Part shown: piece by piece, positions 1 to 64,000 of the stretch
How the letters are laid out: every line of letters starts with the position of its first letter
How positions within the stretch are numbered: position 1 is the first letter of the stretch
Source of the DNA: Pseudorhodoferax sp. Leaf274
Lineage (GTDB): Bacteria; Pseudomonadota; Gammaproteobacteria; Burkholderiales; Burkholderiaceae_C
Assembly (NCBI RefSeq): GCF_001422445.1
Contig: NZ_LMNA01000023.1
Coordinates: 322,362-386,361 of the forward strand
Direction: 5' to 3'
Length of the DNA stretch: 64,000 nt
The notes under the pieces: model-generated
Database searches by the model: none
What the model was told of the DNA's origin: nothing
What the model saw: only the letters and a program-made list of their open reading frames with translations
Position numbers and translations under genes: made by a program

Positions 1-1247
1 AGCTGGTGCGCACGCGCACGCCCGTGCCGCTCACGCCGCGCCAGGTCTACCTGCGCACCATGGTCGGGGCGATCGAATCGCTGCGCACGGGCGCCACCAC
101 CATCGTGGACGACATGGCGCTGGGCGGCGCCATCGACCGCGAACGCATCGCCGCCGTGCTGCAGGCCTACGACGACGTGGGCATCCGCGCGCTGCTGGGC
201 TTCGCGATGATGGACAAGCCCATCGTCGACAACTTCCCGTTCCTCGCGGCCCACGTACCAACCGCGCTGGTCGCCGAATTGCGCGCCGCACCGCGGCCTG
301 CCGGCGCCGAACAGTTGGCGCTGGTGCGCGGGCTGGCGCGCGAGCGGCATCCGCAATCGCGCCGCGTGGGCGTGCTGGTGTCGGCGTCGGCGCCGCAGCG
401 CTGCACCGAGCCCTTCCTGCGCGAGGTGCGCGCCCTGGCCGACGAGCTGGCGCTGCCCGTCATCACGCACGTGCAGGAAACGCGGCTGCAGGTCGTCACG
501 GGCCAGCTGTTCTACGGCTGCCCCATGGTCGAGTACCTGGACCGCATCGGCTTCCTCAAGCCCGCCACCAGCCTGATCCACGCCGTGTGGCTGAACCCGC
601 GCGAGATCGCGGCACTGGCGCGCACGGGCGCCACGGCCCAGCACAACCCGTGGAGCAACCTGCTGCTGGGCTCGGGCGTGCAGCCCGTGCGCGAACTGCT
701 GGACGCCGGCGTCAACGTGAGCCTGGGGTCGGACGGCTCGTGTTCCACCGTCACCGTGAACATGCTCAACGTGCTGGGCAGCGCGGCGGCCGTCTCCAAG
801 CTGCGCGGCGACGACCACCGGCGCTGGCTGTCGGCGCACGAGGCGCTGCACGCCGGCACGCTGGCAGGCGGGCGCGCGCTGGGCTTCGGCGAGCAACTGG
901 GGTCGCTGCGCGTGGGGGCCATCGCCGATCTGGTGGGCTACCGCACCGACAGCGTCACGTTCACGCCCTTCAACGATCCGGTGCGCCAGCTGGTCTATGC
1001 CGAGCGCGGCGCGGGCCTGGGCTTCTCCATGGTCGACGGCGAGGTCGTGGTGGCGGGCGGCGCGCTGCGCGCGGTGGACGAGGCCGGTCTGCTGCGCGAG
1101 ATCGAACGCGAGTTTGCGCACCTGGCGCCGCAGTACGCCAAGGCCGAGGCCGAGATGGGGCCGGTGGTCGCTGCGCTGGAGGGCATCCACCGCGAGGGGC
1201 TGGCGACGGCCATCGCGCCCGACACCTGCGCGGCGAGGCTGGCATGA
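1..1247 (+). CDS. Amidohydrolase (ATZ/TRZ / cytosine-deaminase-like), 5' partial
   Basis: Metal-dependent amidohydrolase truncated by the window edge; the frame is open from base 3 and the N-terminal metal-binding HxH segment lies outside. The visible part has the family's later landmarks in order: a metal-site HVQET segment, LIHAVWL, AQHNPWSN, and GSDGS supplying the catalytic aspartate, then the C-terminal beta-sandwich (VGAIADLVGY, VDGEVVVAGG). Such enzymes remove an amino group from, or hydrolyse, a cyclic C-N bond (aminohydrolases of purines, pyrimidines and triazines). It overlaps the next gene by four bases (ATGA), the first of three such overlaps, so the four genes are very probably one translationally coupled operon. 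Substrate unknown; a guanine- or 8-oxoguanine-deaminase-like role is possible. Confidence 0.85.
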   Translation, partial: LVRTRTPVPLTPRQVYLRTMVGAIESLRTGATTIVDDMALGGAIDRERIAAVLQAYDDVGIRALLGFAMMDKPIVDNFPFLAAHVPTALVAELRAAPRPAGAEQLALVRGLARERHPQSRRVGVLVSASAPQRCTEPFLREVRALADELALPVITHVQETRLQVVTGQLFYGCPMVEYLDRIGFLKPATSLIHAVWLNPREIAALARTGATAQHNPWSNLLLGSGVQPVRELLDAGVNVSLGSDGSCSTVTVNMLNVLGSAAAVSKLRGDDHRRWLSAHEALHAGTLAGGRALGFGEQLGSLRVGAIADLVGYRTDSVTFTPFNDPVRQLVYAERGAGLGFSMVDGEVVVAGGALRAVDEAGLLREIEREFAHLAPQYAKAEAEMGPVVAALEGIHREGLATAIAPDTCAARLA

Positions 1248-2149
1248 GCGGGCGCGACTTCTCCGGCTACCGCTGGAACTACCCCCAGCTGCGCTGGCCC
1301 GGCGGTGCAGGCCTGGCCGTCTCGTTCGTGCTCAACGTGGAAGAGGGCGCCGAGCTTGCGCTGAGCGCAGGCGACGCGCGCAACGAAAGCCACCACGAGG
1401 TCAACCACGAGGTGGTGGGCGCGCCCGACCTGTGCATGGAAAGCCAGTTCGAGTACGGCGCGCGCGTGGGCTACTGGCGCATCACGCGGCACCTGATGGA
1501 AGCCGGCATCCCGCTGACCCTGAACGCCTGTGCCCGCGCATTGGAGGCCACGCCCTGGATCGCCAGCGACGCGGCCGAGCAGGGCTTCGAGGTCTGCTGC
1601 CACGGCTGGCGCTGGGAGTCGCACGCCGGCATGGACGAGGCCGACGAACGCGCCGTGATCGCGCGCTGCGTGGACAGCATCCGCCGCCTGCACGGCCGCG
1701 CGCCCGTGGGCTGGCACACGAAGTCGTCGGCCTCGGTGAACACGCGGCGCCTGCTGGTGGAGCAGGGCGGCTTCCTCTACGACAGCGACGCCTACAACGA
1801 CGATCTGCCCTACTACACGGCCGTGGCCGGCCGCCCGCACCTGGTGCTGCCCTACGCCTTCGACACCAACGACATGCGCTTCTTCGACAGCCACGCCTAC
1901 GTGCGCGGCAGCGACTTCGCCGACTACGCCATCGATGCCTTCGACGCGCTGCTGGCCGAGTCGCGCGAGACGCCGCGCATGCTGTCCATCGGCCTGCACA
2001 CGCGCATCATCGGCCGGCCGGGCCGCATCGAGGGCCTGCGCCAGCTGACGCGCCACATCGCCCAGCGGGGCGGCGCCTGGTGCGCCACGCGCGAGCAGAT
2101 CGCGCGGCACTGGCTCGCGAACGTGCCGCCGCCGGGGAGCGCAACATGA
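1244..2149 (+). CDS. Polysaccharide-deacetylase-fold hydrolase, PuuE / cyclic imide hydrolase-like
   Basis: 301 residues; ATG overlaps the upstream stop. It belongs to the NodB-fold branch containing allantoinase PuuE and cyclic imide hydrolase rather than sugar deacetylases. Visible markers are FVLNVEEGAE near the N-terminus, the conserved ESQFEYG and CCHGW segments, a GWHTKSSASVNTRRL block, and DSDAYNDDLPY followed by LPYAFDTNDMRF. This branch opens cyclic ureides or imides in the cytoplasm, giving linear amides or carbamoyl acids. The neighbouring amidase would suit the next step on the opened product. Calling it a sugar deacetylase would be misleading in this context. Precise substrate not deducible. 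Confidence 0.85.
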   Translation: MSGRDFSGYRWNYPQLRWPGGAGLAVSFVLNVEEGAELALSAGDARNESHHEVNHEVVGAPDLCMESQFEYGARVGYWRITRHLMEAGIPLTLNACARALEATPWIASDAAEQGFEVCCHGWRWESHAGMDEADERAVIARCVDSIRRLHGRAPVGWHTKSSASVNTRRLLVEQGGFLYDSDAYNDDLPYYTAVAGRPHLVLPYAFDTNDMRFFDSHAYVRGSDFADYAIDAFDALLAESRETPRMLSIGLHTRIIGRPGRIEGLRQLTRHIAQRGGAWCATREQIARHWLANVPPPGSAT

Positions 2150-2892
2150 AGCTGCTGCTGGTCAACCCGAACCTGACCCAGGCCGTGACCGACGCGGTGC
2201 TGGCCGCCGCGCGCGCCCGCGCGGCGCCGGGCACCGAACTGGTGGCCGTGACCGGCAGCTTCGGCCCTGCCGTGATCGGCTCGCGTGCCGAGAACGCGCT
2301 GGCGCAGCACGGCGTGCTCGACCTCGTGGCGCAGCACGCGCCAGGCTGCGACGCCGTGGTGCTGGGCGTGTCGCTGGACACCGCACTGTGGGCCTGCCGC
2401 GAGCTGCTCGACATCCCCGTGATCGGCATGACCGAGGCCGGCCTGCTGTGCGGCGCCACGGTGGCCACGCGCATCGGCCTGTTGACCAACGGCGCGCGCA
2501 TGGGGCCGCTGTACCGCGAACTCGTGCAGTCCTACGGGCTCGCTGACCGCCTGGCCGGCATCGAGACCATCACGCTCACGCCGCAGCAGATGGTCGGTGC
2601 GCCGCAGGCCGCGCAAGACGCCGTGCTGGCCGCCGCCCGCACCCTGGTCGAACGCGACGGCGCCGAGGCCGTGCTGCTGGCCGGCGCGGCCATGGCGTCG
2701 ATGGCCGAGGTGCTGCAGCCGCAGCTGCCCGTGCCGCTGCTCGACGGCGTGGGCTGTGCCGTGGCGCTGGCGCAGGCCATGGTGGGCCTGCGGCTGCCGC
2801 GCGCCCGGGTGGGCAGCGTCAGCCCCACGGGTGGGCGCGCCGTGCAGGGCGTGTCGCCAGCGCTGGCGCAGCTGTTCGCGAGGCCGACATGA
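2146..2892 (+). CDS. Asp/Glu/hydantoin racemase-fold protein lacking both catalytic cysteines
   Basis: 248 residues, the usual length of the Asp/Glu racemase superfamily, starting LLLVNPNLT like hydantoin and allantoin racemases. Those enzymes use two cysteines for two-base proton transfer. Aligning around the conserved REL-DIPVIG and EAVLLAG-AM segments, the first cysteine position is Val75 (LGVSLDTAL) and the second is Gly180 (LLAGAAM). Both are lost, although the fold markers (PVIGMTEAG, GLLTNGARMGPLY) remain. It therefore should not racemise by the standard mechanism; it may be a lyase, decarboxylase, hydrolase or non-catalytic partner. Other cysteines (Cys84, Cys102) lie close to the site but off the aligned positions. 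Coupled by ATGA overlaps to the genes on both sides. Confidence 0.8.
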   Translation: MKLLLVNPNLTQAVTDAVLAAARARAAPGTELVAVTGSFGPAVIGSRAENALAQHGVLDLVAQHAPGCDAVVLGVSLDTALWACRELLDIPVIGMTEAGLLCGATVATRIGLLTNGARMGPLYRELVQSYGLADRLAGIETITLTPQQMVGAPQAAQDAVLAAARTLVERDGAEAVLLAGAAMASMAEVLQPQLPVPLLDGVGCAVALAQAMVGLRLPRARVGSVSPTGGRAVQGVSPALAQLFARPT

Positions 2893-4277
2893 CCGAACTG
2901 CACGCACTCAGCGCACGCGCGCTGGCCGGGCAGGTCAATGCCGGCGCGCTCAGCGCGTTGGACGTGGCACGCCACTTCATCGAGCGTGTGGAGCGCCTGA
3001 ACCCTGCGCTCAACGCCATCGTGCAGTTCGACGCCCAGGCCGTGCTGGCCGAGGCCGCGGCGGTCGATGCCCGGCTGGCGGCCGGCGAGCACCTGCCCAT
3101 GGCCGGCGTGCCGTTCACGGTCAAGGACAACCTGTGGGTCGAGGGCCGGCGCATTGCCCAGGGCTCGCGCCTGTTCGAAGACTTCGTGGCCCCGCGCGAC
3201 GCATGGGCCGTGGCGCGGCTGCGTGCGTTGGGTGCGGTGGTGCTGGGCATCACCAACTGCTCGGAGTTCGCCTGCAAGGGCGTGACCAGCAACCTGCTGT
3301 ACGGCGCCACGCGCCATCCGCTGGACGCTTCGCTGACGCCGGGCGGCTCCTCGGGCGGCGCCGTGTCGGCGCTGGCCGCGGGCCTGGGCCTGCTGGCGTT
3401 GGGCACCGATGCGGGCGGTTCCACGCGCCGGCCGGCCGCGCACTGCGGCCTGGTGGGCTTCAAGCCCAGCAACGGGCTCATCCCGCACCCCTGGGGCTTT
3501 GCAGAACCGAACTTCGGCCTGTCGGTGATCGGCCAACTCGCGCGCAGCGTGGACGACTGCGCCTGGCTCTACGACCACCTGCTGGCCTACGACGCGGCCG
3601 ATCCGGCCGGCGTGCCGATCGCCGTGGGGCTGGAGGCTTCGGCGGGCCTGCAGCAGCCCATCGCCGGTCTGCGCGTGGCCTGGAGCCCGCAGCTGGGCTG
3701 CGGCTTCGCGGTGGACGCCGATGTGCTGCAAGCCTTGCAGCAGCGTGTGGACGCGCTGCGCGCGGCCGGCTGGCAGATCGACGATGCCGACCCGCCCTGG
3801 CCGCCCGAGGCGCGCGAATACCCGCTGCTGGTGCTGCAGCAGGCCGGCCTGCACGCGCTGTATGGCGCGCGCCTGGCCGATGCGCGCGAGCGCATCGACC
3901 CGGTGCTGGTGGCGCAGATCGAGGCGGGTGCAGAGGTCACGCCCGCGCAGGTGGCGCGCGCGCTGCGTCTGAAGGAGAAACTCATCGCCTGCCTGTCGGC
4001 TTTCTTCGCGCGCTACGACCTGCTGTTGTGCCCGACCTCCCCGGTCACGGCCTGGCCGTTGGCACAGCTCGGCCCGCCGCAGATCGGCGGCAAGCCTGCC
4101 GGGCCACGTGGTCACGCCGCGTTCACGCCGCTGTTCAACTACTGCGGGGTGCCGGCGTGCTCGGTGCCGGCCGGCAGCGTGCGCGGCCTGCCGGTGGGGC
4201 TGCAGGTGGTGGGGCCGCGCTTCGAGGATCCGCGCGTGCTGCAGTGCGCAGGGCAGATCGAGGCGCTGGGGGCGTAG
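2889..4277 (+). CDS. Amidase signature family hydrolase (AtzE / GatA-like)
   Basis: 462 residues, a full-length amidase-signature enzyme. The Ser-cisSer-Lys triad is readable from spacing: Lys79 in PFTVKDN, Ser154 in TPGGSSGG, and nucleophile Ser178 in GTDAGGSTR. C-terminal FTPLFNYCGVPACSVPAG and GLPVGLQVVGP match the family. It hydrolyses a linear amide, the likely second step after ring opening by the upstream PuuE-like protein; 1-carboxybiuret hydrolase AtzE and half-amidases are family precedents. It is not the tRNA amidotransferase GatA, since gatC and gatB partners are absent and the context is catabolic. Last gene of the operon, ending four bases before a convergent small gene. Confidence 0.88.
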   Translation: MTELHALSARALAGQVNAGALSALDVARHFIERVERLNPALNAIVQFDAQAVLAEAAAVDARLAAGEHLPMAGVPFTVKDNLWVEGRRIAQGSRLFEDFVAPRDAWAVARLRALGAVVLGITNCSEFACKGVTSNLLYGATRHPLDASLTPGGSSGGAVSALAAGLGLLALGTDAGGSTRRPAAHCGLVGFKPSNGLIPHPWGFAEPNFGLSVIGQLARSVDDCAWLYDHLLAYDAADPAGVPIAVGLEASAGLQQPIAGLRVAWSPQLGCGFAVDADVLQALQQRVDALRAAGWQIDDADPPWPPEAREYPLLVLQQAGLHALYGARLADARERIDPVLVAQIEAGAEVTPAQVARALRLKEKLIACLSAFFARYDLLLCPTSPVTAWPLAQLGPPQIGGKPAGPRGHAAFTPLFNYCGVPACSVPAGSVRGLPVGLQVVGPRFEDPRVLQCAGQIEALGA

Positions 4278-4281
4278 GCCG

Positions 4282-4533
4282 CTAGGGCTGCGACTCGCTG
4301 GGCGTTGTGTCCGGTTGGTCGTCCGGCTCGGCCTGCCGTCCATCCACGCCCAGCGCACGTCCTTGCGGGTCCATCTGCGTGGCGGTGGCGCCGGCGGTCT
4401 TGGTGGTGTCGACCTGCGTCATGCTCGGCTGGCTCTCGCCTTGCCTGCCCTGGGCGCTGGCCGGGTTGATGGCACCCGCCTGCGGCTTGTCGGGCTGGCC
4501 CTGGAGGTTGGGGCTGGGGTCGGTCTGCGTCAT
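4282..4533 (-). CDS. Small disordered hypothetical protein
   Basis: 83 residues with no recognisable domain, rich in Gln, Pro, Thr, Asp and Gly, and almost free of large hydrophobics; no cysteine, signal peptide or membrane segment, so probably intrinsically disordered and cytoplasmic. I accept it as a gene because a good GGAGA ribosome-binding site sits about six bases before the ATG and because its composition differs from the Arg/Ala-rich shadow frames of this GC-rich DNA. It converges on the amidase gene and is divergent from kynB. Function unknown. Confidence 0.55.
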
Positions 4534-4810
4534 CGATGTCTCCGGTGGCGTGAACCCTGGTGGTCACAGGCACACGGTAGACACGGTGCCCGCGGCGGGC
4601 TGTCAGCCGGCGGTGACCAGCCGCGGTAGGAGGAAGCCCGGATCGGCCGGCGTGCCGCGCCGGCCGTCGGCCGGGCAGCGGCGGCATTCCGCTCGGCCGG
4701 CCGGCCAAGCCGCAGTCGGCCGCGGGACGGTGACCACGGTCCAGGGCTGCTGGCCCTGTGTTGGAAATAACCGACACCACGCCCCCCCGCATGGCGCTAC
4801 CTTCGCGCCC
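4534..4810. promoter_or_regulatory. Palindrome-rich divergent intergenic region upstream of kynB
   Basis: 277 bases between the small minus-strand gene and kynB. It holds three perfect dyads: CGGCCGGC / GCCGGCCG around a 7-base spacer (4644-4666), the 12-base palindrome GGCCGGCCGGCC (4695-4706), and CAGGGC / GCCCTG around 5 bases (4742-4758). A short AT-richer stretch, TTGGAAATAACC, follows at 4761-4772 and is the best -10-like segment for kynB. The last dyad sits just upstream and could be an operator, for instance for a kynurenine-sensing Lrp/AsnC regulator; no such regulator gene lies in the window. Confidence 0.35.
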
Positions 4811-5452
4811 ATGTCTACCGAACCACGCCTGTGGGACATCTCGCCGCCCGTGCACGCGGGCACGCCGGTGTTCCCGGGCGACACCCCTTACCGCCAGCGC
4901 TGGGCCGCCAGCATCGGCCCGGGCTGCCCCGTCAACGTCGGCGAGCTGACGCTGTCGCCGCACGTGGGCGCGCATGCCGACGCACCGCTGCACTACGACC
5001 CTGCCGGCGCGCCCATCGGCGCCGTGGACCTCGCGCCCTACCTGGGCCCGTGCCGCGTGGTGCATGCCATCGGCTGCGGGCCGCTGGTCACATGGGCGCA
5101 CCTGGCGCATGCACTGGAAGGCCTGCCGCCGCGCCTGCTGGTGCGCACCTACACCACGATGCCGCAGGACCGCTGGGACCCGCAGCTCGCGGCCTACGCG
5201 CCCGACACCGTCGAGCGCCTCGCGGCGCTGGGCGTGCGGCTGATCGGCATCGACACGGCCAGCATCGACCCGGCCGACAGCAAGACGCTGGACAGCCACC
5301 AGACCATCCGCCGCCACGGCATGCGCGTGCTCGAGAACCTCGTGCTCGACGACGTGCCCGAGGGCGACTACGAACTCATCGCGCTGCCGCTCAAGCTCAC
5401 GACGGCCGATGCCTCCCCCGTGCGCGCCGTGCTGCGCGAACTCCGGAACTGA
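4811..5452 (+). CDS. kynB: Kynurenine formamidase
   Basis: Hydrolyses N-formylkynurenine to kynurenine and formate, step two of the tryptophan-to-anthranilate pathway. 213 residues, normal for bacterial KynB of the cyclase family. It begins with the typical [21 protein letters not shown] stretch (in two parts: [19 protein letters not shown]) and carries the zinc-binding [13 protein letters not shown] motif near residue 50 and [13 protein letters not shown] near 150. The frame is open far upstream, but ATG 4811 gives the family N-terminus. Its Shine-Dalgarno is poor (only C/T-rich bases precede it), so translation may be weak or the transcript nearly leaderless. kynU starts three bases after its stop. 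Confidence 0.93.
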
Positions 5453-5455
5453 ACC

Positions 5456-6805
5456 ATGACGACCCTGCAAGACTGCCGCGCACGCGATGCCGCGGACCCG
5501 CTGCGCGCATTGCGCGACCTGTTCACGATTCCCCCGGGCGTGATCTACCTGGACGGCAACTCGCTCGGCGTGATGCCGGCCGCCGCGCCTGCGCGCATCG
5601 CCGCCGCCGTGACCGAGGAGTGGGGCACGCAGCTGATCCGCGCCTGGAACGCATCGGGCTGGTTCGACCTGCCGCAGCGCCTGGGCGACCGGCTCGCACG
5701 GCTGGTGGGTGCGCAGCCCGGCGAACTGGTCTGCACCGATTCGACCTCGGTCAACCTGTTCAAGGTGCTCAGCGCCGCGCTCAAGATCGCGGGCGAGGAT
5801 GCGCCGCAGCGCCGCCTGGTCGTCAGCGAGCGCAGCAACTTTCCCACCGACCTGTACATCGCCGAGGGCCTGTGCCGCGAACGCGGCTACACGCTGCAGC
5901 TGGTGGACGAGCCGGGCCAGATCGCCGCGGTGCTGCCCGACACCGCCGTGCTCATGCTCACGCACGTGAACTACCGCACCGGCGCCATGCACGACATGGC
6001 GGCCGTCAGCGCCGCAGCCCACGCAGCCGGCGCGCTGGCGGTGTGGGACCTCGCGCACAGCGCGGGCGCCGTGCCGGTGGACCTGAACGGCGGCGGCGCC
6101 GACTTCGCGGTGGGCTGCGGCTACAAGTACCTCAACGGCGGGCCCGGTGCGCCGGCCTTCGTGTGGGTGCACCCGCGCCACGCGCAGCGCTTCTGGCAGC
6201 CGCTGTCGGGCTGGTGGGGGCACGCGGCGCCGTTCGCGTTCACCCCCGACTACCAGCCCGCGCCCGGCATCGCGCGCTACCTGTGCGGCACGCAACCCAT
6301 CCTGAGCCTGACGGGCCTGGAGTGCGGGCTGGACACGGTGCTGGCCGCCGAGCCGCTGGGCGGCATGGCAGCGCTGCGCAGCAAGTCGCTGGCGCTGACG
6401 GACCAGTTCATCGCGCTGGTCGAAGAACGTTGCGCCGGCCACGGCCTGGAACTGGTGACGCCACGGGACCACGCAGCACGCGGCTCGCAGGTCTGCCTGT
6501 CCAGGACGGAAGGCGCCTACGCCATCGTGCAAGCCCTGATCGCACGCGGCGTGATCGGCGACTACCGCGCTGGCGACAGCCAGGCGGCGCCGGGCCGCCC
6601 CCAAGCCGCCGGTCTCCCCTCGGGGGACGGACCCGGCTTGCCGGGGCCCGGGGGTGCAGGTTTGCCCGACATCCTGCGCTTCGGCTTCACGCCGCTGTAC
6701 CTGGGCTTCGAAGACGTCTGGAATTCCGTCGAACATCTGCGCGACGTCCTGGTCACCGAAGAGTGGCGCCGCCCCGAGTTCAACGCCAGGCACGCGGTGA
6801 CGTGA
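5456..6805 (+). CDS. kynU: Kynureninase with a 31-residue repeat-derived insertion
   Basis: PLP enzyme cleaving kynurenine to anthranilate and alanine. 449 residues against about 416-418 for relatives. Landmarks: [12 protein letters not shown] at the N-terminus, the PLP-contacting [10 protein letters not shown], and Lys224 in [16 protein letters not shown] forming the Schiff base. The excess is one block, residues about 373-403, rich in Gly, Pro and Ala, placed between GVIGDYRA and [12 protein letters not shown]; these are normally almost contiguous in this family. Both flanks stay in frame, so the gene is not frameshifted. The block lies in a loop of the small C-terminal domain, so activity may survive. 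kynA starts in the overlapping TGATG at the stop. Confidence 0.92.
6572..6664. repeat. GC-rich palindromic element inserted in frame in kynU
   Basis: 93 bases (31 codons) that account for the extra length of kynU. It contains a perfect hairpin CCCGGC-TT-GCCGGG (6632-6645) and a near-perfect one centred on CCCCTCGGGG (6612-6628), followed by GGGCCCGGGGG. Composition and folding resemble short dispersed intergenic palindromes rather than kynU coding sequence. Length divisible by three and absence of stop codons preserve the reading frame. No clear target-site duplication could be made out by eye. Confidence 0.6.
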
Positions 6806-7641
6806 TGACTTCGGAAAAGATCGTCCACGACGAAAAGGCCCAGCTGGACTTCAGCCAGTCCATGAGCTATGGCGACTACCTGCACCTGGACGAGATCCTG
6901 AACGCGCAGCACCCGCTGTCGCCAGCGCACGACGAGATGCTGTTCATCGTGCAGCACCAGACCAGCGAGCTGTGGATGAAGCTCATGCTGCACGAGCTGC
7001 GCGCCGCCATCCGCGCGGTGGCCAGCGACCAGCGCGCCGATGCGTTCAAGATGCTGGCGCGCGTCACACGCATCATGGAGCAACTGGTCAGCGCCTGGAC
7101 GGTGCTCTCGACCATGACACCCCCCGAGTACAGCGCCATGCGGCCCTACCTGGCCTCGTCCAGCGGCTTCCAGAGCGCGCAGTACCGGTGCATCGAGTTC
7201 GCGCTGGGCAACAAGAACGCGGCCATGCTCAAGCCGCACGCGCACCGGCCCGACCTGCTGGCCGAGGTGGACGCCGCGTACCGCGCGCCATCGCTCTACG
7301 ACGAAGCGCTGCGCCTGCTCGCGCGCGCGGGGCTGGCCATCCCGGCCGGGTACCTGCAGCGCGACTGGACCCAGCCCTACGAAGCCAGCCCCGCGGTCGA
7401 GGCCGCCTGGGCCACGGTGTACCGCGACCCGCACGCGCACTGGGACCTGTACCAGCTCGGCGAGAAGCTGACCGACATCGAGGACGCGTTCCGGCTCTGG
7501 CGCTTTCGCCACGTGACCACCGTGGAGCGCGTGATCGGCTTCAAGCGCGGCACCGGCGGCACCGGCGGCGTGAGCTACCTGCGCAAGATGCTGGACGTGG
7601 TGCTGTTCCCGGAGATCTGGTCGGTGCGCACGGCGCTCTGA
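6805..7641 (+). CDS. kynA: Tryptophan 2,3-dioxygenase
   Basis: Heme dioxygenase converting L-tryptophan to N-formylkynurenine, the committing step of the pathway. 278 residues, normal length. It shows the N-terminal [14 protein letters not shown], active-site His51 in [11 protein letters not shown], the heme-ligand His236 in [17 protein letters not shown], the GTGGTGG substrate loop and the C-terminal LFPEIWSVR. Third gene of kynBUA; its ATG shares one base with the kynU stop, so the three enzymes are coupled. Its last 67 bases overlap the 3' end of a convergent esterase gene. Confidence 0.96.
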
Positions 7642-8639
7642 GCGCGCGGTTGCGCGTCCAGCGGCTTGCCGGTTGGCGGCGCGCCGATGAAGGCGCGCAC
7701 ATCCGCCAGCACCGGCGCCAGCCAGCGCAGCGGCCAGGCCACGGCGCCGACCAGCGTCGCGTGGTTCACGCGGTCGTACAGGCGCAGCGTCACCGGCACG
7801 CCGGCAGCCTGCAGCTTGCGCGCCAGCTGCAGGGTGCTGCGCTGGGGGCTCACGAGCGTGTCCTCGCTGGCCGCGCCCAGGAAGGTGCGCGGCGCATCGG
7901 CCGGGGCGAAGTCGATGGGCTGCGCCCGCGGCGGGTAATCCGGGTGGAAGAACACCGGCCGCACGTCCGGGTTGTCGGTCGGGAAGAAGTCGTAGGGTCC
8001 GGCCAGGCCGATCCAGCCGGCCAGCTCTTGCGGGCGGTGGCCGCTGGCCTGCAGCCAGCGCGCGTCCAGCGCCAGCATCGCTGCGTTGTAGCCGCCCGCG
8101 CTGTGGCCCATCACGAACACGCGGCCGGGGTCGGCGCCCAGGCTGCGGGCCTGGTCCAGGCCATAGGCCAGGGCCTGCGCGCTGTCCTGCAGGAAGGCCG
8201 GATAGCGCACTTCGGGGTACAGCCGGTAGTCGGCGATCAGCGTCAGCACGCCCTGCGCGGCCAGCGCCTGGCCCAGGAAACGGTAGTCGCCGCGCGCGCC
8301 CGTGTTCCAGGAGCCGCCGTAGAAGAACACCACCATCGGCCAGCCCGCCGCGGGCGGCGCGCTGGTGGGCGTGTAGATGTCCAGGCGCTGGCGGGGCCCG
8401 CTGCCATAGGCCACCCCCTGCTGCAGCGTGTAGGTGCCGGTGGCCGACAGCGCATTGAGCGCCCCCGTGCCGGAACAGCCCGCCAGCATTGCGAGCGCTG
8501 CGAGCACGGCCACGAGGGCGAGCGGGCGGAACGGGGCGAGGAGGGCGTGCAGAGCGGGTTGAGCGGGCGGAGCGGGCAAGAGGCTGGATCCGGCAGTGGT
8601 GTGAGCCTGCAGTACGCCGCGGCCGCCCGATCGGATCAC
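7575..8639 (-). CDS. Alpha/beta hydrolase lipoprotein (BD-FAE / carboxylesterase-like)
   Basis: Probable envelope-anchored esterase of the alpha/beta hydrolase fold. A hydrophobic N-terminal segment ends in LAMLAGC, a lipobox with Cys55 if the GTG at 8639 is the start. An in-frame TTG near 8579 would give a more usual signal peptide of about 35 residues. Then come the oxyanion loop [10 protein letters not shown], nucleophile GHSAGG, and the acid/base end ASEDTLVSP and NHATLVG. This matches the BD-FAE group acting on short esters or hemicellulose decorations. Its 3' end runs 67 bases into kynA on the other strand, an antisense overlap that may let the transcripts interfere. The extra tail after FIGAPP is probably unstructured. 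Confidence 0.85.
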
Positions 8640-8676
8640 TGCGGCCGGCCCCGCGCCGGGGCGCCGCGCCGGCGCC

Positions 8677-9354
8677 TCAATCTTCGAAGCCGACGAAGCG
8701 TGCCGCCTCGTCCACCGACTTGCGCTGCGACACCACGGCGTTGGCCGGAAAGCTCTCGTCGGGCCAGCCCATCGCGATGCAGGTCTGGATCACCTGGTCG
8801 TCGGGGATGCCGGCCTCGGCCCGCACCACGGGCGATTGCATGATGCCCTGGCTGTTGATCACGCAGCCCAGCCCGCGCGACCACGCAGCGTTGACGATGG
8901 CGTTGACCACGCCGCCGCAGTCGAACGGCGCGATGTCGCTGCCGTGGATGGCGCGGTCGTAGGTCACGACGATGGAGACGGGTGCGTCGAACTGCCGGAA
9001 GCCGCGCAGCACCCAGTCCTGGCGCGCCGCCTTGTCCTCGCGCGCGATGCCCATGGCCGCGAACAGCTGCTTGGCAATGCCGATCTGGCGTTCGCGGTGC
9101 GCGCCCGCGTAGTCGGGGCCCATGCGGAACTCGCGCGAATGCGGCACGCCGGCCAGGTTGCGTTCCACGTTGCCGGCGCGGATGCGGTCCAGCACCGCGC
9201 CCGTGACCACGTGGAAGTTCCAGGGCTGGGTGTTGAGCGAGGTCGGCGCGCGCATCGCGAGGGCCAGCACCTCGCGGATGAGCGCCTGGGGCACCGGCCT
9301 GTCCTGGTAGCCGCGGATGCTGCGGCGCTGCTGCACCACCTGGTCGAAGTCCAT
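8677..9354 (-). CDS. Nitroreductase family protein
   Basis: FMN-dependent NAD(P)H oxidoreductase of the nitroreductase fold, 225 residues from ATG 9354, which has an AGGGAG ribosome-binding site; a longer frame upstream lacks family similarity. It has the N-terminal RRSIRGYQDRPVP FMN-phosphate motif, the APTSLNTQPWNFHVV segment, and the C-terminal GWPDESFPANAVVSQRK typical of one- or two-electron nitro/quinone reductases. Natural substrate cannot be told. It lies 37 bases upstream of the esterase gene on the same strand and could be cotranscribed. Confidence 0.9.
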   Translation of the reverse strand: MDFDQVVQQRRSIRGYQDRPVPQALIREVLALAMRAPTSLNTQPWNFHVVTGAVLDRIRAGNVERNLAGVPHSREFRMGPDYAGAHRERQIGIAKQLFAAMGIAREDKAARQDWVLRGFRQFDAPVSIVVTYDRAIHGSDIAPFDCGGVVNAIVNAAWSRGLGCVINSQGIMQSPVVRAEAGIPDDQVIQTCIAMGWPDESFPANAVVSQRKSVDEAARFVGFED

Positions 9355-9393
9355 GCATGTCTCCCTGTCGTTGCCGTGGGTCGCTGCCGGCCC

Positions 9394-9404
9394 GGGGGGG
9401 GGGG
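9394..9404. repeat. Homopolymeric run of 11 G
   Basis: Eleven consecutive guanines in the gap between the PEP-CTERM gene and the nitroreductase gene, 40-50 bases before the nitroreductase start and upstream of its ribosome-binding site. Runs this long are rare outside slippage-prone loci and are also prone to sequencing error. Confidence 0.9.
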
Positions 9405-9486
9405 CTGGGCGGCAGCGCGGGCGATCATGCGCAGGCCGCCAGGGGCCTGCGATCACTTGCGCGACATGCGGGCGCGCGGCGTTCGC

Positions 9487-10110
9487 TCAGGCGCGTTGGC
9501 GTGGGGGCGACGAGGTGGTCTCCAGCCTGGCCGCCAGCAGCCCGGGTGCACGCACATGGGGCCGCAGCGACAGCAGGGCGGCCAGCGCGCCGGCCAGCAG
9601 CCACGCCGTTGCCGGTTCCGGGGTGTCGACGGACAGGTCCGGGTCCAGGCCGGCGTGGTTGGCCAGGTATTCGAAGGCCACACGGGCCAGCACGCCATCG
9701 CCTTGCACGCCGCCGGAGAAGAAGCCGGCCACGTGGTCGATGAAGCCTGGGAAGCTGAAGCTGAAGCTGAAGCCGACCGCCGGGCGCAAGGCCCGGTCGG
9801 GCTGCGCGCTGTTGAAGGCCGCGCCGTGGACGCCTTGGTCGAACGGGCCGCCGATGCGTTGCACCACCTGGTCGCCGTCGCGCAGGTCGAAGCGCCCGTC
9901 CTGCAGGTCCACGGTGCCCGTGGCCTGCTCCGGCGCCGGGAACTGGCCTGCGCCCAGCGCGGTGCCGAGATAGGACGGCGCCGTGGCCAGCGGCGTGCCG
10001 GCCGAGACCACCAGGGCGGCCGCGGGCAGCACTGCGCAGCACCACAGCGCCACGCCCAGGCCGATCCCGCGCAGCCGGGCGCGCAGGCGCCCCTGGATCC
10101 TTGCGTTCAT
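9487..10110 (-). CDS. PEP-CTERM sorting-signal exported protein
   Basis: 207 residues from ATG 10110 (GGGAGC ribosome-binding site). An Arg-rich N-terminus, hydrophobic core and AAALV cleavage region form a signal peptide. The C-terminus shows TPEPATAW at residues 164-166 onward, then a hydrophobic helix (LLAGALAALLSL) and a basic residue patch (RPHVR), the tripartite PEP-CTERM signal recognised by exosortase. Unusually about 20 further residues follow the basic patch, where typical proteins stop. The middle has no known domain but contains a run of alternating Ser-Phe residues encoded by a hexanucleotide repeat. No exosortase or exopolysaccharide gene is nearby. Likely surface or matrix protein; function unknown. 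Confidence 0.7.
   Translation of the reverse strand: MNARIQGRLRARLRGIGLGVALWCCAVLPAAALVVSAGTPLATAPSYLGTALGAGQFPAPEQATGTVDLQDGRFDLRDGDQVVQRIGGPFDQGVHGAAFNSAQPDRALRPAVGFSFSFSFPGFIDHVAGFFSGGVQGDGVLARVAFEYLANHAGLDPDLSVDTPEPATAWLLAGALAALLSLRPHVRAPGLLAARLETTSSPPRQRA
9751..9773. repeat. GAAGCT hexanucleotide tandem repeat inside the PEP-CTERM gene
   Basis: Just under four copies of GAAGCT (plus-strand reading) encode the alternating Ser-Phe stretch GFSFSFSF of the PEP-CTERM protein. The unit is two codons, so copy-number slippage would lengthen or shorten the protein without breaking the frame. Confidence 0.8.
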
Positions 10111-10193
10111 GCTTGCTCCCTTGCCGCCGGTGTGGCGAAGTCCCGCGGCAGGATGCGGGCGCACACCGCAGTCTCCGGGCTGCGCGGCTTGCG

Positions 10194-10219
10194 GGCCATC
10201 CCGCGTCCATGGGATGGCC
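10194..10219 (-). terminator. Perfect 9-bp hairpin after the araC-family gene
   Basis: GGCCATCCC and GGGATGGCC flank an 8-base loop, nine bases past the AraC-family stop codon on the minus strand. No U-tract follows, so it is either a weak terminator or an mRNA 3'-end stabiliser separating the regulator from the downstream PEP-CTERM gene. Confidence 0.5.
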
Positions 10220-10227
10220 GGCCAGGC

Positions 10228-11217
10228 TCAGGCCCGCACGGCGCTGGGCGGCTGCCCGATCACGCGCTTGAACGCGCGGCTGAACGAGGCCTCGGAGTCG
10301 TAGCCCAGCCGGCTGGCGGCCACGGCCACGCGCATGCCTTCCTGTGCGATCCAGTGCCGGGCCTGGAACATCTTGACCTTGGCCACGTAGCGCGCCGGGC
10401 TTTCGCCCACGGTCCTGGTGAAGGCCTCGGCGAAGCGCGAGCGCGAGGCGCCCATGAGCTCGGCCAGCGCGGGCACGCTCCAGTCGCGCCCGGGCTCGGC
10501 GTGGATGGCGGCCAGCACCTTGCCGATCTGCGGGCAGTGCACGGCCGCCAGCCAGCCCGTGGCATCGCCGCAGGCGCATTCCACCCAGGCGCGGATGATG
10601 CTGGCGGCCAGCACGTCGGCCAGCCGCGCGAGGATGCCGCAGCTGCCGATGCGGTCCAGCGCCACCTCGCGCTCCATGGCGTCCAGCAGGGCCGGCACGC
10701 CGGGGTCGCGCAGCGCGAGTTCGCCGGCGCGCATGAGGTCCGGCATCAGCGCCATGAGCGGGTGCAGCGGGTCCAGGTTGAAGCGCATGCTGCCGCAGAA
10801 CAGCAGGTCGGCGGGGGCGTCGCCGGCGTCTGCCGCGCCGTCGCGCACGAGGTAGACCTGCTCGGACACGGGCACGCGCGCCAGCGCGGCGATGTCGGTG
10901 GTCGGCAGGTCGGGTGCGCTGGCCAGTTCGTGCGCGCTGCCGCGTGGCAGCAGCACGGCGTCGCCGGGGTCCAGCCGCACCCAGTCGCTGCCGGGCAGGC
11001 GCAGCCAGGCGCCACCGCTGGCGACGAAATGGAAGCGCGCGTCGCGCTGGGCCGGAAATCGCAAGGCCCAGGGCGCGCGCAGAAGGCAGCGGCCGTACTC
11101 CACGCCGTCCAGCCGCATGCCCAGCAGGATGCGCGTGAGCGTGTCGCGGCGGTCGGGGTGGATCGCGGGCAGATCGGCCACCGGATCGGAAGAATGGCTG
11201 GAGTATTGGTCAAGCAT
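10228..11217 (-). CDS. AraC family transcriptional regulator (cupin-type sensor)
   Basis: 329 residues from ATG 11217; an upstream in-frame GTG at 11268 would add 17 unlikely residues and run across the operator. The N-terminal half is a cupin-like sensor (WLRLPGSDWVRLDPGDAVLLPRG). The C-terminal 100 residues hold two helix-turn-helices with the AraC signature region SRLGYDSEASFSRAFKRV. It is divergent from an MFS exporter gene with an inverted repeat between them, the classic layout for a regulator controlling its neighbour. Effector unknown. Confidence 0.88.
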   Translation of the reverse strand: MLDQYSSHSSDPVADLPAIHPDRRDTLTRILLGMRLDGVEYGRCLLRAPWALRFPAQRDARFHFVASGGAWLRLPGSDWVRLDPGDAVLLPRGSAHELASAPDLPTTDIAALARVPVSEQVYLVRDGAADAGDAPADLLFCGSMRFNLDPLHPLMALMPDLMRAGELALRDPGVPALLDAMEREVALDRIGSCGILARLADVLAASIIRAWVECACGDATGWLAAVHCPQIGKVLAAIHAEPGRDWSVPALAELMGASRSRFAEAFTRTVGESPARYVAKVKMFQARHWIAQEGMRVAVAASRLGYDSEASFSRAFKRVIGQPPSAVRA

Positions 11218-11220
11218 TTC

Positions 11221-11259
11221 GGCGTTTCCGGCATTCAAACGCCTGGATGTTAGGCCTAA
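11221..11259. promoter_or_regulatory. Inverted repeats between the araC-type and MFS genes
   Basis: GGCGTTT and AAACGCC form a perfect 7-bp inverted repeat across 9 bases (11221-11243), directly in front of the AraC-family start. The 10-base palindrome TTAGGCCTAA follows at 11250-11259. Both sit in the 81-base divergent gap and are the natural candidates for the regulator's binding site. A further motif CGGGTTTACCCT lies at 11285-11296, touching the MFS start. Confidence 0.45.
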
Positions 11260-11298
11260 GCTGCGCACTCCGCTGCTTCGCCTTCGGGTTTACCCTCT

Positions 11299-12507
11299 GT
11301 GTCTTCCGCCTCCTGCACCACCTGCCCTCCCAACGCCGGCGCCGCGCCGGCGCCCGCGCACGCGCACTGGCCGGCTGTCGCCGCGCTGGCGTTGGGCGTG
11401 TTCGGCCTCGTCACCGCCGAATTCCTGCCCGCCAGCCTGCTCACCGCCATGGCGGCCGACCTGCGTGTCAGCGAGGGCACGGCCGGCCAGACCGTGACGG
11501 CCACCGCGCTCGTCGCGGCCGTGGCCGCGCCCAGCCTGCCGCTGCTCACGCGCAGCCTCGACCGCCGCAGCGTGATGCTGGCGTTGACGGTGTTGCTGGT
11601 GGTGTCCAACGGGCTTGCCGTGGCGGCCGACAGCCTGCCGGCGCTGCTGGTGGCGCGGGTGCTGCTGGGCGTGGCGCTGGGCGGCTTCTGGTCGATGTCG
11701 GGCGCGCTGGCGCTGCGGCTGGTGCCGGCCGACCGCTTCGCGCGTGCGATGGCGCTCATCCTGACCGGCGTGTCGGTGGCCACCGTCTGCGCCGCGCCCA
11801 TCGGGGCCTGGATGGGCGAGATGTGGGGCTGGCGCAGCGCCTTCTGGGCCGCTGGCGCCGTGAGCCTGGTCACGCTGGCGTTCCAGCTGGCCACGCTGCC
11901 CGCGCTGCCGCCGCAGGGCCGGCCCGATCTGCGGGTGCTGGCCGAACTGCTCACGCGGCCCGATGTGCGCGTGGCGCTGCTGGCCGTGCTGCTCGTGATC
12001 TCGGGCCATTTCGCTGGCTTCACGTACATCCGGCCGCTCATGGAGAACGTGACGCACCTGTCCGTGGGCGCGATCACGGGCGTGCTGCTGGGCTATGGCA
12101 TCGGCGGCTTCTTCGGCAACCTGGTGGGCGGCGCCATCGCCGAACGCAGCGAGCGCCGCGCCATCGTGGCCGGCGGCAGCCTGGTGGCGGTGCTGGCCGG
12201 CGTGCTGCTGCTGGGGGCCTCCTCGGCCGCCGTCACGGCCGTGGCCGTGGTGCTCTGGGGCTTTGCGTTCGGTGCGTTCCCGGTGGGCTTCCAGACCTGG
12301 ATCGTGCGGGCCGCGCCCGACCAGGCCGAGGGCGCAGGCGGGCTGCTGGTGGCGGCCTTCCAGGTCGCCATCGCAAGCGGCGCCATCGGTGGCGGCCTGC
12401 TGGTGGACCACGTGGGCGCGCACGGCGGGCCGCTGTTCGCGCTGGGCTCGGTCTCGCTGGGTGCGCTGCTGGTGTGGCGCCACGGGCCGCGGCCGGCGCA
12501 GTCCTGA
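11299..12507 (+). CDS. MFS transporter, DHA1-type exporter
   Basis: 402 residues from a GTG start, a 12-helix major facilitator. After a hydrophilic N-terminus, helix 1 carries GVFGLVTAEFLPASLLTAMA, typical of the YdhP/NepI/AraJ branch exporting nucleosides, sugars or drugs. The loop 2-3 signature reads LTRSLDRRSVM, and helix 5 contains GVSVATVCAAPIGAWMG (motif C-like), a mark of antiporters. It probably pumps a small molecule out by proton exchange. Divergent from an AraC-type regulator that likely controls it; followed 19 bases later by an ion-channel gene. Confidence 0.88.
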   Translation: MSSASCTTCPPNAGAAPAPAHAHWPAVAALALGVFGLVTAEFLPASLLTAMAADLRVSEGTAGQTVTATALVAAVAAPSLPLLTRSLDRRSVMLALTVLLVVSNGLAVAADSLPALLVARVLLGVALGGFWSMSGALALRLVPADRFARAMALILTGVSVATVCAAPIGAWMGEMWGWRSAFWAAGAVSLVTLAFQLATLPALPPQGRPDLRVLAELLTRPDVRVALLAVLLVISGHFAGFTYIRPLMENVTHLSVGAITGVLLGYGIGGFFGNLVGGAIAERSERRAIVAGGSLVAVLAGVLLLGASSAAVTAVAVVLWGFAFGAFPVGFQTWIVRAAPDQAEGAGGLLVAAFQVAIASGAIGGGLLVDHVGAHGGPLFALGSVSLGALLVWRHGPRPAQS

Positions 12508-12526
12508 GCCCGGCGCTGCGCCGAGA

Positions 12527-13198
12527 ATGCGGCGCATGGGCCCCTTGCGTTTTCTCGTGCTGACCCGGCGGCACCCCTCTGCCATCCTGCTGGTGGTGCA
12601 ACTGGCCGGCCTGGTGCTGTACCCGCTGCTGGAAGGCACCCGGGCCGGGCCCCTGGCGTTGGGGGCCTTCGGCATCGTCGTGCTGACCATGACCACGCGC
12701 ATGGTGCGCAGCACGCCGGGGCTGACCTGGATCAGCGTGTGCATCGCGCTGCCGGCCATCGCCCTGCTGGTGCTGCAGGCGGTGTGGGACATGCGCTGGC
12801 TGCTGCCGTGGTCGGCGGCGCTGGAGGCGCTGTTCTACTTCTACGCCGTGGGCAGCCTCATCGCCTACATGCTCGGCGACATGCGCGCCACCACCGACGA
12901 GCTGTTCGCCGCGGGCGCCACCTTCACCTTGCTGGCCTGGGCCTTCGCCCATGTGTTCGTGGTGCTGCAGGCGCTGCAGCCCGCCAGCTTCCTGGCGGCG
13001 GTCGATCCGCAGGCGCCGCGCAGCTGGACCGAGCTGCTGTTCCTGAGCTTCGCGCTGCTGTCGTCCACCGGCATCGGCGACGTGATCCCGGTCCGGCCGC
13101 TGGCACGCGCCATGGCCAGCCTGGAGATGTTCACCGGCGTGATCTACCTGGCGGCGGTGGTGTCGCGGCTGATCGGGCTCACGCTGCAGCGGCGCTGA
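12527..13198 (+). CDS. Two-helix potassium-channel-like membrane protein
   Basis: About 223 residues; ATG 12527 or ATG 12536 are both possible. It has three or four hydrophobic segments in the N-terminal half, then an outer helix, a pore loop with the selectivity-filter-like SSTGIGDVIPV, and a final helix (MFTGVIYLAAVVSRLIGL). The Ion_trans_2 layout fits, but the filter is TGIGD instead of TVGYGD, a variant seen in bacterial relatives; ion selectivity is therefore uncertain. No cytoplasmic RCK domain is attached. Confidence 0.8.
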   Translation: MRRMGPLRFLVLTRRHPSAILLVVQLAGLVLYPLLEGTRAGPLALGAFGIVVLTMTTRMVRSTPGLTWISVCIALPAIALLVLQAVWDMRWLLPWSAALEALFYFYAVGSLIAYMLGDMRATTDELFAAGATFTLLAWAFAHVFVVLQALQPASFLAAVDPQAPRSWTELLFLSFALLSSTGIGDVIPVRPLARAMASLEMFTGVIYLAAVVSRLIGLTLQRR

Positions 13199-13211
13199 CG
13201 CCGGCCGGACA

Positions 13212-13658
13212 TCAGCCCACCCGGGCCAGCTGCGCCTGCGTCCAGCGCACGATGTCGGCCGTGCCCATGGCACCCGCCTGCCGCGCGATTTCGCGCCCGC
13301 CGCGGAACAGCGCCAGCGTGGGGATGCTGCGGATCGCGAAGCGCGCGCCCAGCGCGGGCTCGGCCTCGGTGTCCAGCTTGGCAAGCCGCACATGCGGCTG
13401 CAGCTGGGCCGCGGCCTGCTCGAAGGCCGGCGCCATCTGCCGGCAGGGCCCGCACCAGGGCGCCCAGAAGTCCACCAGCACCGGGATGTCGCTGCGGCCG
13501 ATGTGCCGGTCGAAGCTGGCGCCGTCAAGTGCCAGCGGGCGGCCCGTGAACAGCGGCTGGTGGCACCTGCCGCAGTCGGGCGCGTGGGCCAGGTCGGCCG
13601 AGGCGACGCGGTTGGTGGTGTGGCAGTGCGGGCAGACGATCAGCAGCGGGGTGGTCAT
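13212..13658 (-). CDS. trxC: Thioredoxin 2
   Basis: Cytoplasmic disulfide reductase, 148 residues. It has the N-terminal zinc-binding module unique to TrxC (CPHC at residues 9-12 and CGRC about 17 residues later) followed by a thioredoxin domain with the active site FWAPWCGPCRQM and the cis-proline loop RSIPTLALF. TrxC is normally linked to oxidative stress; no OxyR-like site was recognised here. Ends 14 bases from the convergent channel gene. Confidence 0.95.
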   Translation of the reverse strand: MTTPLLIVCPHCHTTNRVASADLAHAPDCGRCHQPLFTGRPLALDGASFDRHIGRSDIPVLVDFWAPWCGPCRQMAPAFEQAAAQLQPHVRLAKLDTEAEPALGARFAIRSIPTLALFRGGREIARQAGAMGTADIVRWTQAQLARVG

Positions 13659-13688
13659 GGGCTGAACTGCGGGGCGCCGCGCCGGATT

Positions 13689-15260
13689 TCAAGCCGCCAG
13701 CACGGGCGTGCCGGCGGACGGGACAGCAGATGGCAGGGCCGGTACGGCCTGGTCGCGGCCCTGTTCCTTGGCGCGGTACATCGCGGCGTCGGCCGCCTGC
13801 ACCAGCGCCGTGGCGTCCTGCCGGATGTCGGGCACGCAGGCGGCCACGCCGATGCTGGCGCTGACGATGCCCAGCGGCGAATCGCCGTGCGGCAGGGCCT
13901 CGTGCCGCAGCGCCGCGCCGATCCTGTGCGCCAGCGCCAGCGCCTCTTCGGCGGTCGTGCCCGGCAGCACGAAGACGAACTCCTCGCCGCCGTAGCGGGC
14001 CACCAGGTCGCCGGCGCGCGCCAGCTGGGCCGCCAGCAGCTGTGCCACGGCGCGCAGGCAGGCGTCGCCGGCGGCGTGGCCGTGGTGGTCGTTGTAGCGC
14101 TTGAACCAGTCCACATCGACCATGCCGATCGCCAGGCTCGCGCCGTCGCGCGCGGCGCGGCGCCACTCGCGCTCCAGCACCGTGTCGAAGTGGCGTCGGT
14201 TGGCCAGCCCGGTCAGGCCGTCGCTGTTGGACAGCACCTCCAGCCGCTGGTTGGCGGCGCGCAGCTCGCTGGTGCGCTCGGCCACCTTGTCTTCCAGCTC
14301 CTGCTTGGAGCGCATCAGCTCGTAGCGGTGGGCCGCGAGCAGGTAGACCGGCACGCCCAGGCCGATCACGAACATCAGCAGCGCGATCAGCGATCCCACG
14401 TCGTCGCTCAGCGCGAACGGGCCCACGTGCTGGGCGGTGGCGATCGTCAGGGCCAGCGAGGCGCACAGCACGAAGCCCGTCGCTGCGCGCAGGCCGGAGT
14501 ACAGCGCGGCCAGCACGCCCAGCATGGTGACCAGGTGGATGGCGGCGCGGTGCCAGAACACGGTGACGGCCACCAGCAGCACCAGCACCGCGCTGAGCGG
14601 CAGCGCCACGGTGCGCCAGCGGGGGCGCCAGGACGGGCGTGTGGCCTGGCTCATCCAGGTGATGCCGAACAGCCCGGCGACGAAGTAGCCGTGGTAGTCG
14701 GCCATGGCCCCCGCGATGCAGACCGACAACGCCAGCGGCACGTTGCCCAGGTCGACATAGCCCGCCAGGCCGAACAGCAGCGTGAGCAGCAGCATGTTGG
14801 CCGCGCTGGGCGCCAGCGCCACCTTGAACAGGAAGTTGACGATGTTGCGTGCCGACTGGATGTTGCCGTCGGCGATGAAGCGCCGGTACAGCGCATGGGC
14901 GTACAGCGCCTGGACCGTGGTGTTGATGGTGGCCGTGCCCATGCCGACCAGCACCGCGCGGGCGACCGATGCCTCGGCAGGCCCGCCGAGCAGGAACGGC
15001 GTGTTGGTGGCGAAGGAGCCGAGCCACAGCGCCGGCCAGATGCCCACGCCGTAGCGCACGCAGGCCGCCAGGCTGATGCCCGAGGGCAGCCACAGCATGC
15101 TCAGCGACGTGCCGGCGATGGTGCCGTACCGGATGCCCAGCCAGCCGGACACCAGATAGACCAGGAAGACGGCGGCGTGCTGGCGCAGCGTGGGGTGCGC
15201 GTGCGGCGCCGCTCCGGGCGGGACCCCCGCGGCCAGGGGCACGGCTTGCGGTCGCAACAT
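13689..15260 (-). CDS. MASE1-GGDEF diguanylate cyclase
   Basis: 523 residues from ATG 15260, chosen over a GTG at 15287 because an AGGAAGG site lies 10 bases upstream. The first 300 residues are an integral membrane MASE1 sensor, with LSMLWLPSGISLAA and repeated hydrophobic helices. A short coiled linker (KQELEDKVAERTSELRAANQ) follows, then a GGDEF domain with LTGLANRRHFD and active-site RYGGEEF. RAGD sits five residues before GGEEF, an intact RxxD inhibitory site, so product inhibition by c-di-GMP is expected. Signal unknown. It stands alone between trxC and a Bug receptor. Confidence 0.92.
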   Translation of the reverse strand: MLRPQAVPLAAGVPPGAAPHAHPTLRQHAAVFLVYLVSGWLGIRYGTIAGTSLSMLWLPSGISLAACVRYGVGIWPALWLGSFATNTPFLLGGPAEASVARAVLVGMGTATINTTVQALYAHALYRRFIADGNIQSARNIVNFLFKVALAPSAANMLLLTLLFGLAGYVDLGNVPLALSVCIAGAMADYHGYFVAGLFGITWMSQATRPSWRPRWRTVALPLSAVLVLLVAVTVFWHRAAIHLVTMLGVLAALYSGLRAATGFVLCASLALTIATAQHVGPFALSDDVGSLIALLMFVIGLGVPVYLLAAHRYELMRSKQELEDKVAERTSELRAANQRLEVLSNSDGLTGLANRRHFDTVLEREWRRAARDGASLAIGMVDVDWFKRYNDHHGHAAGDACLRAVAQLLAAQLARAGDLVARYGGEEFVFVLPGTTAEEALALAHRIGAALRHEALPHGDSPLGIVSASIGVAACVPDIRQDATALVQAADAAMYRAKEQGRDQAVPALPSAVPSAGTPVLAA

Positions 15261-15333
15261 CGCGCGGCACCTTCCTGCAGGCCGCACGGCCCGAAATGGA
15301 CCTCCAGAGAACCTGCCCGGTCAATGTACCAGA

Positions 15334-15382
15334 GCGGTATACCGCGAAGTGGACCGCCGCTGGCGAACGGCGGTCCACTTCG
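15334..15382. repeat. Strong 15-bp inverted repeat preceded by a 12-base palindrome
   Basis: CGAAGTGGACCGCCG (15345-15359) and its exact complement (15368-15382) enclose an 8-base loop. The palindrome GCGGTATACCGC (15334-15345) abuts it. The hairpin begins three bases after the Bug receptor stop on the minus strand and lies upstream of the diguanylate cyclase. No U-tract follows. It may act as a terminator; a similar half-motif, GAAATGGACCTCCAG, nearby (15294-15308) suggests a mobile-element end or protein-binding array instead. Confidence 0.6.
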
Positions 15383-15385
15383 GGT

Positions 15386-16366
15386 TCATTGCGGCACCAG
15401 TCCCGACGCCTTGACCAGTTCGGCGTGCAGCCGGCTCTCGTCCGAGATCGTCTTGGCGAACTGCTCGGGCGTGGTCGGTGCCACGTCCATGCCCGCCTCG
15501 CGCAGCTGGGCCTTCACGTCGTCGCTGTCCAGGATGCCGCGGATCTGCTGGTTCAGCTGGTCGATCAGCGGGCGCGGCGTGCGGGCCGGGGCCAGCATGC
15601 CGATCCAGGTCTGGAACACCATGTTGTCGATGCCGGCCTCGCGCATGGTGGGCACGTCGGCGATCAGTGGCGAGCGTTGCTCGCTCATGATGGCCAGCGC
15701 AGTGAGCTTGCCGGCCTTGATGTGGGGCAGGGCCTCGGGCAGGGGCGCGAACAGCATGTCCACGTTGCCGCCCAGCAGGTCGTTGATGGCCAGCGCGCCG
15801 CCCTTGTAGGGGATGTGCACCATGCGCACCTTCATGCGCGTCTCGAACATCAGCGCGGCCAGGTGCTGCGGGCTGCCGTCGCCGGACGAGGCATAGTTCA
15901 CGGCCTCGGGCTTGGCCCGGGCGGCCGCCAGCACCGCGCCGGCACTGGCGAACTTCTGCCGGTCCTTGACCACCAGCACCATGGACTGGTTGGCCAGCTT
16001 GGTGATGGGCGCGAAGTCGGTCTCGGCGTCGTAGGGCATCTCCTTGAAGATGTGCTTGTTGGTCGTCAGGAACGAGGCCGGCGAGGCCATCAGCGTGTAG
16101 CCGTCCGGCGCGGCCTTGGCCACCAGCGGCAGCCCGATGCGGCCCGAGGCGCCGGCCCGGTTGTCGACCACGTAGGGCTGCCCGTTCAGCGCGGCCAGCT
16201 TCTGCCCGACCAGGCGCGCGATCATGTCCACGCCGCCGCCGGCCGGCAGCGCCACCATGAGCTTGACGGGGTGGTCGGGGTACTTGCCCTGGGCCGCGGC
16301 CGGCAGGGCAGGGGCCAGCATGCCGAGCAGGCAGGCCAGCAGGGAAAGGCGGCGTTGGATGGTCAT
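15386..16366 (-). CDS. Tripartite tricarboxylate transporter receptor (TctC/Bug)
   Basis: 326 residues with a Sec signal peptide ending AAAQG, then the Bug-family markers YPDHPVKLMVALPAGGGVD, a VDNRAGASGRIG loop, AKAAPDGYTLM, and HIPYKGGALAINDLLGG, which form the carboxylate-binding pocket. Periplasmic receptor for an unknown organic anion. No TctA/TctB membrane genes are linked, as is usual for the expanded orphan Bug set of Burkholderiales. A TTGGAG site precedes the ATG. Confidence 0.93.
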   Translation of the reverse strand: MTIQRRLSLLACLLGMLAPALPAAAQGKYPDHPVKLMVALPAGGGVDMIARLVGQKLAALNGQPYVVDNRAGASGRIGLPLVAKAAPDGYTLMASPASFLTTNKHIFKEMPYDAETDFAPITKLANQSMVLVVKDRQKFASAGAVLAAARAKPEAVNYASSGDGSPQHLAALMFETRMKVRMVHIPYKGGALAINDLLGGNVDMLFAPLPEALPHIKAGKLTALAIMSEQRSPLIADVPTMREAGIDNMVFQTWIGMLAPARTPRPLIDQLNQQIRGILDSDDVKAQLREAGMDVAPTTPEQFAKTISDESRLHAELVKASGLVPQ

Positions 16367-16476
16367 GGCGGCAACTCCAAGGGGGTGGGGATGGGCGCAT
16401 CCTAGGATTCGCCTGCATTGCCGTCCATCACAGCATCAGCAACGTCGCATGCGAAAAATTCGCATGGTTGAAGGTT

Positions 16477-17520
16477 TCAGTCCGCTGCCACCTGCAGCAC
16501 CAGCTTGCCGAAGTTGCCGCCCGCGAACAGCTTGTTCAGCGTCTCGGGGAACTGGTCCAGGCCTTGCACCACGTCCTCCTTGCTCTGCATGCGGCCGTCC
16601 TGCAGGTAGCCGGCCAGTTCGGCGATGGCCTGCGGGAAGCGGTCGACGTAGTCGAACACCACCATGCCCTCCATGCGCGCGCGGTTGACCAGCAGGCTCA
16701 GGTAGTTGCGCGGGCCGGCGCCGGGCATGCTGTTGGCGTTGTTGTACTGGCTGATGGCGCCGCAGACGATCACGCGGGCCTTGCGTGCCAGCCTGGCCAG
16801 CACCTGGTCGAGGATGTCGCCGCCCACGTTGTCGAAGTACACGTCCACGCCCTGCGGGCAGTGCTGCTTGAGGCCTTCGCGCACCGCGCTGGGGCCGGCC
16901 TTGTAGTCGATGCAGGCGTCGAAGCCCAGTTCACGCACCACCCAGTCGCACTTGGCCTGGCCGCCCGCGATGCCGACCGCGCGGCAGCCCTTGATCTTCG
17001 CGAGCTGGCCCACGGTCTGGCCGACCGCCCCCGCCGCGGCCGAGACCACCACCGTCTGGCCCGGTTGCGGCTGGCCGATGTCCAGCAGGCCGAAGTAGCC
17101 CGTCATGCCCGGCATGCCCAGCACGTTGAGCCACTGGCCCACCGTGCCCAGGCGCAGGTCGATCTTCACCAGGCCGGCGCGCCGGATCGCGTCCTGCGGC
17201 AGCAGCACGTACGCCTGCACGCCCAGCGTGCCGTAGACCGTGTCGCCCACCGCGAAGGCCGGGTTCTGCGAGGCGATGACGCGGCCGACGCCGCCGGCGC
17301 GCATCACCTCGCCGATGGCCACCGGCGGGATGTAGCTCTTGGCATCGTTGAGCCAGCCGCGCATGGCCGGGTCCAGCGAGAGCGACAGGGTCTGGACCAG
17401 CACGCCGCCTTCGGCCGGGTCGGCCACGGCCTCCGAGGTGAAGCGCCAGTGCTCGCGCGTGGCGGTGGTCTCGGGGCGTTTGGCCAGGCGGACCTGGTGG
17501 TTGACGAGGGGAGTGGTCAT
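16477..17520 (-). CDS. NADP-dependent medium-chain oxidoreductase (CurA / prostaglandin reductase type)
   Basis: 347 residues, zinc-independent MDR enzyme reducing activated double bonds (alkenals, curcumin-like enones). Markers: LSLDPAMRGWLND, the GMPGMTGYFGLLDIG segment, the nucleotide site VVVSAAAGAVGQTVGQLAK, and DVYFDNVGGDILD. No zinc ligands are visible, consistent with the CurA/YncB branch. A GGAGA site precedes the ATG. It ends 110 bases upstream of the Bug gene on the same strand. Detoxification is likely, exact substrate unknown. Confidence 0.88.
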   Translation of the reverse strand: MTTPLVNHQVRLAKRPETTATREHWRFTSEAVADPAEGGVLVQTLSLSLDPAMRGWLNDAKSYIPPVAIGEVMRAGGVGRVIASQNPAFAVGDTVYGTLGVQAYVLLPQDAIRRAGLVKIDLRLGTVGQWLNVLGMPGMTGYFGLLDIGQPQPGQTVVVSAAAGAVGQTVGQLAKIKGCRAVGIAGGQAKCDWVVRELGFDACIDYKAGPSAVREGLKQHCPQGVDVYFDNVGGDILDQVLARLARKARVIVCGAISQYNNANSMPGAGPRNYLSLLVNRARMEGMVVFDYVDRFPQAIAELAGYLQDGRMQSKEDVVQGLDQFPETLNKLFAGGNFGKLVLQVAAD

Positions 17521-17564
17521 GCGCTTGTCTCCGGGGTTGGATGGCGCGGCATGCTAGCGCGGCT

Positions 17565-18578
17565 TCAGCCCGGTGCGGACGATCCCCGCGCCACCAGCTG
17601 TCCCTCAAGCAACACCCGCCGCGCCGGCCCGTCGTGGCCCTGCAGCCGCTCGATCAGGCAGCGCGCCGCGCCTTCGCCGATGGCGTCGGTGGGCTGGGCG
17701 ATGCAGGTGAGGCCCGGGCCGATCAGCGATGCCCAGTCGGGATCGTCGAACCCGGCGAAGCCCAGGTCGGTGCCGAACTGCCAGCCGAGCTGGCGCACGG
17801 CATGTGCCACGCGCAGCGTGACCACCGCGTTGCCGGCCACCACGGCGGGGCGCCGCCGCTTGCCGGCGCGTTGGCGCAGCGCCACCAGGGCGGCCACCAG
17901 CGCGGCGTCGGCCCCCTCGGCGCTCTCGAACACGTTGCCGGCCACCGGGGGCTGCAGGCAGCCGCCGAAGGCCGCCGTGCGCTCGCGCCGGGTGCTGACG
18001 CCGGCCACGGGCTCGGTCACGTACAGCAGCTCCTGCCAGCCGCCGGCCTGCAGGTGGGCGCAGAGCTGGGCCATGGCGCCGGCGTTGTCCAGCGCCACGA
18101 AGTCGGCCAGCATGCCGGTATGGCGCCGGTCGATCAGCACCACGGGCTTGCCCTGCGCGGCCACGGCATCGGGCACGCTGTGGCCGCGGCCCAGCGTGTT
18201 GAGGATGAAGCCATCCACCTGGTAGCCGGCCAGCGCCTCGATCGCCTCGCGTTCGCGGCCCGGCTCGTTGCCCAGGTTGAACAGCATCACGAGGTAGCCG
18301 GCATCGCGGCAGGCCCGCTCTGCACCGCGCAGCACGGCCACGGAGTAGGGGTTGGCGATGTCGGCCACGACCAGGCCGATCAGGCGCGAGCGGCCGCGGC
18401 TCAACGCCTGGGCCATGGGGCTGGGCGCGTAGCCGAGCTGGTCGATGGCGGCCTGCACGCGCGCGGCGATGTCCGGGCTCAGCAGGCGTTCGCGGTGGTT
18501 GAAGAAGCGCGAGACCGTGGCCTTGGAGACGCCGGCCGCGGCGGCCACGTCGGAGATGGTCGGCCGGGCGGCGCTCAT
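17565..18578 (-). CDS. ptxS: LacI-family repressor of 2-ketogluconate utilisation (PtxS-like)
   Basis: 337 residues from ATG 18578. The N-terminal helix-turn-helix reads TISDVAAAAGVSKATVSRFF and is followed by a hinge and periplasmic-binding-like sensor (LIGLVVADIANPYSVAVLRG, DGFILNTLGRG). The wording resembles PtxS of pseudomonads, and the operon promoter carries a perfect copy of the PtxS operator palindrome (23737-23750), so I name it with fair confidence. PtxS represses in the absence of 2-ketogluconate and releases DNA on binding it. As last gene of the operon it would be autoregulated. Alternative: another sugar-acid LacI repressor sharing this operator. Confidence 0.75.
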   Translation of the reverse strand: MSAARPTISDVAAAAGVSKATVSRFFNHRERLLSPDIAARVQAAIDQLGYAPSPMAQALSRGRSRLIGLVVADIANPYSVAVLRGAERACRDAGYLVMLFNLGNEPGREREAIEALAGYQVDGFILNTLGRGHSVPDAVAAQGKPVVLIDRRHTGMLADFVALDNAGAMAQLCAHLQAGGWQELLYVTEPVAGVSTRRERTAAFGGCLQPPVAGNVFESAEGADAALVAALVALRQRAGKRRRPAVVAGNAVVTLRVAHAVRQLGWQFGTDLGFAGFDDPDWASLIGPGLTCIAQPTDAIGEGAARCLIERLQGHDGPARRVLLEGQLVARGSSAPG

Positions 18579-18593
18579 GGGTTCACCGCCACG

Positions 18594-18612
18594 CTCCCCC
18601 GCTGCGCGGGAG
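18594..18612. repeat. Small GC hairpin between kguD-like and ptxS-like genes
   Basis: CCCGC-TGC-GCGGG (18598-18610), extended by a bulged CT/AG pair, in the 71-base gap of the operon. It could trim or pause the transcript before the repressor gene, lowering its share, or be a dispersed palindrome. Confidence 0.4.
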
Positions 18613-18649
18613 GGCGCGCGGGCTGGCCTGCGGCGGCCCGGCGCTGCGC

Positions 18650-19621
18650 TCATGCCGTGCGGGTGTCGTAGGCCGCGGGCGGCTGCTGGCCGGCCAGCAC
18701 CGCCAGCAGGTTGGTCACGGCCAGCGCGGCCATGGCGTGGCGCGTCTCGGCCGTGGCCGAGCCGATGTGCGGCAGCGGCGTCACGCGCGGGTGCGTGCGC
18801 AGTGGCGAATCGGCTGGCAAGGGCTCCTTGGCGAACACGTCCAGGCCGGCCGCGCGCAGCGGGCCGTGGTCCAGCGCGTGCAGCAGCGCGGCCTCGTCGA
18901 CGGTGGCGCCGCGCCCGCCGTTGACGAAGATGCTGCCGGGCTTCATCTGCGCGAACAGCTCGGCGTTCAGCATGCCGCGCGTGGCATCGGACAGCGGCAG
19001 CATGGCGACCACGAAGTCGGCGCGCGGCAGCAGTTCGGCCAGCGGGGTGTGCTGGGCCTTGCCCACGAGTTCGGGCGCCTGCGCCGCCAGGTCGACCGGC
19101 CGGCGCGCGTGGTAAAGCACGGGCATGCCGAAGCCCAGCGCGGCACGCCGCGCGATGGCCTGGCCGATGCGGCCGAAGCCCAGGAGGCCCAGTGTCTTGT
19201 GGTGCACGTCCCAGCCGTACAGGTCTTCGCCCACGCTCTTCGTCCAGCGGCCCTCGCGGATCCACGTGGCCAGCTCGACCACGCGGCGGCTGGTGGCCAT
19301 GAGCAGGCCGAACACGGTGTCGGCCACGGTCTCGTCGAGCACGCCGGGCGTGTGGCACAGCACGATGCCGCGCTGCTGCAGCGCGGCCAGCGGGTAGTTG
19401 TCCACGCCGACCGAGACGCTGGAGACCACGCGCAGGCGCGGTGCCTTGTCCAGCAGCGCCGGCGTGATGGTGTAGCTGGCGCCGATGAGCCCCTCGGCCT
19501 GCGGCAGCGCGGCCTCGAACGCAGCCGGATCCAGCTTGGGCTCGGTGACGGTGACCTGGTGCACGGCCTGCAGGCGCGCGAGCTGGTCGGGCGGCAGCGC
19601 GCCGAAGACGACGACGTTCAT
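18650..19621 (-). CDS. kguD: 2-hydroxyacid dehydrogenase, probable 2-ketogluconate-6-phosphate reductase
   Basis: 323 residues from ATG 19621, which overlaps the kinase stop by four bases. D-2-hydroxyacid dehydrogenase fold: SSVSVGVDNY substrate-side strand, NAD(P) motif LGLLGFGRIGQAIARRA, catalytic Arg in VNGGRGATVDEAALL, Glu in DVFAKEPLP and His in LPHIGSATAETR. This is the GhrB/KguD branch. Given the PtxS-type operator and adjacent PfkB kinase, reduction of 2-keto-6-phosphogluconate to 6-phosphogluconate is the best reading; a general glyoxylate or hydroxypyruvate reductase is the alternative. Confidence 0.75.
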   Translation of the reverse strand: MNVVVFGALPPDQLARLQAVHQVTVTEPKLDPAAFEAALPQAEGLIGASYTITPALLDKAPRLRVVSSVSVGVDNYPLAALQQRGIVLCHTPGVLDETVADTVFGLLMATSRRVVELATWIREGRWTKSVGEDLYGWDVHHKTLGLLGFGRIGQAIARRAALGFGMPVLYHARRPVDLAAQAPELVGKAQHTPLAELLPRADFVVAMLPLSDATRGMLNAELFAQMKPGSIFVNGGRGATVDEAALLHALDHGPLRAAGLDVFAKEPLPADSPLRTHPRVTPLPHIGSATAETRHAMAALAVTNLLAVLAGQQPPAAYDTRTA

Positions 19622-20567
19622 AGTCCAGCCTCCTGCAACTGGGCCCGCGTGGGCAGGCCTTCGGTGTCGCCGATCACCTGCACGCAGCGCGCGCCGATCC
19701 ACGCGCCGCGGCGCACGGCCTCGGGCACGCTGAGCCCTTCGAGCAGGGCACTCACCACGCCGGCCGCAAAGCCGTCGCCCGCGCCCACGGTGTCGACGAC
19801 CTGCTCGACCGGGAAGCCCGGCGCGCGGCCGGTGCCGGCCACGTCGCTGTCGTAGTAGGCACCGTCGGCGCCGAGCTTCACGACGACCAGCCTGGCGCCT
19901 TGCGCACGGTAGAAGGCCGCCACGCGTTCCGGCGCGGTCTCGCCCGTCAGGATCTCACCTTCCTCGATGCCGGGCAGCACCCAGTCGGCGCGGGCGGCCA
20001 GGCCGTTGATGGCCTGCACCATGGCCTCACGGCTGGGCCACAGCATGGGCCGCAGGTTGGTGTCGAAGGACACCGTGCGGCCGGCGGCGCGCGCGATCTC
20101 CATGCTGCGGATGGCGGTGGGCAGCGTGGTGGCAGAAATGGCCGGGAACACGCCCGTGGCATGCAGATGGCGCGCGCTGCGCAGCCAGGCCTCGTCGATG
20201 TCGGCGGGCGCCATCTGGCTGGCGGCCGAGCCCTTGCGGTGGTATTCGACCGGCGGGTCGCTGCCGTCCGTCACGCGGCCCTTGAACTGGAAGCCGGTTT
20301 TCTGGCTCGCATCGCAGACCACGTGGCCGCAGTCGATGCCTTCGGCCTGCATGCTGCGCAGCAGGTAGCGGCCCATGCTGTCGGTCCCCAGCCGGCTCGC
20401 CCAGCCGACCTTGAAGCCCAGGCGCGCGAGGCCGATGGCGAAGTTCGTTTCTGCGCCGGCCGTGCGTTTGAGGAAGCCGGTGCAGTCCTCCAGCGGGCCG
20501 GCCTGGTCGGCGACCAGCAGCATCATGGCTTCGCCGAACACGGCGACGTCGAAAGCGGTGGAATCGT

Positions 20568-20571
<4 letters not shown>
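19618..20571 (-). CDS. kguK: PfkB-family sugar kinase, probable 2-ketogluconate kinase
   Basis: 317 residues. It opens with [12 protein letters not shown], typical of KdgK/KguK, has the first PfkB signature region [15 protein letters not shown], the sugar-acid-binding region, and the ATP/catalytic signature [15 protein letters not shown] with base Asp in GAGD. It phosphorylates a keto-sugar acid in the cytoplasm. Relatives act on 2-keto-3-deoxygluconate or 2-ketogluconate; the operator and adjacent reductase favour 2-ketogluconate. ATGA overlaps couple it to the ATPase gene upstream and the dehydrogenase downstream. Confidence 0.78.
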
Positions 20572-21326
<755 letters not shown>

Positions 21327-21384
21327 GTTGGCTCGTCTATGTTGGAAGGAGACTGGCGGTGTTGCGGGGTGCGTGGGCCGAGGC

Positions 21385-21473
21385 CACCGGGTGGCCCCTT
21401 CCGCGAATGTCCCCCGCCAGGGCCGCAGGCGGCCCAGGCTCCTCCTTTATTTCGCTGCAGGGGCCACCCAGTG
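21385..21473. repeat. Structured palindromic repeat inside the operon gap
   Basis: Outer arms of 14 bases (21385-21398 and 21460-21473, CACCGGGTGGCCCC type, 13 of 14 pairing) enclose an inner perfect hairpin GGGCCG-CAGG-CGGCCC (21420-21435). The roughly 90-base element fills the unusual gap between the binding-protein and ATPase genes. Folded in mRNA it would stabilise the upstream binding-protein message or reduce downstream expression. It looks like a dispersed intergenic palindrome. Confidence 0.6.
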
Positions 21474-21595
21474 CCCTCGACCCTGGACAAGTCGCGCCGT
21501 GCCGACGAATGCGAAGCGACGCTGCCAGACCGCGACGATGGTGTGCACCGTCGGCGCGGTCCCGCACCACCTTCACGCGTGCAAGCACAGCCAGC

Positions 21596-22372
21596 TCACA
21601 GCGCCGGGAAGTCCGTCCCCAGCCACTTCTGGTACAGCTTGTTCAGCTCGCCGTTCTTCTTGTTGCGCTCGACGAACTCGTCCAGCGTCTTCTTGAGCTC
21701 GGCCTGGCCGGGGCGCATGGCCACGCCCATGACCTGCTGGCGCAGGTTGAACTTGTTCTCGTAGGTGCCGGCGGGTGCGCGCTTGGCGATCTGCGCGGCC
21801 ACCGTGGTCGAGCAGCCGATGGCGTCGACCTGGCCCGACATCAGCGCCTGCATGGCCGAAGCGTCGTCGTCGAAGCGGCGGATCTCGGTGCCCTCGGGCG
21901 CGATGGCGGTCAATGCCACGTCCTGCGTGCTGGCGCGGGCCACGCCCACGCGCTTGCCCTTGAGGTCGGCGGCTTCCTTGAGCTGCACCTTGGCCGCGCC
22001 GTACAGCACGATGGTCGCGGCCGCGTAGGGCGTGGAGAAGTCGACCTGCTTGGCGCGCTCGGGCGTGATGGCCAGCGAGGCCACCAGCACGTCCACCTTG
22101 TTGGTCAGCAGGAACGGAATGCGGTTCGGGCCGGTGACCGGCACGATGTTGGCCTTCACGCCCAGGTCCTTGGCCAGCAGCCGGGCCACGTCGGCGTCGT
22201 AGCCGTCGGGCTGGTTCTGCGCGTTGGTCGTGCCGTAGGGCGGGAAGTCCACCAGCATGCCGATGGTGATCTCGCCCTTCTTCTTGATGTCGGCGACGGT
22301 CTGGGCCGCGGCGGGCAAGGCAAAGGCGGCGGCCAGGGTCAGCGCCAGGGCGGCGCGGCGGGTGGTGGTCAT
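21596..22372 (-). CDS. ABC transporter substrate-binding protein, polar amino acid type
   Basis: 258 residues with a signal peptide ending LPAAAQT. Family 3 solute-binding fold: VADIKKKGEITIGMLVDFPPYG, PDGYDADVARLLAKDLG, the anion-anchoring region LVASLAITPERAKQVDFS, and the hinge segment DLKGKRVGVA. Family members bind amino acids, but the operon's operator and enzymes point to a sugar acid such as 2-ketogluconate. Ligand therefore open. The neighbouring permease gene ends 28 bases away. Confidence 0.9.
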   Translation of the reverse strand: MTTTRRAALALTLAAAFALPAAAQTVADIKKKGEITIGMLVDFPPYGTTNAQNQPDGYDADVARLLAKDLGVKANIVPVTGPNRIPFLLTNKVDVLVASLAITPERAKQVDFSTPYAAATIVLYGAAKVQLKEAADLKGKRVGVARASTQDVALTAIAPEGTEIRRFDDDASAMQALMSGQVDAIGCSTTVAAQIAKRAPAGTYENKFNLRQQVMGVAMRPGQAELKKTLDEFVERNKKNGELNKLYQKWLGTDFPAL

Positions 22373-22400
22373 GGCAAGGTCTCCGGGTGGGTCGAAAGAA

Positions 22401-23054
22401 TCAGCGCGTGAGGGCAGCCGCGCGGCGCTTTTCCATGCGCGCGGCCAGCAGCGACAGCGGCCAGCAGATCACGAAGTAGACGGCGGCCACCGTGGTGAAC
22501 ACATGCAGCGGCTGGAAGGTGGCGTTGTTGATGATCTGGCCCGCGCGCGTGATCTCGGTGAAGCCGATGATGGCTGCCAGCGAGGTGCCCTTGATCACCT
22601 GCACGAGGTAGCCCACGGTGGGCGGCAGCGCGATCTTGAAGGCCTGCGGCAGGATCACGTCGCGCATGCGGTTCACGTACGACAGGTTCAGCGCCAGCGC
22701 CGCCTCGCGCTGGCCACCGGGCACGGCCTGGATACAGCCGCGCCAGATCTCGGCCAGGAAGGCTGCGGTGTTCAAGGTCAGCGCGATGCTGGCCGCCACC
22801 CAGGGATTGATGTCCAGCCCCAGCACCGGAAAGCCGAAGAAGATCAGGAACAGCTGCAGCAACAGCGGTGTGCCCTGGAACACCTGGATGAAGCCGGTGG
22901 CCAGGAACTGCGCGCCGCGGTGTTCGCTGGTGCGCGCCAGCGCGACCAGGAGGCCGAGCAGCGTGCCGCCGACGAAGGCGATGGCGGAGAGCGCCAGCGT
23001 CCACTTCGCCGCCTCGACGATGAACAGGAATTCTGACCAGCCAAAAGTGCGCAT
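22401..23054 (-). CDS. ABC transporter permease, polar amino acid type (second)
   Basis: 217 residues, about five membrane helices of the HisM/GlnP type. It shows FIQVFQGTPLLLQLFLIFFG, the AFLAEIWRGCIQAVPGGQREAALALNL coupling-loop region (EAA motif), and VILPQAFKIALPPTVGYLV. Forms a heterodimer channel with the adjacent permease. Its ATG shares one base with the upstream permease's stop codon region, so the pair is coupled. Confidence 0.92.
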   Translation of the reverse strand: MRTFGWSEFLFIVEAAKWTLALSAIAFVGGTLLGLLVALARTSEHRGAQFLATGFIQVFQGTPLLLQLFLIFFGFPVLGLDINPWVAASIALTLNTAAFLAEIWRGCIQAVPGGQREAALALNLSYVNRMRDVILPQAFKIALPPTVGYLVQVIKGTSLAAIIGFTEITRAGQIINNATFQPLHVFTTVAAVYFVICWPLSLLAARMEKRRAAALTR

Positions 23055-23725
23055 CACCGTTTGTCCGGGTAATTGAGGAACTGGCGGTGCACGAGCTTGA
23101 ACAGCCCCGCGAACGTCAACGCCAGCCCCAGGTAGATCAGCGTCACCACGATGTAGATCTCGAAGCTGCGGAAGGTCTGCGATTGCAGCGTGGCGGCCAC
23201 CGAGGTGAGGTCGTCGGCCGAGATCACCGAGACCACGGCCGAGGTCAGCATCAGCAGGATGAACTGGCTGGTCAGCGCCGGGTAGATGGCCTTGAGCGCG
23301 GGCTTGAGGACCACGAAGCGGAAGATCTCCCAGGCCTTGAGGTTCAGCGCGCGGCCGGCCTCGATCTGGCCCTTGGGGATGGACTCGATGCCGGCGCGGA
23401 TGATCTCGGTGGCGTAGGCGCCCAGGTTGACGACCATGGCCGTCAGCGCGGCCTGGTAGGGCGACCAGCGCAACCCGAACACCGGCAGCGCGAAAAAGAA
23501 GAAGAACAACTGCACCAGGAAGGGCGTGTTGCGGATCAGCTCGATGTAGGCCTGGATCAACCAGCGCAGCCAGGCCGGCCCGCCGGTCTTGCCCCAGGCG
23601 CACAGCACGGCCACCACCAGGCCCAGCACGGTGGCCGTGAGCGAGAGCTGCACGGTGATCCAGGTGCCCTTGAGCAGCAGCGGCCAGGCGTTGAAAACAG
23701 CGTCGAACTGGAATTGGTAGTTCAC
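23054..23725 (-). CDS. ABC transporter permease, polar amino acid type (first gene of operon)
   Basis: 223 residues from a GTG start; five predicted helices with IELIRNTPFLVQLFFFFFALP and the EAA region IRAGIESIPKGQIEAGRALNL. First gene of the seven-gene operon; the PtxS-type operator lies only 11 bases upstream of the GTG, so bound repressor would block the promoter or early transcription. The Shine-Dalgarno is weak (CTCCGG precedes), perhaps limiting transporter synthesis. Confidence 0.92.
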   Translation of the reverse strand: MNYQFQFDAVFNAWPLLLKGTWITVQLSLTATVLGLVVAVLCAWGKTGGPAWLRWLIQAYIELIRNTPFLVQLFFFFFALPVFGLRWSPYQAALTAMVVNLGAYATEIIRAGIESIPKGQIEAGRALNLKAWEIFRFVVLKPALKAIYPALTSQFILLMLTSAVVSVISADDLTSVAATLQSQTFRSFEIYIVVTLIYLGLALTFAGLFKLVHRQFLNYPDKR

Positions 23726-23736
23726 GGACCGGAGTA

Positions 23737-23750
23737 TGAAACCGGTTTCA
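23737..23750. promoter_or_regulatory. PtxS-type operator palindrome
   Basis: TGAAACCGGTTTCA is a perfect 14-base palindrome and is, letter for letter, the operator described for PtxS, the LacI-family repressor of 2-ketogluconate genes in Pseudomonas. It stands just before the first gene of an operon whose last gene is a PtxS-like LacI protein. No second copy was noticed in the window. Confidence 0.85.
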
Positions 23751-23849
23751 GAATCTTGAATGAGGGTTTACGCGCATGCGGGTCGATGCGGCGGCGCGCT
23801 TGGCCGGCGCGCTGCGTTCGGGGACGGGTGGCGGCAGACGTGGCGGGCC

Positions 23850-24830
23850 TTACTCCGCCTTGGCCCCCGACACCCGCACCTGCTCGGCCGCCAGCGGCAT
23901 CTGCTGCTGCACGAAGCTCCAGAACTCGTCCACGCCCATCGGCTTGACGGGCAGCGCGCCCTGGTCGATGAACTGCTTTTGCACCTCGGGGTTGCGCAGG
24001 GCCGTGGCCAGCGCGGCGTTCAGCTTGTCCAGCGCCGGGCGCGGCGTGCCGGCCGGGGCCACCAGGCCATACCACGAGTCGGTGTAGAAGCCCTTGACGC
24101 CGGCTTCCTCGAAGGTCGGCACGTCCGGCAGCGCGGGCAGGCGCTGGCGCGATGCCACGGCCAGCGGGCGCAGCTTGCCCGAGCGGATGAAGGACATCGC
24201 GCCCGTGGTCAGCACGAAGTCCACGCGGCCGGCCATCAGGTCGGTCATGGCCGGGGCCGTGCCCTTGAACGGGATGTGGGCCACGTCCACGCCGGTGATC
24301 TTCTTGAAGCTGGCGCCGGCCAGGTGCTGGCTGGAACCGACGCCGCCCGAGCCGTAGTTGAGCTTGCCCGGCTCGGCCTTGGCCGCCTTGAGCAGGTCGG
24401 CGACCGAGCGGAACGGCGAATCGGTGGGCACCAGCAGCACGCTGGGCGAGGTGGAGATCATGCCGATGGGCGCGAAGTCCTTCAGCGGGTCGTGGTTCAG
24501 CTTGGCGTACAGCACCGAGTTCAGGCCGTGCGATGCCACCGTGGCCAGCATGATGGTGCTGCCGTCCGGCCTGGCGCGGGCCACCGCATCGCTGCCGATG
24601 TTGCCGCCGGCGCCGCCCTTGTTGTCGATGACGATGGACTGGCCCAGTGCCTCGGCCATGCGCTGGGCGGTGAGCCGCGCGACGTTGTCCGAGGGGCCGC
24701 CCGCGGGCCAGCCGACGACCATGGTGACGGGGCCGGGTGGCAGGGCGCCCTGGGCGGCCGCGGGCACCGGGGGCAGGGCGATGGCGGCGAGGGCGAGCGC
24801 GGCGAAGCCACGGCGGGAGAGGGTGTGCAT
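23850..24830 (-). CDS. Tripartite tricarboxylate transporter receptor (TctC/Bug)
   Basis: 326 residues. The signal peptide carries SRRGFAAL, a plausible twin-arginine motif, and ends AAAQG. Mature part shows VTMVVGWPAGGPSD, IVIDNKGGAGGNIG, ARARPDGSTIM and HIPFKGTAPAMTDLMAG, the Bug ligand pocket. Periplasmic receptor for an unidentified carboxylate. It is the distal gene of a five-gene minus-strand cluster with an alpha-hydroxyacid oxidase and dehydrogenase, so an alpha-hydroxy or alpha-keto acid is a reasonable ligand. No TctAB genes nearby. Confidence 0.92.
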   Translation of the reverse strand: MHTLSRRGFAALALAAIALPPVPAAAQGALPPGPVTMVVGWPAGGPSDNVARLTAQRMAEALGQSIVIDNKGGAGGNIGSDAVARARPDGSTIMLATVASHGLNSVLYAKLNHDPLKDFAPIGMISTSPSVLLVPTDSPFRSVADLLKAAKAEPGKLNYGSGGVGSSQHLAGASFKKITGVDVAHIPFKGTAPAMTDLMAGRVDFVLTTGAMSFIRSGKLRPLAVASRQRLPALPDVPTFEEAGVKGFYTDSWYGLVAPAGTPRPALDKLNAALATALRNPEVQKQFIDQGALPVKPMGVDEFWSFVQQQMPLAAEQVRVSGAKAE

Positions 24831-24865
24831 GGTGTTCGAGGGAAAGGGATGGAGCATGGGTGGGG

Positions 24866-25858
24866 TCATGGCTTGTCCTGCCAGGGCATCTCGCCCCAGA
24901 GCTTGCGGAAGCCCGCTTCGGTGGCCTGCAGTTCCGCCGCGTAGGCGGCCGGCGCGAGGTAGCGCAGTGGCGCGTACATGGCCTCGGCCTGCTGCTTGAA
25001 CGCCGGGTCGGCGGCGATGGCGGCCACGGCGTCGACCAGCTTCCTGCGCACGGCCTCGGGCAGGCCCTTGGGGGCGGCCAGGCCGCGCAGCGAGGCCAAT
25101 TCGATGGGGATGCCTTGCTCCTTGAAGGTGGGCACCTGCGGCGCCAGCGACGACCGCTCGGCCGACATCTGGCCCAGCAGCCGGATGGGCGTGCCGCCCT
25201 TCTGGTAGGCCAGCACCTCGCCGACGTTGATGGCGCCGATGACGATCTGCTGGCCCGTGGCGGCGGCGCGCACCTCGCCCGCGCCCTTGTACGGAACGTG
25301 CGTCAGGCGGGTGCCCGTGGCGCGCTCGAACAGCAGCATGGCCAGGTGGTCGTCCGAGCCCGTGCCGGTGGTGCCCACGGTGACGGCGCCCGGGTTGTCC
25401 CTGGCGTAGGCGGCCAGGCCGGCCAGCGTGGTGATGCCGTTGCCGTTGTGGATGGCGAAGGCGCCCGGGTCGTCCACCAGGTTGCCCAGCAGGTCGTACT
25501 GGCTCCAGTGGAAGCTGCTCTTGCGCTCGATCGGGATGGTCAGCACGTTGGGCGTGTTGATGAAGCCGATGGTGTAGCCGTCTGGCCTGGCACGCGCGAG
25601 TTCGCCGAAGCCGATGCCGCCGCCCGCGCCGGGGCGGTTCAGCACCACCACGCTGGCGCCGATCTGCTTTTCCAGGTGGCGGGCCAGCAGGCGCGCCACC
25701 AGGTCGGTGCCGCCGCCGGGACCGTAGGCCACGATCAGTTCGATGGGCTTGGCGGGGTAGGGCGCGTCGGGCTGTGCCACCGCATGCAGGTGGGGCAGGG
25801 CGAAGGCGGCTGCGGCGATGCCTGCGCACAGCGCGCGGCGGGTCCAGTGGTCGTTCAT
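24866..25858 (-). CDS. Tripartite tricarboxylate transporter receptor (TctC/Bug)
   Basis: 330 residues; N-terminus TRRALCAG is Tat-like and cleavage is expected after HAVAQ. Bug markers: KPIELIVAYGPGGGTDLVARLL, VLNRPGAGGGIGF, ARARPDGYTIG, and HVPYKGAGEVRAA. Second Bug protein of the same cluster, 35 bases upstream of the first, and clearly diverged from it, so the two probably bind different but related acids. The hydroxyacid dehydrogenase gene precedes it by 39 bases. Confidence 0.92.
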   Translation of the reverse strand: MNDHWTRRALCAGIAAAAFALPHLHAVAQPDAPYPAKPIELIVAYGPGGGTDLVARLLARHLEKQIGASVVVLNRPGAGGGIGFGELARARPDGYTIGFINTPNVLTIPIERKSSFHWSQYDLLGNLVDDPGAFAIHNGNGITTLAGLAAYARDNPGAVTVGTTGTGSDDHLAMLLFERATGTRLTHVPYKGAGEVRAAATGQQIVIGAINVGEVLAYQKGGTPIRLLGQMSAERSSLAPQVPTFKEQGIPIELASLRGLAAPKGLPEAVRRKLVDAVAAIAADPAFKQQAEAMYAPLRYLAPAAYAAELQATEAGFRKLWGEMPWQDKP

Positions 25859-25897
25859 GCTTGTCTCCGTTGTGTTGCCCGCAATGGGCTGTGCGAA

Positions 25898-26989
25898 TCA
25901 GGGTGCGCGTGCCGCGGCGATGCGTGCGCTGGCGCGTGGCCAGACCTCGGGGTTGACCAGGCGTTCGGGCCGCTGCCCATCGGCCAGCAGCTTCACGATC
26001 TGGGTCGCGGCCAGCGTGGCGTTGTTGCGCCGGGCCTCGTGCGTCACACCGGCCGTGTGGAAGGTGGCCACGACATGGGGCAGCCGCAGCAGTGGATGGT
26101 CGGCCGGCGGTGGCTCCTGCTCCCAGACGTCGAGCCCCGCGCCGCCCAGGTGGCCGCTGGCCAGGGCCGCGTGCAGGGCCGCCTCGTCGTGGATGCCGCC
26201 GCGCGCCGTGCTCACGAAGATGCTGCCCGGCCGCATGGCGGCGAACGCCGCGGCGTCCATGAGGCCCAGCGTGCCAGCGTCGCGCGGGCAGTGCAGCGAG
26301 ACGATGTCGGCGCGGCGCAGCAGCTCGTCCAGCGGCACCGCCACGGCGCCGCGCGCGGCCATCTCGCCGGCATCGAGCGCCGGGTCGACACCCAGCACCT
26401 GCATGCCGAAGGCGCGGCCCAGCGCGGCGGTGCGGCGGCCGGCCTCGCCCACGCCCACGATGCCCAGCGTGCGGCCACGCAGCTCGTGGCCCATCAGGTC
26501 TTCGCGGCTGAAGCCGCGGGCGCTGGCGCGCAGCCGCTGGTCGGATTCGGGGATGCGGCGCAGCACGGCCAGCATCAGGCCCAGCGCCATCTCGGCCACC
26601 GAGTCGGCGTTGCCGCCGGCCTGGTTCATGACCAGCACGCCGGCGCGCGTGCAGGCGCTGATGTCGATGGTGTCGCAGCCCGAGCCGCTGGACGAGACCG
26701 CCAGCAGCTGCGGGCAGCGCGCCAGCAGCTCGGGCGTGACGAACCAGCGGCGCGGCAGCTCGTCCTTGGCCGCGGTGATCTGCAGCACCTGGGCGTGGGC
26801 CAGCGCGCTCCAGGCCGCGTCGTCCGCGCCTTCCATGGCGCAGGTCTGGAGCAGCACGCCGGGGGCCTCGCCGACGATGCGGTCGAAGGCCGGGTCCAGC
26901 CAGTAGTTGAAGCGGACGACGCGGAGCGGCGAGCCTGCGCCCTGCAGGCTGCCGTGCCGATCCCCTTGGGGCGGGCTGGCGGTGCTCAC
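25898..26989 (-). CDS. D-isomer specific 2-hydroxyacid dehydrogenase
   Basis: 363 residues, with an unusual 20-residue N-terminal lead (an in-frame start within it is possible). Rossmann motif LGIVGVGEAGRRTAALG, catalytic Arg in STARGGIHDEAALH, Glu in DVWEQEPPP and His in ATFHTAGVTHEAR. It interconverts a 2-keto acid and a D-2-hydroxy acid with NAD(P)H in the cytoplasm; the SerA/GhrB-like type is visible but the substrate is not. It overlaps the RraA-like gene by four bases. Confidence 0.88.
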   Translation of the reverse strand: MSTASPPQGDRHGSLQGAGSPLRVVRFNYWLDPAFDRIVGEAPGVLLQTCAMEGADDAAWSALAHAQVLQITAAKDELPRRWFVTPELLARCPQLLAVSSSGSGCDTIDISACTRAGVLVMNQAGGNADSVAEMALGLMLAVLRRIPESDQRLRASARGFSREDLMGHELRGRTLGIVGVGEAGRRTAALGRAFGMQVLGVDPALDAGEMAARGAVAVPLDELLRRADIVSLHCPRDAGTLGLMDAAAFAAMRPGSIFVSTARGGIHDEAALHAALASGHLGGAGLDVWEQEPPPADHPLLRLPHVVATFHTAGVTHEARRNNATLAATQIVKLLADGQRPERLVNPEVWPRASARIAAARAP

Positions 26990-27663
26990 AGCGCGCCCTT
27001 CTCGCGCAGGCTGCGCAGCACCCAGCTGCGGTCGGCGCGGCCTTCGGCGATGGCTTGCAGCGCATCGGCCTCCACGCGCTGGATCGCCTCCACGCGCGCG
27101 GCGATGTCTTCGGCCTCCTCGGGCGGCACGGCCAGCAGGCCGTCGCCGTCCCCGACGACGATGTCGCCCGGCCGCACCACCATGCCGTCGATGCTGACCG
27201 GCACGTGCAGCTCGCCGGGGCCGTCCTTGTACGGGCCGCGGTGCGAGACGCCGCGCGCATACACCGGCAGGCTGTGCTGGGCGATGGTGTCGCTGTCGCG
27301 GATCAGGCCGTCGATGACGATGCCGGCGGCGCCGCGCGCGATCAGCAGCGCCAGCATGATCTCGCCGATGATGGCGTTGGGCCCCACGCCGCCGGCGTCC
27401 ACCACGAGCACGTCGCCCGGGGCGCAGGTGTCGATGGCGTGGTGCACGAGCAGGTTGTCGCCGGGCCGGGTGCGCACCGTCAGCGCGCGGCCCGCGAAGC
27501 CGCCCTCGCGCCGGTGGAACGGCTGGAGCGCCGACGTGCCCGTGGTGCGGCTCATCGCGTCGCTGACGTTGGCGACCTGGAAGCCGCGGTAGCGCGCGAG
27601 CAGCGCGTCGCTCACGGCCGGCGCCGGGCGCGCGTGGATGTGGAAGCCCTGGATCTTGCTCAT
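26986..27663 (-). CDS. RraA-like / HMG-CHA aldolase-fold protein
   Basis: 225 residues of the RraA / 4-hydroxy-4-methyl-2-oxoglutarate aldolase fold. Visible: FQVANVSDAMSR at the N-terminus, DNLLVHHAIDTCAPGDVLVVDA, GEIMLALLIARGAAGIVIDG and IRDSDTIA, giving the GExx...GxxRD metal and substrate site. In catabolic operons this fold usually acts as a divalent-metal aldolase or decarboxylase releasing pyruvate, rather than as the RNase E inhibitor. Located between an alpha-hydroxyacid oxidase and a hydroxyacid dehydrogenase, both overlapping it, so it likely acts on the same carbon skeleton. Confidence 0.87.
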   Translation of the reverse strand: MSKIQGFHIHARPAPAVSDALLARYRGFQVANVSDAMSRTTGTSALQPFHRREGGFAGRALTVRTRPGDNLLVHHAIDTCAPGDVLVVDAGGVGPNAIIGEIMLALLIARGAAGIVIDGLIRDSDTIAQHSLPVYARGVSHRGPYKDGPGELHVPVSIDGMVVRPGDIVVGDGDGLLAVPPEEAEDIAARVEAIQRVEADALQAIAEGRADRSWVLRSLREKGAL

Positions 27664-28880
27664 GGGTGGTTCTCGGTGAGGGGAAAGTCGGCGGCGCTGG
27701 CCACCGGGCGGATGCAGGCCGGCGTGATGTCGGCGATGCGGGTCAGCCCCAGCATGGCCATGTCGCGCGAGATCTCCTCGCGCAGCAGCGCGATGCCATG
27801 GGCCACGCCGGCCTGCCCGGCGACCGCCGCCGCGTAGTTGAACGGCCGGCCCACGAACACGCAGCGCGCGCCGAGCGCCAGTGCCTTCACGGCATCGGTG
27901 CCGCGGCGCACGCCGCTGTCCAGCATCACGGGCAGGCCGGGCACGGCGCGCACGATGGAGGCCAGTACGCGCAGCGGCGCCACCGCGCCGTCGAGCTGGC
28001 GGCCGCCGTGGTTGGAGACGATCAGGCCGTCGGCGCCATGGTCGCGCGCGACGGAGGCGTCCTCGGCCGCCAGGATGCCCTTGACGACCAGCTGGCCGGT
28101 CCAGCGCTTGCGGATGGCGGCCAGGTGCGGCCAGGCCAGGTGCGCCCGGTCGGAGAAATCGCGCAGCACGCTGGGCGAGAGGATGGGCGCGCCGCGCGTG
28201 GCGTAGTTGTTCTCGAAGTGCGGCATGCCGTGGCGCAGCAGCGTCTTGAGGAAGGTGCCGAGCAGCCAGCGCGGGTGGCTGAGGCCCTGCCAGGCCAGCG
28301 ACAGGCTGGGCTTGAGCGGCGTGGAAAAGCCCGCGCGCACGTTGTTCTCGCGGTTGGCCGCGACGGGCGTGTCCACCGTGATCACCAGGGTCTGCACGCC
28401 GGCGGCCTGCACGCGGTCCAGCAGGCCGTCGATCTGCGCCAGCTCGCCCGGCAGGTAGGCCTGGAACCAGGTTTGCGGCGCGGCGGCCATCACCTCCTCC
28501 AGCCGGATCAGCGAAGAGCCGCTCATGATGGCCGGCACGCCCGCCTGCTGCGCGGCCTGGGCCAGCACCACGTCGCCGCGGTAGGCCGAGAGCGCGGAGA
28601 TGCCCATGGGTGCCAGGCCGATGGGCGCCGCATAGCGCCGGCCGAACAGTTCGAAGCCCAGGTCGCGCTGCGCCACGCCGGCCAGCACGCGCGGGCGGAA
28701 GGCCAGGTCGGCGAAGGCCGCGCGGTTGGCCGCCAGCGAGCGGTTGTCTTCCACGGCACCGCTGATGTAGGCGTGGATGGGCCGCGGCAGGTGGCGCCGG
28801 GCCAGCGCCTCGAAGTCGTCCAGGCACAGCACCTGGCGGCAGGCACGGGGCAGGGTGGAAGCAGGGGCAACAGCGGGCAT
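27660..28880 (-). CDS. FMN-dependent alpha-hydroxyacid oxidase/dehydrogenase (LldD/MdlB family)
   Basis: 406 residues. TIM-barrel FMN enzyme oxidising an L-2-hydroxy acid to the 2-keto acid: YISGAVEDNRSLAANR, IGLAPMGISAL, WFQAYLPGE, LVITVDTPVAANRENNVR, VVKGILAAEDA, and the active-site SNHGGRQLD with the catalytic His. Relatives use lactate, glycolate, mandelate or 2-hydroxyisocaproate. First gene of the five-gene cluster, divergent from a LysR regulator. A membrane-binding insertion may be present around residues 190-220 (LAWQGLSHPRWLLGTFLK), as in lactate and mandelate dehydrogenases. Confidence 0.9.
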   Translation of the reverse strand: MPAVAPASTLPRACRQVLCLDDFEALARRHLPRPIHAYISGAVEDNRSLAANRAAFADLAFRPRVLAGVAQRDLGFELFGRRYAAPIGLAPMGISALSAYRGDVVLAQAAQQAGVPAIMSGSSLIRLEEVMAAAPQTWFQAYLPGELAQIDGLLDRVQAAGVQTLVITVDTPVAANRENNVRAGFSTPLKPSLSLAWQGLSHPRWLLGTFLKTLLRHGMPHFENNYATRGAPILSPSVLRDFSDRAHLAWPHLAAIRKRWTGQLVVKGILAAEDASVARDHGADGLIVSNHGGRQLDGAVAPLRVLASIVRAVPGLPVMLDSGVRRGTDAVKALALGARCVFVGRPFNYAAAVAGQAGVAHGIALLREEISRDMAMLGLTRIADITPACIRPVASAADFPLTENHP

Positions 28881-28914
28881 GGGGCGGCCATGGTGCCCAG
28901 CGCGATGGTGAAAG

Positions 28915-28950
28915 AAAAGCGAAAAAAATCGGCGATGGCGTTTCGCTTTT
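28915..28950. promoter_or_regulatory. Perfect 10-bp inverted repeat, LysR-type operator
   Basis: AAAAGCGAAA (28915-28924) and TTTCGCTTTT (28941-28950) are exact complements across 16 bases, in the AT-rich 84-base gap between the oxidase gene and the divergent lysR gene. Size, spacing and position fit the recognition site of a LysR tetramer controlling both directions. Confidence 0.7.
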
Positions 28951-28964
28951 TAGAAAATGAGCCC

Positions 28965-29867
28965 ATGACGCTCAAGCAACTCGAGGCCTTCTACTGGGCC
29001 GCCACCTGCCTGAACTTCTCGGTCGCCGCCGAGCGGGTGCACCTGTCGGTCTCCTCGCTGTCCAAGCGCATCGCGGAACTGGAGGCCTCGCTGGGCACGC
29101 AGCTGTTCGACCGCAGCGGCCGCGCGGCCGAACTCACGCCGCAGGGCGAGCAACTGCTGCCGCGCGTGCGCGCGCTGCTGCACGACGCCGCGCAGCTGCA
29201 GCAGGCGGCCGGGCGCAGCGTGGGGCTGCAGGGGCGCTGCCGCATCGGCTTTGGCGAGCTGAGCGGCCTGACCTGGCTGCCGAAACTCGTGCAGAAGGTG
29301 GCCGAGCTGCACCCGGCGCTGCAGCTGGAGCCGCATGCCGACATCGGCCAGGTGCTGGAGCAGCGCATCGTCGATGGCGAGCTCGACTGCGTGGTGATCG
29401 CCGGCCCGTCCTCGCGCAGCAGCCTGGCCTTCGAGCAGGTGGCGCAGGTGCGCTTCGTCTGGGTGGCCAGCGAGGCCTTCCTCGCGCGCGCCGGCACCGA
29501 GCAGCCGCAGCGCCTGGTGCGCGAGCAGCTGCTGATCGCGCTGCCGGTGGGTTCGGGCGCCACGCGCACGCTGGACGAATGGCTGGGCCGCCAGGGCCTG
29601 GGCATCGAACGCCGGCTCAGCTGCAACAGCTGGGGCGCGGTGGTCGGCATGGTGGCCGAGGGCCTGGGCTTCACCTACATGCCGCAGGGCTGGGCCGAGG
29701 CGCTGCAGGCGCGCGGCGTGCTGCGCATCCTGTCGGGCGGCGGCGCGCTGGTGCCGCTGACCTACACCGTGCAGTGGCGGCGCGACGACGCGCGGCCGCT
29801 GATCGCCGAGATGCGGCAGATCATCCGCAGCGTGATCGATTTTCCGGCGCCGCGTTGCCTGGTGTGA
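28965..29867 (+). CDS. LysR family transcriptional regulator
   Basis: 300 residues from ATG 28965 (MTLKQLEAFYW, canonical LysR start; an ATG at 28935 would add ten residues and overlap the operator). N-terminal winged helix FSVAAERVHLSVSSLSKRIAELEASLG, then the two-lobe effector domain. Probable activator of the divergent hydroxyacid oxidase cluster through the inverted repeat between them, with autorepression. The inducer is probably the acid or its oxidation product. Confidence 0.92.
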   Translation: MTLKQLEAFYWAATCLNFSVAAERVHLSVSSLSKRIAELEASLGTQLFDRSGRAAELTPQGEQLLPRVRALLHDAAQLQQAAGRSVGLQGRCRIGFGELSGLTWLPKLVQKVAELHPALQLEPHADIGQVLEQRIVDGELDCVVIAGPSSRSSLAFEQVAQVRFVWVASEAFLARAGTEQPQRLVREQLLIALPVGSGATRTLDEWLGRQGLGIERRLSCNSWGAVVGMVAEGLGFTYMPQGWAEALQARGVLRILSGGGALVPLTYTVQWRRDDARPLIAEMRQIIRSVIDFPAPRCLV

Positions 29868-29901
29868 GGTGCCGCTGTCCTGCGCCGACGCCCGCTGGAG
29901 T

Positions 29902-29913
29902 CGGGTTTACCCT
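29902..29913. promoter_or_regulatory. CGGGTTTACCCT motif upstream of araC-type gene
   Basis: Twelve bases identical to 11285-11296 in the other AraC-type promoter region of this window. Near-palindromic (GGGT-TT-ACCC). Lies about 95 bases before the AraC-family ATG in the 141-base gap. May be a shared regulatory element or a coincidence. Confidence 0.25.
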
Positions 29914-30008
29914 TCGTCGTGCCGCAGCGTCCAGGCCTAGCATTCCGGCCTGACGAGAGGGCCGCTGGGGCCTTGGCGAAACATCCGGATGCACGGGCAG
30001 ACGACACG

Positions 30009-30968
30009 ATGCTTGCGAAGCAGACCATCGAGTGGACGACCGCTGGCGTTTCGCCTGCGGACAAGACCGACCTGTGGGAATCGGTCCTCAGTTCCAGCTA
30101 CCGCGCGTGGCAGGTGCCGCGTCGCCTGCCGGCCACCTTCCATGCCCAGGTCCGGCAACATGCCTTCGCCGGCGCCGGCCTCGTGGAAACCATCTGCGAT
30201 CCGTGCAGCGGCCGTCGCACCAAGGCCCTGGCGCGGCAGGACGACGAGCCCTACGTGGGGATACAGCTCACGACCGCCGGCCGCGAGCGCTTCAGGGTGG
30301 GGGGCCAAGGCATCGAGGCAAAGGCCGGCGACCTGGTGGTCTGGACCACCGATGCCGATGTGGAATTCGACGTCCTGGAGCGGCTGCACAAGGTCACGCT
30401 GATGATCCCGTGGACGCTGCTGCGCGAGCGGCTTGCGGAGCGCAGATCGATGCCTGTGGGCGGCAAGATCGACAGCCGCATCGGCATCGGTTCGTTGTTG
30501 GCCGCGCACCTGCTGGGCCTGTCCCACCAGATCGGCGCCTTGAGCACGCAGCAGCTGGGCGCCGTGAGCCGCACGACCCTGGAATTCCTTGGCATCGCGC
30601 TCGCGGAGCAGCAGCCGGTGGCCACCTTCGATGCCGGTGCGGCGATGTTGCGCCGCGTGCAGGACTACATCCTGCAGAACCTGCACGAGGAGGGCATGAC
30701 GCCGGCGGCGATCGCGGCGGCCAATCGCATTTCGGTGCGCTATCTGCATCTGCTGTTCCAGCGCAATGGCGCGACGGTCGGTGCGTGGGTGCAGGAGCGG
30801 CGCCTGGTTAAGTGCCGGGAGGCGCTGGCCGATCCGGCCCATGGCCGTCAGCGGGTGGCGGACATCGCCTACCGCTGGGGCTTCACGTCCACGAGCCATT
30901 TCAGCCGCGTCTTCAAGGACCGCTACGGCATGTCGCCCGGCGATGCGCGCGGCGGCCCGCTGATCTGA
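30009..30968 (+). CDS. AraC family transcriptional regulator
   Basis: 319 residues from ATG 30009. The N-terminal sensor resembles the AraC-binding-like domain of FeaR/NagR-type regulators (PRRLPATFHAQVRQH, GDLVVWTTDADVEFDV). The C-terminal DNA-binding part has NRISVRYLHLLFQRNG and the signature RVADIAYRWGFTSTSHFSRVFKDRYGMSPG. It lies tail-to-tail with a four-gene minus-strand operon and is the only unassigned activator near it, so control of that operon is a reasonable guess. The operon promoter itself lies beyond the operon, about 2.4 kb away. Confidence 0.9.
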   Translation: MLAKQTIEWTTAGVSPADKTDLWESVLSSSYRAWQVPRRLPATFHAQVRQHAFAGAGLVETICDPCSGRRTKALARQDDEPYVGIQLTTAGRERFRVGGQGIEAKAGDLVVWTTDADVEFDVLERLHKVTLMIPWTLLRERLAERRSMPVGGKIDSRIGIGSLLAAHLLGLSHQIGALSTQQLGAVSRTTLEFLGIALAEQQPVATFDAGAAMLRRVQDYILQNLHEEGMTPAAIAAANRISVRYLHLLFQRNGATVGAWVQERRLVKCREALADPAHGRQRVADIAYRWGFTSTSHFSRVFKDRYGMSPGDARGGPLI

Positions 30969-30981
30969 ATCCGATCGGAGC

Positions 30982-30997
30982 CCGGGCATGCGCCCGG
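30982..30997. terminator. GC hairpin between convergent genes
   Basis: CCGGGC-ATGC-GCCCGG, a perfect 6-bp stem, in the 36 bases between the AraC-type stop and the glyoxalase stop. It could serve both transcripts, but no U-tract is present on either strand. Confidence 0.45.
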
Positions 30998-31004
30998 CCC
31001 ACGT

Positions 31005-31565
31005 TCATGGCACAGCGGCGGTGCCCAAGCCTTTCAGGCGAGCTGGCTCCACGATCTCGATCCAGTAGCCGTCCGGGTCCTCGATGAAGGCCACATCCTT
31101 CATCCTTCCCTGGTCGGGCCGCTTCACGTAGGGCACGCCGTGCTGGTCGAACCAGGCCACGGCTGCGTCCAGGTCCGGCACGGAAATGCAAATGTGCCCG
31201 AAGCCTTGCGGCTGCGCGTTGCCATCGTGGTATTGAAATTCCGCATTGCTCTCGGTGCCCCAGTTGTGGGTCAGCTCCAGCACGCCGCGCTGGGAGAAGG
31301 TCCAGGCCGTGCGCTCCTGCGCGGACACGGGCACGTCGTTGTTCTCGGGCAGATGCGCGAGGAAATACAGGGAGAACTTCATTTCCGGGAAGTCCAGCCT
31401 GCGCAGCACCTGCATGCCCAGGACCTTGGTGTAGAAGCCGAGCGACGCCACCGGATCCTTCACGCGAAGCATCGCGTGGTTGAAGGTGAAGCCGCGTGTT
31501 TCGGTCGCGCGTGCGGCGCTCACGCCGGGGTGGGTTTCGGTGATGAACGGCATGGGCTGGTTCAC
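31005..31565 (-). CDS. gloA: Lactoylglutathione lyase (glyoxalase I)
   Basis: 186 residues from a GTG overlapping the SDR stop (GTGA). Converts the hemithioacetal of methylglyoxal (or another 2-oxoaldehyde) and glutathione to the thioester. Metal ligands appear in order: His in FTFNHAMLRVKD, Glu in GVLELTHNWG, His in GFGHICISVPDLD and Glu in GYWIEIVEP. The extra N-terminal 25 residues and long loop (RTAWTFSQRG) match the eukaryote-like, zinc-type class. Being the last gene of a catabolic operon suggests it handles an aldehyde made by that pathway. Confidence 0.92.
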   Translation of the reverse strand: MNQPMPFITETHPGVSAARATETRGFTFNHAMLRVKDPVASLGFYTKVLGMQVLRRLDFPEMKFSLYFLAHLPENNDVPVSAQERTAWTFSQRGVLELTHNWGTESNAEFQYHDGNAQPQGFGHICISVPDLDAAVAWFDQHGVPYVKRPDQGRMKDVAFIEDPDGYWIEIVEPARLKGLGTAAVP

Positions 31566-32371
31566 ACCGAGAAGCGGCAGAGGGTCTCGCCGCCGTCGAT
31601 GCGGATCAGGTCGCCGTGGATGTAGCTCGACTCGTCCGAGGCCAGGAACACGGCCAGGTTGGCGATGTCGTCCACCTCGCCCCAGCGCTTGAGCGGGATC
31701 ATGTCGGTGAAGGTCTTGTCGAAGTCCTTGTCATCGAACAGCGCACGGGTCAGGGAGGTCTTGGCGTAGGTGGGGCAGATGCCGTTCACGCGGATCTTGT
31801 TCTGACCGTACTCGATGGCAAGGCAGCGGGTCATGTTCGCAGCCGCACCCTTGGAAATGTTGTAGACCGACTGCTTGGGGTGGCCCTGCAAGCCAGCGGT
31901 GGAAACGATGTTCACGATGTTGCCGCCACGGCCTTGTTGCAGGAACACCTTGATGGCTTCCTGGCAACCGAACCAAGAGCCTTTGACATTGACGTCCCAG
32001 CAGGCGTCGAGGTCTTCCACGCCGAATTCGTGGGCCAGCTTGCCGGCGCGGTAGATGCCCGCGTTGTTGACCATGATGTCCAGGCCACCAAAGACCTTGA
32101 CCGTATCGGCCACCAGGGCGGCCACCTGGTCCTGCTGGGTCACGTCGCAACGGACGTAGTGCGCCTGGCCGCCGGCCTCCTGGATGCCCGCGACCGTGGT
32201 CAGCTGCGGCTTGGTCTCGAATCCGCCCTTGTTCGGCTGCTCGTGCACGTCGCTGACCACCACTTTGGCGCCTTGCGCCGCACATGCCAGGGCAATACCC
32301 CGGCCGAAACCGGAGCTTGCGCCGGTGACGATCGCCACTTTGCCCGCAAGGCGTCCTGCTTGGTTGGACAT
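31562..32371 (-). CDS. Short-chain dehydrogenase/reductase
   Basis: 269 residues from ATG 32371 (AGGAAA site). Classical SDR: AIVTGASSGFGRGIA cofactor loop, VSDVHEQ strand end, NNAG in DIMVNNAGIYRAG, catalytic Ser in NIVSTAGLQG and Tyr-Lys in YNISKGAA. An acidic residue at the end of the second strand (Asp in VVSDVHE) favours NAD+. Probably oxidises a secondary alcohol generated in the same operon. Coupled by overlap to gloA. Confidence 0.9.
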   Translation of the reverse strand: MSNQAGRLAGKVAIVTGASSGFGRGIALACAAQGAKVVVSDVHEQPNKGGFETKPQLTTVAGIQEAGGQAHYVRCDVTQQDQVAALVADTVKVFGGLDIMVNNAGIYRAGKLAHEFGVEDLDACWDVNVKGSWFGCQEAIKVFLQQGRGGNIVNIVSTAGLQGHPKQSVYNISKGAAANMTRCLAIEYGQNKIRVNGICPTYAKTSLTRALFDDKDFDKTFTDMIPLKRWGEVDDIANLAVFLASDESSYIHGDLIRIDGGETLCRFSV

Positions 32372-32496
32372 GGAAGTTTCCTGGAATTGGGTTGGTCGGT
32401 GCCGGCCCCTGAGGGCCTGCGGCCGGCGTCGACAGGCGATGAACGTGCCATCCGCCGCCAGCGTCGGGCCCGGCAATGAAGCGGAGGTCGGCCGCG

Positions 32497-32853
32497 TTAG
32501 GCGTCGAACGGCGTGAAGGTCTGGACCGCGATGCGGCCGCCCTGCACATGCAGGGTGTCGGTGGCCCGCGTGACCCAGGGCCTGGCTTCCCAGACGAGGT
32601 AAGCCACTTCGCCGTGGACAGCGTTCCTGGTGATCTTGAAGGCCTCCCAGAACCGGGGATCGGCGCCTTCGATGAAGGCCTTGAAGAAGGCGCGGATCTC
32701 GGCGGTGCCGGTGTAGGTCTTGTCGGGCGTGGCGAGCACCGAGGTGTCGTCGTAGTCGCGCATCAGTTCGTCCAGACCCTGCGCGAAGGCGCCCAGATGG
32801 TGGTCCAGCGTCTGCTTGGTGCGGACATCGGGGCTTGCGTTGGCAGAAGGCAT
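32497..32853 (-). CDS. SnoaL/NTF2-like small protein
   Basis: 118 residues with a GGAG site six bases before the ATG. The cone-shaped NTF2 fold is suggested by the N-terminal helix LDHHLGAFAQGLDELMRDY, the strand TSVLATPDKTYTGTAEIRAFF, and VAYLVWEAR. Such proteins act as hydrolases, isomerases or ligand carriers on small or aromatic compounds. Catalytic residues cannot be assigned. Lies between the cupin and SDR genes in the same orientation. Confidence 0.8.
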   Translation of the reverse strand: MPSANASPDVRTKQTLDHHLGAFAQGLDELMRDYDDTSVLATPDKTYTGTAEIRAFFKAFIEGADPRFWEAFKITRNAVHGEVAYLVWEARPWVTRATDTLHVQGGRIAVQTFTPFDA

Positions 32854-32927
32854 CGATCACTCCATGGGGCAGGGTTCGAGAGGGATGCCGGCCGCGTGCG
32901 CGCGGCCGGCGTCGGCGCACCGGGGCG

Positions 32928-33365
32928 TCAGATGTAGGCGCGCTGTGCCTCGTCCCAGGTGACCACCACGATGGGGGTGCCGTCGTCCTGGATGAACGAC
33001 AGGGGACCGAGGAAGGTCATGTAGAACTCGCTGTCGACGGGGAAGTAGGTCTTGTCGTGGCGAGCGTTGGCCGACTCGTAGCCGTAGGCCGGCGCCACCA
33101 CCGTGTCGCCGCCATGTTCGGTGCCGCCGCGCACGTCCATGCGCCCCTTGGTCAGCAGGTACTCGCCTGGCCCGATGTGGAAGTGCGGGTTGAACGAGGA
33201 GCCGGCCGGGCAGTCGAAGATGGCGGCCCAGGAGCCCATTTCCGGCGATGCATGCAGGAACTTCCAGCGGATGCCGCCGCGCGACAGCGCATCGGGGAAC
33301 GGCTTCCACGGGATGTCGTCGATCTGAACGGCCTCTTCCTGGATCTTGTTTTTGATCTGCAGCAT
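32928..33365 (-). CDS. Cupin protein of the 2,4'-dihydroxyacetophenone dioxygenase family
   Basis: 145 residues from ATG 33365, preceded by a perfect AGGAGG site; the frame is open further upstream but without family similarity. Starts IDDIPWKPFPD and has the metal-binding cupin motif FNPHFHIGPGEYLLTKG, with the His-x-His and Glu ligands, then GPLSFIQDDGTP. The family includes the iron enzyme cleaving the side chain of 2,4'-dihydroxyacetophenone and ChrR-like cupins of unknown role. First gene of the cupin-NTF2-SDR-gloA operon, likely highly translated. Confidence 0.82.
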   Translation of the reverse strand: MLQIKNKIQEEAVQIDDIPWKPFPDALSRGGIRWKFLHASPEMGSWAAIFDCPAGSSFNPHFHIGPGEYLLTKGRMDVRGGTEHGGDTVVAPAYGYESANARHDKTYFPVDSEFYMTFLGPLSFIQDDGTPIVVVTWDEAQRAYI

Positions 33366-33778
33366 GGTTGCCTCCTGTGGCGCTCGGCTGGCGAGCTGGT
33401 GTGTGGGGCCTGAACAATAGGTTCGACCGGCCCTTGAGCCCGGCCCCGGGAGCGCAGGGCCAGATGCGTCCACGTGCAACGTGGCGCTGTCGGCCGGCAT
33501 GCAGGAGCCCGAACGTTCGCCGTATCCCCACCTGGACGGCGGTGCCGATGCGGCCTGGACCGCCACCGGCTTGCAGGGTTGTCCTGCAGGACGCCATGGG
33601 CCTGCCACAGCGGGCGGACACGGGTTGCACGGGCAGGCAATGCGTGGTGCGCTGGGGGACCAGTGGATGGAGTCATCAACCATTTGGCCTGAATTTGTCC
33701 TAACTTGGGTCTTGTGAAGCCAAAGCCCTGGCCCTAGCATCCGTCGCATTGCCCTATAACCAGCAGGAGACACGCGGC
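33366..33778. promoter_or_regulatory. 413-base divergent non-coding region
   Basis: Lies between the cupin operon (minus) and the ROK operon (plus). I see no supportable gene: frames here are open only because of GC content and show no domain or ribosome-binding site. Contents: a possible minus-strand -10 (TATTGT, complement of 33414-33419) without a good -35, so that promoter probably needs an activator; a CCACGT-GCA-ACGTGG dyad at 33470-33484; and the ROK promoter at 33712-33740. Confidence 0.5.
33712..33740 (+). promoter_or_regulatory. Predicted sigma-70 promoter of the ROK / sugar ABC operon
   Basis: TTGTGA, a 17-base spacer, then TAGCAT. Transcription would begin near 33747, which makes the far-upstream TTG at 33749 an unlikely start and supports GTG 33779. 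Confidence 0.45.
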
Positions 33779-34984
33779 GTGACGCCCTGGCAAGCCACCA
33801 CTGCGGATGAGATGCGCGTGCTCGACGCGGCCTTCTGGTCGCCCGGCAGTTCGCGCCACGCGCTGGCCGCGCCGCTGGGGTTCTCGTCCAGCAAGGGCAA
33901 GGCGCTGATCGCCGGCCTGATCGACCAGGGTCTGCTGGAGGAAGCTGGCACCCAGGCGTCCCAGGGCGGCCGCCCCGCCGAAACCCTGCGCCTGCACCAT
34001 GGCCTGGGCCTGCTGCTGGGCGTGGACATCGGCGTCACCAGCCTCACGGTGGCCGTGCTGCGGCCCGACCTCACCCTGCTGACCCAGCACAGCGAAGACA
34101 TCGACGTGCGCCGCCAGGGCCCTGGCGTGGTGCTGGCACGCGCCGCCGTGCTGATGCGCGAACTGCTGGCGCGCAGCGGCGGGCGGGCCGCTCAGGTGCT
34201 GGGCATCGGCGTGGGCGTGCCGGGGCCTGTCAACTTCGAGGCCGGCCAGCTCGTGAGCCCGCCGCTGATGCCCGACTGGGACCGTTTTTCCATCCGCGAC
34301 TTCCTGCGCGACGACTACCGCGCGCCGGTGTTCGTGGACAACGACGTGAACCTCATGGCGCTGGGCGAGTTGTGGCGCCTCAAGCGCGCGCTGCCCAACT
34401 TCATCGTGGTCAAGATCGGCACCGGCATCGGCTGCGGCATCGTCTGCCATGGCAGCGTGTACCGCGGCGCCACGGGGTCGGCCGGCGACGTGGGCCACAT
34501 CAGCGTGGACCACGAAGGCCCGCGCTGCCATTGCGGCAACCGCGGCTGCGTGGAGGCCATGGCCGCCGGGCCGGCCATCGTGCGCTTGGCGACCGAGGCC
34601 GCCGAGGCCGGCGAAAGCCCCGTGCTGGCCGCGGCGCTGGCCGAGCGCGGCAGCCTGGCCGCCGAGGACGTGGGCGCCGCCAGCCGCGCAGGCGACGCGG
34701 CGGCCAACCGCATCCTGCAGCACGCCGGCCACCTGGTCGGCCAGATGCTGGCCGCCGTGGTGAACTTCTTCAACCCCTCCCATGTGCTGCTGGGCGGCGG
34801 CATCACGCAGGTCGGGCCGCTGTTCCTGGCGGCCGTGCGGCAGAGCGTCTACCAGCGCTCGCTGGCGCTGTCGACGCGCCAGCTCGAGGTGCAGTACGCG
34901 CCGCTGGGGGCGCAGGGCGGGGTGGTCGGTGCGGGTGCGCTCGCGATGGGCGAGACCTTGCGTGTGCGGGGAGTGGCGCCATGA
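33779..34984 (+). CDS. ROK family transcriptional regulator
   Basis: 401 residues from GTG 33779, which has an AGGAGA site nine bases upstream; a TTG at 33749 is in frame but would be almost leaderless. N-terminal winged helix (PGSSRHALAAPLGFSSSKGKALIAGLIDQGLL) followed by a sugar-kinase-like ROK domain with the phosphate loop GVDIGVTSLTVAV, VDNDVNLMALGE, GTGIGCGIV and the zinc motif CHCGNRGCVEAMA. Both elements indicate an NagC/XylR-type repressor responding to a sugar rather than a free-standing kinase. It heads the ribose-type ABC operon. Confidence 0.9.
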   Translation: MTPWQATTADEMRVLDAAFWSPGSSRHALAAPLGFSSSKGKALIAGLIDQGLLEEAGTQASQGGRPAETLRLHHGLGLLLGVDIGVTSLTVAVLRPDLTLLTQHSEDIDVRRQGPGVVLARAAVLMRELLARSGGRAAQVLGIGVGVPGPVNFEAGQLVSPPLMPDWDRFSIRDFLRDDYRAPVFVDNDVNLMALGELWRLKRALPNFIVVKIGTGIGCGIVCHGSVYRGATGSAGDVGHISVDHEGPRCHCGNRGCVEAMAAGPAIVRLATEAAEAGESPVLAAALAERGSLAAEDVGAASRAGDAAANRILQHAGHLVGQMLAAVVNFFNPSHVLLGGGITQVGPLFLAAVRQSVYQRSLALSTRQLEVQYAPLGAQGGVVGAGALAMGETLRVRGVAP

Positions 34985-35001
34985 GCACACGCGGCGAGGG
35001 G

Positions 35002-35016
35002 CCCCGCGAAGCGGGG
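35002..35016. repeat. Perfect GC hairpin between ROK and ABC genes
   Basis: CCCCGC-GAA-GCGGGG in the 109-base gap after the ROK stop. Could attenuate transcription between regulator and transporter genes or mark a dispersed palindrome. Confidence 0.45.
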
Positions 35017-35093
35017 ATCGACGTCAGTGCGTTTGGTGCCGGCCACCGACCAGCGCGACCTGTGGGTGGGCGCAACAGGACGGAGGTGGCGCC

Positions 35094-36623
35094 ATGAGCA
35101 ACAGCGTCGGCGTCGGCGTCGAGTTCGACGCGATCCGCAAATCCTTCGGCCCGGTCGAGGTGCTGCACGGCATCTCGTTCAGCCTGCAGCCCGGCCGCGT
35201 GGTCGGCCTGCTCGGCGAGAACGGCGCCGGCAAGTCCACGCTCATGAAGATCCTGTCCGGTTACGAGGCGCCGACCGCGGGCCTGCTCCGCGTGAACGGC
35301 CAGCCCTGTGCCTTCAAGGGCCCGCGCGACGCCGAGGAACTGGGCATCGTGCTGATCCACCAGGAGTTCAACCTGGCGGACGACCTGACGGTGGCGCAGA
35401 ACATCTTCCTGGGCCACGAGAAGCACAAGGGCTGGTTTCTCGACGACGCCGCGATGGCGCGCGACACCGCTGCCGCGCTGGCCCAGGTGGGCCTGTCGGT
35501 GCCGCCGGACCGGCGCGTGCGCGACCTGATCGTGGCCGAGAAGCAATTGGTCGAGATCGCCAAGTCCGTGGCCCGCCGCGCACGCCTGCTCATCATGGAC
35601 GAGCCCACGGCCACGCTGACGGCGGCCGAGACCGAGCGCCTGTTCGCGCTGATCGCGCAGCTGCGCGCCGACGGCGTGACGGTGGTCTACATCTCGCACA
35701 AGCTCGACGAGGTCGAGCGCGTGACCGACGAGGTCGTGGTCATGCGCGATGGCCAGTTCGTCACGCAGCAGCCCACGCAGGGCCTCACGCGCCATGCCAT
35801 GGCCAAGCTGATGGTGGGCCGTGAGATCGCCGACCTCTACCCCGCGCGCGACCCCCGGCCGACCGAGGGCGCCGCTGCCCTGCGCCTGGAAGGCTTCGGC
35901 GTGCCGGGTTGGGCCGAGGGCTGGAACTTCGAGGTGCGCCCGGGCGAGATCCTGGGCTTCGCCGGCCTGGTCGGCGCCGGCCGCACCGAGCTGTTCGAGG
36001 GCCTGCTGGGCCTGCGGCCGGCGCGCGGCCGCGTGTGGCTGCACGGCCAGGCATTGCCCGGCGACGGCGGTTTCAGCAACCCGCGCGCCGCCGCCGACGC
36101 CGGCCTCACCTACCTCAGCGAAGACCGCAAGGGCCGCGGCCTGCACGTGCACATGGGCCTGCGCGAGAACCTCACGCTGATGGCGCTGCAGCGCTATGCC
36201 AGGCCCTGGCTCGACCCGGCCGCCGAGCGCCGCGCGCTGGAACAGGCGCAGCGCGAGTTCGGCATCCGCGCGGGTTCGCTGGACGTGCCGGCCTCGGCGC
36301 TCTCGGGCGGCAACCAGCAGAAGCTGGCGCTGGCGCGCGTGCTGCATCCGGCGCCGCGCGTGGTGGTGCTGGACGAGCCCACCCGCGGCGTGGACGTGGG
36401 CGCCAAGCGCGAGATCTACGAACTCGTGCAGCGCCTGGCGCGCCAGGGCCTGGCGGTGCTGGTGGTGTCGTCCGAGCTCATGGAGCTGATCGGCCTGGCG
36501 CACCGTGTGGCCGTGGTGCGTGCGGGCCGCCTCGTGGCCACGCTGGATGCCGCCGGCCTGACCGAAGAAACCCTGATCGCCCACGCCACCGGCGTGGCAG
36601 AAACCAACCATGTCCACGCCTGA
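35094..36623 (+). CDS. Sugar ABC transporter ATP-binding protein (RbsA/XylG type)
   Basis: 509 residues with two ATPase domains, as in carbohydrate-uptake-2 importers. First half: Walker [27 protein letters not shown], Walker [13 protein letters not shown]. Second half: degenerate Walker [14 protein letters not shown], signature [15 protein letters not shown] and Walker [16 protein letters not shown]. The degenerate second P-loop is normal for the family. Good GGAGG site before ATG 35094. Overlaps the permease gene by 14 bases. Confidence 0.94.
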
Positions 36624-37599
36624 AGCTTCCACTTCCGCCGCCCGTGTCAAGCCCAAGCTGCAGGGCTGGGGCCCGGTGCTGGGCCTGGTGCTGCTGTGCA
36701 TCGCCGGCACCCTGCTCAACAGCGACTTCGCCACCGTGGACAACGCCATGAACCTGCTCACGCGCACGGCCTTCATCGGCATCATCGCGGTGGGCATGTG
36801 CTTCGTGATCATCTCGGGCGGCATCGACCTGTCGGTGGGCTCCATGGCCGCGCTGATCGCCGGCTGCGTGATTCTGTTCATCAACGCCATGGGACCGCTC
36901 ACGGGCTCGCCGCTGCTGGCGGTGGTGCTGGGCGCGGGGCTGTCCGTCGTGCTGGGCGCGGCCTTCGGGCTGGCGCACGGGCTGCTGATCACCAAGGGCC
37001 GCATCGAGCCCTTCATCGTGACGCTGGGCACGCTGGGCATCTTCCGCGCCTACCTGACCTGGGCCGCGGACGGCGGCGCCATCACGCTGGACAACGACCT
37101 GTCGGACCTGTACGCGCCGGTCTACTACGGCAGCCTGCTGGGCATCCCGGTGCCGGTCTGGGTGTTCCTGGCCGTGGCGCTGGCCGGCGGCGTGGTGCTC
37201 AACCGCACGGCCTACGGCCGCTACGTGCAGGCCATCGGCTCCAACGAGCAGGTGGCGCGCTATGCGGCCGTGGCCGTGGACCGCGTGAAGATCCAGACCT
37301 ACATGTTGCTGGGCATCTGCGTGGGCATCGCCACCTTGCTCTACGTGCCACGGCTGGGCTCGGCCTCGCCGACCACCGGGCTGCTGTGGGAGCTCGAAGC
37401 CATCGCCGCGGTGATCGTGGGCGGCACCGCGCTCAAGGGCGGCGCGGGCAGCATCACGGGCACCGTGGTCGGCGCCGTGCTGCTCTCGGTCATCAGCAAC
37501 ATCCTGAACCTCACCAGCATCATCAGCGTGTACCTGAACGCGGCGGTGCAGGGTTTCGTGATCATCGTCGTCGCGTTCCTGCAGCGCGGGAAACGGTGA
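36610..37599 (+). CDS. Sugar ABC transporter permease (RbsC type)
   Basis: 329 residues, about nine or ten helices of the BPD_transp_2 family: [31 protein letters not shown] (in part GGIDLSVGS), [24 protein letters not shown], and [22 protein letters not shown]. Homodimeric channel working with the ATPase and the binding protein. Starts within the end of the ATPase gene, so translation is coupled. Confidence 0.94.
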
Positions 37600-37634
37600 G
37601 TGTTCGTGCCTTCAACCAACCAGGAGACTTTCGC

Positions 37635-38588
37635 ATGATTTCCAGACGCCTGACCCTCACGGCCATTGCCGCCGCCAGCTTCGCCCTGCCGGCCCTGGCC
37701 GCCGACCCGGTGCACCTGGGCGTGTCCATCCCGGCCGCCACCCACAGCTTCATGGGCGGCATCAACTACTGGGCCAACCAGGCCAAGAAGGATCTGGAGA
37801 AGGCGCACAAGGACCTCAAGATCACGATCCGCACGGCCGCCAACGCGCCCGAGCAGGCCAACCAGCTGCAGGATCTGTCGTCGGTCTCCAAGATCAACGC
37901 GCTGGTCGTCTTCCCGTTCGAATCCGCCGCGCTGACCAAGCCGGTGGCGCAGGTCAAGGCCAAGGGCGCCTACGTCACCGTGGTCGACCGGGGCCTGACG
38001 GACACCAGCGCGCAGGACGCCTACGTGGCCGGCGACAACACCGCCTTCGGCAAGATCCCGGCCGAGTACATCGCCAAGAAGCTGGGCGGCAAGGGCAACG
38101 TGGTGGCGCTGCGCGGCATCGCGACCACGCTGGACAACGAGCGCATGGACGCCTTCAACGCCGTGCTCAAGAACCACCCGGACATCAAGCTGCTGGACGC
38201 CAAGTACGCCAACTGGAACCGCGACGACGCGTTCAAGGTCACGCAGGACTACCTCACGCGCTTCAAGCAGATCGACGCGATCTGGGCCGCCGACGACGAC
38301 ATGGCCGTGGGCGTGCTCAAGGCCATCGACCAGGCCAAGCGCGACGACATCAAGATCGTCTTCGGCGGCGCCGGCGCCAAGGGCATGGTCAAGACCATCA
38401 TGGACGGCAAGGACAAGCGCATCGACGCCGACGTGAGCTACTCGCCCAAGTTCATCTACGACGCGATCAAGCTCACGGCCGAGGCGCGGCTGAAGGGCGA
38501 GAAGCTGCCGGCGACCACGATCATTCCGTCGGTGTTGATCACCAAGGACAACGCCAAGGACTTCTACCACCCCGACTCTCCTTTCTAA
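37635..38588 (+). CDS. Sugar ABC transporter substrate-binding protein (RbsB type)
   Basis: 317 residues from ATG 37635 behind an AGGAGA site. Signal peptide MISRRLTLTAIAAASFA, cleaved after ALAAD. Mature periplasmic-binding fold of family 2: GVSIPAATHSFMGGINYWANQ, the hinge strand VFPFESAALTKPVAQVKAKGAYVTVVD (aligned to the RbsB core), AGDNTAFGK, and AIWAADDDMAVGVLKAI. Ligand probably a pentose, hexose, or polyol; not resolvable from sequence. Most strongly translated gene of the operon, judging by the ribosome-binding site. Confidence 0.93.
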   Translation: MISRRLTLTAIAAASFALPALAADPVHLGVSIPAATHSFMGGINYWANQAKKDLEKAHKDLKITIRTAANAPEQANQLQDLSSVSKINALVVFPFESAALTKPVAQVKAKGAYVTVVDRGLTDTSAQDAYVAGDNTAFGKIPAEYIAKKLGGKGNVVALRGIATTLDNERMDAFNAVLKNHPDIKLLDAKYANWNRDDAFKVTQDYLTRFKQIDAIWAADDDMAVGVLKAIDQAKRDDIKIVFGGAGAKGMVKTIMDGKDKRIDADVSYSPKFIYDAIKLTAEARLKGEKLPATTIIPSVLITKDNAKDFYHPDSPF

Positions 38589-38598
38589 GCGCCGAGCG

Positions 38599-39654
38599 AT
38601 GAAGACGATCAAGGGCCCCGCCATCTTCCTTGCCCAGTTCCTGGGCGACGCGCCGCCGTTCGACACGCTGGACCATCTCGGCGCCTGGGCCAAGGGCCTG
38701 GGCTACGAGGGCGTGCAGCTGCCCACGGCGCCGCACATCGTCGACCTGGAGAAGGCGGCGAGCAGCCAGACCTACTGCGACGAGGTCACGGGGACCTTGC
38801 AAGCGCATGGCCTGGCGATCACCGAACTGTCCACGCACCTGCAGGGCCAGCTCGTGGCCGTGCACCCGGCCTACGACGCTTTGTTCGACGGCTTCGCGCC
38901 CGAGGCCGTGCGCGGCACGCCGGCCGCGCGCACCGAGTGGGCCATCGGCCAGATGCACCTGGCCGCGCAGGCCAGCGAGCGCCTGGGCCTCACGGCGACC
39001 GCCACGTTCTCGGGCGCGCTGGCCTGGCCCTACCTCTACCCCTGGCCGCAGCGGCCGCCAGGGCTCGTGGAAGAAGCCTTCGGCGAGCTCGCGCGGCGCT
39101 GGCGGCCCATCCTCGACAAGCTCGACGCGCACGGCGTGGACGCGGCCTTCGAACTGCACCCGGGCGAGGACCTGCACGACGGTGTGACCTTCGAGCGCTT
39201 CCTCGCAGCGGTCGGCGACCACCAGCGCGCCAATATCCTGTACGACCCCAGCCACTTCGTGCTGCAGCAGCTCGACTACCTGGCCTTCATCGACATCTAC
39301 CACCCGCGCATCAAGGCCTTCCACGTGAAGGACGCCGAGTTCCGGCCCGACGGCCGCCAGGGTGTCTACGGCGGCTACAGCGGCTGGGCCGAGCGCGCCG
39401 GGCGCTTCCGCTCGCTGGGCGACGGGCAGGTGGACTTCGGCGCGATCTTCTCGAAGATGGCCCAGTACGACTTCGCCGGCTGGGCCGTGCTGGAGTGGGA
39501 GTGCGCGCTCAAGCATCCCGAGGACGGCGCGCGCGAAGGCGCGGACTTCATCCGCCGCCACATCATCCGCGTGGCCGAGCGGGCTTTCGACGACTTCGCC
39601 GGCAGCGGCGTGGACCCCGCCGCCGTGCGCGCCCTGATGGGGATCGCGCGATGA
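38599..39654 (+). CDS. Sugar phosphate isomerase/epimerase (TIM-barrel)
   Basis: 351 residues, AP-endonuclease-2 / xylose-isomerase-like barrel. Likely metal ligands: Glu in FELHPGEDLHD, Asp in LYDPSHFVLQQ, His in AFHVKDAEF and Glu in VLEWECALKHP. Such enzymes isomerise, epimerise or dehydrate keto-sugars or inositols. It starts ten bases after the binding protein and overlaps the next gene by ATGA. Pairing with a Gfo/Idh/MocA dehydrogenase suggests oxidation of an imported sugar to a keto-sugar and then rearrangement. Confidence 0.9.
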   Translation: MKTIKGPAIFLAQFLGDAPPFDTLDHLGAWAKGLGYEGVQLPTAPHIVDLEKAASSQTYCDEVTGTLQAHGLAITELSTHLQGQLVAVHPAYDALFDGFAPEAVRGTPAARTEWAIGQMHLAAQASERLGLTATATFSGALAWPYLYPWPQRPPGLVEEAFGELARRWRPILDKLDAHGVDAAFELHPGEDLHDGVTFERFLAAVGDHQRANILYDPSHFVLQQLDYLAFIDIYHPRIKAFHVKDAEFRPDGRQGVYGGYSGWAERAGRFRSLGDGQVDFGAIFSKMAQYDFAGWAVLEWECALKHPEDGAREGADFIRRHIIRVAERAFDDFAGSGVDPAAVRALMGIAR

Positions 39655-40796
39655 CGCGACGACTGCGCCTGGCCATGCTCGGCGGTGGCGAGGGCGCCTT
39701 CATCGGCGCGGTGCACCGCATCGCCGCGCGGCTGGACGACTGCTACGAGCTGGTGGCCGCCGCGTTGTCGTCCGACCCTGCGCGCGCGGCCGCCAGCGCT
39801 GCCGCCATCCACCTGCCGCCCGGGCGCAGCTATGCCGACTGGCGCGAACTGATCCGCGCCGAGGCCGCGCGCCCGGACGGCGCCGAGGTCGTGGCCATCG
39901 TCACGCCCAACCACCTGCACGCACCCATGGCCACGGCCGCGCTGCAGGCGGGCCTGCACGTCATCTGCGACAAGCCGCTGGCCGTCTCGCTGGCCGAGGG
40001 CGAGGAACTGGCGCGCCTGGCGGACCGGCAAGGCCGCGTGTTCGCGCTGACCCATCCCTACGCCGCCTACCCCATGGTGCGCCACGCCCGCCACCTGGTG
40101 GCCAGCGGCGCGCTGGGCACCATCCGCCTGGTGCAGGCCGAGTACCAGCAGGACTGGCTGACCCGAGCGCTGGAGCAGGAAGGCAACAAGCAGGCGGCCT
40201 GGCGCAACGACCCCGCCCAGGCCGGCCCCGCCGGTTGCCTGGGCGACATCGGCACCCACGCGTTCCAGCTGGCCTGCTTCGTCACCGGCATGGTCCCCGA
40301 CCAGCTCAGCGCCGAGCTGACCAGCTTCGTGCCCGGCCGCGTGCTGGACGATCACGTGCAGATGATGCTGCGCTACGCCAACGGCGCGCGCGGCCTGCTG
40401 TGGGCCAGCCAGGTCGCGGCCGGCTGCGAGAACGCGCTGCGGCTGCGCGTGTTCGGCACCGAGGCCTCGCTCGCGTTCGACCAGGAGCAGCCGGGCGAAC
40501 TCTGGTTCACGCCGCTGGGTGGCGCCGCGCAGCGCCTCACGCGCGGCCGCGTGGACAGCCCTGCGGCGCTGCAGGCCACGCGCGTGCCGGCCGGGCACCC
40601 GGAGGGCTACCTGGAAGCCTTCGCCCAGGTCTACCGCGACGCGGCCGAACTGATCCTGGCACGCGGCGAAGGCCGTGCGCCCGCCGCGGCGGCGCAGCAG
40701 GTGGCCACGGTGCACGACGGCGTGGCGGGGCACCGCTTCATCGAGGCCGTGCTGCGCAGCAGCGCCGCAGACGGACGCTGGGTGCCCCTGGACTGA
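39651..40796 (+). CDS. Gfo/Idh/MocA family oxidoreductase
   Basis: 381 residues. N-terminal Rossmann motif LAMLGGGEGAFIGAVHR, VAIVTPNHLHAPMA, and the family lysine in HVICDKPLAVSLAEG. The C-terminal domain carries GDIGTHAFQLA, with Asp and His placed as in inositol and glucose dehydrogenases. NAD(P)-dependent oxidation of a sugar or polyol hydroxyl. The GEGAFIG variant is typical of a subgroup found with sugar isomerases. Last gene of the operon. Confidence 0.91.
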   Translation: MTRRLRLAMLGGGEGAFIGAVHRIAARLDDCYELVAAALSSDPARAAASAAAIHLPPGRSYADWRELIRAEAARPDGAEVVAIVTPNHLHAPMATAALQAGLHVICDKPLAVSLAEGEELARLADRQGRVFALTHPYAAYPMVRHARHLVASGALGTIRLVQAEYQQDWLTRALEQEGNKQAAWRNDPAQAGPAGCLGDIGTHAFQLACFVTGMVPDQLSAELTSFVPGRVLDDHVQMMLRYANGARGLLWASQVAAGCENALRLRVFGTEASLAFDQEQPGELWFTPLGGAAQRLTRGRVDSPAALQATRVPAGHPEGYLEAFAQVYRDAAELILARGEGRAPAAAAQQVATVHDGVAGHRFIEAVLRSSAADGRWVPLD

Positions 40797-40797
40797 C

Positions 40798-40834
40798 CGG
40801 CCCGCCGACGGGGTGGGGGGCCCGGGGCGGGCCG
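40798..40834. terminator. 9-bp stem hairpin after the sugar operon
   Basis: CGGCCCGCC and GGCGGGCCG pair perfectly across a 19-base G-rich loop, directly after the dehydrogenase stop codon. No U-tract. Likely ends or protects the operon transcript; the histidine kinase promoter would lie just past it, with a -10-like TAATAC near 40842. Confidence 0.5.
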
Positions 40835-40878
40835 CAGGCGGTAATACACTGCGCGCGCCGCACCATGCGCGGACGCCC

Positions 40879-43458
<2,580 letters not shown>

Positions 43459-43465
43459 GGCTGGC

Positions 43466-44053
43466 TCAGGCGCCCAGCGCCGCCTCGATCTGCGCGAAGG
43501 TCTGCGCGGTCTCGAAGGTTTCCACGGGCACGCCGAGCTGGCGGCCCAGTTGCGTGGCCGAGAACATGCCGCGCACGGTCAGCGGCTGGCCGGCAGGCTC
43601 TTCGCCCACCAGCAGGTGCTGGCGGCCCAGGCGCTTGAACGTGGCCAGCAGGTCGCCCACGTTGGCGTGGCGCACGTCGCCCAGCCGCAACATGGCCAGG
43701 CTGGACAGCGGGTGCATGAGGTCGGCCACGCTGAGGTCGAACACGTTGCCCTTGCCCTGGTGGCGCAGCTGCAGCGGCCGCTCGCCCAGCGTGTCCTGCG
43801 TGCTGACGATGCCCAGCAACTGCTCGCTGTCGGCCACGAACAACAGCCGGACGCGGTGGGCGATCATGGCCTCGTTGGCCGCGAACAGGCTGGCGTCGGG
43901 CGCGATGCACACCGGGTTCGTGGCGGTGAAGTCCGTCATCACCTCCAGCGCCGGCGACTGGGCCGTCACCGCCTTGCCCGGCGCCGGCCGGGCCAGCAGC
44001 GCGCGCGCCGCGAGTGGTTGGGTGCCGAGGGGCTTGAAGCTCGTGCCGGTCAT
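43466..44053 (-). CDS. CBS-domain protein
   Basis: 195 residues from ATG 44053 (AAAGGA site). Two CBS motifs can be traced: MTDFTATNPVCIAPDASLFAANEAMIAHRVRLLFV then LLGIVSTQD, and a degenerate second one beginning VADLMHPLSSLAML through HLLVGEE. Stand-alone CBS pairs bind adenine nucleotides and act as energy or redox sensors. No catalytic domain is present. It converges on the hybrid kinase gene, eight bases apart. Confidence 0.8.
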   Translation of the reverse strand: MTGTSFKPLGTQPLAARALLARPAPGKAVTAQSPALEVMTDFTATNPVCIAPDASLFAANEAMIAHRVRLLFVADSEQLLGIVSTQDTLGERPLQLRHQGKGNVFDLSVADLMHPLSSLAMLRLGDVRHANVGDLLATFKRLGRQHLLVGEEPAGQPLTVRGMFSATQLGRQLGVPVETFETAQTFAQIEAALGA

Positions 44054-44235
44054 GGTGCGGTCCTTTGCAAGGCGGGTGGGGCGTTTCGGCGCCCTCTGCT
44101 GCGGCGGGCCCGCTCCGTTGGCCCGCGTTGCGATGTGGTGGATGTGGCGCCGCCGCGGCAGTATGCGGCCCGGCTCGGGGAGCGTCAAACCGCGCGTATC
44201 GGCGTTTTCTCCGACACCGATCCGGTGCCGGCAGG

Positions 44236-44267
44236 CGTAGGCTGCGCCCGCGCAGTTCGCGCCTACG
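44236..44267. promoter_or_regulatory. Nested dyad in the leader of the lipoprotein hydrolase gene
   Basis: CGTAGGC / GCCTACG (44236-44242, 44261-44267) surrounds a second dyad CTGCGC-CC-GCGCAG (44242-44255). It lies 20-50 bases before the ATG within the 233-base divergent gap and could be an operator or an mRNA leader hairpin. The remaining gap shows no gene. Confidence 0.35.
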
Positions 44268-44286
44268 ACATGACAAGGAGACCCTG

Positions 44287-45726
44287 ATGCGATCCATGCA
44301 CCCCATGTTCCTGAGCCTTCTGGCCGCTGCCGCCCTGGCAGCCTGCGGCGGTGGCGGCGACGACGACGCGCCGGAGGAAACCCGCCTGCAGGACAGCCGC
44401 AACAGCTTCGTGCCGGCCGACGCCTCGGCGACGACCTTCGCCGCGCTGCAGCCGGCCAGCAGCGACACGGTGGACAACACCACGACCAGCCGCTGGTCGG
44501 GCGTGCTGAACGGCGCGGCCTACCGCATCGAGGTGCCGGCCAACTGGAACGGGCGGCTCGTGATGTATGCCCACGGGTACGCGGGCGAGGGCAATGCGCT
44601 GAATGTCACCAACCCGTCGATCCGCCGCTACCTGGTCCAGAACGGCTACGCCTGGGCCGCGTCGAGCTACAGCAAGAACTACTACGACGTGCGCGTGGGC
44701 GTGGAAGACACGAACGCGCTGGCGCTGGCCTTCAACCGCATCGCCACGGCCAATGGCCGCACGCTGGCGGCCCCCACGCGTATGTACATCACCGGGCATT
44801 CGATGGGCGGGCACATCACCGCCGCCGCGATCGAGCAGGAGGCGCTGGAGGATGCCAACAACAAGGTGCGCTACCACGGCGCCGTGCCCATGTGCGGCGT
44901 GATGGGCGACACCGAACTGTTCGACTACTTCGCCGGTGCCCAGGTGGCCGCGCAGGTGCTGGCGGGTGTGCCCAACAGTCCGTTCACCAGCTGGGCCACC
45001 GTGCGGGACCAGGTCACGGCCACGCTCTTCACCGCCTTTCCCGGCACCCCCACGGCGACCGGTGTGAAGTTCATGTCGGTGGTGGAGAACCTGACCGGTG
45101 GCGACCGGCCCCTGTTCGACCTGGGCGTGGCGTTCGGCGGCTCGTTCACCCCGGTCTGGGGTGTGTTCGGCGGCGACGGCACAGTGAACGGCATCCTCAA
45201 CAAGAGCTTGCTGGACACCAACCGCTTCACCTACACCATCACCGGGGATGCGGCCGGCTCGGCGGCGCTGAACGCAGCGGCGCAGAAGCTGACCGCCACC
45301 CCGGATGCCAACCGCGAACGCCGTGACGGCCTGCGCTGGATTCCCAAGGCCAACGGCGAGATCGGCATCCCGGTGGTGTCGCTGCACACGCTGGGCGACC
45401 TGTATGTGCCGTTCAGCATGCAGCAGATCTACAAGCGCCGTGTGGTCGCTCAGGGCAACGACCGCTGGCTGGTGCAGCGCGCCATCCGCGGCATCTCGCA
45501 TTGCGACTTCACGGTGGCCGAGCAGGAGGAGGCCTTCGCCGCGATGGTGCAGTGGGAGCAGGGCGGTGCCAAGCCGGCGGGCGACGACGTGCTGACGGCC
45601 GCCACCGTGGCTGCGCCGACCTATGGCTGCACCTACACGCGCGACACGCTGGGCCAGGACGACAGCACCACCACGCGGCAGCTGCGCGGCGCCATCGCGC
45701 AGGCCGGCGCGACCTGCCCGCGCTAG
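44287..45726 (+). CDS. Secreted lipoprotein alpha/beta hydrolase
   Basis: 479 residues with an AAGGAG site. Lipoprotein signal ending ALAAC, followed by a Gly/Asp-rich tether (GGGGDDDAPEE). The Asp after the Gly run may influence sorting. The hydrolase domain has NGRLVMYAHGYAGEG (oxyanion side), nucleophile TGHSMGGHITAAA, and a catalytic His in GISHCDFT with VSLHTLGDLYVPF supplying the acid region. The type is an esterase/amidase with a large lid between the nucleophile and the C-terminus. Paired cysteines suggest disulfides. Substrate unknown; polymer or aromatic ester degradation is possible. Confidence 0.85.
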   Translation: MRSMHPMFLSLLAAAALAACGGGGDDDAPEETRLQDSRNSFVPADASATTFAALQPASSDTVDNTTTSRWSGVLNGAAYRIEVPANWNGRLVMYAHGYAGEGNALNVTNPSIRRYLVQNGYAWAASSYSKNYYDVRVGVEDTNALALAFNRIATANGRTLAAPTRMYITGHSMGGHITAAAIEQEALEDANNKVRYHGAVPMCGVMGDTELFDYFAGAQVAAQVLAGVPNSPFTSWATVRDQVTATLFTAFPGTPTATGVKFMSVVENLTGGDRPLFDLGVAFGGSFTPVWGVFGGDGTVNGILNKSLLDTNRFTYTITGDAAGSAALNAAAQKLTATPDANRERRDGLRWIPKANGEIGIPVVSLHTLGDLYVPFSMQQIYKRRVVAQGNDRWLVQRAIRGISHCDFTVAEQEEAFAAMVQWEQGGAKPAGDDVLTAATVAAPTYGCTYTRDTLGQDDSTTTRQLRGAIAQAGATCPR

Positions 45727-45729
45727 CCG

Positions 45730-46133
45730 CTACTCCAGGCCGGCCCGGCCGCGGCCGGCCTTGATCTCGGAGCGGTGGCTCTTGCCTTCGAGCCGCCGCT
45801 GGCGCGAGCCGAAGGTGGGCTTGGTCGGCTTGCGCACACGGGGCGGGCGCGCCACGCTCTGCACCAGCTCGTGCAGGCGCGAGAAGGCGTCCAGCCGGTT
45901 CATCTCCTGCGTGCGGTGCTGCTGGGCCTTGAGGACCAGCACGCCGGCCTGCGTGATGCGGCTGTCGCGCAGGGCCAGCAGCCGTTCCTTCACGTCCTCG
46001 GGCAGCGACGAGGCGGGAATGTCGAAGCGCAGGTGGATCGCGCTCGAGACCTTGTTGACATTCTGTCCGCCCGCGCCCTGGGCGCGGATGGCCGTGACCT
46101 CCACTTCCGATTCGTCGACGGCCAGCACGCGGA

Positions 46134-46137
<4 letters not shown>
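45730..46137 (-). CDS. arfB: Alternative ribosome-rescue factor ArfB
   Basis: 135 residues. The class-I release-factor-like domain carries the GGQ motif in [18 protein letters not shown], and the C-terminal basic tail ([32 protein letters not shown]), which inserts into the empty mRNA channel of stalled ribosomes, is intact. It hydrolyses peptidyl-tRNA on non-stop complexes. Its ATG overlaps the acnA stop by four bases, so its synthesis is coupled to aconitase, an unusual pairing. Confidence 0.95.
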
Positions 46138-48986
<2,849 letters not shown>

Positions 48987-49215
48987 GCCGGATGCTCCGT
49001 TTTCTATGGGGTGGTGGGGCGGCGCCGCATGCCGCGGCGGGTGCCGCAGCATCGTACTCCCCGGCTGTAACACCCGCAGCGGCGTGAACTATTTGGCACG
49101 CCCGTTGCGGGGCTGTGGAAGGCGTGACCGCTCATCGCGCGCCGGGGGCCGCTCGACGCGGCTTGCGGCCGACACGCTTGTTTCGGTCTGCGGGGCGTTT
49201 AGCATCTACCCAGTC

Positions 49216-49749
49216 ATGATTCGCCCATTCCGTGGCCATTCACCCATTCCTGCGGCCCGCGGCTTCACCATGCTCGAACTCATGGTGGTCGTGGCGATCC
49301 TCGCCATCCTCGCTGCATTGGCCGGCCCCAGCATGGTGCCGGTCATCGAGCGCTGGCGCGTGCGGCAGGCGGTGGAAGAGATGACGGCGACCATCGCGTT
49401 CGCGCGCTCGGAGGCGATCAAGCGGGGCGGCAATGTGTCCGTGGCACGCAGCACGCCGGACTCGGCGCAGTGCGCGTTGCCGACGAGTGCGGCGGATTGG
49501 CGCTGCGGCTGGACGGTGTCCGACGGCAGCACGGCGCTGCGCATCTCCTCACCCACCAACGGCGTCAGCGTCACCAATGCGGATGCTGCTGGCGCATCCT
49601 TCGCGCTCTCGCGCTGGGGCGAGCCCACCGCTGGGGGGAACATCCGCTTCGTGCTCGCCTCCACACGCGCCGGTTCCACCGTGCAGACCACCGTGTGCGC
49701 CGGCGGCGGTGGGCGCATCCGGGCGCTGGCCGGGAGTGTCTCGTGCTGA
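49216..49749 (+). CDS. fimT: Type IV minor pilin FimT/GspH family
   Basis: 177 residues from ATG 49216. Prepilin with a 16-residue leader; cleavage by PilD at ARG^FTMLELMVVVAILAILAAL (Gly before Phe, Glu at +5), then the long N-terminal helix and a GspH-type globular head with cysteine pairs. First gene of the minor-pilin operon, with roles in priming pilus assembly and DNA uptake. Ends overlapping pilV. Confidence 0.9.
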   Translation: MIRPFRGHSPIPAARGFTMLELMVVVAILAILAALAGPSMVPVIERWRVRQAVEEMTATIAFARSEAIKRGGNVSVARSTPDSAQCALPTSAADWRCGWTVSDGSTALRISSPTNGVSVTNADAAGASFALSRWGEPTAGGNIRFVLASTRAGSTVQTTVCAGGGGRIRALAGSVSC

Positions 49750-50390
49750 GGCGCGGGCACAGGGGCTTCACCCTGCTCGAATCGCTGATCGCCATCGTGG
49801 TGGTGGCGCTGGGCGTGCTGGGTGTGCTGGGCGTGCAGCTACGCACGTTGACGGAGACGCAGACCTCCGTGCGCCGCGCACAGGCGATGCGGTTGATCGA
49901 GGACTTGAACGAGCGCATCCGCGCCAACCCCAACGCGCTGACGGATGCAGTGATGAGCAACTACGTGGTGGACTGGGGCGACGTGAAGTTCCAATTGCCC
50001 GACTGCAGCAGCGGTTGCGGGTCCACCGACCTGGCGTTGCGCGACATTTTCCTGTGGAAGCAGGCGGTCGGCACCACCCTGCCGCTGGGCGACGCGACGG
50101 TGTTCCGCGTGATGGACACCTCCGGTACGAATACCCGCCCGCAGCTCGGCGTGATGGTCGGCTGGCGCGAGAACGAGCGCGTTTCCGACAACCCGGACAG
50201 CACCGCGGCCAAGGCCGAGGACGCGGCCTACCGCGCGCAGGTCGGGTTGTCCGGCATCGGCGTCGACAAGGACGGCACCACCGTCAGCTGCCTGGCCGGC
50301 CGCATCTGCCACCTGCAGTACGTGCTGCCCACGTTGCGCTGCGTGCCGTACTCGTCCGGCGCCGCCAACTCGACGGCGATCTGCCCATGA
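49743..50390 (+). CDS. pilV: Type IV pilus minor pilin PilV
   Basis: 215 residues from a GTG that overlaps the fimT stop. Short leader MLRRGHRG^FTLLESLIAIVVVALGVLGV with the conserved Glu at +5; the LESLIA wording and long middle are PilV-like. Contains cysteines for head disulfides. The ATG-less, overlapped start predicts translational coupling and low level, suitable for a minor subunit. Confidence 0.88.
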   Translation: MLRRGHRGFTLLESLIAIVVVALGVLGVLGVQLRTLTETQTSVRRAQAMRLIEDLNERIRANPNALTDAVMSNYVVDWGDVKFQLPDCSSGCGSTDLALRDIFLWKQAVGTTLPLGDATVFRVMDTSGTNTRPQLGVMVGWRENERVSDNPDSTAAKAEDAAYRAQVGLSGIGVDKDGTTVSCLAGRICHLQYVLPTLRCVPYSSGAANSTAICP

Positions 50391-51208
50391 GAGCGAGCCG
50401 GCGATCCCTGCAGCATGGCGTCACGCTCATCGAGTTGCTGGTCGGCCTGTCGCTCGGCCTGATGACGGTGGCCGTGGCGCTGGGGGCGCTGCTCGTGTCG
50501 CGCGGCGTGTCCGGCACCGTCAGCGATTCCAGCCAGATGCAGCAGCAGGCGGCCCACGCCCTGCGGGTGATCGGCCTGCAGCTGCGCCAGGCAGGCTCGA
50601 TCCGGCTCAACCTGGCCTATGCCATTCCGGCCGCGGCGGCGTCGACGCCGCAAACCTTCAACGCGGCCGATCCGGTCGCGTTCGACACCGGCTTCAGCCG
50701 CGCGACCGGCACGCTGGGATCTGCCGCCAATTTCCCGCTGAGCGTGGGCTACCAGAACTACACCGAGCAGGTGTCGGCCGGCGCGACCGCGCAGTCGCTG
50801 TTGTTCGACTGCCAGGGCCGCCAGCCATCGGCCACCGTCATCCAGAGCAATTTCCGGCTGGTCAAGGCCGACGGGGCGGCCACCGGCGATCTGCGGTGCA
50901 CCAGTGCCGACGGCACGGAGCAGACGGTGATCGGCAACGTGGCGGATTTCCAGGTGCGCTACCAACTGCAGGGCACCGGCGCTGGCGGGGCCGCCACGGT
51001 GCGCCTGGTCGACGCCGCCACCGCTGCCGCGGCCTGGCCTTCGGTGGTGGCGGTGGAGGTGTGCTTCGAGCTCGTGGGCGAAGCACCTCTCGATACGGCC
51101 AGCGCGAGCTTCGTGAACTGCAGCGGCAATTCGGTGGCGATGGGGCAGCGCGTGCACATGGTGTTCCGCAACACCTTCCAGCTGCGCACGCAGGGGGTGG
51201 CGCGGTGA
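50387..51208 (+). CDS. pilW: Type IV pilus minor pilin PilW
   Basis: 273 residues from ATG 50387 overlapping the pilV stop. Prepilin peptidase site HG^VTLIELLVGLSLGLMTVAV (Val at +1 instead of Phe, as is common in PilW), followed by the amphipathic helix and a large beta-rich head. Part of the tip complex with PilV, PilX, and PilY1. Confidence 0.9.
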   Translation: MRASRRSLQHGVTLIELLVGLSLGLMTVAVALGALLVSRGVSGTVSDSSQMQQQAAHALRVIGLQLRQAGSIRLNLAYAIPAAAASTPQTFNAADPVAFDTGFSRATGTLGSAANFPLSVGYQNYTEQVSAGATAQSLLFDCQGRQPSATVIQSNFRLVKADGAATGDLRCTSADGTEQTVIGNVADFQVRYQLQGTGAGGAATVRLVDAATAAAAWPSVVAVEVCFELVGEAPLDTASASFVNCSGNSVAMGQRVHMVFRNTFQLRTQGVAR

Positions 51209-51921
51209 GGCGCGCGCGCGCCATGGGCGGCACGGGCCAGCGCGGCATCGCGCTGCTGGTGGTGATGCTCGTCGTGCTGCTGTCGTCGCTGCTGGCGCTG
51301 TGGGCGTTCCGCTCCTCGCTGGTGAACGAGACGCTGGTCGGCAACGATGCCGACTACCAGCGGGCCTTCGAGGCTGCCCAGGCCATGTTGCAGGACGCCG
51401 AACTGGACATCCGCGGCGAACGGCCCGATGGCACGGCCTGCATTCCGACCGCCGATACGAAAGTGTGCCGCCAGGACCCGACGGTGGCTTTCATCGTGGA
51501 GACCAAGGATCTTGGCAAACTGCTGGGCGCGTTGGATGCGGCGGACACGCGCTGCAAGGACGGCATCTGCCAGAAGCGCACCGGCGCGCAGGATTTCTGG
51601 GCCTCCAAGGCGACGCTCGATCCGATGTTGCTGGTGGGCGCCCGCTATGGCCAGTACACCGGCGCGGTGCTGCCTGGCAACAGCAAGGCCGCCGCCAATC
51701 CGCTGCTCACGACCGTGGTGAGCGACCAGGGCGCCTGGTACTGGGTCGAGGTGATGCCCTACGACACCACGCCGCCCGGCCTGCTCGCGGGGCGCGACAA
51801 GATGGACCTGAACCTGAACCCCAACGTGGTCTACCGCATCACCGCCCTCGCGCGCGGGCTCAAGCCGCGCACGCAAGTCGTGCTGCAATCCACCCTGGCG
51901 CGGCAGAAGCTGAGGAACTGA
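51205..51921 (+). CDS. pilX: Type IV pilus minor pilin PilX
   Basis: 238 residues from GTG 51205 (GTGA overlap with pilW). A later ATG at 51223 would shorten the basic leader. The cleavage region RG^IALLVVMLVVLLSSLLALWAF lacks the usual Glu at +5, as expected for PilX/GspK-like tip subunits. Head domain has several cysteines. Thought to sit next to PilY1. Confidence 0.88.
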   Translation: MRRARAMGGTGQRGIALLVVMLVVLLSSLLALWAFRSSLVNETLVGNDADYQRAFEAAQAMLQDAELDIRGERPDGTACIPTADTKVCRQDPTVAFIVETKDLGKLLGALDAADTRCKDGICQKRTGAQDFWASKATLDPMLLVGARYGQYTGAVLPGNSKAAANPLLTTVVSDQGAWYWVEVMPYDTTPPGLLAGRDKMDLNLNPNVVYRITALARGLKPRTQVVLQSTLARQKLRN

Positions 51922-51933
51922 AGAGGTAGGCCC

Positions 51934-54900
51934 ATGCGTCCACATTCCATTACCACGCGAACCCTGGCCGGCGTACTCGTCTGCGCGATCGCCGCGCCGC
52001 CGGCGGCGACCGCCGCGCAGTTGTCGCTGGCGCAGTTTCCGGCCGGGTCGGCGTGGCGGGCGCCGGCGCCGAACGTGATCCTGACGATCGACAATTCGGG
52101 CTCGATGGCCTTCTACGACGACGGCGGTAGCAGGCAGGACGAGACCAAGCCCAGTTCGCGCATCTACGCGCTGAAGACCGCCTTGCGCACCTTGTTCGAT
52201 GCCAATACGCAGGTCATCCCCGACGGCGCGATCCGCCTGGGCTGGAACAGCATGAATGGCTGCCGCGCCATTCCTGCGTCCGACGGCGGTTGTAACAGCC
52301 TGAACGCGGTCCGCGTGCTGGATGCCACGCACCGTGCGAATTTCTTGAGCTGGGTTGGCGTGCCGGGCGCACCGGCGAACACGCCCAACTCGTTGCACAC
52401 CACTGGCACCACGCCCACGCACCACGCGGTGATTGCCGCGGGAGACTACCTGATCAACAAGACGACCAACGTCAGCAGTCCTTGGGCGTCGGTGCCGGGC
52501 AGCGTGGGAGAACCCTTTCTGAGCTGCCGGCGGGCCTACAACGTGCTGATGACCGACGGCGGCTGGAACTTCGAACTCAGCTCGACGATTTCGGTGGCGC
52601 GTCCGACCACGGTCCCGAACTTCGACGGCACGACGAGCACGCTGCCCGATGGCACGGTGTACGACGCGACCAGCCCGAACACGCGCCTGTACCGTGGCGA
52701 AAACACCGGCAAGAACATCACGCAGAACGGCGTCACCAAGCCCGTCAGCACGCTGAGCGACCTGGCGTTCTATTACTGGGCCACCGACCTGACCGGACGC
52801 GGTTACAACCAGGTCAAGACCAAGCCGCAGGACATGCCATCGGGAACCTATGGCACGGTGACGTTGCCGCCCTATTGGAACCCCAGGAACGACCCGGCCA
52901 CTTGGCAGCACATGACGATGTACACGGTCGGCTTCGGCGATGCGGCGGAGTGGAATACCACCGGCAGCTACGCTGCTTTCCCGGTTTGGGATATCGACTC
53001 CAACGACATGTTCAGCGACAAGAGTTCGCTCAATGCCCTGGTGGCCGGCACCAAGCTGTGGCCGGACCCCATGAACAATGGCCGTGTGACGCTGACGGAC
53101 AGCAGCAACATCAACGATGCGGCAACGACCAACGGCGAAGCGCGCAAGGTCGAGCTGTGGCATGCCGCCATCAACAGCCGTGGCCGGTTCATCGCCACGG
53201 CGAGCAACGACGCCATGCTGTCGGCGTTCACCAGCATCCTGGCCGAGATCATCAAGGACAACAGCACGCCGATCACCAGCTTCGCCAGCGCTTCCACGTC
53301 CGTCGCGCGGTCGCCCACCACGCAGTTCACATCCGGCTACGAGGCCGCGAACTGGACCGGCTACGTGCGTGCCAACACGCTGCGCCAGGACAGCGATGGC
53401 AAGGTCACGTCGACGCCCGACAGCACGTGGGGCACCAGTCCCCGCGGCGGTGGCGCGACCTCCCCCAGCACGACGGCGGACAAGCTCGACGCGCTGACGA
53501 ACGCCCAGATCGCCAGCCGGCTGATCCTGACCTGGAGCGATCTGGCGGGCACCGCCGGCGGCGGCAAGTCGTTCGAATGGGCCGCGGACGAAAGCTACCT
53601 GAGCACTGCGCAAAAGAACCTCATCAAGAGCGAAGGAACCGGTACCGTCAGCGACACCGTCGGCCAGCGCCGGCTGAACTTCCTGCGCGGCGACACCACC
53701 ACCTACACCGACACCACGTTGCGCAGCCGCACATCGCGCCAGGGGGACATCGTCAACTCCACGCTGTGGTATGTCGCCGACCCCGTCGGCAACTACGGCT
53801 TCGACCAGTACCCCGCCTTCGCCAAGACCCATGCCGAGCGCCTGCCCATGGTCTACGTGGGCGGCAACGATGGCATGCTGCATGGCTTCTCTGGCGAGGA
53901 CGGCACGGAGAAGATCGCCTACGTGCCCAAGGGCGTGATCGCCAACCTGGCCGACCTCACGCGCACGACCTATTCGCACCGCTACTACGTGGATGGCTCG
54001 CCGTTCAGCGGCGATGCGTACATCGAGCCGTCGGCAGGCGCCTCCAAGGAGTGGCGCACGCTGCTGGTCGGCACGCTGGGCGCTGGCGGCAAGGGCTATT
54101 TCGTGCTGGACGTGACCAAACCCGGCAGCAAGAGCGCGGCGACCGGCACGACGGTGCCCACCAACTTCGCCAAGTCGAACGCGGCGAGCCTGGTGGTCAT
54201 GGACAAGACCTCGGTGGCTGGCGCGACGACGGAGGACGCGGACATCGGCCACATCATGGTCAACCCTGTGGTGGAAGATGGCAACACGCAGAAGTCCACG
54301 CAGATCGTGCGCATGAACAACGGCCGCTGGGCGCTGGTGTCGGGCAACGGCTACAACAGCACCAACGAACGGCCGGTGCTGCTGATTCAGTACCTGGACG
54401 GCGACAGGTCGCTGCTGAAGATCGTGGCCAGCAGCACCACCGGCGCAAGCAACGGGCTGTCGGCCCCGCGCCTGGTGGACATCGACGGCAATGGCACGCC
54501 CGACGTCATCTATGCCGGTGACTTGCGCGGCAACATGTGGAAGTTCGACGTGATGTCGGCCACGGCCAGCGAGTGGAAGGTCTCGTTCGGTACGTCGAGC
54601 ACGCCGCTGCCGCTGTACAGCGCCACCTACACCGCGCCGGGTGCCAGCACGTCGCAGGCACAACCCATCACCGCGCCGCCCGTGGTGCGTTCCAACGAGC
54701 GCGGCGTGGTCGGCCTGATGGTGGCCTTCGGGACGGGGCGCAACCTGACCGAGGCAGACCGTAGCGACACCTCCGTGCAGAGCATTTATTCGGTGTTGGA
54801 CAACACGCGCTACAAGCTCGTCAACGTCTCCAGCAAGCAATATGTGGCCGTGGATACTGACGCGGTCACGCCGGCTGCTGTGGGTTCGGGCGTTTCCAAG

Positions 54901-55419
54901 CTCGTGCAGCAGAGCGTGAACACGAACAGCAAGATCGCGGGCGCCGCCGCCAGCCTGGGCCGGGATTTCTGGACCGTGACCCAGAAGACGGTGACCTACG
55001 CCGACGGGACAACCAAGGGCTGGTACATGAACCTTCCCGAGAGCGGAGAGCGTGTACTGGCACCGCTGACCTTCTACGACGACAGCAACATCATCGAGCT
55101 GATGTCGGTGGTGCCGGCGGTGGGCAGCAATCTCACGGTGGAGAGCTGCACGGCCCCGATCACGGAGGCGCGCACCTACCGCACCTTGGTCAACATCATG
55201 GACGGCAAGGCCCCCAGCGTGCAGGTGATGGATTCCAATGGCGACGGCGCGTACAGCCTGTCGGCCGACGGAGGCGTCTCGCGCATGGCAGCGGCGTCGG
55301 CCGAGAACCGCGTGACCACCAAAACCAAGCAGGACCGCATCGGCTCCGACGGCAAGACAGACAGGCTGCAACGCCTGCCGGAACTCCCGCTGCGCCCGAC
55401 CTGGCGCCAACTGCAATGA
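51934..55419 (+). CDS. pilY1: Type IV pilus tip adhesin/assembly protein PilY1
   Basis: 1161 residues with a Sec signal (cleavage near TAAQ). The N-terminal part begins ILTIDNSGSM, a MIDAS-like DxSxS (Asp53, Ser55, Ser57) of a von Willebrand A-type domain. The C-terminal half is the PilY1 beta-propeller (VYVGGNDGMLHGFSG, GDLRGNMWKFDV) with a calcium loop DIDGNGTPD (849-857) and a second DxNxDG loop at 1100-1105. PilY1 caps the pilus, promotes extension, and in relatives is a mechanosensor and adhesin. Twelve bases after pilX; overlaps pilE by four. Confidence 0.93.
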   Translation: MRPHSITTRTLAGVLVCAIAAPPAATAAQLSLAQFPAGSAWRAPAPNVILTIDNSGSMAFYDDGGSRQDETKPSSRIYALKTALRTLFDANTQVIPDGAIRLGWNSMNGCRAIPASDGGCNSLNAVRVLDATHRANFLSWVGVPGAPANTPNSLHTTGTTPTHHAVIAAGDYLINKTTNVSSPWASVPGSVGEPFLSCRRAYNVLMTDGGWNFELSSTISVARPTTVPNFDGTTSTLPDGTVYDATSPNTRLYRGENTGKNITQNGVTKPVSTLSDLAFYYWATDLTGRGYNQVKTKPQDMPSGTYGTVTLPPYWNPRNDPATWQHMTMYTVGFGDAAEWNTTGSYAAFPVWDIDSNDMFSDKSSLNALVAGTKLWPDPMNNGRVTLTDSSNINDAATTNGEARKVELWHAAINSRGRFIATASNDAMLSAFTSILAEIIKDNSTPITSFASASTSVARSPTTQFTSGYEAANWTGYVRANTLRQDSDGKVTSTPDSTWGTSPRGGGATSPSTTADKLDALTNAQIASRLILTWSDLAGTAGGGKSFEWAADESYLSTAQKNLIKSEGTGTVSDTVGQRRLNFLRGDTTTYTDTTLRSRTSRQGDIVNSTLWYVADPVGNYGFDQYPAFAKTHAERLPMVYVGGNDGMLHGFSGEDGTEKIAYVPKGVIANLADLTRTTYSHRYYVDGSPFSGDAYIEPSAGASKEWRTLLVGTLGAGGKGYFVLDVTKPGSKSAATGTTVPTNFAKSNAASLVVMDKTSVAGATTEDADIGHIMVNPVVEDGNTQKSTQIVRMNNGRWALVSGNGYNSTNERPVLLIQYLDGDRSLLKIVASSTTGASNGLSAPRLVDIDGNGTPDVIYAGDLRGNMWKFDVMSATASEWKVSFGTSSTPLPLYSATYTAPGASTSQAQPITAPPVVRSNERGVVGLMVAFGTGRNLTEADRSDTSVQSIYSVLDNTRYKLVNVSSKQYVAVDTDAVTPAAVGSGVSKLVQQSVNTNSKIAGAAASLGRDFWTVTQKTVTYADGTTKGWYMNLPESGERVLAPLTFYDDSNIIELMSVVPAVGSNLTVESCTAPITEARTYRTLVNIMDGKAPSVQVMDSNGDGAYSLSADGGVSRMAAASAENRVTTKTKQDRIGSDGKTDRLQRLPELPLRPTWRQLQ

Positions 55420-55850
55420 CCCGACCGAATCCCATGGCCCACCGCCGGCGCGGCATGCGCGGCTTCACCTTGATCGAACTGATGGTGGTCGTGGCCATCG
55501 TGGCCATCCTGGCGGCCGTGGCGCTGCCCAGCTACAGCGAGTACATCCGGCGCGGTGCCCGCGCGGAGGCGCGCTCGGGCCTGCAGCAGGCCGCACAGTG
55601 GATGGAGCGCGCGGCCACGGCCAAGGGAACTTATCCGCTGGCGGCGGACTTTCCGGCCAATCTCACCCGCGTACCCTCCGGCCGTTACCTGATCGGGCTG
55701 GTGTCGACGGATGGCGCCAGCTTCACCTTGACTGCCACACGCCAAGGGGCACAGGCCGGCGACAAGTGTGGGAACTACACGCTGACCCACACCGGTGCAC
55801 GCGGCCTGACCAACAACACCGAGACGGTCCAGAACTGCTGGAACCGCTGA
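55416..55850 (+). CDS. pilE: Type IV pilin PilE
   Basis: 144 residues from ATG 55416 in the overlap with pilY1; a later Met (at residue 14 or 7) could also start. Leader ends GMRG^FTLIELMVVVAIVAILAAVALPSY, the canonical pilin core with Glu at +5. Conserved C-terminal cysteine pair (DKCGNYTL and VQNCWN) closes the D-loop. Minor PilE-type subunit, last of the operon, as in betaproteobacteria. Confidence 0.93.
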   Translation: MTRPNPMAHRRRGMRGFTLIELMVVVAIVAILAAVALPSYSEYIRRGARAEARSGLQQAAQWMERAATAKGTYPLAADFPANLTRVPSGRYLIGLVSTDGASFTLTATRQGAQAGDKCGNYTLTHTGARGLTNNTETVQNCWNR

Positions 55851-55867
55851 CCGCCTTCTCTCCCCCG

Positions 55868-56692
55868 ATGCTGCTGGGCTGCGACTTCAGCAGCAGCCCC
55901 ACGCGCCGCAAACCCATCGTGCTGGCGCTTGGCCGCCTGCACGGCAGCGCCGTCCACCTCGAGCGCTTTGAGCGTTTCACGGCCCTCCCGGACTTCGGCG
56001 CCTGGCTGGCGCAGCCCGGCGACTGGGTCGGCGGCTTCGACCTGCCGTTCGGCCTGCCGCGCGAACTGGTGCTGGCGCTGGGCTGGCCGACCGATTGGGC
56101 TGCCTGCATGGCGCACTACGCCGGTTTCACGCGGGCGCAACTGCGCGCCCTGTTCCAGGCGTTCTGCGCCGGTCGTTCGGTCGGTGGCAAGTTTGCCCAC
56201 CGCGCCACCGACGGCCCGGCCGGTGCCAGCCCTTCGATGAAATGGGTCAACCCGCCGGTCGCCTGGATGCTGCATGCCGGTGTGCCCTTGTTGCGTGCGG
56301 CCGGCGTGCACCTGCCGGGCCTGGCCGATGGGGATGGGCGGCGCGTGGCGCTGGAGGCGTATCCGGGCTTGCTGGCGCGCGAGGCGCTGGGTGGGCGGCG
56401 CAGCTACAAGAGCGACGATCCGAAGCGCCAGACGCCTGCGCGCCACCAGGCGCGTGCCGACCTGATGGCCGCACTGTGCGCGGGCGAGGGCGCGCGCCGG
56501 CTGGGCCTGCGGCTGGTGGCGGCGCCAGCGCTGCACGCAGCGATGGTGGACGATGCCAGCGGCGACCTGCTCGACGCCACGCTGTGCATGGTGCAGGCCG
56601 GCTGGGCGCAAGGCCAGCACGCGGCCGGCGATCCCCGCTTCGGCATGCCGGCTGACTGCGACCCGCTGGAAGGATGGATCCTGACCGCATGA
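55868..56692 (+). CDS. DUF429 domain protein
   Basis: 274 residues from ATG 55868. RNase H-like fold of DUF429: starts LLGCDFSSSPTRRKPIV, has GGFDLPFGLPRELV and an Asp-rich C-terminal DDASGDLLDATLCMVQAG. Acidic residues sit in positions used for metal binding in RNase H-fold nucleases, so a nuclease-like activity is possible, but no function is established. Eighteen bases after pilE, perhaps cotranscribed, with no clear link to pili. Confidence 0.82.
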   Translation: MLLGCDFSSSPTRRKPIVLALGRLHGSAVHLERFERFTALPDFGAWLAQPGDWVGGFDLPFGLPRELVLALGWPTDWAACMAHYAGFTRAQLRALFQAFCAGRSVGGKFAHRATDGPAGASPSMKWVNPPVAWMLHAGVPLLRAAGVHLPGLADGDGRRVALEAYPGLLAREALGGRRSYKSDDPKRQTPARHQARADLMAALCAGEGARRLGLRLVAAPALHAAMVDDASGDLLDATLCMVQAGWAQGQHAAGDPRFGMPADCDPLEGWILTA

Positions 56693-56705
56693 CCGGGCAG
56701 GACGA

Positions 56706-56722
56706 CCCGCACGCGGTGCGGG
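56706..56722. terminator. 7-bp hairpin between convergent genes
   Basis: CCCGCAC-GCG-GTGCGGG, a perfect stem, in the 42 bases between the DUF429 and FleN-like stops. Probable bidirectional transcript end, though without U-tracts. Confidence 0.55.
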
Positions 56723-56734
56723 AGCGCCGCGGCC

Positions 56735-57562
56735 TCAGCCGGTGGCGCTGTCGGCGCGGGAGATCACCGTCTCGTCGAGCTTGCGTGCCAGTTCGGTCAC
56801 CGCCATGGCGGCGGCGCTGCCTGGCGCGCTGACCATCAGCAGCTGGCGCCGCATCACGGCCTCGCGCACGGTCGGGTCGGCCGGGATGTCGCCCAGGTGG
56901 ATCAGGCGCACGGAGCGGCCGGTGGCGCCGGTCACGAAGCGGTCTAGCACCTGCTGCAGCTGCGAGGTGATGGCCCGGCCGTCGCCGGGACGCGCGGTCT
57001 GGTTGATGACCACGCGCACATGCTGGCGCTTGTGCTGGGTGGCCAGCACCTTGATGGCGGCATAGGCGTCGGTCAGCGAAGTGGGCTCGGGCGTGGCCAC
57101 GACCACCACCTCGGAGGCCAGCGACACCGCGAACAGCACCACGTCGGAGATGCCGGCGCCGGTGTCCAGCAGCAGCACGTCGTAGTTGGGCATCACGCTG
57201 CGGATGACGCCGAGGAACTCGTCGCGTACCTCGGGCGTCAGGCGCGAATACTCGACCATGCCCGAGCCGGCCAGCAGCACCGAGAAGCCACCCGGGGCCT
57301 TGACGATGGCCTCGGCGATGGTGGCCTTGCCGGTGAACACGTCGTGCAGCGTGATCTTGGGATGCAGGTTGAGCACCACGTCCAGGTTGGCCAGGCCCAG
57401 GTCGGCGTCCAGCACCAGCACGCGCTGGCCGCGTCGCGCCAGGGCGGCGGCCAGGTTGGCCGAAAGAAAGGTCTTGCCCACGCCGCCCTTGCCGCTGGTG
57501 ACGGCCAGGACCCTGGCGCCGAGTGCCGGCGGTACGGACTTGGGGGTGGAGGGATCGCTCAT
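56735..57562 (-). CDS. MinD/ParA-family ATPase, FleN (FlhG)-like
   Basis: 275 residues with an AAGAGGAA site. Deviant Walker A SGKGGVGKT, LVLDADLGLANLDVVLNL (FleN hallmark), NYDVLLLDTGAGIS Walker B, and TPEPTSLTDAYAAIKVLA. FleN controls flagellar number, and relatives position other polar machines. No flagellar genes are in the window; it follows a diguanylate cyclase by ten bases and lies next to the pilus operon. No obvious C-terminal MinD membrane helix. Confidence 0.88.
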   Translation of the reverse strand: MSDPSTPKSVPPALGARVLAVTSGKGGVGKTFLSANLAAALARRGQRVLVLDADLGLANLDVVLNLHPKITLHDVFTGKATIAEAIVKAPGGFSVLLAGSGMVEYSRLTPEVRDEFLGVIRSVMPNYDVLLLDTGAGISDVVLFAVSLASEVVVVATPEPTSLTDAYAAIKVLATQHKRQHVRVVINQTARPGDGRAITSQLQQVLDRFVTGATGRSVRLIHLGDIPADPTVREAVMRRQLLMVSAPGSAAAMAVTELARKLDETVISRADSATG

Positions 57563-57572
57563 CGTGTTCCTC

Positions 57573-58343
57573 TTACACAGCGCCGCCAGAGGCGACGCCA
57601 GAACTCATGTCGATCCAGGCAGGATCTGCGGCGGCCAGATGGCCGAACAGCAAGTGTTTTTCCTCCGCGCTGACGGTACTGTCGGGTTGTTCTTCCAGGC
57701 ACAGGCGGTTGCGTCCGCCGGTCTTGGCGACGTAGAGCTGCTGGTCCGCGCGGTCGATCCACAACTCGGTGGTGGATCGGATCCACTGCAGTGCGAACGC
57801 GCCGCCGATGCTGACGGTCACGCGCAGGTCCACGCTGGGCGACACCCGGATCGGCGTGGCCTCGATGGTGCGGCGGATGCGTTCCGCCACCACCTGGCCG
57901 AAGGCCGGCTGGCAGCTGGGCAGCACGACGGCGAACTCTTCGCCACCGTAGCGTGCGGCGGTGTCCATCGGCCGGATGCAGCCGGCCAGCGCCTGCGCCA
58001 CCGCCTGCAGCACCTGGTCGCCGGCCATGTGGCCGTAGTTGTCGTTGACGGACTTGAAGTGGTCGATGTCCAGCATCAGCAGCAGCGCTGCTTCGCCCGA
58101 GCGCGCCACGCGGTCGATCTCGGCTTCCAGCACATGCTCGAGCTGGCGCCGGTTGGACAGGCCGGTCAGCGCGTCCTTCAGCGACAGTTCGTTGAGGCCA
58201 TCGAGCACCGCCTGCAGGTAGACGGTTGCGTCGCCATCGGCGGGCGGCAGCTGCGCCATGCCTGCGCGGGCCAGCAGTGCGCACGCGGCATCCAGACGCA
58301 ACTTGTGCAGGTCGACCAGGTTGGACGGGGCCGGATGGATCAC
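57573..58343 (-). CDS. GGDEF diguanylate cyclase
   Basis: 256 residues from a GTG. Short N-terminal helical region without recognised sensor, then LTGLSNRRQLE, and the active site RYGGEEF. RPMD lies five residues earlier, so the inhibitory site is complete. No membrane helix: soluble. A C-terminal tail of about 35 residues follows the domain. Same operon as the FleN-like ATPase, linking c-di-GMP production with an ATPase that may count or place surface organelles. Confidence 0.9.
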   Translation of the reverse strand: MIHPAPSNLVDLHKLRLDAACALLARAGMAQLPPADGDATVYLQAVLDGLNELSLKDALTGLSNRRQLEHVLEAEIDRVARSGEAALLLMLDIDHFKSVNDNYGHMAGDQVLQAVAQALAGCIRPMDTAARYGGEEFAVVLPSCQPAFGQVVAERIRRTIEATPIRVSPSVDLRVTVSIGGAFALQWIRSTTELWIDRADQQLYVAKTGGRNRLCLEEQPDSTVSAEEKHLLFGHLAAADPAWIDMSSGVASGGAV

Positions 58344-58448
58344 GGATGGGTGTGTGTTGAACCGCGGCAGTTTACCAGCGCAGGTGGGGCCTGGCGCTGT
58401 GGCGCGGCCATGCCGAACGCTGGAAAAGCAAGCGAATGGCCCCGCGTT

Positions 58449-60161
58449 TCAGGCTGGCGCCTGCATGCCCGGATGCCGGAACGCGGCCAGCGCCTCGGCG
58501 TCGGTGCGGTACAGGCGCAGCAGCGGATCGGCCGTGGCGCCGGTTGCCGGCAGTTCGCCGGCCCGCAGCAGCACGCGCTCGACCGGCAGCTTCATGCCGG
58601 CGATGTGCAGGCAGATGCCGCGTTCGCGCAGCCCCTTGCGCAGCTGGCTGAACATCTCGACGCCGGTGGCATCGATGTGGTTGATGGACAACGCGAACAC
58701 GCAGACATGGCGCACGTCCGGATGCGCGGCCAGTTGCTCCAGCACGGCGCGCTCGAAGGCGTTGGCAGAGGCGAAGTCCAGCCCGCCATCCATGCGCAGC
58801 GCACACAGCCGGGGCGCCAGGGGAGGCAGATGCCAGAGGTGGCGGTCGCGCAGGCTGCCGTCCGGGTGCAGGCCGATCTCGATGATTCGCGGGTGCAGCC
58901 GCAGGTACAGGAAGTGCGACAGGCTCATCAGCAGGCCGGCGATCACGCCCCAGTACAGCGCCGGCGCCGAGAGCACCGTCACGCCGAAGGTCACGCCGGC
59001 CGTGACGGCTTCCACGCGCGACACCCGCCACAGCTGCACGAACGCGGCCGGCTTGACGAGGCCCATCACCGCGGCCACGACGATGGCCGCCAGCACCGCC
59101 TGCGGCACAGGGTGCAGCAGGGGCGTGAGCCACACCAGGGCCACCAGCACCACCACGACCGAAGCCACGGTGGCCCAGCCGGTGCGGGCGCCGGCATAGA
59201 GATTCAGTGCCGAGCGCGAGAACGACGAACTGGTGGGGAACGCGCCGGACACGCCGGACGCCAGCTTGGCCAGGCCCTGGCCGATCAGGTCCTGGTCCTG
59301 GTCCCAGCGCTGGCCGCCCTTCTGGCTGTCCACCTTGGCGCTGGACGCGGTTTCCAGGAAGCTGATCAGCGTGATCACCAGTGCCGGCACCAGCAGCCGG
59401 CTGAAGTCCTGCCAGCCCGGCCATTGCGGCAGGTACAGCTGCGGCATGCCGGCCGGCAAAGCGCCAACGACACCGCCGCCCGCGGCCTCGAAACCGATGG
59501 TCCAGCTGATGGCCGCGGCGGCCAGCACCACCAGCACCACGGCCGGCAGCCTGGGCGAGAGCCGGCGCGACAGCAGCAGCAGCGCCAGCGATCCGATGCC
59601 GAACAGCGTCGCGCCCGGGTTCTGCTGCTGCAGCGCCTGGGCGGCACGCCAGCCGTGGGGCAGGCCCAGCAGGTCGCCCAGCTGGGACAGCAGGATCAGC
59701 ACGGCCGCGGCCTGCGTGAAGCCCATCAGCACCGGCGCGCTGACCACGTTGAGCAGCCAGCCGAACCGCGCCAGGCCCAGCACCACCTGCAGCAGTCCCG
59801 ACAGCAGCGCCAGCCACACCGCGAGGTTCACCCACTGCGGGCTGCCTGGCGGGGCCATGCCGGACAGCGAGGCGGCGATCAGCAGGCAGCTCAGCGCAGT
59901 CGGGCCGACCGACAGCCGCGTGGAGGCCGAGAAGAGCACGGCGATCAGCGCCGGCAGCAGCGAGGCGTAGATGCCGGTCACCAGCGGCATGCCGGCCAGC
60001 GCGGCATAGGCCACGCCCTGGGGAATGACCATCATGCCGACCGTCAGGCCGGCGAGGGCTTCGCCTTGCAGCGTGGCACGGTCGGGCCGCGGCCAGGACA
60101 GAAAGGGGAAGAAACGGCGCCAGGCGTGGCGCGGGGACGGTTGCGGCTGTTCGGGCATCAT
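58449..60161 (-). CDS. SulP family anion permease with STAS domain
   Basis: 570 residues from ATG 60161 (ATG 60158 is equivalent). Membrane domain of about 12-14 helices: LAGLTVGMMVIPQGVAYAALAGMP, LVTGIYASLLPALIAVLFSASTRLSVGPTALSCLLIA (in part STRLSVGPTA) and TSSSFSRSALNLYAGARTGWA. The C-terminal STAS domain, about 430-560, ends INHIDATGVEMFSQL. Transports sulfate, bicarbonate, or dicarboxylates; substrate not predictable. Weak Shine-Dalgarno. Confidence 0.92.
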   Translation of the reverse strand: MMPEQPQPSPRHAWRRFFPFLSWPRPDRATLQGEALAGLTVGMMVIPQGVAYAALAGMPLVTGIYASLLPALIAVLFSASTRLSVGPTALSCLLIAASLSGMAPPGSPQWVNLAVWLALLSGLLQVVLGLARFGWLLNVVSAPVLMGFTQAAAVLILLSQLGDLLGLPHGWRAAQALQQQNPGATLFGIGSLALLLLSRRLSPRLPAVVLVVLAAAAISWTIGFEAAGGGVVGALPAGMPQLYLPQWPGWQDFSRLLVPALVITLISFLETASSAKVDSQKGGQRWDQDQDLIGQGLAKLASGVSGAFPTSSSFSRSALNLYAGARTGWATVASVVVVLVALVWLTPLLHPVPQAVLAAIVVAAVMGLVKPAAFVQLWRVSRVEAVTAGVTFGVTVLSAPALYWGVIAGLLMSLSHFLYLRLHPRIIEIGLHPDGSLRDRHLWHLPPLAPRLCALRMDGGLDFASANAFERAVLEQLAAHPDVRHVCVFALSINHIDATGVEMFSQLRKGLRERGICLHIAGMKLPVERVLLRAGELPATGATADPLLRLYRTDAEALAAFRHPGMQAPA

Positions 60162-60223
60162 CCAGGGCTGCCCGCAGAGTCGGGCGGCCCGCATTCTCCC
60201 ATCGTCCTCACTGCCGCTCTGCC

Positions 60224-60718
60224 GTGTTCCGCATCCCCGCCGCGTTGCTGTGCGCCTTCGCCTGCCTGGCCTGCACCGCGGCGCCCAGGCCCGCCGGCTG
60301 GTCCGGCACCGTCAGCCATGTCAGCGACGGCGATACGCTGTGGGTGCGGCCCGCCGCTGGTGGTGCGCCGCGCAAGATCCGGCTGCACGGCATTGACGCG
60401 CCGGAACTGTGCCAGGCCCACGGGCGCGAAGCCCGGGACGCGCTGCTGCTGCAGGTGTTGCACCGTCCGGTGCTGGTGGAACCGCTGCAGCGCGACGACT
60501 ACGACCGCCTGCTCGCGCGCCTGTTCGTCGGCGGGCAGGACCTGGGCGGGCTGCTGGTGCGCGAAGGTCATGCCTGGTCTTACCGCTACAGGCGCAGCCC
60601 GGGACCTTACGCGCGCGAGGAGCGTGCGGCCCGGTCGGCCCGGCTCGGCCTGTTCGCCGACAGCCAGGCGCTGCGGCCCTATGCCTTCCGCCGCCAGCAC
60701 GGCCCGTGCACGCCGTGA
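60224..60718 (+). CDS. Thermonuclease-family (SNase-like) exported protein
   Basis: 164 residues from a GTG. Signal or lipoprotein-like N-terminus (CAFACLACTAA). Staphylococcal-nuclease fold: VSDGDTLWV, KIRLHGIDAPE (catalytic Arg and Asp/Glu region), DDYDRLLARLFVGGQDLG and EGHAWSYRYRR. Calcium-dependent cleavage of DNA or RNA outside the cytoplasm. Ends two bases from the convergent moeB stop. Confidence 0.88.
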   Translation: MFRIPAALLCAFACLACTAAPRPAGWSGTVSHVSDGDTLWVRPAAGGAPRKIRLHGIDAPELCQAHGREARDALLLQVLHRPVLVEPLQRDDYDRLLARLFVGGQDLGGLLVREGHAWSYRYRRSPGPYAREERAARSARLGLFADSQALRPYAFRRQHGPCTP

Positions 60719-60719
60719 T

Positions 60720-61469
60720 TCAGCGCGGGCCGCAGACCGGGCAATGCGGCTGCCGGGCCACGCGCAGCGTGGTCCATTCCAGCTGACGCGCATCCAGCAT
60801 CATCAGGCGGCCGGCCAGCGAAGGGCCGGCGCCGCTGAGCAGCTTCAGCGCCTCCACCGCCTGCAGGCTGCCGACCACACCGACCAGCGGCGCCAGCACG
60901 CCCATGGTGGCGCAGCGCACTTCCTCGGGCGCGCTGTCGGGCGGAAAGACGCAGGCATAGCACGGCGAGGCGGCGTCGCGCGGATCGAACACCGCCAGCT
61001 GGGCGTCGAAGCGGATCGCCGCGCCCGAGACCAAGGGCCGGCCGTGCCGCACGCAGGCCGCGTTCACGGCCTGGCGCGTGGCGAAGTTGTCGCTGCAGTC
61101 CAGCACCACGTCGGCCTGGGCAACCAGCCGGTCCAGCAGCGCGGCATCGGCGCGCTGCGCGACCGTTTCCACCACCACCTCGGGGTTCAGCGCGGCGATG
61201 GCCGCACGTGCCGACGCCGTCTTGGGCTGCCCTAGCCGCGCCATGTTGTGGGCGATCTGGCGCTGCAGGTTGGTCAGATCGACCTGGTCATCGTCGACCA
61301 GGGTGATGCGGCCCACGCCGGCGCTGCCCAGGTACAGCGCCACCGGCGAGCCCAGCCCGCCGGCACCGACGACGAGGGCGTGCGCATCGAGCAGGCGCTG
61401 CTGGCCTTCGATGCCGATCTCGTCGAGCAGGATGTGGCGCGAGTAGCGCAGGAGCTGGTCGTCGGTCAT
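60720..61469 (-). CDS. moeB: Molybdopterin-synthase adenylyltransferase (MoeB/ThiF/HesA)
   Basis: 249 residues. E1-like enzyme adenylating the C-terminal glycine of MoaD or ThiS. Contains RYSRHILLDEIGIEGQQRL, ATP-site VVGAGGLGSPVALYLGSAGVG, VDLTNLQRQIAH, CSDNFATRQAVN and zinc cysteines in CYAC and CPVCG. Third gene of the gpmA-ctpA-moeB row common in Burkholderiales, but separated from ctpA by a strong terminator, so probably has its own promoter or relies on read-through. Confidence 0.9.
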   Translation of the reverse strand: MTDDQLLRYSRHILLDEIGIEGQQRLLDAHALVVGAGGLGSPVALYLGSAGVGRITLVDDDQVDLTNLQRQIAHNMARLGQPKTASARAAIAALNPEVVVETVAQRADAALLDRLVAQADVVLDCSDNFATRQAVNAACVRHGRPLVSGAAIRFDAQLAVFDPRDAASPCYACVFPPDSAPEEVRCATMGVLAPLVGVVGSLQAVEALKLLSGAGPSLAGRLMMLDARQLEWTTLRVARQPHCPVCGPR

Positions 61470-61488
61470 GTGCGGATTGTGGTGCCCA

Positions 61489-61514
61489 AGAAAAAGCCCC
61501 GCATCGCGGGGCTT
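61489..61514 (-). terminator. Rho-independent terminator of ctpA
   Basis: On the minus strand AAGCCCCGC-GAT-GCGGGGCTT is followed by TTTCTTGG. A perfect 9-bp stem, 3-base loop and U-rich tail, 20 bases after the ctpA stop: a textbook intrinsic terminator. Confidence 0.85.
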
Positions 61515-61534
61515 GGCATGCGGCCTTGCGGAGA

Positions 61535-62971
61535 TCAGTTCTCCTTCTTCTCCGCCGGGCGCTCGACCAGGGTCTTGCTGACCAGCACCGGGCCACCCTT
61601 GAGCTGGCTGATGGCCTGGGCGAGCTGGAAGTCCTTGTCGGAACCGAACTCGGGCGGGCGGCGTTCGGCCACCGGCTTCTTGGCTTCCTCTTCCAGGCGC
61701 TTGCGGGCTTCCTCGCGTGCCTTCTCGCGCGCCGCGTCCTTGACCTCGGGGCCCTGGCCGCTGTTCAGGTGCTTTTCCAGGTCGGCCTCGCGCGTGCGCA
61801 GGGCGGCGAACGGGCTGCCTTCCTCGGTCTCGTCGACCATCACGTCGGGCACGATGCCCTTGGCCTGGATCGAGTTGCCGCTCGGCGTGTAGTAGCGCGC
61901 CGTGGTGAGCTTCAGGCCCGTGTCCGGACCCAACGGGCGCACGGTCTGCACCGAGCCCTTGCCGAAGGTCTGGCTGCCCATGATGGTGGCGCGCTTGTGG
62001 TCCTGCAGCGCACCGGCCACGATCTCGCTGGCCGAGGCCGAACCCTCGTTGACCAGCACCACGATGGGCACGTTCTTGAGCGCGGCCGGCAGGCGCTTGA
62101 GCGGATCGGCGCCGCCGCGGCGCAGGTAGTACTCGGGCGCCGCCTTGTAGGTGAACTTGCTGTCGGCCAACTGTCCGTTGGTCGAGACCACCGTCACGCC
62201 CTCGGGCAGGAAGGCGCTGGAGACGGCCACGGCCGCATCGAGCAGGCCGCCCGGGTCGTTGCGCAGGTCGAGCACCAGGCCCTTGAGGTTGGGCTCCTGC
62301 TTGTAGATCTCTTCGAGCTTGCGCGTGAAGTCGTCGACCGTGCGGTCCTGGAACTGGCTCAGGCGGATCCAGGCGTAGCCCGGCTCCACGACCTTGCCCT
62401 TGACCGACTGGGTGCGGATTTCCTCGCGCGTGATCGAGACCGGGAAGGTGCGGCTCTCGTCCTTGCGGAAGATGGTCAGGTCGACCTTGGTGTTGGGCTC
62501 GCCGCGCATGCGCTTGACGGCGTCGTTGAGCGACAGGCCCTTGACGGCCGTGTCGTCGATCTTGGTGATCAGGTCGCCCGGCTTCAGGCCAGCGCGGAAG
62601 GCCGGCGAGCCCTCGATCGGCGAGACCACCTTGACCAGGCCGTCTTCCTGCGTGATCTCGATGCCCACGCCGACGAAACGGCCCGTCGTGCCCTCGCGGA
62701 ATTCCTTGAAGGACTTCTTGTCGAAGTACTGCGAGTGCGGGTCCAGGCTGGCGACCATGCCGGAGATGGCGTCGCTGATGAGCTTCTTCTCGTCCACCGG
62801 CTCGACATAGTCGCTCTTGACCATGCCGAAGACGGCGGCCAGTTGCTGCAGCTCTTCCAGCGGCAAGGGTGCCATGGCGCCACGCGCCACGGTCTGCAGG
62901 GACACGGTGGTCATGGCCCCTGCAAGGGCACCGGCTGCCACCCAGCCTGCGATCTTCAGTTTCTGACCCAT
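61535..62971 (-). CDS. ctpA: S41 C-terminal processing peptidase
   Basis: 478 residues from ATG 62971. Signal anchor (AGWVAAGALAGAM), then a tail-specific protease with PDZ domain (about 95-175, VSPIEGSPAFRAGLKPGDLI) and Ser-Lys catalytic site: Ser313 in NEGSASASEI, Lys338 in QTFGKGSVQ. C-terminal KAREEARKRLEEEAKK segment is a charged helix. Periplasmic quality control of envelope proteins. Confidence 0.95.
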   Translation of the reverse strand: MGQKLKIAGWVAAGALAGAMTTVSLQTVARGAMAPLPLEELQQLAAVFGMVKSDYVEPVDEKKLISDAISGMVASLDPHSQYFDKKSFKEFREGTTGRFVGVGIEITQEDGLVKVVSPIEGSPAFRAGLKPGDLITKIDDTAVKGLSLNDAVKRMRGEPNTKVDLTIFRKDESRTFPVSITREEIRTQSVKGKVVEPGYAWIRLSQFQDRTVDDFTRKLEEIYKQEPNLKGLVLDLRNDPGGLLDAAVAVSSAFLPEGVTVVSTNGQLADSKFTYKAAPEYYLRRGGADPLKRLPAALKNVPIVVLVNEGSASASEIVAGALQDHKRATIMGSQTFGKGSVQTVRPLGPDTGLKLTTARYYTPSGNSIQAKGIVPDVMVDETEEGSPFAALRTREADLEKHLNSGQGPEVKDAAREKAREEARKRLEEEAKKPVAERRPPEFGSDKDFQLAQAISQLKGGPVLVSKTLVERPAEKKEN

Positions 62972-63084
62972 AGCGAGCAATCCCCAGACAGGTTCCGACA
63001 AATATGCGATTGGAATGCCGGATCGCGGGCCGGTTCCGCTGAAACAGCGGAGAATTTTCGGCCTTTACAGGCCGTTCACGGGAA

Positions 63085-63831
63085 TCAGGCCTTCTTGCCC
63101 TGCGCTGCCACCGCGGCAGCGGCGCGCGCGGCGGCTTCGGCGTCGCCCAGATAGTAGTGGCGGATCGGCTTGAGCCCGGCGTCCAGCTCGTAAACCAGCG
63201 GAATTCCGTTGGGAATGTTCAGGCCCACGATGTCCTGGTCGGAGATGCCGTCCAGGTACTTCACGAGCGCGCGGATCGAGTTGCCGTGGGCGGCCACCAC
63301 CACGCGGCGGCCGGACTGGATGGCAGGCGCCATGGCCTCGTTCCAGAACGGCAGCACGCGGGCCACGGTGTCCTTCAGGCACTCGGTCAGCGGAATCTGC
63401 TCGGGCGCGAGCCTGGCGTAGCGCAGGTCGCCGCGCTCGCTGCGCGGGTCGGTCGGCTCCAGCGCCGGCGGCGGCGTGTCGTAGCTGCGGCGCCAGACCA
63501 GCACCTGCTCGTCGCCGTATTGCTTGGCGGTCTCGGCCTTGTTGAGGCCCTGCAGCGCGCCGTAGTGGCGTTCGTTCAGGCGCCAGCTGTGCACCACGGG
63601 CAGCCAGGTGCGGTCCATCTCGTCCAGCGTGTGCCACAGCGTGCGCGTCGCGCGCTTGAGCACGCTGGTGTAGGCCACGTCGAACTCATAGCCTTCGGCG
63701 CGCAGCAGGCGGCCGGCGGTCTTGGCCTGTTCGACGCCGGTTTCCGTGAGGTCCACGTCGGTCCAGCCGGTGAATCGGTTTTCGAGGTTCCAGGTCGATT
63801 CGCCGTGGCGGATCAGGACGAGTTTGTGCAT
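63085..63831 (-). CDS. gpmA: 2,3-bisphosphoglycerate-dependent phosphoglycerate mutase
   Basis: 248 residues from ATG 63831. Interconverts 3- and 2-phosphoglycerate. It has [12 protein letters not shown] with the phospho-His, [27 protein letters not shown], and second His in [17 protein letters not shown]. The last 15 residues are an Ala/Lys-rich tail. Divergent from the rhodanese-like gene, as in other Burkholderiales. Confidence 0.97.
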
Positions 63832-63957
63832 GGTGGTCAAGGTTTGGAGAGCGAGAGGGACTTGGGCCGGCACGCGCAGCGGGCCGAAACCCAGGCATTT
63901 TAGAATCGCCGACCCGCCCGCCAGATCGGCTGCGGTCCCAACGAGAAAGCCTTCCGC

Positions 63958-64000
63958 ATGAATTTCGTGATCGACAACTGGATGCTGTTCGCCGTGGCGC
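63958..64000 (+). CDS. Rhodanese-like membrane protein, 3' partial
   Basis: Only the first 14 codons are visible, from ATG 63958 behind an ACGAGAAAG site: a start [14 protein letters not shown], typical of the membrane-anchored rhodanese-like protein encoded opposite gpmA in Burkholderiales. The rest lies beyond the window. Identification rests on this short start and synteny. Confidence 0.6.

What the first reader, a model, noticed from the sequence alone, without database searches (positions are those of the whole stretch)
17565..23750. PtxS-type 2-ketogluconate operon with an amino-acid-type ABC importer
The operon head carries TGAAACCGGTTTCA, identical to the known PtxS operator, and its tail encodes a PtxS-like LacI protein, a PfkB kinase and a KguD-like dehydrogenase. 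Pseudomonads import 2-ketogluconate with the MFS carrier KguT. Here four genes of the polar amino-acid ABC family take that position, tightly overlapped with the kinase. The inference is that this ABC branch has been recruited to carry a keto-sugar acid.
Basis: partly seen in the sequence, partly recalled or inferred. Interest (0 to 1): 0.75.

Follow-up and report, generated by a model that had tools for sequence, protein, structure and literature searches.

The report
ABC-fed 2-ketogluconate operon in Comamonadaceae
A soil bacterium seems to carry the genes for eating the sugar acid 2-ketogluconate, but with a pump of the amino-acid type in place of the usual uptake carrier; the same arrangement recurs in many related bacteria, so its 'amino-acid pump' label is probably wrong.

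Summary
On the minus strand, 23750-17565, an exact PtxS operator (TGAAACCGGTTTCA) precedes two permeases, a binding protein and an ATPase of the polar-amino-acid ABC family. A PfkB kinase, a 2-ketogluconate-reductase-like dehydrogenase and a PtxS-like LacI repressor follow.

The arrangement is conserved. Of 250 genomes of the family, 32 have the binding-protein ortholog. The exact operator occurs in 22 of those 32 and in 3 of the other 218. In the 29 loci whose contig goes beyond the ATPase, the kinase follows in 29, the dehydrogenase in 27, and a KguE homolog lies between ATPase and kinase in 21. These are kgu operons with an ABC importer in place of KguT. No close KguT relative was found in 14 genomes searched. 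Edd is present.

The binding protein keeps the carboxylate-binding Arg but has Ser where amino-acid receptors hold Asp for the amino group (80 of 80 named orthologs). The 20 paralogs that I checked lack this Asp too, so it is suggestive only.

Against: the kinase does not group with Klebsiella KguK; KguE was not found in the window's genus; the substrate is untested. My paper searches found no such operon. New variant of a known kind; interest 0.5.

The parts
23737..23750 (.). PtxS-type operator TGAAACCGGTTTCA, ends 11 bases before the first start codon
   Evidence: exact, unique in window and genome; identical to the published PtxS site (PMC11678583); conserved upstream of the orthologous permease, exactly in 65 of 78 named loci and with at most 1 mismatch in 72 of 78
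23054..23725 (-). ABC permease 1, polar-amino-acid (His/Glu/Gln/Arg/opine) type
   Evidence: PF00528, TIGR01726 over cut-off
22401..23054 (-). ABC permease 2, same type
   Evidence: PF00528, TIGR01726 over cut-off
21596..22372 (-). periplasmic binding protein, SBP_bac_3 family; proposed 2-ketogluconate receptor; Arg106 kept, Ser188 at the amino-group Asp position
   Evidence: PF00497; residues by alignment; predicted fold matches amino-acid receptors
21327..21595 (.). intergenic gap with inverted repeats (21375-21407/21451-21483, 33 nt, 85%; 21523-21543/21546-21566, 21 nt, 81%)
   Evidence: no terminator- or promoter-like match
20568..21326 (-). ABC ATPase, GlnQ type
   Evidence: PF00005; best NCBIfam match GlnQ 321 bits, under its cut-off of 379
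19618..20571 (-). PfkB sugar-acid kinase, proposed 2-ketogluconate kinase (KguK position)
   Evidence: PF00294; 51-52% identity to Klebsiella KguK; tree
18650..19621 (-). D-isomer-specific 2-hydroxyacid dehydrogenase, KguD/GhrB-like, proposed 2-keto-6-phosphogluconate reductase
   Evidence: 52-56% identity to Klebsiella KguD; best PDB match 9m0t 'Probable 2-ketogluconate reductase', E 3.7e-73
17565..18578 (-). LacI-family repressor, PtxS-like
   Evidence: 41% to Klebsiella PtxS, 255 bits against 152 for the next LacI protein of the genome

Best explanation
This is a kgu (2-ketogluconate utilization) operon in which the importer is a four-gene polar-amino-acid-type ABC system instead of the carrier KguT. 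Proposed mechanism: without inducer the LacI protein sits on 23737-23750 and blocks transcription. 2-ketogluconate, probably scavenged from outside, is bound by the periplasmic protein, brought in by the two permeases and the ATPase, phosphorylated by the PfkB kinase, reduced by the dehydrogenase to 6-phosphogluconate and passed to the Entner-Doudoroff pathway. Intracellular 2-ketogluconate releases the repressor. Shown by sequence: genes, operator, conservation, presence of Edd. Inferred: substrate, enzyme activities, repression, inducer.
For: Operator exact and unique. In 250 family genomes the SBP ortholog (>=71% identity; next relative 52%) is in 32; the exact operator is in 22 of these 32 and in 3 of the other 218 (Fisher p 6.7e-21). 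A further 8 of 32 have a pair of palindromes with 1-2 mismatches upstream of permease 1; 2 of 32 have none. In the 29 of 32 loci whose contig goes beyond the ATPase, the kinase follows in 29, the dehydrogenase in 27, a LacI gene is in 26 and a KguE homolog in 21 (recount 106). The homolog is 38-40% identical to Klebsiella KguE, E about 1e-49. Named set: 80 orthologs, 78 with permeases. Klebsiella PtxS finds the window's LacI first, 255 against 152 bits. The dehydrogenase matches KguD and 9m0t. Best KguT-like hits at E<=1e-40 in 14 genomes are 28-31% identical. Edd over its cut-off. Ser at the amino-group Asp position in 80 of 80 orthologs. Other transporters occupy or adjoin the same operon type: a divergent ABC (46-52%) in L069, and a DctP protein after kguD in 3 loci of one genus.
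Against: No ligand, uptake or growth data. The kinase groups with other Comamonadaceae kgu-operon kinases (93/91) and four kinases from other settings, but not with Klebsiella KguK. Kinases 54-66% identical to it sit beside an altronate-type dehydratase or within about 1.5 kb of a D-mannonate dehydratase, so it could be a KDG-type kinase. KguE was not found in the window's genus and five other operon genomes, 0 of 8 (which had no positive control). Gluconate 2-dehydrogenase (PF13618) is not enriched, 7 of 32 against 27 of 218, p 0.17, and was not found in this genome. 20 of 20 paralogs that I chose also lack the Asp.
Confidence: 0.77

Rival explanations
1. The operon handles a different 2-keto sugar acid (for example 2-keto-L-gulonate or 2-ketogalactonate), another keto-gluconate, or a mixture; the ABC, reductase and repressor are tuned to that ligand.
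For: The same ABC branch (56-66% SBP identity) sits in kinase-free operons with a 2-hydroxyacid dehydrogenase and a LacI protein in Azospirillum, Rhizobium and Sinorhizobium, and with an arabinonate-type dehydratase and a 72%-identical dehydrogenase on a Variovorax plasmid. A 52% relative lies next to an SDR and a FAA hydrolase whose best match is 2,4-didehydro-3-deoxy-L-rhamnonate hydrolase, 431 bits, cut-off 500. None of these loci has the operator within 2 mismatches.
Against: The kinase + KguD-like reductase + KguE homolog + PtxS-like repressor + exact PtxS operator set is the known 2-ketogluconate set (PMC11678583).
Confidence: 0.13
2. The transporter imports an amino acid or amino-sugar acid (for example D-glucosaminate) and only shares the operon.
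For: Family membership; nearest solved structures are amino-acid receptors, 22-35% identity. An ABC system of this family for D-glucosamine/glucosaminate in pseudomonads is recalled, not retrieved.
Against: Ser at the amino-group Asp position in 80 of 80 orthologs; no ammonia-lyase, deaminase or aminotransferase among the seven operon genes; linkage to kinase and keto-acid reductase.
Confidence: 0.06
3. The operator match is generic to LacI proteins and the cluster is an unrelated sugar-acid operon (for example 2-keto-3-deoxygluconate uptake with a KDG kinase).
For: Related kinases neighbour mannonate- or altronate-type dehydratases; AACCGGTT-centred palindromes are common among LacI-family sites (recalled).
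Against: A KDG kinase would need no 2-keto-acid reductase, yet one is linked in 27 of 29; KguE homolog in 21 of 29.
Confidence: 0.04

Closest known systems
kgu operon of Pseudomonas (ptxS; kguE-kguK-kguT-kguD)
   Same: identical 14-bp operator; LacI repressor, PfkB kinase, 2-hydroxyacid dehydrogenase; in most relatives also a KguE homolog. No Pseudomonas protein was compared directly; Klebsiella stood in.
   Different: importer is a four-gene amino-acid-type ABC system instead of KguT; the window's genus has no kguE; LacI at the tail of the operon here
Klebsiella kgu cluster (PtxS, KguE, KguK, an MFS protein in the KguT position, KguD; LR134124.1, CP125156.1)
   Same: homologs of PtxS (41%), KguK (51-52%), KguD (52-56%); relatives' KguE 38-40%
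   Different: MFS carrier (PF07690); kinase in a different clade; names are annotations, not experiments that I saw
Polar-amino-acid-uptake ABC family (GlnHPQ, HisJQMP, ArtJMQP)
   Same: all four subunits
   Different: amino-group Asp of the receptor replaced by Ser; operon context is sugar-acid catabolism
Amino-acid-type receptors of sugar conjugates (SocA with deoxyfructosylglutamine or glucopine, PDB 6hqh, 5l9o)
   Same: same fold family, 28-29% identity; precedent that this family can hold a sugar moiety
   Different: those ligands are Amadori or opine compounds that still hold an amino-acid part (recalled)

Membership tests
kgu / PtxS regulon | PtxS operator 5'-TGAAACCGGTTTCA at the operon head | tested here: met
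kgu / PtxS regulon | PtxS-type LacI repressor | tested here: met
   best hit of Klebsiella PtxS in the genome, 255 against 152 bits, 41% identity; binding and inducer not tested
kgu / PtxS regulon | KguD-type 2-keto-(6-phospho)gluconate reductase | tested here: met
   52-56% to Klebsiella KguD; 9m0t best in PDB; activity not tested
kgu / PtxS regulon | KguK 2-ketogluconate kinase | tested here: inconclusive
   PfkB, 51-52% to Klebsiella KguK but not in one clade with it
kgu / PtxS regulon | KguE epimerase-like protein | tested here: not met
   absent from the window's operon and not found in its genome (no positive control in that call); present in 21 of 29 relatives' operons. In P. plecoglossicida loss of kguE slows but does not stop 2-ketogluconate use (PMC11678583)
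kgu / PtxS regulon | carrier KguT | tested here: not met
   ABC genes instead; best match of Klebsiella KguT in this genome is 28% identical
Polar-amino-acid ABC importer | two TIGR01726-type permeases, SBP_bac_3 receptor, ABC ATPase | tested here: met
Polar-amino-acid ABC importer | receptor residues for the alpha-carboxylate (Arg) and alpha-amino group (Asp) | tested here: not met
   Arg106 kept 80 of 80, Asp replaced by Ser 80 of 80; in this genome 10 of 15 well-aligned family-3 receptors have Asp; residue roles are recalled
2-ketogluconate importer | binds and transports 2-ketogluconate | not testable with these tools
   needs ligand binding and mutant growth

The most novel reading that the evidence does not exclude
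A whole sub-branch of the 'amino acid' ABC family, recognisable by loss of the amino-group Asp and spread from Comamonadaceae to Azospirillum, Rhizobium, Sinorhizobium and Microvirga, imports 2-keto and related sugar acids. Kinase-bearing (kgu) and kinase-free (direct reductase or dehydratase) operons are two ways to use what it brings in, and transporters have been exchanged more than once in the kgu operon.
Probability: 0.55. Interest if true: 0.62.

Novelty: new variant of a known kind. Interest (0 to 1): 0.5.

Why it matters
In P. aeruginosa KguT is the only way in for 2-ketogluconate (PMC6237876, passages). If this ABC system is the importer in Comamonadaceae such as Variovorax, Acidovorax and Polaromonas, its permeases and ATPase, labelled 'amino acid ABC transporter' in the annotated records that I opened, need a new name. 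Models of who takes up the 2-ketogluconate that glucose-oxidizing bacteria release would change, and there would be a periplasmic receptor from which a 2-ketogluconate sensor could be made. It also offers a test of how a receptor moves from amino acids to keto-acids.

Tried and rejected
Gluconate 2-dehydrogenase as supporting evidence: rejected. PF13618 is in 7 of 32 operon genomes against 27 of 218 others (p 0.17; 4 of the 34 genomes are under the curated cut-off) and was not found in this genome.

Loss of the receptor Asp as a private mark of this clade: rejected. All 20 of 20 paralogs at 36-43% identity that I picked from the list and 5 of 5 at 42-46% (L068-L072) lack it too. It is still a minority state in the genome: of 17 SBP_bac_3 hits, 15 aligned at over 60 bits: 10 Asp, 1 Glu, 4 neither. 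In one search two of these rows had taken a neighbour's reading frame; redid them with the right frames and the count stayed 10 of 15. One of the ten (L253) lacks the Arg and is doubtful.

Kinase phylogeny as proof of KguK: rejected (56 rows). I left 15 fetched loci out of it by name (paralogs without a kinase, contig ends, loci already counted); the length and stop filter then dropped none. The outgroup branch is very long, so the root is not meaningful.

Operators in the alphaproteobacterial loci: none within 2 mismatches. Klebsiella L081 has a 3-mismatch palindrome that begins 61 bases before kguE.

Class-wide kinase search (369 genomes, E<=1e-50): 1 genome besides the own one. It tells little, since few relatives were in the draw.

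Papers: the searches listed no paper whose title or abstract start reports an ABC-type 2-ketogluconate importer; I opened passages or sections of six listed papers only. The library holds open-licence papers. The LacI regulon review PMC4052901 has no 'ketogluconate' in its main text; PMC9007349 was searched for terms only.

Promoter and terminator scans: nothing. Structure: the model and its PDB matches say no more than the sequence.
Full report
What is there. The minus strand of 23750-17565 holds seven genes behind one operator. The 14-mer TGAAACCGGTTTCA at 23737-23750 is exact and occurs once in the window (0 of 100 shuffles) and once in the 6.7 Mb genome. The genes are permease, permease, binding protein, ATPase, PfkB kinase, 2-hydroxyacid dehydrogenase and LacI protein. 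ATPase/kinase and kinase/dehydrogenase overlap by four bases. A 269-base gap with long inverted repeats lies between binding protein and ATPase. The closest named relative of the binding protein is in Pseudorhodoferax soli (99%), so the genome is probably a Pseudorhodoferax.

Is the operator more than chance? In 250 genomes of the same family, 32 hold a binding-protein ortholog of 71% identity or more; the next relative is at 52%. The exact 14-mer is in 25 of 250 genomes: 22 of the 32 with the ortholog and 3 of the 218 without (Fisher p 6.7e-21). In all 22 it lies within 260 bases upstream of permease 1. Of the other 10 operon genomes, 8 have a pair of palindromes there with 1-2 mismatches each, 20-30 bases apart, and 2 have none. 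Where the LacI gene lies upstream on the same strand, 18 of 19 loci have a further site with 1-2 mismatches before it, which suggests autoregulation. The three genomes without the ortholog but with the exact site (G018 with two sites, G126, G188) were fetched about 5 kb to each side; no operon gene lies near those four sites.

Is the gene set conserved? Of the 32 loci, 29 have contigs that go beyond the ATPase. There the kinase follows in 29, the dehydrogenase in 27, a LacI gene is upstream or downstream in 26 (one of the three misses is a contig end), and a TIM-barrel gene between ATPase and kinase is in 21 (recount). That gene matches Pfam AP_endonuc_2 and the Klebsiella protein annotated KguE at 38-40% identity, E about 1e-49. 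In a second, partly overlapping set of 80 named orthologs (the best 80 of 441 stretches found), 78 have the permeases and two are lone binding proteins. Of the 78: ATPase 76, kinase 73, dehydrogenase 70, LacI 71, KguE homolog 60, exact operator 65, operator with at most one mismatch 72; several contigs are short. The set includes Variovorax, Acidovorax, Polaromonas, Pseudacidovorax, Xylophilus, Xenophilus, Rhodoferax and two Noviherbaspirillum.

Comparison with the known operon. In Pseudomonas the kgu operon is kguE-kguK-kguT-kguD with PtxS binding the same 14-mer (PMC11678583, passages, section 3.2). There, loss of kguT or kguD almost abolishes 2-ketogluconate use, and loss of kguK or kguE only slows it, so an operon without kguE can be functional. 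In P. aeruginosa KguT is the only entry route (PMC6237876, passages). Here the LacI protein is the best hit of Klebsiella PtxS in the genome (255 against 152 bits). The dehydrogenase is 52-56% identical to Klebsiella KguD and its best PDB match is 'Probable 2-ketogluconate reductase' 9m0t. The Edd dehydratase that takes 6-phosphogluconate further is present (916.8 bits, cut-off 708.25). For KguT of Klebsiella the best hits at E<=1e-40, in 7 of 14 genomes, are 28-31% identical. The Klebsiella names come from annotation, not from experiments that I saw, and no Pseudomonas sequence was compared directly.

The transporter slot varies. L069 (G044) has a different amino-acid-type ABC (46-52%) between operator and kguE. 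Three genomes of one genus (L116-L118) have operator-kguE-kinase-dehydrogenase, then a shikimate-dehydrogenase-like gene and a DctP-type receptor, with no ABC gene like the window's within the 16 kb fetched (families tested on L118 only). That DctP serves this operon is inference.

The receptor. Aligned with AncQR, the Arg that holds the carboxylate is kept (Arg106) and the Asp that holds the amino group is Ser188: 80 of 80 named orthologs for both (residue roles recalled from GlnH). The L069 receptor has Pro there. Within this genome 10 of 15 well-aligned receptors have Asp. Yet 20 of 20 of the paralogs that I picked lack it, so the loss marks a larger sub-branch. The predicted structure (mean pLDDT 78.4) matches amino-acid receptors, as the sequence already said.

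Beyond the family. Orthologs of 56-66% identity occur on plasmids of Azospirillum, Rhizobium, Neorhizobium, Sinorhizobium and Microvirga (I opened 8 of the 25 listed records; 2 are Variovorax, and 1 of the 6 alphaproteobacterial ones has no annotation). In 4 of the 5 annotated alphaproteobacterial records the four ABC genes are followed by a 2-hydroxyacid dehydrogenase with a LacI gene adjacent and no annotated kinase; Microvirga is the exception. A Variovorax plasmid has an arabinonate-type dehydratase, the ABC and a dehydrogenase 72% identical to the window's. The ABC is thus often tied to 2-keto-acid reduction even without a kinase, which fits an unphosphorylated keto-sugar acid as cargo. 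A 52% relative in G188 follows an SDR and a FAA hydrolase close to 2,4-didehydro-3-deoxy-L-rhamnonate hydrolase, again a sugar-acid setting.

Results against. The kinase tree puts the Comamonadaceae kgu-operon kinases together (37 rows, 93/91: 30 from ABC operons, 3 from the DctP genus, 4 from other settings) but Klebsiella KguK elsewhere, among kinases one of which sits beside an altronate-type dehydratase. Two more distant rows lie within about 1.5 kb of a D-mannonate dehydratase. The substrate of the kinase is not settled by sequence. KguE was not found in the genomes of the 8 operons that lack it, the window's genus included (no positive control). The enzyme that makes 2-ketogluconate is not enriched in operon genomes, so scavenging is more likely than self-supply.

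Verdict. A well-conserved kgu operon variant with an amino-acid-type ABC importer. Genes, operator and conservation are shown; the 2-ketogluconate cargo is inferred with about 0.77 confidence.

Noticed in passing
window 21327-21595: 269-base gap inside the operon with a 33-nt inverted repeat around GGGGCCACCC and a second 21-nt one; looks like a REP-like intergenic element and splits the ABC genes.
   Followed up: partly
window 15386-16366, 23850-24830, 24866-25858: Three TctC (Bug-type) receptors flank the operon, near a 2-hydroxyacid dehydrogenase (25898-26989), an RraA-like gene (26986-27663) and an FMN-dependent dehydrogenase (27660-28880).
   Followed up: partly
L086 6917-7705; also L168, L171: Lone copies of the binding protein (79-84% identical) without permeases of this kind; in L086 (Variovorax paradoxus plasmid) it lies next to RraA, TctC and hydroxy-acid oxidase genes, like the cluster next to the operon in the window.
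   Followed up: no
L116-L118: One genus has the kgu operon followed by a shikimate-dehydrogenase-like gene and a DctP-type receptor.
   Followed up: partly
L067 5472-10379 (turned so that the ABC genes are on +): A 52% relative of the receptor sits with an SDR and a FAA hydrolase near 2,4-didehydro-3-deoxy-L-rhamnonate hydrolase, suggestive of a deoxy-sugar-acid pathway.
   Followed up: partly
window 23726-23736: Only 11 bases without a clear ribosome-binding site lie between operator and the first GTG; most relatives have a wider spacing. A very short leader is possible in this genus.
   Followed up: no
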